A stretch of 42,193 nucleotides of DNA from Beijerinckiaceae bacterium (GTDB taxonomy: Bacteria > Pseudomonadota > Alphaproteobacteria > Rhizobiales > Beijerinckiaceae). Below are positions 1 to 42,193 of this stretch, in pieces (position 1 is the stretch's first letter; each line of letters opens with the position of its first letter). The notes below the pieces were generated by a model that made no database searches, was not told where the DNA came from, and saw only the letters and a list, made by a program, of their open reading frames with translations. A program made the translations under genes and the position numbers. The stretch covers positions 1-42,193 of the forward strand of contig JALOTF010000013.1 of the NCBI GenBank assembly GCA_025458025.1, given 5' to 3'.

Positions 1-660
1 GCCATCGTGCGCGAGCCGCAGGCCTTCCTGATGGATGAGCCGCTTTCGAACCTCGATGCGAAGCTGCGCGTGCATATGCGCGCGGAAATCGGCGCTTTGC
101 ACCAGCGTCTGGGCGTCACCACGATCTACGTCACGCATGACCAGATCGAGGCGATGACCATGGCGAACCGCATCGTCATCATGCGCGATGGCGAAATCCA
201 GCAGATCGCCGACCCGGAAACGATGTTCGAACGGCCCGCGAACCTGTTCGTCGCGGGTTTCATCGGCTCGCCCGGCATGAACTTCCTCACCGCGGAGGCG
301 CGCGGCGGCCACGCGCAACTCTTTGGCAGCGCCGTACCAGTGCCCGCCGGTGCGGAAGGCCCCGTGACCATCGGTCTCCGGCCCGAGCATATCGCCGCCG
401 GCCCCGGCGCGATGAGTTTCGAGGCCCGCCCCGTGCTGGTGGAGAGCCTGGGATCGGAAAAATACGTCTATTTTGAAGCGCCCGAGGCCAATCGCCCGCC
501 CCGGACCATCGCGCGATCCGATGAGGATCGTCGCGGCGAGCGCCTCATCGCCCGGCTGATGAATGCCGGCCCTGTGACGGTGGGCCAGCCCGTGACGCTG
601 TCGTTTGATCCTGCAAAACTTCACGTCTTCGACCCGGCGACGGGCGCGGCGATCCGGTGA
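1..660 (+). CDS. ABC transporter ATP-binding protein, C-terminal part (sugar/glycerol-3-phosphate type)
   Basis: This gene is cut by the left edge of the window, so the Walker A motif is missing. The first codons read in frame as AIVREPQ, followed by the Walker B/D-loop block MDEPLSNLDAKLR (visible residues 11-23) and the H-loop YVTHDQ with His46. The C-terminal part has the MalK/UgpC-style regulatory (TOBE/OB) fold, with IGLRPEHI near the middle. By family it powers uptake of a sugar or glycerol phosphate across the inner membrane. The stop lies 7 bases before the next gene, so it is probably the first visible member of a four-gene operon. The substrate cannot be read from this fragment. Confidence 0.93.
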   Translation, partial: AIVREPQAFLMDEPLSNLDAKLRVHMRAEIGALHQRLGVTTIYVTHDQIEAMTMANRIVIMRDGEIQQIADPETMFERPANLFVAGFIGSPGMNFLTAEARGGHAQLFGSAVPVPAGAEGPVTIGLRPEHIAAGPGAMSFEARPVLVESLGSEKYVYFEAPEANRPPRTIARSDEDRRGERLIARLMNAGPVTVGQPVTLSFDPAKLHVFDPATGAAIR

Positions 661-667
661 GGTGCAA

Positions 668-1651
668 ATGACCATCCTTGTCACCGGCAGCGCGGGCCGC
701 ATTGGCCGCAATCTCGTCGCGGCCTTGCTCGCGCGCGGCGAAAAGGTGCGCGGGCTGGATTTGCGCGCCAGCGGCATCACGCATTCCGCTTTCGACGAGG
801 TCGAGGGTGCTTTCGACAATGCGGAAGCGGTCGGCAAGGCCATGCGCGATGTGCGCGCGGTGTTCCATCTCGGCGCCTTCATGTCCTGGCTTCCGCAGGA
901 TCAGGCGAAGCTTTTCGCGGCGAATGTCGAGGGCACGCGCGTGGTGCTGGAGGCGGCCTTGGCGGCGAAGGTGCAGCGCTTTCTCTTCGCCTCCTCCGGC
1001 GAGGTCTATCCCGAGGGCGCGCCGGAATTCCTGCCGGTGGATGAGAGCCACCCGCTGAAACCGCGCTCGGCCTATGGGCTCACGAAGCTTCTGGGCGAGG
1101 AAATGCTGCGATGGGCCGGCCGCAGCCATGGCCTCGCTGTCACCATCCTCCGCTTCTCGCACACGCAGGATGCGAGCGAACTGCTGGACCCCGAGAGCTT
1201 CTTCTCCGGCCCGCGCTTCTTCCTTCAGGCGCGCATCCGCCAGCAGGAAGGGTTCGGCAATGCCGCGGCGGTCACGGCTCTGCGCGCGGCGGATGATGGC
1301 CAACCGGCCCATGTGCTCGCGCAAAACGAGAAGGGGCGCCCCTTCCGCATGGTGATCACCGAGACGCGCGACATGGTGGCGGGCCTGCTCGCCGCCGTCG
1401 ATACCCCGGCCATGGTGGGCGAAACCTGCAATCTCGGCGCGACGGAAGCGGTGGATTTCGCCGAAGCCCTGCCGAAAATGGCGGCGATCACCGGCCTGCC
1501 TGTGCGGGCCGTGAACCTGCCGGGCGCGGGCGTGTTCTACGAAACCTCGAATGCCCGCATGCGCAAACTCACCGGCTTCAAACCCGTCTGGACCTTCGAC
1601 CGCATGCTTGAGGAGGCAGCCATCGCATGGCGAGCGAAGCGGAAGTCCTGA
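668..1651 (+). CDS. NAD-dependent epimerase/dehydratase family protein
   Basis: This is a 327-residue extended short-chain dehydrogenase. It opens directly with the Rossmann motif TGSAGRIG (residues 6-13) and has the catalytic Tyr136 and Lys140 in SAYGLTK, with the preceding Ser-rich FASSGE block. I chose the ATG at 668 because the Rossmann strand begins at once and the upstream extension overlaps the ABC gene. It overlaps the next gene by 25 bases, which suggests translational coupling. Family members act on nucleotide sugars, uronates or similar sugar derivatives. With an ABC ATPase, an SMP-30 domain and an SDR beside it, a role in sugar or sugar-acid catabolism is an inference. The substrate is unknown. 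Confidence 0.88.
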   Translation: MTILVTGSAGRIGRNLVAALLARGEKVRGLDLRASGITHSAFDEVEGAFDNAEAVGKAMRDVRAVFHLGAFMSWLPQDQAKLFAANVEGTRVVLEAALAAKVQRFLFASSGEVYPEGAPEFLPVDESHPLKPRSAYGLTKLLGEEMLRWAGRSHGLAVTILRFSHTQDASELLDPESFFSGPRFFLQARIRQQEGFGNAAAVTALRAADDGQPAHVLAQNEKGRPFRMVITETRDMVAGLLAAVDTPAMVGETCNLGATEAVDFAEALPKMAAITGLPVRAVNLPGAGVFYETSNARMRKLTGFKPVWTFDRMLEEAAIAWRAKRKS

Positions 1652-3339
1652 AACCCGATGAACGCGACCTGCCCGGCGGCGCGGCGGCGCTCGCAAAGGG
1701 GCTCTACCTGCTTGACGTGATCGGCGAGCAGGAGCACCCTGCGCGCTTCAAGGATCTGCAGATCGCGACCGGCCTGCCCAAGGCGACGCTCGCGCGCATG
1801 CTGCAAACGCTCGTGGCCTTCCGGCTCGTGCGGCACGAGGAGCGTGACAACACCTATCGCCTCGGCAATCGCCTGTTCGAGCTGGCGCACCGGGTGTGGG
1901 AGACCTTCGATCTGCGCGGTGCCGCTGCCTCGCAGCTCGAAAGGCTGGCCCTGGAAGCACGGGAAACCGTGGCCATCGGCACGCTCGACAACGACCAGTT
2001 CGTCTATATCGACCAGCGCAGCCAGGGCGGGCCCTTCGGTTTTCGCATCGAGGTGGGGCGGCGCGCGCCACTCTACTGCACCGCCGTGGGCAAGGCGCTG
2101 CTGGCCTTTTCCACCCCGCATGACCAGCGCGCGATTCTCCATCGCATCAGCATCGAGGCTTTCACGCCGAACACGCTGGTGGAGCCCGAATTGCTGCTGG
2201 CAGATCTCGCGCTGACCCGCGCGCGCGGCTATGCGATTTCCAACGGCGAGCATGTGGAAGGCGTGGTCTCGGTCGCGGCTCCGGTCTTCGATCACACCGG
2301 CAAGGCGATTGGCGCGATTGGCATGTTCGGGCCTTCCTCGCGCAATCCGGTGGATCGTTTGCATGATTTCGGACGCGACCTGATGGAAGCCGCGCGGCTC
2401 ATCTCCGGCAATGTCGGCGCGCCCTCGGTCAGCATCCATTCGCGCAAAGCGCCGGTGCGCGGGGCGGACCCCCGCGTGGAATGCGTGCTGCCCTGGAGTG
2501 CCAGCCTCGCGGAAGGGCCGTTCTGGTCGGTCGCCGAACAGCGGCTCTACTGGGTGGATATCCTTGAGCCGGCCGTGCATCGCTTCGATCCTGCGAGCGG
2601 TCACAACGAAACCTGCCCCCTGCCCCGCCTCGTGAGTTCGGTGATCGGGCGGCAATCTGGCGGGTTGATCGTCACCACCAGCGAAGGCGTGGAGGAACTC
2701 GATTTTTCCGCGCGCCAGCTCGTGAAGCGCGTCGATCCCGAGGCGATGCAGCCCGAAAACCGCTTCAACGACGCGAAATGCGATCCCCTCGGTCGGCTAT
2801 GGGCCGGCACGATGAGCCTCGATGCCACGCGCCAATCCGGCGCGCTCTACCGCATCGGGCAGGATTTCGGCTGGGATCGGATGGACAACCCCTTTACGGT
2901 CGCGAACGGGCTCGACTGGAGTCCGGATGGCCGCACCTTCTACTTCACGGATTCGAGTGCGGGTGCGATCTATGCCTACGAGTTCGATCCCGCGCGCGGC
3001 ACTTTGGGCAAGCGTCGTATCTTCGCGCGCATTGACGCGAAAGAGGGCCGCCCGGATGGCCTGACGGTCGATGCCGAAGGCTGCGTCTGGTCGGCCTTGT
3101 GGGATGGCTGGTGCGTGCGCCGTTTCGATCCCGCTGGCCGCGTGATGCAGGATCTGCGCGTGCCCGTGCCGCGTCCCACCAGCGTGGCCTTTGGCGGCAA
3201 GGATCTCCGCACCCTGTTCATCACCTCCGCGCGAGTGCGCGTGCCGGCGAAAATCCTCGCGGAAGCACCCTTCTCCGGCGGCCTTCTCGCGGCGGAAATC
3301 GGCGTTGCGGGCCGCGCGCCGAACCTCTTCGCGGGCTGA
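1627..3339 (+). CDS. IclR-type regulator fused to an SMP-30/gluconolactonase domain
   Basis: This 570-residue protein has two parts. Residues about 19-80 form an IclR winged helix-turn-helix (recognition region near ATGLPKATLARML, 47-59), and about 95-262 form the IclR effector-binding domain. Residues about 285-570 form a six-bladed SMP-30/regucalcin propeller. The expected metal-ligand positions appear as Glu296 (AEGPFW), Asn381 (RFND), Asn427 (ANGLD) and Asp477 (PDGLT). SMP-30 enzymes hydrolyse sugar lactones. I infer that this protein senses and/or hydrolyses a sugar lactone made by the neighbouring dehydrogenases. The reading frame is continuous across the junction (about 262-285), so this is a true fusion in this sequence. 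Usual IclR proteins are about 250-280 residues. Confidence 0.9.
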   Translation: MASEAEVLKPDERDLPGGAAALAKGLYLLDVIGEQEHPARFKDLQIATGLPKATLARMLQTLVAFRLVRHEERDNTYRLGNRLFELAHRVWETFDLRGAAASQLERLALEARETVAIGTLDNDQFVYIDQRSQGGPFGFRIEVGRRAPLYCTAVGKALLAFSTPHDQRAILHRISIEAFTPNTLVEPELLLADLALTRARGYAISNGEHVEGVVSVAAPVFDHTGKAIGAIGMFGPSSRNPVDRLHDFGRDLMEAARLISGNVGAPSVSIHSRKAPVRGADPRVECVLPWSASLAEGPFWSVAEQRLYWVDILEPAVHRFDPASGHNETCPLPRLVSSVIGRQSGGLIVTTSEGVEELDFSARQLVKRVDPEAMQPENRFNDAKCDPLGRLWAGTMSLDATRQSGALYRIGQDFGWDRMDNPFTVANGLDWSPDGRTFYFTDSSAGAIYAYEFDPARGTLGKRRIFARIDAKEGRPDGLTVDAEGCVWSALWDGWCVRRFDPAGRVMQDLRVPVPRPTSVAFGGKDLRTLFITSARVRVPAKILAEAPFSGGLLAAEIGVAGRAPNLFAG

Positions 3340-3342
3340 ACC

Positions 3343-4080
3343 ATGCCCGCGCGCTACCCCGATCTCGAACAGGCAAGCGTGCTCATCACCGGCGGCGCGC
3401 AGGGCATCGGCCTTGCGATGGTCGAAGCCTTTCTGGCGCAAGGCGCGCGTGTGGGCGTACTGGATCTCGCGGAGGAGACCGCCTATCACCCCGATCTCGT
3501 GGCCGAACGCGTGGATCTCCGCGATATCCCGGCGATGCAGGCGGCCATCGCGCGCATCGCCACGAAAATCGGCCCGCCCTCCGTGCTCATCAACAACGCG
3601 GCGCAGGATACGCGCCACGCTTTCGCAAGCCTCACGGTGGAAGAATGGGATGAGCGGATAGCTGTCAATCTGCGCCACCAGCTTTTCGCGGCGCAGGCCG
3701 TGGCACCGGCGATGCGCGCGGCGGGGCGCGGCGTGATCCTCAATATGGGCTCCATCGCCTGGATGAAGGGCTCGACCAATCTCATCGCCTACACAACCGC
3801 GAAATCCGCGATCGACGGCCTCACCCGCTCACTCTCGCGTGAATTGGGGCCGGATGGCATCCGCGTGAATGCCATCGCGCCGGGCTGGGTGATGACCGAA
3901 CGGCAATTGCGCGAGCACGCGACGCCCGAAAAGCGCGCGAACAACCTCGCCGCGCAGGCTCTGAAACGCGAGATCCAGCCCGAGGATATCGCCGATGCCG
4001 CCTTGTTCCTCTGTTCGGAGGCTGCACGGTGCATTACGGGGCAAACGCTCATCGTGGATGGCGGCGTTTGTTACGGTTGA
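3343..4080 (+). CDS. SDR-family oxidoreductase
   Basis: This 245-residue classical short-chain dehydrogenase/reductase has the cofactor motif TGGAQGIG (residues 16-23), NNAA (84-87), and the catalytic set Ser137, Tyr150 and Lys154 (YTTAK). It ends with the usual GQTLIVDGG block. It starts 3 bases after the preceding stop and closes the presumed operon. Its neighbours suggest oxidation of a sugar or sugar derivative to a lactone, which the SMP-30 domain next door could hydrolyse. That link is inference. The specific substrate is not visible. Confidence 0.9.
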   Translation: MPARYPDLEQASVLITGGAQGIGLAMVEAFLAQGARVGVLDLAEETAYHPDLVAERVDLRDIPAMQAAIARIATKIGPPSVLINNAAQDTRHAFASLTVEEWDERIAVNLRHQLFAAQAVAPAMRAAGRGVILNMGSIAWMKGSTNLIAYTTAKSAIDGLTRSLSRELGPDGIRVNAIAPGWVMTERQLREHATPEKRANNLAAQALKREIQPEDIADAALFLCSEAARCITGQTLIVDGGVCYG

Positions 4081-4122
4081 CGGGCTTCGGTTGCGCCACA
4101 TCAAAGTGAAAGGCAAAATGGA

Positions 4123-4140
4123 CGTCATCATGGATTGACA
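4123..4140. promoter_or_regulatory. Degenerate PpsR/CrtJ operator before bchE
   Basis: The sequence is CGT-N12-ACA, one base away from the TGT-N12-ACA consensus. It lies 23 bases upstream of the chosen bchE start. A TTGACA hexamer at 4135-4140 is too close to the start codon to serve as its -35 element. If functional, the site may block RNA polymerase rather than overlap a promoter. Confidence 0.45.
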
Positions 4141-4163
4141 GCTGTTCATCCATGAGGCCCGCC

Positions 4164-5807
4164 ATGCGGATTGTTCTGATCCACCCGAACTACCATTCCG
4201 GCGGTGCCGAAATTGCCGGCAACTGGCCGCCTGCCTGGGTGGCCTATCTCGCCGGGGCCGCCAAAAAGGCGGGCTTCCCGGATGTGCATTTCATCGATGC
4301 GATGACGCATGACCTCTCGGATGAAGTGGTCCGCGAGAAGCTCGAGGCACTCCAGCCCGATGTGGTGGGTGCCACCGCCATCACGCCCTCGATCTACAAG
4401 GCCGAGCGCGTGCTGCAGATCGCCCGCGAGGCCTGCCCGAAAGCCGTGACGGTTCTCGGCGGCGTGCACGCCACCTTCATGTACAAGCAGGTTCTGCCCG
4501 AGGCGCCGTGGATCGATTGCATCGTGCGGGGCGAGGGCGAGGATATTTTCGTCAATCTTCTCAAGGCGGTGAAGGCCGGTGAATGGCCCGAGGCGCGCGC
4601 TTCCATCAAGGGCCTCGCGTATATGGTCGATGGCAAGGTGCTCGCCACCCCCGCCGCGCCCACGGTGAAGGATATCGACGGGCTTTCGCCGGATTGGTCG
4701 ATCCTCGACTGGGACAAATATCGCTACATTCCGCTGGGCGTGAAGGTGGCCATTCCCAACATGGCGCGGGGCTGCCCCTTCACCTGCTCCTTCTGCTCGC
4801 AATGGAAATTCTGGCGCGATTACCGCATCCGCGACCCCAAGAAGGTGGTCGATGAGATCGTCGAGCTGAAGGAGAAGCACGGTGTCGGCTTCTTCATCCT
4901 CGCGGATGAGGAACCCACCATCAACCGCAAGAAATTCATTCAATTCTGCAACGAGTTGATCGACCGGAAGGTGAATATCCTCTGGGGCATCAACACCCGC
5001 GTGACCGACATTCTGCGCGATGAGGACATCCTGCCGCTCTATCGCAAGGCCGGGCTCATCCACGTTTCGCTCGGTACGGAAGCTGCGGCCCAGATGAAGC
5101 TCGATCTCTTCAACAAGGAGACGACGGTCGCGCAGAACAAGAAGGCGATCCAGCTCCTGCGCGATGCGGGCATCGTGGTGGAAGCGCAGTTCATCGTCGG
5201 CCTCGAGAACGAGACAGCGGAGACCCTGGAAGAAACCTATCGCATGGCGCAGGACTGGAAACCCGACCTCGCCAACTGGTCGATGTATACGCCCTGGCCG
5301 TTCTCGGATCTCTTCCGCGACCTCGGCGACAAGGTGGAGATCTTCGATTACGAGAAGTACAATTTCGTCACACCGATCATGAAGCCCGACTCGATGGATC
5401 GCGGCGAGTTGCTCGACCGGGTGATGAACAATTACAGGCGCTTCTACATGAAGAAGGCGCTGTTCTCCTACCCCTGGCAGGGCTCTGGCGACCGCCGGCG
5501 CTACCTGCTGGGCTGCCTCAAGGCCTTCCTCAAGGCCGGGTTCGAACGCAAGTTCTACGATCTCGGCAAGGTGGATTACTGGGGCCCGCAAAGCCGCAAG
5601 AAGGTGCATTTCGACTTCGATACCAGCCGCAAGCGCGCGGATGACAACGATGTCGAATGGCAAACCACGCATAACCGCCAGAGCCAGAAAAAGGCGCGCG
5701 AAACCGCCTTGGCCTGTGGCGGCGGCAAGGAGCAGATGGACGACCTCGGTGAGGCCCCGCCCCCGCGCGTGGAGATCACCAGCAATGTCCCGCGCATGAA
5801 GATCTGA
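4164..5807 (+). CDS. bchE: Anaerobic Mg-protoporphyrin IX monomethyl ester cyclase (radical SAM, B12-binding)
   Basis: BchE forms the isocyclic ring E of bacteriochlorophyll without oxygen. The 547-residue protein has an N-terminal cobalamin-binding domain beginning [14 protein letters not shown], then the radical-SAM cluster motif CPFTCSFC with Cys204, Cys208 and Cys211, and the long C-terminal region typical of BchE. A second ATG lies 12 bases upstream (4152). I prefer 4164 because family members begin at MRI and a GAGG-like ribosome site precedes it. bchJ follows 7 bases after the stop. No oxygen-dependent acsF is present in the window. Confidence 0.96.
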
Positions 5808-5814
5808 CCGTGCC

Positions 5815-6414
5815 ATGAGCGCGCCGGCGGAACCCGGGCGCATCGGCCCCAACGCGATCACGCGCATGGCCGAGGCGCTGGAACTGCTCGCCGGTGCGCA
5901 GGCACGCGATGCAATATTCGAGGAAGCGGGGCTCACGCATCATCTCGCGACGCCTCCTACCAGGATGGTGCCGGATGACGAGGTGGCGCTCCTGCATGCG
6001 GCCGTTTTCGCGCATCTCGGCGTCGCACGCGGGCGCGCCATCGGCGTCGAAGCTGGCCGCCGCACAGGGGCCTATCTGCTCGGACACCGCATTCCGAAAC
6101 TCGCGCGATGGCTGCTGCCTCTGCTGCCCCGACGCCTGGCGCTGAATATCCTGCTGAAAGCCATCGAGCGCCATGCCTGGACCTTCGCGGGCCGGGGCGT
6201 CTTCACCTGGAAAGCCACGTCCGAGGGCTTCGAGCTGAGCCTCGAGAACAACCCCGTGAGCCGGAAGATCTGGGCTGAGGAAGCGGTCTGCGACTATTAC
6301 GGCGCGACTTTCGAAACGCTGTTCCGCGCATTGGCCGGGCCGAATATCCGAGTTGAGGAAACCGAATGCGCCGCCGCCAGCGATCCGCGCTGCGTGTTCC
6401 GCGTCACGCTCTGA
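5815..6414 (+). CDS. bchJ: BchJ, V4R-domain bacteriochlorophyll biosynthesis protein
   Basis: This 199-residue protein matches BchJ, encoded directly after bchE as in many PGCs. The C-terminal half (about residues 120-199) is the V4R/heme-NO-binding-like small-molecule fold, with HAWTFAG, the ENNP turn, the CDYY segment and a final ECAAASDPRC cysteine block. It was first named a 4-vinyl reductase. That activity is now usually assigned to other enzymes, so a tetrapyrrole-binding or carrier role is possible. The gene ends 202 bases before pufM, which converges on it. Confidence 0.92.
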   Translation: MSAPAEPGRIGPNAITRMAEALELLAGAQARDAIFEEAGLTHHLATPPTRMVPDDEVALLHAAVFAHLGVARGRAIGVEAGRRTGAYLLGHRIPKLARWLLPLLPRRLALNILLKAIERHAWTFAGRGVFTWKATSEGFELSLENNPVSRKIWAEEAVCDYYGATFETLFRALAGPNIRVEETECAAASDPRCVFRVTL

Positions 6415-6500
6415 TCGACGCCATCCCTCGTCCAATCCACCAATCTGCCGGATGCAGCCGTTGACGCGGCGCGCCGGAAGCGGACCTTGCCATCCAGACC

Positions 6501-6540
6501 AAAAAAAACAGGCCACACTCGGGGGGCGAGGTGGCCTGTT
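6501..6540 (-). terminator. Intrinsic terminator of the puf operon
   Basis: On the minus strand a GC-rich hairpin is followed by eight Ts. The arms AACAGGCCAC / GTGGCCTGTT (6507-6516 and 6531-6540) pair perfectly. An inner ctc/gag pair extends the stem, and the A-tract at 6501-6508 becomes the U-tract. It lies 75 bases past the pufM stop. There is no T-run on the plus side, so it should act mainly on puf transcripts. Confidence 0.92.
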
Positions 6541-6583
6541 AGACGAAACCGGCGCTGAATGGCAGGAGAGCGGGCGGTTCCGT

Positions 6584-6605
6584 TTATCCGGAGGGCACCG
6601 GATAA
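6584..6605 (-). other. Hairpin directly after pufM
   Basis: A perfect 8-bp inverted repeat, TTATCCGG / CCGGATAA, has a 6-base loop and sits 10 bases past the pufM stop. It lacks a U-tract, so it more likely protects the mRNA 3' end than terminates transcription. It stands in tandem with the terminator at 6501-6540. Confidence 0.7.
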
Positions 6606-6615
6606 CTCTTGAGCA

Positions 6616-7572
6616 CTAGACCGGCGGCGGAGTCGCGGGCCACTGGTTGGGATCGGCCGGAACAATCAGGTGCTTCACACCCCATTCGTACCAGTTGTCC
6701 ACGACGGTTCCGGTGAGCAGGATACCGATGCCGCCAGTGATGGGGCAGAGGATCGCAAACCAGTAGGCCCAGCGGTGGATGGATTCCATCGTCGCGTTGA
6801 AGCCCATCGTCCACCTCCAGAAGAGGGCTGCACGCTCGGACGCCGTACCGCGATCCGTGATCTGCTCGATCTCGCGCTCGCCGCCGTAGCGGCTGACGGC
6901 CAGGATGGTGCCGGCATGCATCGCGAAGAGCAGCGCAGAGCCATAGAGGAAGGCGATCGAGAGGGCATGGAACGGGTTGTAGAAGAGGTTCCCGTACCGG
7001 ATCGAGAAGTTTTGCGTCCAATCGAGGTGGCTGAAGATGCCGAACGGCACCGCCTCGCTCCAACTGCCCATCATGAGCGGGCGGATGAAGCCCAGCACGA
7101 GATAGAGCCAGATCGCCGCCGCAAAGGCCCAGGCCACATGCGTGCCCATGCCCAAAGCCCGGGCCCGCCGATAGGTGCGCACCCACCACAGCAGGATGGA
7201 GGTGGTGAGGAAGAACCCCGCCATCAGCCACCAGCCGCCTTCCGCCAGCGGCGGAATGGAGAGGCCATATTCCGGCTTCGGCGGATCGAGCGTAAGCCAG
7301 AAGAGCTTGCGCACGAACTGCACCGGATCCCAGTTCACCGACGCCCACATATTGAGGCCGATGATCTCGATCGCGATGATGCCGCAGACGATGGAGGTGA
7401 GCCCGGTCCAGCCCAGATAGATCGGGCCGATCTGGGCATCACCGAACTTGCCGAGCCAGTAGTTGCTCGTGGTTGCGGTGCCGCGATCCGAGGCGCTGTC
7501 CGTCAGGGGAACGCCGAGATCGGGTTCACCATGCACCTGAACCTTGGTGAAGATATTCTGATAATAGGCCAT
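6616..7572 (-). CDS. pufM: Photosynthetic reaction centre M subunit
   Basis: PufM is one of the two membrane subunits of the type-2 reaction centre. The 318-residue protein has five transmembrane helices. The bacteriochlorophyll and iron ligand blocks are all present: SHLDW, NPFHALS, FAMHAGT, the iron-ligand Glu in GGEREIEQ, and IHRWAYW. The Tyr in [10 protein letters not shown] near the primary donor is present. The start ATG at 7572 has GAGG upstream and lies 36 bases after the pufL stop. No pufC or pufX follows; hairpins and a terminator come directly after the stop. No key residue is missing. Confidence 0.98.
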
Positions 7573-7608
7573 GTTGAAGTCCTCGCCACTTGGGGGAGCC
7601 GGAGCTGA

Positions 7609-8454
7609 TCAGCGCGGAGAAAGCGCGGAATCAGCCCAGAACGGCCAGTTGAGCCACCAATTCCACCAATCTGCCCAATTCTCGGTCCAGTACGGGCCAG
7701 AGATGATGATGCAGACCGCACTCCAGAAGACCGCGGAGAGCGCGAGGAACAGCCCCAGGCGATGGACGCCCAGCGTGCCGATCGAATAGCCGATCGTATC
7801 GCGGAAGAAGCTGTTCTCATGCTCCGGAGTCTTCACGGTCTCGCCCTTGGCCGGGTTCGTGGCCGAGAGGATGAGGCCGCCATGCAGCGAGAGCGCGAGC
7901 GTGGTGGTGAAGAAGAACGTGATGGCGATCATATGCGCCGGGTTGTAGTGGAACTGGAGGTACTGGTACCCCGTGTTCGACACCCATTGCAGATGGCTGA
8001 AGATGCCATACGGGAACCCGTGACCCCAGGCGCCCAGCAGCAGCGGCCTGAAAATCACCAGCGTGACATAAGCGAGGATCGCGAAAGCGAAGGCGAAGGG
8101 CACATGATAGCCCATGCCAAGCTTGCGGCAGATTTCCACCTCACGCAAAGCCCAGGAACAGAAGGCGCCCGTGGCACAGATCGTGATGATCTGCCACAGA
8201 CCGCCCTCCGCCATCGGGGCAAAGGCGAGGCCATAGCTGACATCCGGCGGATTGATGCTGATCAGCCACGGGTTCCATGTGGGACCCTGGCTGGCGCCGT
8301 AGACAATGAGAGCCGTGCCGAGAAGAGCGAAGAACGCCGAGGTAAGGCCGAAAAAGCCGATATAGAACGGCCCGACCCAGAAATCGAAGAGATCGCCGCC
8401 GATCAACGTGCCCCCGCGGACACGGTATTTGCGTTCGAAACTGAGCAGTGCCAT
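7609..8454 (-). CDS. pufL: Photosynthetic reaction centre L subunit
   Basis: PufL pairs with PufM to hold the special pair, bacteriopheophytins and quinones. The 281-residue product begins [17 protein letters not shown]. It has the expected five helices and the His ligand blocks [14 protein letters not shown] and SLHGGL, plus LGVHRLG near the end. The ATG at 8454 is preceded by GGGGAGG at a good distance, which rules out the longer in-frame extension. It lies 108 bases downstream of pufA, separated by a stable mRNA hairpin. Length and residues are normal for the family. Confidence 0.98.
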
Positions 8455-8517
8455 GGCGGCCTCCCCAAGAGACTCCATCGCAGCAAGCGACGGGCCGAAT
8501 GCGTTGCGAGAAAGGGC

Positions 8518-8547
8518 GACGGGATGCGTGAAACCACACACCCCGTC
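8518..8547 (-). other. pufA-pufL intercistronic mRNA hairpin
   Basis: Read on the minus strand, positions 8547-8518 fold into a 13-bp stem with a four-base loop. The outer arm is GACGGG/CCCGTC, and two G-U pairs keep the stem continuous in RNA, where the DNA would show mismatches. It lies between the antenna and reaction-centre genes. In Rhodobacter a hairpin at this place slows decay of the pufBA transcript segment and sets the LH1 to reaction-centre ratio. The same role here is inferred. Confidence 0.8.
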
Positions 8548-8562
8548 GGCCCGGGGTTCCGA

Positions 8563-8775
8563 TCAGGCAGCGATCTTGAAGATCGCGGCCGGAGCCGGCG
8601 GAACCATTTCAATCGTGATGCTCGCAGCCTTGCGAGCAGCCCGCGGACCTTCGATCCAGTTGAACCGGTCGGTCGAGAGCAGAATGAAATGGATCAGGAT
8701 CGCCAGACCAAAGAGGAACGTGAAAAGGGCGACCAGCGTGCGACGCGGATCAAAGATCTTCCAGACCTTCCACAT
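8563..8775 (-). CDS. pufA: Light-harvesting 1 alpha chain
   Basis: This 70-residue LH1 alpha polypeptide is a single-helix membrane protein that rings the reaction centre. It starts [12 protein letters not shown], then has the helix with the bacteriochlorophyll-binding His in [10 protein letters not shown] and the Trp of DRFNWIEG. The C-terminal tail after FNW is long (about 30 residues), alanine- and proline-rich, and may be trimmed. An AGGAAGG ribosome site precedes the start. pufB lies 16 bases upstream. Confidence 0.97.
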
Positions 8776-8791
8776 TTTCGTATCCTTCCTG

Positions 8792-9010
8792 TCAGGTGAT
8801 CATGTTGACGAGCGAAGCGAGCTGGGTTGCGCCGTCCTGCAACGCCGCATAGCCCTTCACGCTGGGGAGCCACGGACGCCAGGACCACACCAGAAAATGT
8901 GCGATGATGGCGACAACGGTGAACCCGATGAAGCTCGTCATGAAGAAGCCGTGGAATTCGCGGGCTTCTTCATCAGTCAGTCCCGTAAGGGACCCTTGCC
9001 TATCCGCCAT
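8792..9010 (-). CDS. pufB: Light-harvesting 1 beta chain
   Basis: This 72-residue LH1 beta polypeptide is the partner of PufA. The classic beta pattern is seen: EAREFHGFF with the first His, then [13 protein letters not shown], which holds the bacteriochlorophyll-ligand His and the conserved WRPW. About 20 residues follow the WRPWLP motif ([11 protein letters not shown] and on). Many mature beta chains end near this motif, so C-terminal processing is likely, as I recall for Rhodospirillum rubrum. AAGGA precedes the start. The gap to pufQ is 122 bases. Confidence 0.97.
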
Positions 9011-9132
9011 GGGAGTATTCCTTTCCAGATGGAGTGGGCGCTACCGTGCACCTCCCGCACGGCCGGTGAGCTGCAGCGTTGCCCGCAGCATGCCTCGGAG
9101 CGGTTTTTTTTCCCCCGTTCCGCTGCAATATT

Positions 9133-9363
9133 TCATCCCATGAAGATCCACGGGATGATGGCTCCGGCATCCGCGCGCGCTTCCATGAAGACGGAAGTGC
9201 GATCGCGCGGGCCGGGAGTGTTCTTGCTCCGCATCAGGCGGCGGCCAATGACGACCGGAACCAGCATGCAGGCGGTGACGAAGGTGATGCGCCGGCAGAG
9301 CCGGGCCTGATCGGCGCGCGATTTCATGCGCTGCGGGCGATCAAGCTTGGTGGCGTAGCTCAT
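9133..9363 (-). CDS. pufQ: PufQ, puf operon protein linked to bacteriochlorophyll supply
   Basis: This small one-helix membrane protein lies between bchZ and pufB, the usual pufQ place. It has a basic N-terminus, a hydrophobic stretch ITFVTACMLVPVVI, and the family-like tail in which an EARADA block is followed by AIIPWIFMG. I chose the ATG at 9363 (76 residues) because AAGGAG stands 6 bases before it and PufQ proteins are about 75 residues. A second start, ATG at 9426, overlaps the bchZ stop as ATGA and would give 97 residues by coupled translation. PufQ is reported to aid bacteriochlorophyll formation. Sequence identity in this family is low, so the name rests partly on position. Confidence 0.82.
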   Translation of the reverse strand: MSYATKLDRPQRMKSRADQARLCRRITFVTACMLVPVVIGRRLMRSKNTPGPRDRTSVFMEARADAGAIIPWIFMG

Positions 9364-9422
9364 GGCAGGCTCCTTCTTGTTCTCGCGGGATTGGGAAGGC
9401 GCATAGGTGATCGGCACATCCG

Positions 9423-10871
9423 TCATGTCTGCATCTCCGGTTTCACGCGGGCTTCGGGATCAAGATGTTCGGGCTGCACGATGGTAAGGCCGGCGGCTCT
9501 CGCCTGCCGTTCCGCATTGTCGCGCAGGCGCTTGGCAGCGGAGATCCGCACCAGAACGGGTTGTTTTTCGAGGAAGCGATCGAGCAGCGCCTTGGCTTCG
9601 CGCTCCCAGGTCAGTTCGCGATGCTCGCGGGTGGGGGTTGCCTCCACCGCATCCATCTGGCTCGCCAGCGGCAGGATGTGGAACAGCGCGTCGAAGAGCG
9701 AGTTGCACACTTCCTGCACGAGATAGACCGCGCCGGCATACCCCATGAAGGGCGTGCCCGTGTGCCGCCGGATGATCGCGCCGGGGAAGGAGGCGGGAAT
9801 ATACATGCCCCGCGCACCGGCCTCGGCCATGTACATGCGCTCGTTGTAGCTGCCGAACATGACGAGCGGCGGCTTCTCGCGGATGGACTTGATGATCGCT
9901 TCCGCATCCGTCTTCGTACCGGCGCAGCGCGAGACCGCGAGCGTGCAGGGCAGGCCCATCTCATCTTCGAGGAAGTGCCGCACGCCGCGCGTATAGGTCT
10001 CGTTCGCGACAATTGCGAAGGACGCCGTGCCAAAGAAATCCTGCGTCACGGAGCGCCAGAGATCCCAGATCGGCTTGATGGTCGTGTGCTTTTCCTTGGC
10101 GATGAAGGGCTCGGGATCGAGGCCCAGCAATTCGCCAAGGGAGCGCAGGAATTTCGTGGTCGAATGCAGGCCGATCGGCGCCTGGAGATAGGGCCGTTCG
10201 AGCGCCTCGCAGAGCATGCGGCCGAATTCGCGATAGAGGCAGACATTCACCTCCGCCTCGGCGAGCTTGCCGATATCGGCGAGATGCGTGCCGAGCGGGA
10301 AGCTCACATGCACTTCCGCGCCGATGCCCTCGATGAGGCGGCGGATTTCGGCCAAATCCGACGGCATGTTGAACATGCCATAAGCCGGGCCAATGATGTT
10401 CACCTTGGGCTTCGCGCCCTCCGCGCGCGCCCGGAGTTTCGGCACCTTCTTCGGGCCAAACTCGCTCCACAGCCACATCATCGCGCGGTTGGCGCTCTGC
10501 CACTGGTCCTCATCGATGGTGCGCGGCAGGAAGCGCTGGATGCTCGTGCCCTGCGGGGTAACGCCGCCGCCGATCATCTCGGCGATCGAGCCGGTGACCA
10601 CCACGGAAGGCAGGCCGGAATCGAGCACCGAATAGGCCTGCTTCATCGCGCCTTCGGTGCCGTGCTGACCGAGTTCTTCCTCACCGAGCCCGGTGACGAC
10701 GATCGGCAATTCATGCGGCGGCAGCGCATCGGTGTAGTGCAGAACAGAGGTGACAGGCAGGTTCTCGCAACCCACCGGGCCATCGATGATGACCTGCAGG
10801 CCCTTGACGGCGGTGAAGACATACACCGCGCCCCAATAGCCGCCTGCCCTGTCGTGATCGAGGATCAGCAT
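9423..10871 (-). CDS. bchZ: Chlorophyllide a reductase subunit Z
   Basis: BchZ is one of the two catalytic NifDK-like subunits (with BchY) of chlorophyllide a oxidoreductase, which reduces ring B on the way to bacteriochlorophyllide a. The 482-residue protein begins [14 protein letters not shown], has a conserved Cys in GPVGCENLP, and shows the [12 protein letters not shown] and [10 protein letters not shown] blocks. Its ATG overlaps the bchY stop by one base (TAATG), so translation is coupled. Its own stop overlaps the longer possible pufQ start. A puf promoter may lie inside this gene, as in Rhodobacter, but I cannot place it. Confidence 0.97.
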
Positions 10872-12421
10872 TACGGGATCTCCTCGGCCATGCGCTTCGC
10901 CTTGATGGCCCGGGCCTCAAGACGCTTGCGCTTGTCGGGATCGTCGATGGGCTCGCCCGAGGGCCAGATTCCAGCGGCATGGCCGGTCCCGACGCCATCG
11001 AAGAACGCGTTCATCGCATCAAAGCGGGCCTTGTTGCCGAGCGCGGCATTGATGACCTGCGCGAGGCTGCCCGCACCGGCCGGTCCCATGAGGGGACGCG
11101 CGGAGATGAGATTCGTGAAATAGAGCGCGGGCGTTGCCAGCTCCTTCGCCTTCTGCACCACGGGCGTGGTGCCGATGACGAGATCGGGCTTGTACTCGGC
11201 CATCGCCGCGAGATCCTGCTCGAGCGAGGCGCGATACTGAACCTGCACGCCATGCGCGAGGAGCCAATCGCGGTCATCATCTGACCACACCGTGCGTGGG
11301 CAGGCCGTGCCCACGTAGCGCACATCCGCGCCACTCTCGACGAGGAGGCGCGCGACCAGCAATTCCGAGCCCTCATAGCCCGACAGCGTGATGCGGCCCC
11401 TGATGGGCTTCCCAGCCAGCGCACCCTTGATGGCCGGCAGGATCATGTTCTGCGCGGCAGCGATGCGTTCCGCAGGCACATTGCAGGCCTTGCCGATGTT
11501 TTCGAGCCAGGCCGCCGTGCCATCATGCCCCACAGGCGCGGAACCCACGACACGACGTCCCGCGATCTCGAATTCGCGGATCGAGGCAGTGTAGAAGGGA
11601 TGGATGGCGGCAACAGCCGCGCAATCCAAAGCCGCATAGAGTTCGCGCCATTCGCGGGTCGGGACAACCGGCCCGGCAGCGAGGCCCATTGGCTCCAGCA
11701 TCATACCGATGCCCACGGGATCAGCCGGGAACATCTCCCCGAGCAGCGTCACGGTTGGCTTGTCGGATTTGCCGCCGCGCGGCGCCTGAACCGGGCCCTG
11801 CTCGGCTTCCTGCCGGGCATAGTTCAGCATCGCGCCGGCGAGGATGTCCTTCGCTTCCGCATGGGTCGGCACACCGAAACCCGGCACATCGATGCCGATG
11901 ATGCGCACGCCGTTGATTTCCTTCGGCAACAGGCGCAACGGCACGCCCGAGGCGCTGGGCACGCAGAGATTGGTGACGACCACCGCATCGTAGAGCGCGG
12001 GGTCGGCCAGCTTGAACACCGCGTCGCGGATATCCTCGAAGAGCTTTCCGGTGACGAGCGTCTCGGAATTGAAGGGCACGTAACCGACGCTTCTGCGCGC
12101 GCCATAGAAATGCGAGGTGAAGGTGAGTCCGTAGACACAGCAGGCCGAGCCGGAGAGCACGGTGGCCGTGCGGCGCATGCGCAGGCCGACGCGAAGCGAG
12201 CCGAATGCCGGGCACATGCTCTGCGGCTTCTCATGCGGGCCGGCGGGATAATCGGTCTCGTAACGTGCGAGCGTTTCGCCCAAACCCGCCTCGGCCGCGC
12301 GGGCCTTAAGGCTGGATTTGTCCGTGTGGCAGCCGATGCCATCCACCTGTCCCACAGGCTTCGCGTCCAGCGCGGAAGCGCCAGGTGCGGAAGTCAGGAC
12401 AGGATCAAGGTGGTCGGTCAT
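10871..12421 (-). CDS. bchY: Chlorophyllide a reductase subunit Y
   Basis: BchY forms the BchYZ heterotetramer that binds the substrate and a 4Fe-4S cluster and receives electrons from BchX. The 516-residue protein has cluster-type cysteines in the N-terminal third ([27 protein letters not shown]) and the [18 protein letters not shown] block typical of the subunit. The start ATG at 12421 is 36 bases after bchX. It belongs to the bchC-X-Y-Z run. No oddity was seen. Confidence 0.97.
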
Positions 12422-12457
12422 CAGAATTTCCCCAGCGGAAACAGGCGATTGAAAGGC

Positions 12458-13504
12458 TCAGACGTTGTCGTAGACCACCTCCAGCGTCGGCTTCGAAAGG
12501 TCGGATTTCCCGCACATCTGCTCGATCGTCGCGGGGATCAGCACCACGTCACGCCCCACGGTGTCGCCGTCGAAGAGGCCGAGCAGGCCATCGGGCGTCA
12601 TGGGCTTCGGGCGAACCGGCGGCGCATCGGCCACGTTCTGGGCGAGGTTTTCGAAAAGCGGGCCCCAGGCGGTATCCGGGCGGCCGATGATCTCGTATTT
12701 CGCGCTCTTGCGGCGGATATCCTCATCCGCCGGGATCGCCGCGAGAACCGGGATGCCCACCGAGTCCGCGAAGGCCTGCGCCTCGCCGGTGCCGTCATCC
12801 TTGTTGATCACGATGCCGGCGACGCCGACATTGCCACCAAGCTTGCGGAAATATTCCACCGCAGAGCAGACATTGTTCGCGACATAAAGCGATTGCAGAT
12901 CGTTCGAGCCGACGATGATGACCTTCTGGCACATGTCGCGGGCGATCGGCAGGCCGAAGCCGCCGCAGACCACGTCGCCCAGGAAGTCGAGCAGCACGTA
13001 ATCGAAGCCCCATTCATGGAAGCCAAGCTTCTCGAGCAGCTCGAAGCCATGGATAATGCCGCGACCACCACAGCCGCGCCCCACTTCCGGCCCGCCGAGT
13101 TCCATGGCGAACACGCCGTCGCGCACGAAGCAGACATCGCCGATCTTCACGTCGTCGCCGGCGAGCTTTTTCTTGGAGGAGGTCTCGATGATGGTGGGGC
13201 AGGCCTTGCCGCCGAAGAGCAGCGAGGTGGTGTCCGATTTCGGATCGCAGCCGATCAGCAGCACCTTCTTGCCCTGTTGGGCCATCATGTAGCTGAGATT
13301 GGCGAGCGTGAAGCTCTTGCCGATGCCACCCTTGCCATAGATCGCGATCACCTGCGTCTCTTTGGTGGCCGGCGCGGTATGCACCTCGGGCTCGGCGCCA
13401 GCGGCTTCCTCACGCAGCTTCTCGGTCATCCCGGCGGCTGCGGTGGACTGACCGCTGCGGGTGATCTCCACTTTCAGAGCCTTGTCGCGCAATTGCACAT
13501 TCAT
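12458..13504 (-). CDS. bchX: Chlorophyllide a reductase iron protein subunit X
   Basis: BchX is the NifH-like ATPase that passes electrons to BchYZ. The 348-residue protein has the P-loop YGKGGIGKS near residue 57, the DPKSDTT switch, and the two cluster-ligand cysteines in GRGCGGRG and DVVCGGFG. The ATG at 13504 lies two bases after the bchC stop, so I prefer it to an upstream in-frame start inside bchC. A charged N-terminal extension of about 50 residues precedes the P-loop, as is usual for BchX and not for NifH or BchL. Confidence 0.97.
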   Translation of the reverse strand: MNVQLRDKALKVEITRSGQSTAAAGMTEKLREEAAGAEPEVHTAPATKETQVIAIYGKGGIGKSFTLANLSYMMAQQGKKVLLIGCDPKSDTTSLLFGGKACPTIIETSSKKKLAGDDVKIGDVCFVRDGVFAMELGGPEVGRGCGGRGIIHGFELLEKLGFHEWGFDYVLLDFLGDVVCGGFGLPIARDMCQKVIIVGSNDLQSLYVANNVCSAVEYFRKLGGNVGVAGIVINKDDGTGEAQAFADSVGIPVLAAIPADEDIRRKSAKYEIIGRPDTAWGPLFENLAQNVADAPPVRPKPMTPDGLLGLFDGDTVGRDVVLIPATIEQMCGKSDLSKPTLEVVYDNV

Positions 13505-13506
13505 GA

Positions 13507-14439
13507 TCAGGCTCTCCACTCGAGGATCATTTTCAGGCATTGGGCATCGCCAAAGGCGGTGCGATAGGCCTCCGGAGCGTTCTCGAACGGCTCCGCATGG
13601 GTGATGAGGCCATCGAGCGACAGAGCGCCCTCGGCCACCAGCCGTTGCACGGCGGCGAGATCAGGCTCGCGCCATTCCGCCGCGACGCGCAGGCGCAATT
13701 CCCGCAGGAAGGCCGGCGCGAAAGCGAACTGGATGGGCGCATGGTAGAATCCCGCAAGCACCAGTTCGCCGCCTGGCAGAAGCCGCGCAATCAGCCGATC
13801 CATGAGGCTCGCATCGCCACTGGCATCGCAGATCGTGCGGTAGCGGCTGTCCTGATCCTCATCCGGATGGCGCAGGGCGTAACCCTCGGCCCCGGTGAGA
13901 CGGACGGAATTGGTTTCCCAGACGACCGGTTTGCCGCCCAAAGCCACGGTAATCCGCGCGATGAGCCGACCCAGAACGCCATGGCCGATGATGAGATCGG
14001 GCAGCGCGCTCGCTTCCGCAGCAATCGCGTGATGCGCGGTCGCAGCAAGCGCCAGAAGAACAGCCTCGCGGCCTAGGCTCTCGGGCACCGGCTTCACACG
14101 AGCGCCCTGCACTACAACGCGGCTGGCAGCCCCGCCGAACAGGCCGCGCGCATCCCGGAAGCCCTTGGAGCCCGGCACAAAGACCTGCTCACCGATGCGG
14201 CGGCCGGATTGCGGCCCCGCCTCGATGACGCGGCCAACAGATTCGTAACCCGGCACGAGCGGATAGCCGAGCCCGGGGAAAGGCGGCATAGCGCCTGTCC
14301 AGAGCAGCTTCTCGGTTCCAGTGCTGATGCCGCTCCAGGCGATATCCACCACCACGTCTTCCGCGCCCGGATCGACCAGGTCGAGGCGACGCAGCGCGAG
14401 CTGCTCAGGCCTTTCCATGACGACCGCAAGCGTTTGCAT
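13507..14439 (-). CDS. bchC: Bacteriochlorophyllide a dehydrogenase (3-hydroxyethyl oxidation)
   Basis: BchC oxidises the 3-hydroxyethyl group to the 3-acetyl group of bacteriochlorophyllide a. This 310-residue zinc-less MDR-type dehydrogenase opens with MQTLAVVMERPEQL and includes SGISTGTEKLLW, YPLVPGYESVG and the IIGHGVLGRL cofactor region. The ATG at 14439 matches the family N-terminus. A longer reading would run through the operators. Two perfect PpsR operators lie 18 and 68 bases upstream, with a TTGACA-N16-TAGAGT promoter candidate, so this gene heads a light/oxygen-controlled transcript reaching into puf. Confidence 0.96.
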   Translation of the reverse strand: MQTLAVVMERPEQLALRRLDLVDPGAEDVVVDIAWSGISTGTEKLLWTGAMPPFPGLGYPLVPGYESVGRVIEAGPQSGRRIGEQVFVPGSKGFRDARGLFGGAASRVVVQGARVKPVPESLGREAVLLALAATAHHAIAAEASALPDLIIGHGVLGRLIARITVALGGKPVVWETNSVRLTGAEGYALRHPDEDQDSRYRTICDASGDASLMDRLIARLLPGGELVLAGFYHAPIQFAFAPAFLRELRLRVAAEWREPDLAAVQRLVAEGALSLDGLITHAEPFENAPEAYRTAFGDAQCLKMILEWRA

Positions 14440-14457
14440 GGCGGACTCGACCCCCTG

Positions 14458-14475
14458 TGTCAGGCTGAGATTACA
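14458..14475. promoter_or_regulatory. PpsR/CrtJ operator, bchC-proximal
   Basis: This is a perfect TGT-N12-ACA palindrome (N12 = CAGGCTGAGATT) 18 bases before the bchC start. It is one of a pair; the other begins 50 bases further upstream. PpsR tetramers bind such paired sites and repress in oxygen and light. Confidence 0.82.
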
Positions 14476-14485
14476 GCCATACGTA

Positions 14486-14525
14486 ACTCTAGAGTGACGC
14501 TTCGGGTTGTCAATTTGTTTTGACA
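14486..14525 (-). promoter_or_regulatory. bchC promoter with embedded PpsR operator
   Basis: A perfect TGT-N12-ACA site lies at 14508-14525 (N12 = CAATTTGTTTTG). Read on the minus strand, its near half is TTGACA (14513-14508), followed 16 bases on by TAGAGT (14491-14486), four of six matches to a sigma-70 -10 element. The repressor site thus covers the -35 hexamer, the arrangement known for bchC in Rhodobacter. Confidence 0.78.
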
Positions 14526-14550
14526 GGGATTCTTTGATCCTGGTCACTTT

Positions 14551-15663
14551 TCAGGCAGGTTTCCGCGCGACCATCGCACTCGCCAACAGCGCTCGAGGCA
14601 TGGCGAGCGTGCGAATCCCACCAAAGCCCGCCGTTTCAAGCATGGCTCTGATCTCTTCCGGCCTGCGCGCGCGACCCGAGCCCATAGCGAGCAGGTAAAA
14701 GCCGAAATAGGCATCGGCCATCGCTTCCGCGCCCTTCTGTCCGCTCATCGGCTCAGCGATCAGCAGCGTGCCGCCGGGCGGAAGAGCCGCGAAGGCACCA
14801 TGGAGAATCGCCTGCGCGTCCTCGTCGTCATGGTCGTGGAGCACGCGGATGAGGGTTGCGAGATCCGCCCCTCCCGGCATCGGCCCGAGCCGCGCATTGC
14901 CGGGAATGCGGGTGACGCGGTTGCCGATTCCCGCCTCCGCGAATCGCGGGCCAGCGAGGGCACAGACCGGCGGGAGATCAAAAAGCTGGAACTGGAGATC
15001 GGGCACCGCAGCCGCCACCGCACGGATGAAGCCGCCCGTTCCACCCCCGATATCGAGCATCACGCGATGCCCCGCGAAAGGGTAAGCGGCGAGCACATCC
15101 TCCACCACCAGCGACAGCGAGGCCGCCATGAGGCGCGAATATTCCTCTACGCGCAGGTTGCTTTCGGGGCGCTCGCTGACCGCATAACCCCAGTAATCCT
15201 GCAACGCCGTGCGCCCCGCCTCGCCGCGCAGGAGCCGCACGGGATCGACGAGATCCGCATAGAGCAGATGATGATGCTCGATCATCCGGAGCGCACCGGG
15301 ATTGCCCAGCAGCGCAGCGCCCTTCATCCCCAGCCCATAGCGCCCGCCGCTGCGTGAGGCGGTCAACCCCAGCGAGGTCGTGGCCTTCAGAAGCCGGATT
15401 GTCGCGGCTTCGGTGAGTTCGAGTTCCGGCGCAAGATCGGCAGGCAAACGCGGCCTCGCCTGCAAGCGCTCCAAGAGCTGGAGATCGACCGCTGCGCGCA
15501 GGATCTGCGCATAAACGAAGCCTGCGCAGAGATCGAAAACGGCAGAAGCCTGCCGCGTCGCGACAGGCCTTGTCAGCGGAAAACGCGCCGCAAAGCGTTG
15601 AAATCGCGGAGAAGCTGCCACGCGATCGCGAATGGCATAGAAGCGATCAGCCAAGGCAGTCAT
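14551..15663 (-). CDS. crtF: Hydroxyneurosporene O-methyltransferase
   Basis: CrtF methylates the C-1 hydroxyl of acyclic carotenoids using SAM, giving the methoxy groups of spheroidene or spirilloxanthin. The 370-residue protein starts MTALADRFYAIRD and has an N-terminal dimerisation/winged-helix region. The SAM-binding motif is LDIGGGTGGF, followed by the ATLIRVLHDHDD block with a likely catalytic His. The ATG at 15663 lies 7 bases after the crtE stop, so the pair is co-transcribed. bchC follows after a 111-base promoter region. Confidence 0.95.
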   Translation of the reverse strand: MTALADRFYAIRDRVAASPRFQRFAARFPLTRPVATRQASAVFDLCAGFVYAQILRAAVDLQLLERLQARPRLPADLAPELELTEAATIRLLKATTSLGLTASRSGGRYGLGMKGAALLGNPGALRMIEHHHLLYADLVDPVRLLRGEAGRTALQDYWGYAVSERPESNLRVEEYSRLMAASLSLVVEDVLAAYPFAGHRVMLDIGGGTGGFIRAVAAAVPDLQFQLFDLPPVCALAGPRFAEAGIGNRVTRIPGNARLGPMPGGADLATLIRVLHDHDDEDAQAILHGAFAALPPGGTLLIAEPMSGQKGAEAMADAYFGFYLLAMGSGRARRPEEIRAMLETAGFGGIRTLAMPRALLASAMVARKPA

Positions 15664-15670
15664 CGTCGCC

Positions 15671-16531
15671 TCACGCTGCGCGACGGGCGAGGCTCTCCGG
15701 CAGGAAGCTCCGCGCCGTGATCCGCATCTGCGCCTGCAATTCGATCTGGCCCGGACAATCCGGCACAACCGAAACGGCATCCTCGATCATCGAATCGAGG
15801 GCGGCAATCGCACTGGCCACGCCGAGTTCAAGCGCGAGGTTCGGGCGATGCAGAAGGGCATCCTGCCCCGCCGGCTTGCCGATTTCGCCCGCTGTGCCCG
15901 CGACATCTCGGATGTCATCGGCGACCTGAAACGCGCTGCCGAGCTTCTCGCCCAGTGCACGCCACGGCGCACCGGCATGGCCTGCCGCAGTGGCACCCGC
16001 CATGGTCGCGCCCGCAAAGAGCGCGCCGGTTTTCGCCTGATGATAGCGCGCGAGATCGATGGAGCTTTCGGCCTCCCAGGCCTGCCCCGCGACAATGCCG
16101 CCGCGCGTGCCCACGGCAGCGCCGAGAATGGAAACCAAAGCCGCCATCCGCGTGGGATGCGCCACGGCATGGCGCGCCACCGTCTCGAAGGCCATCACGA
16201 TCAGCGCATCGCCCGCAAGCACCGCGAGCGGCTCGCCATAGGCCTTGTGAACAGAAGCCTTGCCGCGCCGGATCTCGGCATCATCGAAACAAGGCAGGTC
16301 ATCATGCACCAGCGAGGCGCAATGGAGGAACTCGATTCCCGCCGCTGCGCTTGCGACGATGGCCCCGTCCTTCGCGCCGCAGGCCTTGGCCACAGCCATG
16401 GTGAGACGCGGGCGAATACGCGCGCCGCCGGGGAACACCGCGTAATGGATGGCCTCGCCCAGCCGGGGCGGGCAGCCTTCCAGCCGCGCGTCCGTCAGGA
16501 TGGCCTCCAGGAACCGCTCGAATTGGACCAT
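15671..16531 (-). CDS. crtE: Geranylgeranyl diphosphate synthase
   Basis: CrtE condenses isopentenyl units to C20 geranylgeranyl diphosphate, the precursor of carotenoids and of the bacteriochlorophyll tail. The 286-residue protein has both aspartate-rich motifs: the first in HDDLPCFDD (DD at 77-78) and the second, DDIRD, at 205-209. Arg-rich FPGGARIRPRL is also present. I chose the ATG at 16531 because GGGAGGA stands in front of it; other in-frame ATGs lie up to 30 bases upstream. It is divergent from crtD, with PpsR operators in the 150-base space. Confidence 0.96.
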   Translation of the reverse strand: MVQFERFLEAILTDARLEGCPPRLGEAIHYAVFPGGARIRPRLTMAVAKACGAKDGAIVASAAAGIEFLHCASLVHDDLPCFDDAEIRRGKASVHKAYGEPLAVLAGDALIVMAFETVARHAVAHPTRMAALVSILGAAVGTRGGIVAGQAWEAESSIDLARYHQAKTGALFAGATMAGATAAGHAGAPWRALGEKLGSAFQVADDIRDVAGTAGEIGKPAGQDALLHRPNLALELGVASAIAALDSMIEDAVSVVPDCPGQIELQAQMRITARSFLPESLARRAA

Positions 16532-16608
16532 CTGCCCGTCCTCCCGCGAAACCATCGGCACAACCCACGACGCCAGACACGTCTGGCTCTTGCGCGGATC
16601 GCGATATG

Positions 16609-16652
16609 TGTAATGATGATTGGACAGTTTTTTATGTCAAGCATTTATGTCA
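16609..16652. promoter_or_regulatory. Tandem PpsR operators in the crtE/crtD divergent promoter
   Basis: The site at 16609-16626 is a perfect TGT-N12-ACA (N12 = AATGATGATTGG). The site at 16635-16652 is TGT-N12-TCA, one base off. They are separated by exactly 8 bases, the spacing known for cooperative CrtJ binding. The second site contains TTGACA on the minus strand (16640-16635), a possible -35 for crtE. One operator pair could control crtEF and crtDC at once. Confidence 0.75.
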
Positions 16653-16681
16653 TTCCAGCTTGACGCTTCCGGGAGCCCCTC

Positions 16682-18238
16682 ATGCGCCTCTCTCCGCCGG
16701 TCGCGGTGATCGGAGCCGGCTTTGGCGGGCTCGCGGCGGCGTTGCGACTCGCGGCAAAGGGCTGCGCGGTGACCGTGTTCGAGGCGATGTCCGAACCGGG
16801 CGGCAAGGCGCGCGCGGAGCGCTCCGGCCCGCATGCGCTGGAGGCGGGCCCCACCGTTTTCACCCTCAAGCCGGTCTTTGATGCGCTCTTCGCGGAAATC
16901 GGCGCGAATTTCGACAGCGCCGTAAAGACCACCCCCCTCGCCTGCCTCGCGCGGCATTTCTGGCCGGATGGCTCGCAGCTCGATCTCTTCGCGGATCACG
17001 CCCGCTCCGTGGAGGCGATTGCCGCCTTTGGCGGCCCGAAGGCGGCAGAAGGCTTCCGCCGTTTTTCGGTGGATAGCCGCGCGATGTTCGAGGCGCTGGA
17101 CCTCTCGTTCATGCGTCGGGCCAAGCCGGGGCCGATGGAGCTCGCGCGCATCGCCGGCCTTTCGGCCATGCTGCGGATCCGCCCCTTCACGAAGCTGTGG
17201 GATGCCCTGGGGGATTACTTCCCCGATCCGCGCCTGCGCCAGCTTTTCGGGCGCTACGCCACCTATTGCGGCTCGAACCCCTTCCTCGCGCCGGCCACGC
17301 TGATGCTCATCGCGCATGCCGAGATGGAGGGTGTCTGGGCCATCGAGGGCGGATTGCCCGCTTTGGCCAAGGCGATGCTGCGTGAACTCGAACGCCTCGG
17401 CGGCACCTTGCGCTGCAATGCGCGTGTCGCAAGCATCGAAACACGGCAGGGCCGTGTTTCCGGCGTTGCGCTAGAGAGCGGCGAGGTTTTCGCGGCCGAG
17501 GCGGTGATCGCCAATGCCGATACCGAGGCCTTGTGCCTTGGTTTGCTGGGCGATGCCGTGCGCCAGGCCGTGCCGGCGCGCCCGCGCGAGATGCGCTCGC
17601 TCTCGGCCATAACGGTCAGCTTTGCCGGGCATATCTCGGGGCCGGGCCTGCCCATGCACAACGTGTTCTTCTCGCGCGATTATGCCCGCGAATTCCGGCA
17701 ACTCGCGCACGGCCATGTGCCGGATGACCCCACCCTCTACCTCTGCGCGCTCGACCGGCGCGATAGCCCCATGAACCGGCGAGGCGGCGAAGAACGCTTC
17801 CTCGCACTCATCAACGCGCCGCCCCGCGGCGATGATCCCACCTTCGAGACTTTGGAGCCCTCCCGATGCCAAGCCCGGATCGAGACCGTTCTCTCCCGCC
17901 ATGGCGTGCGAATCCTGCCGGGCCGCCACCCCCCGCGAACGATGACACCGCGCGATTTCGAGGCGCTGTTTCCGGGATCGGGGGGCGGACTTTACGGCCG
18001 GGCGACCCACGGGGCGATGGCCTCCTTCCAGAGGCCGGCGGCGCGCACCCGGATTCCGGGCCTTTATTGTGCCGGCGGGAGCGTGCATCCGGGAGCTGGC
18101 GTGCCCATGGTGACGCTTTCGGGCAGCCTCGCGGCGGAAGCCTTGCTGACGGATCTCGCTTCGACCTCGCGGTTCCATCCGGTGGCTATGCCTGGTGGTA
18201 TCTCGACGCCGTCAGCGACGATGGCCGGAACGCGCTGA
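16682..18238 (+). CDS. crtD: Carotenoid 3,4-desaturase (methoxyneurosporene dehydrogenase)
   Basis: CrtD introduces the C-3,4 double bond in 1-hydroxy or 1-methoxy carotenoids. This 518-residue flavoprotein has the FAD motif IGAGFGG (residues 10-16), the EPGGKARAER block, the CGSNPFLAPATL block, and the C-terminal YCAGGSVHPGAGVPM FAD motif. A CGGGAG ribosome site stands before the ATG. The natural family end would come near AAEALLTDLAST. The frame continues another 20 or so residues, over sequence that codes for CrtC in another frame, so the extreme C-terminus is unusual. Confidence 0.93.
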   Translation: MRLSPPVAVIGAGFGGLAAALRLAAKGCAVTVFEAMSEPGGKARAERSGPHALEAGPTVFTLKPVFDALFAEIGANFDSAVKTTPLACLARHFWPDGSQLDLFADHARSVEAIAAFGGPKAAEGFRRFSVDSRAMFEALDLSFMRRAKPGPMELARIAGLSAMLRIRPFTKLWDALGDYFPDPRLRQLFGRYATYCGSNPFLAPATLMLIAHAEMEGVWAIEGGLPALAKAMLRELERLGGTLRCNARVASIETRQGRVSGVALESGEVFAAEAVIANADTEALCLGLLGDAVRQAVPARPREMRSLSAITVSFAGHISGPGLPMHNVFFSRDYAREFRQLAHGHVPDDPTLYLCALDRRDSPMNRRGGEERFLALINAPPRGDDPTFETLEPSRCQARIETVLSRHGVRILPGRHPPRTMTPRDFEALFPGSGGGLYGRATHGAMASFQRPAARTRIPGLYCAGGSVHPGAGVPMVTLSGSLAAEALLTDLASTSRFHPVAMPGGISTPSATMAGTR

Positions 18239-19068
18239 CGATCATCGGTTTTGTCGGCAGCGTGTTCTCGCCGTATTATGCCTTCGCGCGGCGCAACAAG
18301 CCGGTGCCGGCGGAAAATCACGTCTCGCTTAATGTCGCGCTCTATGGCGAAAAGCGTGGCTGGGCCATGACCGAGCGCGGCGCATCGGCCCTCACGCGGG
18401 ACCGCGACTGGCTCGTGATCGGCCCGAGTTCCATGCGCTGGGAGGGGGCTGATCTCGTGATTTCCGTGCGGGAATGGGGCTTCCCCATCCCCCGCAGGTT
18501 GTTGGGAGAAATCCGCGTCACGCCGCGTGTCTGGGGTCAGCAGGCCTTTGTGCTCAACGAGCAGGGCCAGCATATCTGGCAACCCATCGCGCCCCTCGCA
18601 AGCGTGCGGCTCGATTTCGAGCGGCCTGATCTCACCTGGCGCGGCACGGGCTATCTCGACCACAATCGCGGCGATGTGCCCATCGCCGATGGCTTCGTGG
18701 ATTGGAGCTGGCAACGCGCGGCGCACGAGAACGGTGCGCTCGTCGCCTATTCCGGCCGGCGGCGCGATGGCCGCACCTTCGGTTTCTGCGTGGATTTCGG
18801 CCGCGATGGCGTGGAGATGGAGCAGGTTCTGCCGCCTCGGCAGGCCCTGCCCCGCACATTGTGGCGCGTGCCGCGCATCGCGCATGGCGAGGCGGGAACG
18901 AAGCTTGTGAAAACGCTGGAGGACACGCCCTTCTACTCGCGATCCCTCATCGAGATGGCGCATATGGGCCAGAAGCTGGAAACCGTGCAGGAAAGCCTGT
19001 CGCTCACGCATCTCACGCGACCTATCGTGCAGGCCATGCTGCCGTTTCGCATGCCGAGGCGCAGCTAG
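18067..19068 (+). CDS. crtC: Carotenoid 1,2-hydratase (hydroxyneurosporene synthase), start uncertain
   Basis: CrtC adds water to the psi end of neurosporene or lycopene. Conserved blocks include GGYAWWYLDAVSDDG, GSVFSPYYAFARR, the GTGYLDHNRGD motif and the DWSWQRA block. Family-like sequence begins near 18151 (SRFDLAVPSGG), which lies inside the crtD frame. Between the distant ATG at 17866 and this point the only standard start in this frame is TTG at 18067, with no good ribosome site; the next, GTG at 18262, would remove conserved residues. I used TTG 18067. Alternatives are a non-standard start, a frameshift from crtD, or a sequence error. The stop shares CTAG with the converging small gene. 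Confidence 0.88.
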   Translation: MCRRERASGSWRAHGDAFGQPRGGSLADGSRFDLAVPSGGYAWWYLDAVSDDGRNALTIIGFVGSVFSPYYAFARRNKPVPAENHVSLNVALYGEKRGWAMTERGASALTRDRDWLVIGPSSMRWEGADLVISVREWGFPIPRRLLGEIRVTPRVWGQQAFVLNEQGQHIWQPIAPLASVRLDFERPDLTWRGTGYLDHNRGDVPIADGFVDWSWQRAAHENGALVAYSGRRRDGRTFGFCVDFGRDGVEMEQVLPPRQALPRTLWRVPRIAHGEAGTKLVKTLEDTPFYSRSLIEMAHMGQKLETVQESLSLTHLTRPIVQAMLPFRMPRRS

Positions 19069-19211
19069 GTCTTTTCGGCTTCCGCACGCGCCTTCGCCTC
19101 CGCCGCCCGGCGATTCTCCCGCCGGAGCGACCAGAGCTGCTGGAAGCCGAAGCCGAGGCAGATGACCGCCGCCAGCGCCATTTCGATGAAGATCAGCGTA
19201 TTGCCATCCAT
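19065..19211 (-). CDS. Small membrane protein, 48 residues
   Basis: This short protein begins MDGNTLIFIEMALAAV, has a single transmembrane helix (about residues 5-24), and ends in a charged, Arg/Glu/Ala-rich helix (RRENRRAAEAKARAEAEK). It follows crtB by 14 bases and would be the last gene of the dxs-crtB run. Its stop codon overlaps that of crtC on the opposite strand. There is no strong ribosome site; coupling to crtB is likely. I do not recognise the family. A single-span protein could help assemble carotenoid or photosystem complexes, but that is a guess from position. Confidence 0.68.
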   Translation of the reverse strand: MDGNTLIFIEMALAAVICLGFGFQQLWSLRRENRRAAEAKARAEAEKT

Positions 19212-19225
19212 CAGCGAAACATGGA

Positions 19226-20275
19226 TCAGCGCGCGGGAAGATCCAGCCTGCGCTCGGCCCATTCGAGCTTCTCGATGATCGAGAGCACCGGCAGAACACG
19301 GCCCTTCATATCCCACCAGAGTGGCGGAAAGCGCGGGATGGCTCGATGCGGGCTCGCAGCACTGATCGCGTCGATCATGAAGCGGTTGGCCGCGAGCGGT
19401 TCAGTGGCGGTTTGCTTGCGACGCGCGGCGATCTCGCCGGAAAGCGGCGCATAGGCGCGAAAAGCCAGCACCATCTTCCAGCGATCCGGCACGACGGCGC
19501 GCCGCGCGATGGAATCAGCGCGATGGCGCCGAAGATCCGCGCCGATTTCCGCGTAAATAAGCCGCGCGGCGCGAATGGCGGGCCGGCAATCCGGCGGCAG
19601 CAGCACGATGCCGTTTTCGGCCCGCGCATAAAGGCGCTCGGCCTCGGCGAGCAGCCGAATGACGAGATTGGCAAGAGCGGGGCTGAAGGCGGGTTGCGCG
19701 AGGAGCTCGTCGGCATCGATCTCCGCTTCGGCCAGCCAGTCACGCGGCAAGTAAACCCTACCGTTCCGCGCATCCTCGCCCACATCGCGCGCGATATTCG
19801 TGAGCTGCATCGCGACCCCGAGATCGGAAGCCGCCGCGAGCGCCGCATCCGAGCGCGCGCCCATAAGGAGACTCATCACGATGCCGACAGAGCCAGCCAC
19901 ACGCGCCGCGTAATCCTGCAATTCGCCGAGGCTCTCATAGGCCCGGCCCTTGGCATCCCACGCAAACCCCTCGACCAGGGCATCCACCGGCGCGCGGGGA
20001 AGATTATGCTTCGCCATCACGGCTGCAAAAGCGCGATCCGCCGGGTGGTCGAAGGGCGTGCGCTGCACCATCGCCTCCACGCGCTCGCGAACATGCGCGA
20101 GGCCGGTTTCGGGGCATTCGCCGAGATCGATCAGGTCATCCGCCACACGGCAGAAGGCATAGAAGGCAGTGGCGGGGCGCACGACCCGATCCGGCAACAA
20201 CCGTGAAGCCATGGCGAAGGATCGGGAGCCCTTTTCCAGCAATTGCCGGCAGGCGAGGTAATCTGCTTCAAGCAT
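19226..20275 (-). CDS. crtB: Phytoene synthase
   Basis: CrtB joins two geranylgeranyl diphosphates to phytoene, the first committed carotenoid step. The 349-residue protein has both Asp-rich substrate-Mg motifs, DDLID (46-50) and DVGED (164-168), as well as GSRSFAMAS near the N-terminus and LTNIARDVGED. It overlaps the crtI 3' end by 8 bases, indicating coupled translation. The C-terminal 60 residues beyond the core are somewhat longer than in short CrtB proteins but show no damage. Confidence 0.96.
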   Translation of the reverse strand: MLEADYLACRQLLEKGSRSFAMASRLLPDRVVRPATAFYAFCRVADDLIDLGECPETGLAHVRERVEAMVQRTPFDHPADRAFAAVMAKHNLPRAPVDALVEGFAWDAKGRAYESLGELQDYAARVAGSVGIVMSLLMGARSDAALAAASDLGVAMQLTNIARDVGEDARNGRVYLPRDWLAEAEIDADELLAQPAFSPALANLVIRLLAEAERLYARAENGIVLLPPDCRPAIRAARLIYAEIGADLRRHRADSIARRAVVPDRWKMVLAFRAYAPLSGEIAARRKQTATEPLAANRFMIDAISAASPHRAIPRFPPLWWDMKGRVLPVLSIIEKLEWAERRLDLPAR

Positions 20276-21818
20276 GGTGCGCTCCGGCAGCGGCAGGAAC
20301 TACCTCATCGAGCACCTTCGCCGAGCAGAGGACACCCGGCACGCCCGCACCGGGATGCGTGCCCGCCCCCACGAGATAGAGCCCTTCGAGTTCCTCGCTG
20401 CGGTTATGCGGGCGGAACCACGCGCTCTGGAAAAGCGTGGGCTCGAGGCTGAAGGCCGCGCCATGCGTGGAAAGAAGCCGCGATTCGAAATCCAACGGCG
20501 TCGCCACGGCAGAGGTCACGAGATTCGCGCCGAGTTTCGGCAGCAGGGTCGCCTCGAGATGCGCCTGAATCCGTCGGCGCATGGGCTCGGCCTCGCGCGC
20601 CCAGTCGATCTTGCCTTGCAGGTTTGGCACGGGCACGAGGGCGTAGAAGGCATCATGCCCCGGCGGCGCAACCGAAGGATCGCTGGCCGAGGGACGGTGC
20701 AGATAGAGGCTGAAATCCTTCGAGAGCCGCTTCTCGGTGAAGATGTCATCGAGCAGGCCACGATAGCGCGGCCCCATCTGGATCGTGTGGTGATGCAGGT
20801 GCTCGTAGCGCTGCTTCGTGCCGAAATACCAGAGGAACACGCCCATGGAATAGCGCGCCTTCGCGAGCTTTTTCGCGGTCCAGCGCTGTTTTGGAAGATC
20901 GGCCAGCAACTTGCCATAGGTATGCGCGGTGCACGCGTTGGAGACGACGACATCCGCTTTCAGGCTCGTGCCATCGGCCAGTTCCACGCCCGTCGCACGA
21001 CCCTTCTCGTGCAGGATTCGCGTGACATCGGTGCCGAGGCGCAGTGTGTGCCCCTCCCCGCGCACGAGATCGGCGAGGCCGGTGACCACCGCGCCAGTTC
21101 CGCCCAGCGCATAGTGCACGCCGAATTCGCGCTCGAGATGCAGGATGAGCGCGTAAACCGCCGTCACATTGAACGGATTGCCGCCAATGAACAGCGGATG
21201 GAAGCTGAGCGCCATGCGCAGCCGCTCATCAGTGACGTACCGCGCGACCATCTTGTAGAGCGAGCGATCCGCCCGCATCAACGCCATTTGCGGCACCGCC
21301 CTGAGCATATCCGTGAGCTGCGAAAAGGGCTTCGCGGAAAGCTGCTCGTAGCCCACGCGATAGATCGCGGCGCTCTCCTTCAGGATCTTGGCATAACCCT
21401 CCGCCTCGCCCGGCGCGAAAGCCGTGATGCGCTGGCGCATGGTCTCCTCGTCGCCGCCCCAATCGAGATGCGAGCCATCGGCGAAGGCGATGCGATAGAA
21501 TGGATCGAGCGGCTTCAACGTGACGTGATCCGCCATCCGCTTGCCGCAGAGCGCCCAAAGCTCCTCTAGCAATTGCGGCGCAGTGATGAGCGTGGGGCCG
21601 CGATCGAAGGTGAAACCATCCTGCTTCAGCACGGTGGCGCGACCCCCGGGGGTGTCGAGCCGATCCACCACTGTCACGCGATAGCCGCGCGCCCCCAGAC
21701 GGATCGCGGCGGCCAAGCCACCGATGCCTGCGCCGATCACCACCGCATGCGGCCGCAGCGGATAGGGCACCGGCGCTCGTTCGCGCGCATCGGGCGGAAG
21801 GGGTGATTGCAGGCCCAT
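20268..21818 (-). CDS. crtI: Phytoene desaturase
   Basis: CrtI carries out three or four desaturations of phytoene to neurosporene or lycopene. The 516-residue flavoprotein has the N-terminal FAD motif VIGAGIGGLAAA, the DTPGGRATV block, the FDRGPTLIT block and the C-terminal VGAGTHPGAGVPGV signature. I take the ATG at 21818 as the start. A TTG at 21827 overlapping the bchO stop as TTGA is the alternative. The presence of crtC, D and F and absence of crtA suggest lycopene-derived spirilloxanthin as an end product, but the number of desaturation steps cannot be read here. Confidence 0.96.
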   Translation of the reverse strand: MGLQSPLPPDARERAPVPYPLRPHAVVIGAGIGGLAAAIRLGARGYRVTVVDRLDTPGGRATVLKQDGFTFDRGPTLITAPQLLEELWALCGKRMADHVTLKPLDPFYRIAFADGSHLDWGGDEETMRQRITAFAPGEAEGYAKILKESAAIYRVGYEQLSAKPFSQLTDMLRAVPQMALMRADRSLYKMVARYVTDERLRMALSFHPLFIGGNPFNVTAVYALILHLEREFGVHYALGGTGAVVTGLADLVRGEGHTLRLGTDVTRILHEKGRATGVELADGTSLKADVVVSNACTAHTYGKLLADLPKQRWTAKKLAKARYSMGVFLWYFGTKQRYEHLHHHTIQMGPRYRGLLDDIFTEKRLSKDFSLYLHRPSASDPSVAPPGHDAFYALVPVPNLQGKIDWAREAEPMRRRIQAHLEATLLPKLGANLVTSAVATPLDFESRLLSTHGAAFSLEPTLFQSAWFRPHNRSEELEGLYLVGAGTHPGAGVPGVLCSAKVLDEVVPAAAGAHHA

Positions 21819-21823
21819 GGCGT

Positions 21824-22714
21824 TCAACCTGTCTGGCGAAGCGAAACCGGCTTCGCGATATCGTGGATCAGCGCGGCAACCTCCAGCGGGTTTTCCTCAT
21901 GTACGAGGTGCCCGCCTTCCTTCAGCCAATGCAGATGGATGACCGGGTGCTTGCGCTTCAATTGTCGCGCATCCTCGGGCGAAATAGCCTTGTCGCCTTG
22001 CGCCACCACGAGATGCAGGCTGGCATTGAGATGCACCATCTCGTCGTTCAACGGCACGAGATCCCAGTTCGCCATCATGGTGATGGTCGATTGCAGATGC
22101 TCGCGCGAAAGAAACAGCCGCTGGTAGAGTTCTAGCCCGCGCGGGTCGATCCGCGAGCCCGTGCCCTCCATCAGCCGTCGGATGGCGCCGGGATCATTAG
22201 CCTGCCAGGCAAAGAAGCGCGGGACGAGCGGATTGAGCGCAAAGAACCGCGCCAGCGAGGAGAACGCCCGCCCCGCGCCACCGCCAAAGGGCCGAAGCGC
22301 GGCATTGAGCCCGATGATCGTATGCGGATGGATCGTGCCATCCAGCGCCATGCGGATGAGCAAGGCGCAGCCGGCGGAATGCCCCACGGCATCCATCGGC
22401 TTCTCATCGAGTTCCGCCAGAAGCGCCGCGAGAAGCTCCGCCATGCCGGGCAGCGACAATTCAGCCGAACGCGGCGTTTCCGTGAAGCCATGGCCCGGAA
22501 GATCCGGCGCGATCACGCGATAATCCCGCGCGAGCAAAGGCAGCAAATCGCGCCAGGAATGCGTGGAAGCCCCCGTGCCGTGCAGCAGCAGCAAAACCGG
22601 GCCCTTGCCGGCCACCTGCACATGCCAGGTGATGCCACCGGCCTTCACGAAGCGGCTGGCGTTGCAGTTCGGCCAATCCTTGCCGTCGCGATTCCAGTCC
22701 AGGGGCGCACTCAT
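21824..22714 (-). CDS. bchO: BchO, alpha/beta hydrolase of the Mg-chelatase operon
   Basis: BchO is an alpha/beta-hydrolase almost always encoded with bchI and bchD. The 296-residue protein has an oxyanion-type LHGTGAS block (44-50), the nucleophile elbow GHSAG with Ser113, and a C-terminal His in EGGHLVHEE. Its biochemical role is not settled, and Mg-chelatase support or ester handling has been proposed. Its ATG overlaps the bchD stop (ATGA). The N-terminal DWPNCNASRFV block is typical of the family. Confidence 0.94.
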   Translation of the reverse strand: MSAPLDWNRDGKDWPNCNASRFVKAGGITWHVQVAGKGPVLLLLHGTGASTHSWRDLLPLLARDYRVIAPDLPGHGFTETPRSAELSLPGMAELLAALLAELDEKPMDAVGHSAGCALLIRMALDGTIHPHTIIGLNAALRPFGGGAGRAFSSLARFFALNPLVPRFFAWQANDPGAIRRLMEGTGSRIDPRGLELYQRLFLSREHLQSTITMMANWDLVPLNDEMVHLNASLHLVVAQGDKAISPEDARQLKRKHPVIHLHWLKEGGHLVHEENPLEVAALIHDIAKPVSLRQTG

Positions 22715-24477
22715 GAGGCTCGCCTTTCCCGCTCCTGCCCCTGAAGGGCGGAAACGGCACTCACAAGCCGTTGCGGATCGGCCTGCGGCAACGGCAGGTA
22801 GCGGGCCTGCATGGCGCGGGCGAGCGAGGCCGCCTGCTCGGCGGGACGCGCGGAGGTATCGATCACGATGATCGGCTGGCGGAGTTCCGCAAGCCGCCGC
22901 CCCGAGGCCATCGCGTCTTCCATCGCCTGCACACGGCCCGGTGATCCATCCCGGGCGATATTCGCGCGGCCATCGGTCATGAAGACGAGGAAGGGCGTCT
23001 GCCCCGCGCGCAACACGGATTCGGCCGTGAGCCGCGCATTGTCGATGGCCGTCGCGAGTGGCGTGCCACCTCCGCCGACCATCGCAGCCAGCGCGCGGGA
23101 GGCACGGGTCAGCGCGCGCGTCGGTGGCAGAACCACATCAGCCTTGCGACCCCGGAAGGCGATCAACGCCACCTCGTCGCGGCGCACATAGCATTCGGCC
23201 AGCAGAAGCTGCACCGCGCCCTTGGCTTCCTGCAGGCGCTGAAGCGCCGAGGAACCGGAGGCATCGACCACGAAAATGGTCGTGGTGCGGCTGCGTGCCT
23301 TCCGCCGGACAATGCGAAAATCCTCGCGGCGCACGGCAATGCCTTGCGCAGGCTCGCCCGGGCCGTGGCGGAGTTTCTGCCAGGGCGCGGCGGCGCGGAG
23401 CGTATCGATCACGCTGAGGCGCGCGCCAGTGCGCGGATCACCCGATTTCGAACCGAAAACACGTCCGCGCTCGCGCGCATTCTTTGCCGCCTGCCCGGCA
23501 GAGCCGGTGCGGCGCGTGCGCAGGTCGCCCATCTTGGCGATGAGGCTTTCGAGCAGCTTCGGCGGCAAGCTCGCGAGTGCGGCCTCCACCGGAATATCCT
23601 CAGGGATATCATCAGGTTCGCGGCGGGACCGGCTTTCGTCCGGCGCCGGGGGCTCTTCCGGTGCGGCGGGAGCCTCGGCGGGCTCCTCCGCACTTTCCGG
23701 CAAGCGCGTGGCGCGCGGCAGCATGGCCAGCGCAATGGCGTTGAGAATGTCGCCGCTTTCCACACGAATGCGGGCTTCAAGCGCGGCGAGCACGCGCGCG
23801 ATCGCCAAAGCCTGCAAAGGCGTGCGCAAGGAGGCGATGCCGAGTTGCAAGGCAGCCGCACAGAAATCCGTGAGGTGGCGCGCATCGGCCTGCACCCTCG
23901 GCAGCAGCGCACGCGCGGCGCGGACCGCTTCCGCATCATGCGGGTGACCGGAAGCCGGCAGCACCGCGAGATCGAGGCAAAGGCCGAGCCGATCCGTCAG
24001 CGCGAGCGGCGGCGCTTCGCCGGGCTCGCCCTCGTCGCAGGCGATCAGGCCGAATTCCGCCGGGTGCAGTAGTGCGAGGCCATCGCGCTCGGAGCGCGCC
24101 TCGCCCGTATCCATCGCGCGGGTGATGAGGGCTGCCGCGGCGGGGTCAAGCCTTTCGGCCATGGTTACCAGCAACACACCACCGTGGGCAGCCGCGAGCA
24201 GGCCGGTTTCGCTCACCGGGCGCCCCGAAGCGAGCGTGGCGGAGAGATCCAGCCCGCCAAGCAGCCGCCCTTCGGAAACACCCGCCGGCACGCGCTTCCA
24301 CGCGATTTCCGGCGGCATCAGACGATTGAGATCCGCGAGCCAGCGGTCGCGTGCGGGGCCGGCCCCGGCGCGCAGCCACAGGCCACCGACAGCACGGGGT
24401 GCCACCGCGAGAACCGAGGCGGCGAGCCCCGCGAGGTCGCCGACCGTGGGAGCCGGTGCGGCGGGTTCGGCGCTCAT
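22711..24477 (-). CDS. bchD: Mg-chelatase subunit D
   Basis: BchD is the AAA+/VWA subunit that, with BchI and BchH, inserts Mg2+ into protoporphyrin IX. The 588-residue protein has three parts: a degenerate AAA+ domain, a Pro/Glu-rich acidic linker (around residues 255-300, EEPAEAPAAPEEPP), and a VWA domain whose MIDAS motif is DASGS with Asp405. The ATG overlaps the bchI stop (ATGA), and the stop overlaps the bchO start. Length is normal for the family. Confidence 0.96.
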   Translation of the reverse strand: MSAEPAAPAPTVGDLAGLAASVLAVAPRAVGGLWLRAGAGPARDRWLADLNRLMPPEIAWKRVPAGVSEGRLLGGLDLSATLASGRPVSETGLLAAAHGGVLLVTMAERLDPAAAALITRAMDTGEARSERDGLALLHPAEFGLIACDEGEPGEAPPLALTDRLGLCLDLAVLPASGHPHDAEAVRAARALLPRVQADARHLTDFCAAALQLGIASLRTPLQALAIARVLAALEARIRVESGDILNAIALAMLPRATRLPESAEEPAEAPAAPEEPPAPDESRSRREPDDIPEDIPVEAALASLPPKLLESLIAKMGDLRTRRTGSAGQAAKNARERGRVFGSKSGDPRTGARLSVIDTLRAAAPWQKLRHGPGEPAQGIAVRREDFRIVRRKARSRTTTIFVVDASGSSALQRLQEAKGAVQLLLAECYVRRDEVALIAFRGRKADVVLPPTRALTRASRALAAMVGGGGTPLATAIDNARLTAESVLRAGQTPFLVFMTDGRANIARDGSPGRVQAMEDAMASGRRLAELRQPIIVIDTSARPAEQAASLARAMQARYLPLPQADPQRLVSAVSALQGQERERRAS

Positions 24478-25646
24478 GGCGCAGCTTTCTCCGGCCCGAA
24501 GACTTCCTCAATCGCGCGTTCCACACGCACCGCAGCGCGCGCTTCATCCAGCGGGTTGCGCCTCAGGCGATGCTGAAGCGCCATCACGCCCACGGCGCGC
24601 ACATGCTCGCCATCCACCGATGTAGCGCCTTGCCACGCGGCCATGGCGCGCGCGGCGCGGATGAGCGTGAGTTCACCGCGCAGGCCATCGGTGCCAAGCG
24701 CAAGGCAGAGTTCGGTTGCCTTGCGCAGGGCCTCCTCGCTCACCGCGAGCATCGGCAGGCGACGGCGCGCGGCAGAGATCTTGCGGCGCAAGGCGACATC
24801 CTTGGCCTTCCACTGGGCGCAGAAACCATGGGGATCGCGGTCGAAGGCATCACGGCGGCGGATCACCTCGATCCGCGTTTCGAGATCCGTCGGGGTCACC
24901 ACATCCAGCGAGAGGCCGAAACGATCCAGCAATTGCGGGCGGAGTTCACCCTCCTCCGGGTTGCCCGAACCAATCAGCACAAAACGGGCGGGATGCCGGA
25001 TAGAGAGCCCTTCGCGCTCCACGACATTCTCGCCGGAGGCCGCCACATCGAGCAGCACATCCACGAGATGATCCTCCAGCAGGTTCACCTCATCGATGTA
25101 GAGATAACCGCGATGCGCCTTGGCCAGCAGGCCGGGCTGGAAGGCCTTTTCGCCCCGCGCCAGCGCCTTTTCGAGGTCCAGCGCGCCGACAACGCGATCC
25201 TCGGTCGCGCCCAAAGGCAGATCCACCACCGGCACGGGAATCTCGATGCTTGCATCCAGCGATTTGCCTTGCCGCAGACCGCGGCAATGCTCGCAGGAAT
25301 CGGCCGGGCGACCCGGTTCGCAGGCATAGGGGCAACCGGCCACGGCGCGCATCGGCGGCAAAAGCGCTGCCAGCGCCCGGATGGCCGTGGATTTGCCGGT
25401 GCCGCGATCCCCGAAAATTAGCACGCCGCCGATGGTGGGGTCGACGGTCGTCAGCAGCAGGGCGGTCTTCATCGCCTCCTGCCCGACAAGCGCCGAAAAC
25501 GGATAGAGCGCGCGCCCGCGCGGCGCTTCCGCCTGCGGTTCGGGGCGCTGCGGACGCGGACGACCCGCCGGCTGGTAGCGCGGAGCGCTGTCCCCGGCGG
25601 GTTCGGGATGCGCATAGCCCTGAATGGCCAGCGACTCTGGAGACAT
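24474..25646 (-). CDS. bchI: Mg-chelatase ATPase subunit I
   Basis: BchI forms the AAA+ hexamer that powers Mg insertion. It has Walker A GDRGTGKST (79-87), Walker B LYIDEVNLL with Asp185-Glu186, and a cysteine cluster in CPYACEPG and SCEHCRG. I chose the ATG at 25646 because GAGGAGA lies at good spacing before it. An upstream ATG (25661) overlaps the ispH stop as ATGA and would add five residues, so both starts are possible. The N-terminal 45 residues are Pro/Arg/Ala-rich and not conserved. Confidence 0.96.
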   Translation of the reverse strand: MSPESLAIQGYAHPEPAGDSAPRYQPAGRPRPQRPEPQAEAPRGRALYPFSALVGQEAMKTALLLTTVDPTIGGVLIFGDRGTGKSTAIRALAALLPPMRAVAGCPYACEPGRPADSCEHCRGLRQGKSLDASIEIPVPVVDLPLGATEDRVVGALDLEKALARGEKAFQPGLLAKAHRGYLYIDEVNLLEDHLVDVLLDVAASGENVVEREGLSIRHPARFVLIGSGNPEEGELRPQLLDRFGLSLDVVTPTDLETRIEVIRRRDAFDRDPHGFCAQWKAKDVALRRKISAARRRLPMLAVSEEALRKATELCLALGTDGLRGELTLIRAARAMAAWQGATSVDGEHVRAVGVMALQHRLRRNPLDEARAAVRVERAIEEVFGPEKAAP

Positions 25647-25657
25647 GGGAATTCTCC

Positions 25658-26650
25658 TCATGGGACGGGGTCCGTGAGACGGGGCGGCAAACGGAAGACC
25701 ACGTCTTCCTGCACGCCCTGGAGTTCGGTAAGGGTGACAGCGCGAAACTGGCGCAGATGCGCGATAGTGCTCTGGATCAGCTCTTCCGGTGCGGAGGCAC
25801 CAGCGGAGAGCCCGAGGCGCGACACGCCGTCAAACCAGCGCATATCGATGGCTTCCGGCCCCTCCACGAGGCGGCTCGGCACGCCGAGTTGCGCACCAAT
25901 CTCGCGAAGACGACTGGAATTGGAACTGGAAGGCGACCCGATAACGAGGATCAGATCAGTCCGGCCCGCCATCTCCATCACCGCGCCCTGGCGATTCTGG
26001 GTGGCGTAACAGATGTTCCGCGTATCCGGCCCGAGAATGGCGGGGAAACGCGCCTTTAGCGCTGCGATCACCTCGCGCGTATCCTGCAGGCCAAGAGTGG
26101 TCTGCGTGATATAGGCGACGCGGGTTTCATCCTGCACCACGAGGCCAGCAACCTCTTCCGGCTTCGCGATGATATGCAGGCGACCATCGATCTGCCCGCG
26201 TGTGCCTTCCACCTCCGCATGGCCGGCATGGCCGATGAGGATCACGTCATAGCCGTTTTCGGCATGGCGACGGCCCTGCACATGCACCTTTGTGACCAGC
26301 GGGCAAGTCGCATCGATCACATCGAGGTGCCGGCCATCTGCCGCGCGCTCGACATCCCGCGAAACGCCATGCGCGGAGAAGATCGTCACCGCGCCTTCGG
26401 GGATTTCATCGACTTCCGAGACGAAAATCGCGCCTTTTTCGCGCAATTGCTCCACCACATGGGTGTTGTGCACAATCTCGTGGCGCACATAGACCGGCGC
26501 GCCATGGCGCGCGAGCGCCCGCTCGACGATCTCGATGGCGCGCACCACGCCCGCGCAGAAGCCGCGCGGATTGGCGAGAAAAATCTCCAGCGGCGGCAGG
26601 GGCGAACGCGCCTCAGCCACCGGAACGAAGGGAGCCTGATGGGCTGTCAT
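25658..26650 (-). CDS. ispH: 4-hydroxy-3-methylbut-2-enyl diphosphate reductase
   Basis: IspH (LytB) is the last MEP-pathway enzyme, an iron-sulfur protein that makes IPP and DMAPP. The 330-residue protein has the three cluster cysteines: Cys32 (PRGFCAG), Cys116 (DATCPL) and Cys214 (NICYATQ), along with HNTHVVEQL and the SSNSSRL substrate block. Its ATG overlaps the dxs stop, and its stop overlaps the first possible bchI start. This places it in the same transcript as dxs, Mg-chelatase and crtIB. An ispH inside a PGC is not part of the usual core set. Confidence 0.95.
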
Positions 26651-28563
26651 GCCTCCTCCCTCTCATCACTATGCGAATAGCGACGGATTTCAGCCCGTTT
26701 CGAGCGCTCCGCGAGCGAAATCAGCAACCCGCTGGCCCCACCCTTGCGCTGGCGCAGGGGCCGCGGCGTCACCATTTCGAGCGATAGGGCGACAAGGCTA
26801 TCCTCGTCGAGTCCGGCCTCGGCATAGAGCCGCGCAGGGCTATCCTGATCCTGGAAGCGATCCGGCAGATGGGCCGCGCGGATCACCAGCTTTTCGGGCA
26901 GCCAGCTCTGCATCACGAGATGCTGGATCACATGGCTACAGAAGCCGCCAATCGCGGCATCCTCAACCAGCAGCAGGCCCTCATGCTCGCGAGCAAGTTG
27001 CTTCACCAGAGCCTTGTCGAAGGGCTTGGCGAAGCGTGCGTCGGCAACCGTGACCGAAATGCCGATGGCCTCCAGCCGTTCCGCCGCCTTCAGGCATTCG
27101 CCGAGGCGCGCGCCATAGGAGAGAATCGCGAGATCTGTGCCCTGCCGCAGCACGCGGCCACGACCGATGGGCAGCACCTGCCCACGGTCCGGCAGCGCCA
27201 CGCCGAGGCCATCGGCGCGCGGATAGCGGAAGGCGATCGGCCCTGCATCGTAAGCCGCGGCGGTCGCGACCATATGCACCAGCTCGGCTTCATCGCCGGC
27301 GGCCATCAGCACCATGTTCGGCAGACAGCCGAGAGCCGCGACATCAAACGCGCCAGCATGGGTGGGGCCATCGGCGCCCACGAGCCCGGCGCGATCCATT
27401 GCGAAGCGCACCGGCAGGTTCTGCAGGGCCACATCATGCATCAGCTGGTCGTAGGCACGCTGCAGGAAGGTAGAGTAGATCGCGCAGAATGGCTTCATGC
27501 CATCGCAGGCAAGGCCCGCAGCAAAGGTCACGGCATGTTGCTCGGCGATGCCCACATCGAAGAACCGCTCGGGGAAACGCTTCTCGAAGAGATCCGTCCC
27601 CGTGCCCGAGGGCATGGCCGCAGTGATCGCGATGATGCGCGAATCGCGCTCGGCCTCGGCCAGAAGCGCCTGCCCGAACACCTTGGTATAGGAAGGCGCG
27701 GCGGCGACCGGCTTCATCTGCTTGCCGGTCGCGACATCGAACGGCACCACGCCGTGATAGCAATCGGCACTGGCCTCGGCTGGAGCATAGCCCTTGCCCT
27801 TGCGCGTCTTCACATGCAGCAGCACTGGCCCTTCAGCGGCACGGGCATCGCGCAAGGCCGGCAGAAGGCTCGCGAGATCATGCCCGTCGACGGGCCCGCG
27901 ATAATCGAGGCCCAAAGCCCCGAACAGGCTCGCGGGGGTGTCGTCCGTGGCGTTGCGACCGCGCAGGGCGGTGAGGTGATTGGCCAGCGCGCCTACGGGG
28001 GCGGCAATCGACATGTCATTGTCGTTGAGGATGATCACGAGGTTCGAGCGCAGCGAACCCACATTGTTCATCGCCTCATAGGCCATGCCGGCGGACATCG
28101 CGCCATCACCGATCACGCAGACGACCTTGTGATCTTTCTGCTGCCGGTCGCGCGCCACGGCAAAGCCGAGCGCGGCGGAAATCGAGGTCGAGGTATGCGC
28201 GGCACCAAAGGCGTCATAGGGGCTCTCGTCGCGCCGCGTGAAGCCCGCAAGGCCACCGCCTTGCCGCAAGCTGCGAATGCGGTCGCGCCGCCCCGTGAGA
28301 ATCTTGTGCGGGTAGCTCTGGTGCCCGACATCCCAGATGAGCACGTCGCGCGGGGTTTCATACACGCGATGCAGGGCCACGGTGAGTTCCACCACACCGA
28401 GGCCAGCCCCGAGATGCCCGCCGGTTTCGGAAACCGCATGGATCATCTCGAGCCGCAATTCATGGGCCAGCATTGCGAGATCGCGCTCCGGCAGGGCGCG
28501 CAGATCGGCGGGCACCGTCACGCGATCCAAAGTCGGAGTTGCGGGCTGCGGAGCATCCGGCAT
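26647..28563 (-). CDS. dxs: 1-deoxy-D-xylulose-5-phosphate synthase
   Basis: DXS is the thiamine-diphosphate enzyme that starts the MEP isoprenoid pathway from pyruvate and glyceraldehyde-3-phosphate. The 638-residue protein has the ThDP motif GDGAMSAG (152-159) followed by ILNDNDMSI, then [10 protein letters not shown] early on, and the transketolase-like pyrimidine domain with [13 protein letters not shown]. The ATG at 28563 has GGGAGG upstream. A PpsR operator sits 43 bases before it. This gene heads the run dxs-ispH-bchI-bchD-bchO-crtI-crtB, so isoprenoid entry would follow photosynthesis control. A second housekeeping copy elsewhere in the genome is possible. Confidence 0.96.
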
Positions 28564-28606
28564 GGTCGCCACCTCCCGAGGGTGTTCCTTGAGCGAAACA
28601 CTCAAC

Positions 28607-28624
28607 TGTCAATTTATTTTGACA
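28607..28624. promoter_or_regulatory. PpsR/CrtJ operator before dxs
   Basis: This is a perfect TGT-N12-ACA site (N12 = CAATTTATTTTG) that differs at one position from the bchC distal site at 14508-14525. On the minus strand its near half is TTGACA (28612-28607), a likely -35 hexamer. No good -10 hexamer was found at 16-18 bases. No second site was found nearby. Confidence 0.78.
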
Positions 28625-28675
28625 GGTGTGGAGATGCATGCAAGCGAAAAACGCCAGACACCGCAGGAATTCTGT

Positions 28676-28954
28676 TCAACGGTCGTGACGATTGAGCCGT
28701 CGCAAAAGGTCCCAGCCATGCGCGAGGCCGGCAAAGGCCAAAGCGAGGCCGCTCCACCGGGCTTCCGCCCCGAGCATCGCCAGAATGAGTGCGCTAATGA
28801 GGCCCGCACCGGCACCAACAATCAGCAGGATGGTGAGGCGCGGCAGTGCTTTCGCATCGCCCCTTTGCGCCATCCGCCAGAGCCAGACCAGTTCGGCCAG
28901 CAGCACCAGCAACGCGAGGATCGCGCCTGCGAAGACAAGGCCGGGCTCGCTCAT
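28676..28954 (-). CDS. Small membrane protein of unknown function, 92 residues
   Basis: This protein begins MSEPGLVFAG, and its ATG overlaps the tspO stop as ATGA. It has two to three hydrophobic segments (about residues 6-26, 40-60 and 66-80) and ends in a basic LLRRLNRHDR tail. It is the last gene of the bchG-bch2-bchP-tspO run. I do not recognise a family. Tight coupling to tspO suggests a partner in the same membrane process. The longer reading of this frame extends backwards through tspO and is rejected as overlap. Confidence 0.72.
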   Translation of the reverse strand: MSEPGLVFAGAILALLVLLAELVWLWRMAQRGDAKALPRLTILLIVGAGAGLISALILAMLGAEARWSGLALAFAGLAHGWDLLRRLNRHDR

Positions 28955-29466
28955 GCGAAAACGCTCCGGAAAAGGGCGGCAAAAGGCGCGTTCAACTGCA
29001 CGATGGTCCAGTTGAGATAGGCCGCAAAGCCCACCCATCCGAGATAAGGCAGGAGCAACAGGCCCGAGAGGCGTGACAGTCTTCCACAGAGCAACACCAG
29101 CGACAGAATGGAGAGCCAGAGGAAGACCACCTCCACCAGGGCCCAATCCGGCCGCCTTAGCGTGAAAAACAGCACGGACCAGAGAAAATTCAGCCCGCCA
29201 TTCAGCGTGAAGGCTGCAATGAGCACGCGCTTTGCCGCAAGCGCTTCCGCCCGTCGCCACGCACGCACGGCAGCGATGACCGTGAGGATGGAAATCGTTG
29301 TCCAGGCCGGGCCGAACACCCAGCCCGGCGGCTGCCATGAGGGCTTGCGCAAAGCCTCGTACCAGGGCCCGAGGATTGTCGCGACACCGCCCGCCGCCAT
29401 CACCACGGTGGCAGCGAGGGCGGCAATAGCGACCTGCCGGGCGAAAGGCCCGCGCGGGTCGCTCAT
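28951..29466 (-). CDS. tspO: TspO/MBR family tryptophan-rich sensory protein
   Basis: TspO (CrtK in older Rhodobacter maps) is an outer-membrane tetrapyrrole-binding protein that affects photosynthesis gene expression in response to oxygen. The 171-residue protein shows five hydrophobic segments and the family block KPSWQPPGWVFGPAWT (17 residues) after helix one, plus NGGLNFLWSVLFF and the PYLGWVGFAAYLNW end motif. Its ATG overlaps the bchP stop. The slightly charged N-terminus has no clear signal peptide. Confidence 0.95.
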   Translation of the reverse strand: MSDPRGPFARQVAIAALAATVVMAAGGVATILGPWYEALRKPSWQPPGWVFGPAWTTISILTVIAAVRAWRRAEALAAKRVLIAAFTLNGGLNFLWSVLFFTLRRPDWALVEVVFLWLSILSLVLLCGRLSRLSGLLLLPYLGWVGFAAYLNWTIVQLNAPFAALFRSVFA

Positions 29467-30662
29467 GCCCGGGCGAAGCCCATCAGGTGACGGATATCGT
29501 TCAGCAAAATGCGCATATGAGTCATGAACCGGCCTCGTACCAGCGCCTTGTTCATGTAGGAATCCCAGGTGAGCTTCTGCACATCCGGATCCCGGCAGAT
29601 CTTCACGAACTGCTCGCGGCGCTTGTCATTCCGGTACCAGAAATATTGCAGCATCCCCAAAATCCAGAAGATGCGACCGTGTGCCGCCATGAAGGCGCGT
29701 CGCGCCTCGGAAAGCACGCGGGCATCGCCGGTTTTCAGCGCTTTGGTGACTGCTTTCGCCGCGAGGCGTCCGCCGAGCATGGCGTAGTAGATGCCCTCAC
29801 CCGAAGCAGGCGCGACCACGCCAGCGGCATCGCCAGCGAGCAGCACGTCGCGGCCATTATCCCAGCGTTTCAAGGGCTTCATAGGAATCGGCGCGCCTTC
29901 CTTGCGGATGGTCTCGAGCTGGTCGAAACCGGTCGTGCGACGCAATTCAGCGATGGAGCCACGCAGCGAGAAGCCTTTCTGCGCAGAGCCTGTGCCGATG
30001 CTGAAGGTCTCGCCATGCGGGAAGACCCAGCCGTAGAAATCGGGCGAAACCTTGCCCTGATAGATCACGTCGCAGCGCTCGTGATCGTAATGGGGCGAGG
30101 CCTTTGCCGGGGCTTTCACGATCTCGTGGTAGGCGAAAACGAAGGGCACGCGCTTCACATCCGGCAGCGCGGCAGCGGCCACGCGGGAATTCGCGCCATC
30201 GGCACCAATCACCATGCGGGCGCGCACGATTCGGTTCGGCGCTTCCGAGCCCTTCAGCGAATATTCGATCAAAGCCGTGCCATCGGCATCGCGCGAGAAG
30301 CCTTCGAAACTGCCGCGCACGCGCGTCACGCCCGCCGCGCGAGCACGCTCGCGCAGCCATTCATCGAAGGTCGCGCGGTCAACCATGCCGACGAAGCCAT
30401 CCTCGATCGGCATATCCACGCCGATCGCCGAGGGCGCGATCATCCGGGCGGATCGCACCTTCGCGACGAGCAAATCCTCGGGGATCTCGAATTCGCGGAT
30501 GCAGCAGGGCGGAACGGCGCCACCGCAGGGCTTGATGCGCGCTTGCGGGTCAAGAAGCAGCACGGAATGGCCGGCTTCGGCCAGTTCCTTGGCTGCCGTC
30601 GCGCCCGAGGGGCCGCCACCGACCACAACGACATCATATTGCATGCGAGCCTGATCGAGCAT
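29463..30662 (-). CDS. bchP: Geranylgeranyl-bacteriochlorophyll reductase
   Basis: BchP reduces the geranylgeranyl tail of bacteriochlorophyll a to phytyl. This 399-residue flavoprotein has the FAD motif VVGGGPSGAT (13-22), the KPCGGAVPP block, and the second FAD block LAGDAAGVVAPASGEGI. An AGGGGAGGGG ribosome site precedes the ATG at 30662; an ATG at residue 7 is a weaker alternative. It lies 12 bases after bch2, and its stop overlaps tspO. Confidence 0.96.
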   Translation of the reverse strand: MLDQARMQYDVVVVGGGPSGATAAKELAEAGHSVLLLDPQARIKPCGGAVPPCCIREFEIPEDLLVAKVRSARMIAPSAIGVDMPIEDGFVGMVDRATFDEWLRERARAAGVTRVRGSFEGFSRDADGTALIEYSLKGSEAPNRIVRARMVIGADGANSRVAAAALPDVKRVPFVFAYHEIVKAPAKASPHYDHERCDVIYQGKVSPDFYGWVFPHGETFSIGTGSAQKGFSLRGSIAELRRTTGFDQLETIRKEGAPIPMKPLKRWDNGRDVLLAGDAAGVVAPASGEGIYYAMLGGRLAAKAVTKALKTGDARVLSEARRAFMAAHGRIFWILGMLQYFWYRNDKRREQFVKICRDPDVQKLTWDSYMNKALVRGRFMTHMRILLNDIRHLMGFARA

Positions 30663-30674
30663 GGTCCCCTCCCC

Positions 30675-32015
30675 TTATCGACCGAGCGCGAGGCCGGACA
30701 TATCCGGCTCCTTGGCGTGCGCTTCAGCGAGGCCCCGTGCGAGACGCGATTGCCGCGCGACGCGATCCGCCAGTACCGCCGAAACCAGGAACAGCACGCC
30801 TTCCGCCGCGAAAACAACGGCATAGGCCGCGACCTGCGAGGTGATGAAGAACCGCGCGATATCCGCCGCTAGCGCACCGATCAGCCCGCCAGCACCAAAC
30901 GCGATCCCCTGCGCCGCCCCCCAGAGGCCCATGCGAATGCCCGCACGCGAGGGGTTCCCCTCATTCACGAGCCGCATCATCGCGCCGATGGCCGCGGCGG
31001 CGAAGGCACCATTCGCAAGGCCCAGAAGGAACACATTCGGGCGGAACGGAAAGCCCATACCGATGATCGCGGAAGCCACGAGACCCGCCAGTGCCAAGGC
31101 CGAAGCGAGACAACCACCGACAGTCCAGAACCGCGTCGTCGCGGCCTTGTGTCGGCTGAAGATCGTACTCACGAGGCCGACCATCACCATGCCAGCGAGC
31201 ACGCCGCCATGCTGCAGGCCCGCGAGTTTCGTGGTTTCGCCCGGCGTGAGGCCGAAGACCACGCCCGCAAAGGGCTCAAGGATGAGATCCTGCGCGCTGT
31301 AGGCGACCATCGAAAGGAAGATGAAGATGGCGAAAAGGCGCGAATGCGGCTCGGCCCAGACCTCCGCGATAGCCTCGCGGAACGGGATTTTCGCTTCATC
31401 CTCAACCTTCTGCAGCACGCCCGCGCCCTCCACACCCCAAACCGCGAGGCAGCTCACGAGGAAGGCGAGCGCACTCACCGCGCCGGAGACCACCAGCAGC
31501 CGCGAGAACGAGAAGGGATCAAGAAAATGCCCGGCCGTTCCGGCTGTGACGATGAAACCCATGATCATCATCACCCAGATGATGGTCGCGGCGGCAGGGC
31601 GCCGCTTGTCCTCCACCCGCTTCGAGAGCAGCACGAGCAGTGAGGTGCCGCTCGCGCCGACACCGATGCCGATCATCAGGAAGGCGAGCGTCGAAACAAA
31701 AAGGCCCGCCAGCATGGAACTCTGCATCAGCACAACGCCAAAAGCGGCACCGAAACCGCCGAGAGCCAGCGTCGCCATGCCGCCGAGAATCCACGGGGTG
31801 AGGCGCCCGCCAACATCCGCGCCATGCCCCCAGCGCGGGCGCAAAACCTGCACCGCATAATGCAGGCCCACGAGCAGGCCGGGCAGAAGCGCGGGCAGCG
31901 CGAGTTCCACCACCATCACGCGGTTAATGGTGGAAGTGGTGAGCACCACGATGGCGCCCAAAGCGGTCTGCACCAGGCCAAGGCGCAAAATTCCCAGCCA
32001 TCCCAATGGTTTCAT
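30675..32015 (-). CDS. bch2: PucC-like MFS protein (Bch2 / BCD family)
   Basis: This 446-residue protein has about 12 transmembrane helices and belongs to the BCD family of the major facilitator superfamily, with PucC and LhaA. Members aid assembly of antenna complexes or deliver bacteriochlorophyll. The N-terminal LGLVQTALGAIVVLTTSTINRVM block and the RWGHGADVGGRLTPW loop are typical. It starts at ATG 32015 in a TGATG overlap with the bchG stop. The place between bchG and bchP is the standard one for this gene (ORF428 in Rhodobacter capsulatus). Confidence 0.92.
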   Translation of the reverse strand: MKPLGWLGILRLGLVQTALGAIVVLTTSTINRVMVVELALPALLPGLLVGLHYAVQVLRPRWGHGADVGGRLTPWILGGMATLALGGFGAAFGVVLMQSSMLAGLFVSTLAFLMIGIGVGASGTSLLVLLSKRVEDKRRPAAATIIWVMMIMGFIVTAGTAGHFLDPFSFSRLLVVSGAVSALAFLVSCLAVWGVEGAGVLQKVEDEAKIPFREAIAEVWAEPHSRLFAIFIFLSMVAYSAQDLILEPFAGVVFGLTPGETTKLAGLQHGGVLAGMVMVGLVSTIFSRHKAATTRFWTVGGCLASALALAGLVASAIIGMGFPFRPNVFLLGLANGAFAAAAIGAMMRLVNEGNPSRAGIRMGLWGAAQGIAFGAGGLIGALAADIARFFITSQVAAYAVVFAAEGVLFLVSAVLADRVARQSRLARGLAEAHAKEPDMSGLALGR

Positions 32016-32956
32016 CACATCCCCCCGGTTGTGTTGAGGCTACGGAGCGCAAAGGCGCAGACAAGCATTCCCAGCACATAGAGAGTGACTCCCGTGCCGT
32101 TATACCAGGGCGCGCGCTCGCGCGGATTGGCCACAAGCGTGCGCATCAGCCAGAGTTGGGCGAGCAGCATCACGCCGACAATCCCCGCATGAACCGGAGC
32201 GCCCCAGCGCAGCAGCAGGCCGATCACGATCACCTGCGGCACAGCCATGACCCAGCAGGCGAGACGCGCGGCAGGCGCGGCCCCGAGCTGGACGGGAATG
32301 GAACGCACGCGATGGAGCTTGTCGCCCTCGATCGACTTGAAATCATTGAGAGTCATGATGCCATGCGCGCCGAGGCTATAGAGCACGGCAAGCGCAAGGA
32401 TACGGGCATCCGGCCAGGTGCCGAGCACAGCGGCAGCGCCGGTGAACCACGGCAGGCCCTCATAGCAAAGGCCCACGGCGAGGTTGCCATACCAGCCATT
32501 CCCCTTGAGCCTCAGCGGCGGCGCGGAATAGGCCCAGGCGCAGGCAAGGCCCAGAATGGTTGCGAGCGTCACTTGCGGGCCGAGGAAGGTGGCGAAAACA
32601 AAGGAAACGATGGTCCAAAAAACCGCAAAGACGAAGCCCCAGCGACCGGGCACGCGCCCCGAAGGAATGGGCCGGTTCGGCTCGTTCACCGCATCGACAT
32701 AGCGGTCGTACCAGTCGTTCACGACCTGACTGGTGCCACAGACCAAAGGCCCTGCGAGCAGCACACCCGCCAAAGCCGCCATCCATGTCTCGGAGAGCGA
32801 AGAGCCAGCGGAAACCACGCCGCACATGTAAGCCCACATGGGTGGAAACCACGTGATGGGCTTCAGCAACTCCAGCAGCGCGCGCGGCTGCGGATAGATT
32901 TGCCGATGGATCACCATCGGTTTGGCAGCACCGGAGGGCAGAGGATCGTGCATCAT
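32015..32956 (-). CDS. bchG: Bacteriochlorophyll synthase
   Basis: BchG is a UbiA-family prenyltransferase that esterifies bacteriochlorophyllide a with geranylgeranyl diphosphate. The 313-residue membrane protein has the first Asp-rich motif NDWYDRYVDAVNEPNRP (80-96) and a second polar loop, LNDFKSIEGDK. Nine or so hydrophobic segments fit the family. Two adjacent ATGs are seen (32956 and 32953). Two degenerate PpsR sites lie just upstream, so this gene starts its own transcript. Confidence 0.96.
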   Translation of the reverse strand: MMHDPLPSGAAKPMVIHRQIYPQPRALLELLKPITWFPPMWAYMCGVVSAGSSLSETWMAALAGVLLAGPLVCGTSQVVNDWYDRYVDAVNEPNRPIPSGRVPGRWGFVFAVFWTIVSFVFATFLGPQVTLATILGLACAWAYSAPPLRLKGNGWYGNLAVGLCYEGLPWFTGAAAVLGTWPDARILALAVLYSLGAHGIMTLNDFKSIEGDKLHRVRSIPVQLGAAPAARLACWVMAVPQVIVIGLLLRWGAPVHAGIVGVMLLAQLWLMRTLVANPRERAPWYNGTGVTLYVLGMLVCAFALRSLNTTGGM

Positions 32957-32985
32957 GGAGGGAGGCTAGCCCCACCTACATGAAC

Positions 32986-33025
32986 CGTCAATTTCATTTT
33001 ACGTGAGTGTCAACTTTGATTGACG
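32986..33025. promoter_or_regulatory. Paired degenerate PpsR operators before bchG
   Basis: CGT-N12-ACG (32986-33003) and TGT-N12-ACG (33008-33025) lie only 4 bases apart, 29 bases upstream of bchG. Each departs from consensus in the outer bases but keeps the CAA-TTT/TTG core of the strong sites in this window. TTGACA appears on the minus strand in the second site. Confidence 0.55.
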
Positions 33026-33050
33026 ATTATCAAGGACGAGGCGCATAGCC

Positions 33051-34511
33051 TCAGGCATCCTCGTCGTCATCCATTCCGTTGAGATTGCCGAGGCCATGAC
33101 GACGCATCTTCGCATAGAAACTCTGGCGACTGAGACCGAGCATCTGCGCGGCAGAGGCCCGATTGTCGCCTGAGCGCTTCAGCGCCGCCTCGATGCAGAG
33201 CTTCTCGATGATGTCGGCGGATTCGCGCACCATGTCCTTCAGCGAGACACGGCCGACGAGTTCAGTCACCTGATCGACGGAGGTATAGGGGTTCGGCTCA
33301 CGCACGGCCGCACCGGGCTGCAAAAGCGCGCGGTGCATCAGCAAGCCGTAGATGTTGGATTGCCCCACAAGCGTCGAGACGGCCGTGACCTCGATATCCT
33401 CGGAGCCCCCGAAGGAGCCGCGCAGGATGGTGGGGAAACTGCGCACGCTCTGGCTTTCGCGCAGGCGTGCCATCAGCAATTCCATATCGACGCCCGGTCG
33501 CCCAAGCCAGCGGCTGATCGCCTGCCCGAGGATCTGCTCCTTGGAGGCGAGGTGCACGAGTTCAAGGAAAGCCTGATTGGCCTCCGTGACACGCCAGTCC
33601 TCATCGATGACGACAAAGGCGACAGGCAGGTGCTCGATGATGCGCACGACATCCTGTGTGGCACCACCAGCGCCAGCCACAGCCGCCGCGCCACGCGCTG
33701 GCAACAATTGAAGCAGGAAAGACACCTCCTGCTCCTGCCGGAAAACCGAGACACTCACCGTGAACACTGTGCCTGCCGTAGCGAGGCGCGCCTCGATATT
33801 GGGCGCTGTGCCGGTTCGGCGCGCAGTCTTGAGCGCGGATTCGAGCAACTGGCCGCTGTCGTAATCAAAGCAGGAGAGCACAGTGCGGTTCACGAGACGG
33901 TCGGTCACCGGCGCGAGTTCCTGGATCGCCGCTGGATTGGCCTCGGTGATGCGCAAGGTCGCGCCATCCACGATCAGAACAGGATCCGTGGTCACATGGA
34001 ATAGCATGCGATAACGCGTTTCCGCCGAGCGATAACGGCTGTAATCGCGCTCGAGAATGTCCTGCGTTTCCACAAGCTTGCGCTGGAGGGCGGAGAGTCG
34101 TCGCAGATCGCGCCCCACCGCAATCACCCGGCCCGTTCGGCCCAGAGCAACAGCGGAATAGCGGATCGGAAGGTCGACGCCCTTATCCGTGGGATGATTG
34201 ATCTCGCGCGATTGTGCCGGGCTGCCTTTGAGCGCGCGCCCAAGCAGGTCTTCCACCTTCGGGCGACTTTCCGGGGTCACCACCTCGATCCAGGCGCGGC
34301 CGCGCCAGCCCTGGCCGACCTCGCGGGCAAGGTCGATATCACTGGTCACGACATCGTGGATGACGCCGGCACCGTCGACAACAATCGCAATATCGGACAA
34401 CGAGGCTATGAGCTTCTCCGCAGAGTCAGGCGTAACGTCAACGGCCCATTCCGGGGTACCGCCAGGTCCGTGATGGAGAGAGGCCTGATCTTCCATTGTA
34501 CTTGCGCTCAT
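33051..34511 (-). CDS. ppsR: PpsR/CrtJ photosynthesis repressor
   Basis: PpsR represses bch, crt and puc genes in oxygen and high light. The 486-residue protein has an N-terminal PAS-like domain, two further PAS domains (about 165-275 and 285-400), a linking helix, and a C-terminal Fis-type HTH (NRASAAQMLGLSRQSFYAKMRRHG). It has only two cysteines: Cys214, and Cys439 just before the HTH, the place of the redox-active Cys420 of CrtJ. Starts at 34511 and 34496 are both possible with weak ribosome sites; I took 34511. It follows ppaA by 120 bases. Confidence 0.95.
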   Translation of the reverse strand: MSASTMEDQASLHHGPGGTPEWAVDVTPDSAEKLIASLSDIAIVVDGAGVIHDVVTSDIDLAREVGQGWRGRAWIEVVTPESRPKVEDLLGRALKGSPAQSREINHPTDKGVDLPIRYSAVALGRTGRVIAVGRDLRRLSALQRKLVETQDILERDYSRYRSAETRYRMLFHVTTDPVLIVDGATLRITEANPAAIQELAPVTDRLVNRTVLSCFDYDSGQLLESALKTARRTGTAPNIEARLATAGTVFTVSVSVFRQEQEVSFLLQLLPARGAAAVAGAGGATQDVVRIIEHLPVAFVVIDEDWRVTEANQAFLELVHLASKEQILGQAISRWLGRPGVDMELLMARLRESQSVRSFPTILRGSFGGSEDIEVTAVSTLVGQSNIYGLLMHRALLQPGAAVREPNPYTSVDQVTELVGRVSLKDMVRESADIIEKLCIEAALKRSGDNRASAAQMLGLSRQSFYAKMRRHGLGNLNGMDDDEDA

Positions 34512-34631
34512 TTTGGTATTCAGCAGACAGCATCTGATTTGGATTCGGCCCGGGCTGTCGATATAAACAAGAGTTGTGCCACACAAGGCCGGATCGCATC
34601 CGGAATCACCTTCTCCACGACCTTTGGGCTA

Positions 34632-35543
34632 TCATGACCCTTCGGCCGGGATCCGACGCTCAAGGGCTTCAAACAGTTCTGTGAAAGGCAACGTGGGCAG
34701 ATCAGCCCCCGCCGCCATTGCCTTGTCCGGGTCCGCAGCGAAGGGCGCGCCCCCCAGAAGAATGCACATCTTCGGCTCTCGCGATGCTTTCCGCAGGCGT
34801 TTGATCAGCTCCGGCGCATGCCTTTCGCCAATGCTCCCCTGCACCGACAGGCCGACGACATTGAAACGCTCGGCCGCCACGAGATGCAGCAAAACCTCTT
34901 CGCGCATTGTGGCATCACAGCGACAATCCCACCCCGCCTGCTGAAAGCGGATGCCCAGCATGCGGAGGCCAAAGGAATGCGCCTCACCGGGCATCGGCAC
35001 CAGCAGCATGCGCCGCTCTGCGAGGGGAGTCGCCAGCGGTTGCGGCGCGAATTCATGCAACAGGCGCTGCAAGGTCACAAGCCCGAGCGAGACCTCCACA
35101 AAACACAGACGATCCTGCTCCCAGGCATCCCCGAGCCTTTGCGCGGCCACGGCGAGAATGCCGGCCATCCGATCATCAAGAAGGCCAAAGGGATGACGCG
35201 CAGGCGCCAGCAAGGCTAAAGCGGCGGCGCAATTGCCCTCCGCCAAGCGCACGAGAAAGGTTTCGAAATCGGCCTCTGACAGCACCTCACCCGAGCGCTC
35301 GCCCGAGAGGGACACAACCGGAGGGTGCAGCGCGCCATGGCGCCGCAGCAAGGCGGTCAACACAGAGGCCTCGACGGTGCGCTCGATCAGCGCCTGCGAT
35401 GAGCGAGCGCGTCCACTCCGCGAATCGCGCCCTGTTTCGTAATCGTTACGCGCATCAAACGAAGACGAAAAACGGGTCAGCGCCCCATCGATGCCTTCTG
35501 TAAGATCCACGTTTTTCAAACCGTCGTCGTAGCTGCTACCCAT
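34632..35543 (-). CDS. ppaA: PpaA/AerR cobalamin-binding antirepressor
   Basis: PpaA/AerR binds B12 and modulates PpsR in response to light. The 303-residue protein has a divergent N-terminus (about 1-75, Ser/Arg-rich) and a cobalamin-binding SCHIC-type domain. Visible blocks include PMPGEAHSFGLRMLGIRFQQAG and VVGLSVQGS; His in the GEAHSFG block fits the family. The ATG at 35543 has GGGGGAGG upstream. A perfect PpsR operator lies 17 bases before it, so PpsR likely controls its own partner. It is next to ppsR and divergent from bchF, as in Rhodobacter. Confidence 0.93.
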   Translation of the reverse strand: MGSSYDDGLKNVDLTEGIDGALTRFSSSFDARNDYETGRDSRSGRARSSQALIERTVEASVLTALLRRHGALHPPVVSLSGERSGEVLSEADFETFLVRLAEGNCAAALALLAPARHPFGLLDDRMAGILAVAAQRLGDAWEQDRLCFVEVSLGLVTLQRLLHEFAPQPLATPLAERRMLLVPMPGEAHSFGLRMLGIRFQQAGWDCRCDATMREEVLLHLVAAERFNVVGLSVQGSIGERHAPELIKRLRKASREPKMCILLGGAPFAADPDKAMAAGADLPTLPFTELFEALERRIPAEGS

Positions 35544-35559
35544 CACGCCCTCCCCCGGG

Positions 35560-35577
35560 TGTAATCGGATCTAGACA
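35560..35577. promoter_or_regulatory. PpsR/CrtJ operator before ppaA
   Basis: This is a perfect TGT-N12-ACA site (N12 = AATCGGATCTAG) 17 bases before the ppaA ATG. A TGT half-site recurs exactly 26 bases further (35586-35588), which would be 8-bp spacing, but its other half reads CGC, so only one site is claimed. Confidence 0.7.
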
Positions 35578-35885
35578 CTGCTGCATGTTTCCCGATCGCA
35601 CGCCATGACGAGGATCAAGCTCCCTCTGAGTGAGACAGTATGTCGCATGTGGACATTTTGTCAAAGGGGCGTCTGTTGAGCGTTGAACAGATCACCTTTC
35701 TACGGTCACTGCAATGAAAATCGGCGAAGCCAAAAATAACGCACAGTTTTTTCCGCGACGAATCACGATCCAAATGTGAATGCGTCTGGTTGCCGCACTA
35801 TGGTGACAACAGGCCAACAAGAGATCACGCGACCGCCGCAGACGCCCTCGCGACCTCGCGCACGAGCCAATGCCACCCGCGCAAC

Positions 35886-35903
35886 TGTCAGCACTGCGAA
35901 ACA
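35886..35903. promoter_or_regulatory. PpsR/CrtJ operator, bchF distal
   Basis: This is a TGT-N12-ACA site (N12 = CAGCACTGCGAA) 45 bases upstream of the proximal site. The core is less A/T-rich than the other sites, so binding may be weaker. Confidence 0.65.
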
Positions 35904-35930
35904 GCCAGCGACAGGAGGCCACAATTTCTG

Positions 35931-35948
35931 TGTCTAGTTTTATTGACA
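35931..35948. promoter_or_regulatory. PpsR/CrtJ operator, bchF proximal
   Basis: This is a perfect TGT-N12-ACA site (N12 = CTAGTTTTATTG) 75 bases before bchF. Its right half is TTGACA (35943-35948) on the plus strand, a likely -35 hexamer of the bchFNBH transcript. A matching -10 was not clear. Confidence 0.78.
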
Positions 35949-36023
35949 TATGACGCGAGGCGGGCGAAGGTCTGCATCCAGGGCAAGGAGCACCCAGCTT
36001 CCTGCCACAGCCGGGAGGGCGGA

Positions 36024-37876
<1,853 letters not shown>

Positions 37877-37878
37877 CC

Positions 37879-39489
37879 ATGCATCTCACCGTCTGGACCT
37901 ATGAGGGACCTCCCCATGTCGGCGCAATGCGGATCGCCACCGCGATGCGCGGCCTGCACTATGTGCTGCACGCACCGCAGGGCGACACCTACGCCGACCT
38001 GCTTTTCACGATGATCGAACGGCGCAACAAGCGCCCACCGGTTAGCTACACCACCTTTCAGGCGCGCGATCTCGGTGGCGATACGGCGGATCTGTTCCAG
38101 ACCGCCTGTGCCGAAGCCTATGAGCGCTACAAGCCGCAGGCGATGATTGTCGGCGCCTCCTGCACGGGCGAACTCATTCAGGATGACCCCGCTGGCCTCG
38201 CCCGTGCACTTGGCCTGCCGATTCCGGTTATTCCGCTGGAGCTTCCGAGCTACCAGAAGAAGGAAAACTGGGGCGCGGCAGAAACCTTCTACCAGCTCGT
38301 GCGCGCGCTGGCTGGCCCGCATGTGCCGCCGCCGGGCTCGATCCGGGCACCGCGCCGCGCCGGTGAGCCCGCGCGTTGCAACATTCTCGGCCCCTCCGCG
38401 GTGGGTTTCCGCCATCGCGACGATCTTCTCGCCGTAAGCCACATTCTCGAGCGCATGGGCGTGGAAATCCACGTCGTCGCGCCGTGGGAATGCACGCCCG
38501 CCGATCTGGCGACCGTGGGCGAAGCTGATTTCAACATCGTGCTCTACCCCGAAATCGCTGGGCAGGCCGCGCAATGGCTGAAGCGCAGCTTCAACCAGCC
38601 GATGGTCACCACCGTGCCGATCGGCGTGGGTGCCACGCGTGATTTCATCGTCGAGGTCGCGCGCTGCGCCGGCATCGACCCCGCGCCCTTCCTCGCGGAA
38701 CCGCCGGGCCGCCTGCCCTGGTATTCGCGCTCGGTCGATTCGACCTACCTCACGGGCAAGCGCGTCTTCATCTTCGGCGATGCGACCCATGCGCTCGCGG
38801 CCGCGCGGATCTGTAAGGAGGAACTCGGCTTCGATGTCGTGGGCCTCGGCACATACAGCCGCGAGTTCGCGAGGGATGTGCGCCAGATGGCGACCTGCCT
38901 CGGGCTCGAAGCGCTGATCACCGACGATTACCTCGAGGTGGAAGCGAAAATCGCCGAATTGCAGCCGGAGCTCGTGCTCGGCTCGCAGATGGAGCGGCAC
39001 ATCGCAAAGCGCCTGCGCATTCCCTGCGCGGTCATCTCGGCTCCCGTTCATGTCCAGGATTTCCCCGCCCGTTACGCCCCGCAAATGGGCTTCGACGGCG
39101 CGGATGTGATCTTCGACACCTGGGTCCATCCGCTGATGATGGGCCTTGAGGAGCATCTCCTCGGAATGTTCCGTGATGATTTCGAATTCCACGACGGCGC
39201 GGGCTCCAGCCATCTCGGGCATGGGTCGCATGCGCCCTCGCGCGAACGCGCGCCGGAGCCGGTGGCCGCCACGGCGATTGCCGCAGCGCCGCAGGCCGAC
39301 GTCGCCGTGGCCGAACTACCCGCGGGAGAGCCGGTCTGGGCGGCGGAAGCCGAAAAGGAACTGAAAAAGATCCCCTTCTTCGTGCGCGGAAAGGCGCGCC
39401 GCAACACCGAGGCCTTCGCGCGCGAGCGCAAGATCAGCACCATCACCGTGGAGACGCTCTATGATGCCAAAGCGCATTTCGGGCGTTGA
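37879..39489 (+). CDS. bchB: Light-independent protochlorophyllide reductase subunit B
   Basis: BchB binds protochlorophyllide with BchN. The 536-residue protein has Asp36 (APQGDTYAD), the unusual fourth ligand of the NB cluster. The N-terminal [18 protein letters not shown] block and the C-terminal PCP-red domain are typical (about 475-536, [20 protein letters not shown]). An Ala/Pro-rich linker (about 450-475) precedes that domain. It overlaps bchH by 29 bases. Confidence 0.97.
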
Positions 39490-42193
39490 ATCCGTCCCCA
39501 TCCGGGTGGTGCTCGTCACGATGGACGATCACCTCACCGGCACGATGGCGCGCATGCGTCCGCAGCTGAAGCGGGAAATCCCTGGGCTGATCCTCAGCGT
39601 GCATTCCGCCGCGGATTGGGGCCGCTCGGCCTCGGCACTTGAGAGCGCGAACACCGCCATTCTCGAGGCCGATATCCTCGTCGCCTCCATGCTCTTCATG
39701 GAAGACCAGTACACGCCAATCCTGCCCGCGCTTCAGTCGCGCCGCGCCAATTGCGACGCCATGGTCTGCTGCCTCTCGGCGCCCGAAGTGACGAAGCTCA
39801 CCCGCATGGGCGCCTATGACATGAGCCAGCCCGCGACCGGCTTCACGGCCCTGCTGAAGAAGCTGCGCGGCAATGCGAAGCCCGGCGGCAACGCCGGCGC
39901 CAGCCAGCTGAAGATGCTGCGTCGCCTGCCTCAGATCCTGCGCTTCATTCCCGGCACCGCGCAGGATGTGCGCGCCTATTTCCTCAGCCTGCAATACTGG
40001 CTCGCGGGCTCGGACGAGAATTTTCTCAACATGGTCCGTTACCTCGTGAACCGTTACGCGGCGGGGCCGCGCGCGGGGTATCGCGGCACGCTGAAGGCCG
40101 AAAATCCGGTCGAATATCCGGAAACCGGGGTCTATCACCCGGCGATGAAGGGCCGGATGCAGGAAGCCGATGCCGGCCTTCCCCGCAACGACAACATTCG
40201 CGGCACGGTTGGCTTGCTGCTGATGCGCAGCTACCTCCTCGCGGGCAACACCGCGCATTACGATGCCGCCATCGCGGCGATCGAGGCGCGCGGATACCGC
40301 GTCATCCCCGCTTTCGCGAGCGGGTTGGATGCGCGCCCGGCCATCGAGAAATTCTTCCTCAAGAACGGCGCCCCGGCCATTGATGCGCTGGTTTCGCTCA
40401 CCGGCTTCTCGCTCGTCGGCGGCCCGGCCTATAACGATGCCGCAGCGGCGGAAATCGTGCTGAAACAGCTCGATGTGCCCTATATCGCGGCGCATGCCGT
40501 GGAGTTCCAGTCGCTGCAGGAATGGGGCGGCTCGGATCGCGGCCTGATGCCCGTGGAAGCGACCATCATGGTCGCGATCCCCGAACTGGATGGCGCGACG
40601 GGCTCCATGGTCTTCGGCGGCCGCGTAGAAACGGGCGGTGCCACCTGCACCGGCTGCCACCGGAAATGCGTGTTCGAGGCGGATCGCGACATGCGCGCCA
40701 TGGTCGGCTGCCCCGAGCGCATCGACATGCTCGCCGCGCGGGTGGACAAGCTGGTGAGCCTGCGCCGCGCCGAACGCGCCAAGCGCAAGCTGGGCCTCGT
40801 GATCTTCAATTTCCCGCCCAATGCGGGTTCCACCGGCTCTGCCGCCTATCTCGCAGTGTTTGAATCGCTCCATCGCACGCTGATGGGCCTCCGGCAGGCG
40901 GGCTACACGGTCGATGTTCCGCCAACGGTGGATCACCTCCGCAAGGCGCTCACCGAGGGCAATGCCGCGCTCTATGGCGCGCATGCGAATGTGCACACGC
41001 GCATCCCGGCCTCCGATCATGTGCGCCGCGAGCGCTGGCTCGCCGAGATCGAGCGCGCCTGGGGCCCAGCTCCCGGCAAGCACCAGACCGATGGCGGCAA
41101 CATCTTCGTGCTGGGCGCGCAATTCGGGAACATCTTCGTCGGCATCCAGCCCGCTTTCGGTTACGAGGGCGACCCGATGCGCCTTCTCTTCGAGAAAGGC
41201 TTCGCGCCCACGCACGCTTTCTCGGCCTTCTATCGCTGGATGCGCGAGGATTTCGGCGCGCAGGCTTACCTGCATTTCGGCACGCATGGCGCGCTGGAAT
41301 TCATGCCGGGCAAGCAGGTCGGCCTTTCCGGCTCGTCGTGGTCGGACCGGCTGATCGGCGACATGCCGAATGTCTATCTCTACGCCTCGAACAACCCCTC
41401 CGAGGGTTCGATCGCGAAGCGCCGCTCGGCGGCGACGCTCATCACCTATCTCACCCCGCCGGTGGCGCATGCCGGGCTCTATCGCGGCTTGCTGGAACTC
41501 AAGGCCTCGCTCGATCGCTGGCGGGCGCTCAATACGCAGGGCGAGGAGCGCGAGACGCTCGCGACCCTCATCCAGGCGCAGGCCGCGACCGTGGATCTCG
41601 CAACAGCCGAACCCGCCTGGGGGGAAGCGGCGGATGCCGAAATCGCCAAGCTCGCGAATGCGGTGCTCGAACTTGAATACACGCTCATTCCGCATGGCCT
41701 GCATGTCGTGGGCGAGCCGCTGAGCCGCGCCGAGCGCGCGGACATGCTGCTCGCGGTGGCCGATGCCGGGCATGGCGCGCGTCTCGAACGCGAGGCCGTG
41801 GAAGCAATCATCGACCGGAAGGCCCCGCCCGCCGGCATGGATGCCGCGCTTGCGAAACAGCTCTGCGAGATGGATCGCCTGCTGGAAGACGATCATGAAC
41901 TTCCGGCCATCCTCCATGCGCTTGATGGCGGCTTCACCCCGCCCGCGCAGGGTGGCGACGTGCTGAGAAGCCCGGCGGTTCTGCCGACTGGCCGGAACAT
42001 GCACAGCTTCGATCCGTTCCGCATCCCCTCGGCCTTTGCCATGGCCGATGGCCGCCGGCAGGCCACGAAACTTCTCGCGCGCCATGTCAGCGATGGCCAT
42101 GCCGCGCCCGAGAAGGTCGCGATGGTGCTCTGGGGCGCGGATAACGTGAAAACCGAGGGCGGTCCCATCGCGCAGGCCATGGCGCTGATCGGC
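39461..42193 (+). CDS. bchH: Mg-chelatase subunit H, 5' part (cut by window end)
   Basis: BchH is the porphyrin-binding, CobN-like subunit of Mg-chelatase. The frame runs open from the ATG at 39461 to the right edge, 911 codons of a protein that is usually about 1190 residues. It begins [18 protein letters not shown], followed by TMDDHLTG. Conserved blocks include the CTGCHRKC cysteine motif, [15 protein letters not shown] and [15 protein letters not shown], expected in BchH/CobN. GGAG lies 7 bases before the first ATG; a second ATG is at 39464. The start lies inside bchB, so translation is probably coupled. bchL and bchM would be expected after the window. Confidence 0.97.

Follow-up and report, generated by a model that had tools for sequence, protein, structure and literature searches.

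Proteins of the PpsR/CrtJ type carry a redox cysteine in the DNA-binding domain (Cys420/424). Their operators consist of two copies of a TGT-N12-ACA palindrome, either distant from each other or close together, in the latter case as a rule with a spacing of 8 bp (9 bp is also known). The protein is described as a tetramer that binds "typically" with eight-nucleotide spacing (PMC9144470), a wording from which we take the 8 bp spacing to be usual, not strict. At bchC of R. capsulatus, 8 bp separate the CrtJ sites; elsewhere, including at bchODI-crtA, they are 45–500 bp apart (PMC6199135). Spacers of 8 and 9 bp are reported for Rubrivivax, where PpsR binding is redox-dependent with the 9 bp but not with the 8 bp spacer (PMC4452267). 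In D. shibae, PpsR sites overlap the -35 and -10 elements of bchF (PMC10890935). The gene dxs (DXPS) lies inside the photosynthesis clusters of Rhodobacterales, downstream of puf (PMC3176799, PMC6052148), and R. sphaeroides dxsA is listed as a ChIP-seq target of PrrA, with positive regulation (PMC4263372). No report of a PpsR operator at dxs was found in the portions of the literature searched, which was largely open-access and did not extend to the R. sphaeroides PpsR regulon studies.

The locus described here comes from Beijerinckiaceae bacterium (assembly GCA_025458025.1; 3.29 Mb in 153 contigs, 97% complete). The stretch analysed, hereafter the window, is the entire contig JALOTF010000013.1 (42,193 nt), and is a photosynthesis gene cluster. 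It resembles the R. capsulatus bchC operator in that a bch operon has two adjacent TGT-N12-ACA palindromes near its start, and in that the same genome encodes PpsR and an AerR-like protein. It differs in that the spacer is 6 bp rather than 8 bp and in that the pair heads dxs-ispH-bchIDO-crtIB. The bchC promoters of five relatives (G137, G110, G166, G260 and G253) have the 8 bp form. The R. capsulatus bchODI-crtA promoter likewise has CrtJ sites at Mg-chelatase genes; there, however, the sites are distant from each other, and the operon name as given contains no MEP gene (PMC6199135). As in Rhodobacterales, dxs is inside the cluster, but here it leads bchIDO together with ispH and has its own operator. 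Finally, promoters within a single genome differ in spacer length, as reported for the pucB and crtI promoters of Rubrivivax gelatinosus (PMC4452267); the sequence here gives 6 versus 8 bp, at dxs and bchC.

A probable tandem operator precedes dxs

The first-pass annotation of this DNA had pointed to a single 18-base PpsR operator before dxs, one mismatch away from the distal bchC operator. The 18-mer (site 1, TGTCAATTTATTTTGACA as read in the window) is indeed exact at its position, and differs from the distal bchC site (TGTCAATTTGTTTTGACA, 14508–14525) at one base. It occurs once in the whole genome, and ends 43 nt before the dxs ATG (28563, minus strand). What had gone unnoticed is the other half of the feature, a further TGT-N12-ACA palindrome (site 2, TGTTCCTTGAGCGAAACA) that lies 6 bp closer to dxs. 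Both palindromes are exact, and they form a tandem operator pair with the two closely placed copies of a PpsR/CrtJ operator, at a spacing shorter than the typical one. The earlier claim of a PpsR operator at dxs holds in that the sequence fits PpsR, is conserved and shares its cluster with ppsR; the single site becomes a pair. We consider it highly probable, on these and the comparisons below, that sites 1 and 2 are the upstream and downstream halves of one tandem PpsR operator, which controls the operon dxs-ispH-bchI-bchD-bchO-crtI-crtB (Table 1).

Table 1. Positions of the operator pair, the genes behind it and the candidate regulators in the window
Feature	Position	Strand	Remarks
PpsR-type operator site 1 (upstream)	28607..28624	-	coding strand TGTCAAAATAAATTGACA; kept in 15/15 g1 and g12 loci with dxs before ispH or bchI (window included) and in G255
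PpsR-type operator site 2 (downstream)	28583..28600	-	coding strand TGTTTCGCTCAAGGAACA; 6 bp spacer to site 1
-35-like TTGCAT	28638..28643	-	candidate promoter, inferred; weak -10-like CAAAAT at 28616–28621, inside site 1
dxs	26647..28563	-	TIGR00204, 739.6 bits (cut-off 465.95); second copy, the other on contig C101
ispH (lytB), second copy	25658..26650	-	4 nt overlap with the dxs end; other copy on contig C26
bchI, Mg-chelatase subunit I	24474..25661	-	
bchD, Mg-chelatase subunit D	22711..24477	-	
bchO	21824..22714	-	
crtI-family phytoene desaturase	20268..21827	-	TIGR02734; first start codon TTG, true start maybe a few codons later
crtB-like phytoene synthase	19226..20275	-	SQS_PSY; best NCBIfam NF045921, 344.5 bits, below the cut-off of 500; last of the overlapping run
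ppsR	33051..34511	-	ORF opens at 34586, likely ATG at 34511; TIGR02040, 397 bits (cut-off 275.4)
AerR/PpaA-like protein, B12-binding domain	34632..35546	-	PF02310, 43.7 bits; candidate PpsR partner

The ppsR gene, the only one in the genome to exceed the PpsR cut-off, and the AerR-like gene, whose product is a candidate AerR by its position and domain, lie 4–7 kb from the pair. Cys464 of the ppsR ORF falls just before the helix-turn-helix (KLCIEAALKRSGDNR).

The first-pass annotation had also noted a TTGACA hexamer on the coding side. It is there on the minus strand, and on the plus strand as well, because site 1 is palindromic. As a -35 element it is doubtful: the hexamer is kept in the window clade and in three of six g12 loci, and is missing from 8 of 15 aligned loci (which read TAGACA, TGGACA or CTTACA), and no consensus promoter accompanies it. 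A consensus scan returned no promoter, and none with a -10 at 16–18 nt from TTGACA; since this is so, overlap of the pair with the promoter (-35/-10 region) is a prediction. The three clades compared below share a TTGC(A/G) element, which starts 18, 19 or 26 nt before site 1 and could serve as the -35.

The pair heads a run of seven genes

On the minus strand the gene order is bchG, a PucC-family gene, bchP, tspO, a small conserved ORF, the site, and then dxs-ispH-bchI-bchD-bchO-crtI-crtB. Every junction from dxs to crtB overlaps by 4 to 8 nt (measured on ORF ends; the bchO-crtI overlap depends on the TTG start), and cotranscription of the run is therefore likely. The stretch from 16609 to 28583 contains no further exact TGT-N12-ACA. 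The site had been proposed to act on dxs; it does stand before dxs, but the unit that it heads also takes in ispH, Mg-chelatase and early carotenoid genes. The tight overlaps are not universal: two relatives, L135 and L139, have gaps of 72 to 210 nt between their dxs, ispH and bchI matches. The second ispH copy has three cysteines, at residues 32, 116 and 214.

The dxs and ispH genes of the run are second copies

We discarded the picture of a single-copy dxs under PpsR, because the genome has two dxs (one in the cluster, one on C101) and two ispH (one in the cluster, one on C26). No TGT-N12-ACA occurs within 300 bp upstream of any of eight housekeeping dxs genes (the genome's own and seven others), of its own housekeeping ispH, or at five other dxs loci. 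The site hence does not bring general isoprenoid supply under PpsR, contrary to the earlier proposal that isoprenoid precursor supply as such comes under this repressor. PpsR control of the operon, which is very likely, would cover a pigment-dedicated supply together with Mg-chelatase and the early carotenoid genes.

A maximum-likelihood tree was built from 69 Dxs proteins. In it, nine cluster copies from g1 and six from g12 form one clade (support 100/97), separate from the housekeeping copies of G000, G117, G137 and G110. The second dxs of G084 joins this clade (support 100/98). We compared 29 genomes chosen from two genera (17 g1, 12 g12). PpsR is present in 18, which include all 16 with the dxs pair. 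Seventeen of these 18 have two dxs genes, and in the eighteenth (G248, 83% complete) only the cluster copy is seen; each of the 11 PpsR-less genomes has one. Among the 29, a second dxs occurs only where PpsR does. Two genomes with PpsR and a second dxs, G084 and G310, have a bchI with no dxs in front of it and no pair; the 300 bp before the second dxs of G084 are likewise free of sites.

The Dxs proteins also differ in a linker. Between DNDMSI and GPxDGH, the cluster copies of the window, G192 and G117 have 36 residues, versus the usual 67 found in all 47 other measurable rows (19 of the 69 rows were not measurable). The cluster Dxs of the window clade thus goes without 31 linker residues (DNDMSI-GPVDGH), while the housekeeping copy is full length. 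The short-linker Dxs of the window still exceeds the TIGR00204 cut-off.

The pair is conserved in two genera

A bchI search of 397 genomes of the family gave 126 positive genomes with 128 bchI places, of which 124 were fetched besides the window; G342 and G156:C7 (without upstream DNA) and G143:C25 (a weak second match) were left out. In 22 loci, dxs lies directly before ispH or bchI: nine in g1 (window included), six in g12 and seven in g29. Two exact sites precede dxs in all 15 g1 and g12 loci, 24 bp apart start to start in 14 of them and 23 bp in G248. A whole-genome pattern search yielded a sixteenth case, G255, with the same pair; its assembly is incomplete, has no bchI match, and the contig stops inside dxs. 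The spacer measures 6 bp in 15 of the 16 pair-bearing genomes (the window and 14 relatives) and 5 bp in one. The locus with the 5 bp spacer (L132, G248) has no ispH match between dxs and bchI, whose matches are 245 nt apart.

Three clades hold the TGT/ACA ends and the gap, and the interiors of the palindromes have diverged: the two sites read TGTCAAAATAAATTGACA / TGTTTCG...GAACA in the window clade, TGTCAAGAATGCTAGACA / TGTCACTCATTGCGGACA in an example from clade B, and TGTATCGTCAGCCTTACA / TGTAAATTCAAGTTGACA in one from g12. The strength of this result lies in the comparison between clades, because flanks are also conserved within one clade.

Could the pair bind PpsR and yet be silent or of minor effect, the operon being read mainly by transcription coming in from bchG-pucC-bchP-tspO, or being under another regulator, for instance one of the PrrA/RegA type? 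We think this unlikely, while recognizing what speaks for it. The upstream genes run in the same direction, with ~110 nt from the last small ORF to dxs, and no terminator was found in 28500–28800. R. sphaeroides dxsA is listed as positively regulated by PrrA (PMC4263372). Moreover, a bound site need not regulate, since 101 of the 108 aerobic CrtJ peaks in R. capsulatus ChIP-seq are reported without a nearby expression change (PMC5362033). If the pair were idle, however, it is hard to see why it stays at dxs in six g12 loci with different upstream neighbours (bchG, pucC, bchP and tspO have no match in the ~9 kb upstream of dxs in any of the six), or why spacing and TGT/ACA ends are kept in three clades. 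These points argue for PpsR control of the operon, which we hold to be very likely.

In genus g29, none of six dxs-bchI loci has an exact pair (the seventh, L173, stops within dxs and was left out); one of the six, L164, carries two sites with one mismatch each, which keep the 24 bp step and overlap the start codon. Among the best 80 of 591 confirmed loci from a scan of named-genome contigs for gene context, the arrangement appears only in L020, from Beijerinckiaceae bacterium LE19-338.1D, a metagenome assembly of the same genus as the window; its upstream DNA is that of G137 (same contig) and was counted once, as G137. At L033 and L082, dxs lies near bchP with no exact site before it. When ispH was searched for in 397 genomes of the order (E up to 1e-122), at least 14 genomes matched, 13 of them besides the window's own, at 60–66% identity; the operon-bearing g12 genomes are not among the matches listed, and spread across the order is thus possible.

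Six g5/g13 loci (L163, L165, L168, L169, L185 and L186) have an ispH, without dxs, that precedes bchI and is read in the same direction; in L169, L185 and L186 it is no more than 600 nt away. No exact TGT-N12-ACA pair was found at any of the six. These layouts suggest that, within the family, MEP genes came to stand before bchI on more than one occasion.

All five clade B loci (L133–L137) have a third exact site, e.g., TGTCATCGAATCTTGACA, ~264 bp upstream of site 1. It is absent from the window and from L130–L132. It is a possible distant partner of the pair.

Frequency of sites and pairs

Taken singly, TGT-N12-ACA is barely commoner genome-wide than the reversed control pattern (161 versus 143 matches), and we gave up any argument from a lone site. 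It is the second site (28583–28600) and the conservation in relatives that set the dxs operator above chance. The window is rich in sites, with 11 against 2.12 expected, a number reached in 0 of 100 shuffles; besides the dxs pair, exact sites lie within 60 bp of each other at its bchF and bchC ends, where their starts are 45 and 50 bp apart. The first 60 regions fetched gave 14 exact pairs within 60 bp, all 14 at dxs, and none came from another 75 regions, among which were housekeeping and other dxs loci; both sets sample part of each cluster's promoters.

Pairs with the 6 bp spacer were also sought throughout the 29 genomes. They occur in 24 places, 15 at dxs and nine elsewhere, as against one for the reversed control. 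We therefore dropped the notion that a 6 bp pair is in itself PpsR-specific genome-wide: 9 of 24 are elsewhere, two of the nine in the PpsR-less G235 and G148. Such pairs, together with the looseness of the pattern, are what might be said for the palindromes being operators of another dimeric regulator with a TGT-N12-ACA-like site. We regard this as very improbable, as the dxs pair is confined to PpsR-bearing genomes (16 of 16) and site 1 is one base from a site of bchC, a classic CrtJ target (PMC5362033).

By sequence likeness, five of the nine pairs away from dxs are one place common to clade B, and a similar sequence is found in PpsR-less G235. Pairs of this kind, near 1864–1905 of L273 (one of the five) and in L274, lie away from photosynthesis genes; in L273, an ORF taken by eye for a GntR-type regulator adjoins an FAD-dependent oxidoreductase-like ORF. 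Pairs of the L273/L274 type are possibly operators of another regulator. L273, L274, L275, L277 and L278 have no match to 19 cluster proteins.

That the dxs sites are RNA hairpins or chance is scarcely credible. In favour of it, the TGTCAA/TTGACA arms of site 1 make a perfect inverted repeat in the window clade, and much of the DNA around the site is common to close relatives. Against it, clade B and g12 have shorter paired arms at unchanged spacing, and in 20,000 dinucleotide shuffles of the 250 bp upstream at each of three loci (one per clade) the 24 bp pair never arose, and two or more sites did so in 0.045%, 0 and 0.075%.

Proposed regulation and the role of the spacer

The tandem PpsR operator would work as follows: (i) two PpsR units bind side by side, cooperatively, (ii) the bound protein covers the promoter region and transcription start and blocks RNA polymerase, and (iii) redox or light signals relieve the repression, perhaps via the AerR-like protein. 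Since the dxs and ispH of the operon are second copies carried by the cluster, relief would add the first and the last MEP enzyme together with Mg-chelatase and the early carotenoid enzymes; the housekeeping copies would keep quinones and other isoprenoids supplied. The conserved double PpsR site probably switches a seven-gene pigment operon, in response to oxygen or light as we infer, such that extra precursors would be made only alongside pigments. The locus would then be a concrete case of pigment isoprenoid supply split from general supply by a second gene copy and a photosynthesis operator.

Where PpsR binds with different spacers, its behaviour may differ as well. Redox-dependent binding in Rubrivivax varies with the spacer (PMC4452267) and so, by analogy, a 6 bp spacer may behave differently. 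An exact 8 bp-spaced pair is present in 11 of the 29 genomes. In the five places that were fetched (G137, G110, G166, G260 and G253) it lies before bchC in every case, and these five relatives have 8 bp at bchC and 6 bp at dxs in the same genome. Among the others, the 8 bp pairs of G349, G378, G242, G179 and G205 look alike and that of G310 looks different; the bchC promoters of G176, G117 and G248 are without an exact 8 bp pair. A tentative idea, which we would not put above a possibility, is that the spacer is a promoter-specific dial: one PpsR would act through a 6 bp operator at the precursor/Mg-chelatase operon and an 8 bp operator at bchC, one that clade B and most of g12 have in exact form and that has decayed in the window, with different oxygen or light thresholds, and the second dxs-ispH under the 6 bp operator would be a pigment-only isoprenoid supply. 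The two promoters, kept in two genera, offer a natural pair of 6 and 8 bp spacers for asking how PpsR spacing sets the redox or light response.

The bchC promoter of the window (14458–14525) has three palindromes, with gaps of 8 and 6 bp. The middle one, decayed to CGT-N12-ACG, is separated by 8 bp from the distal site and by 6 bp from the proximal one; it is exact in G137 and G166 of clade B.
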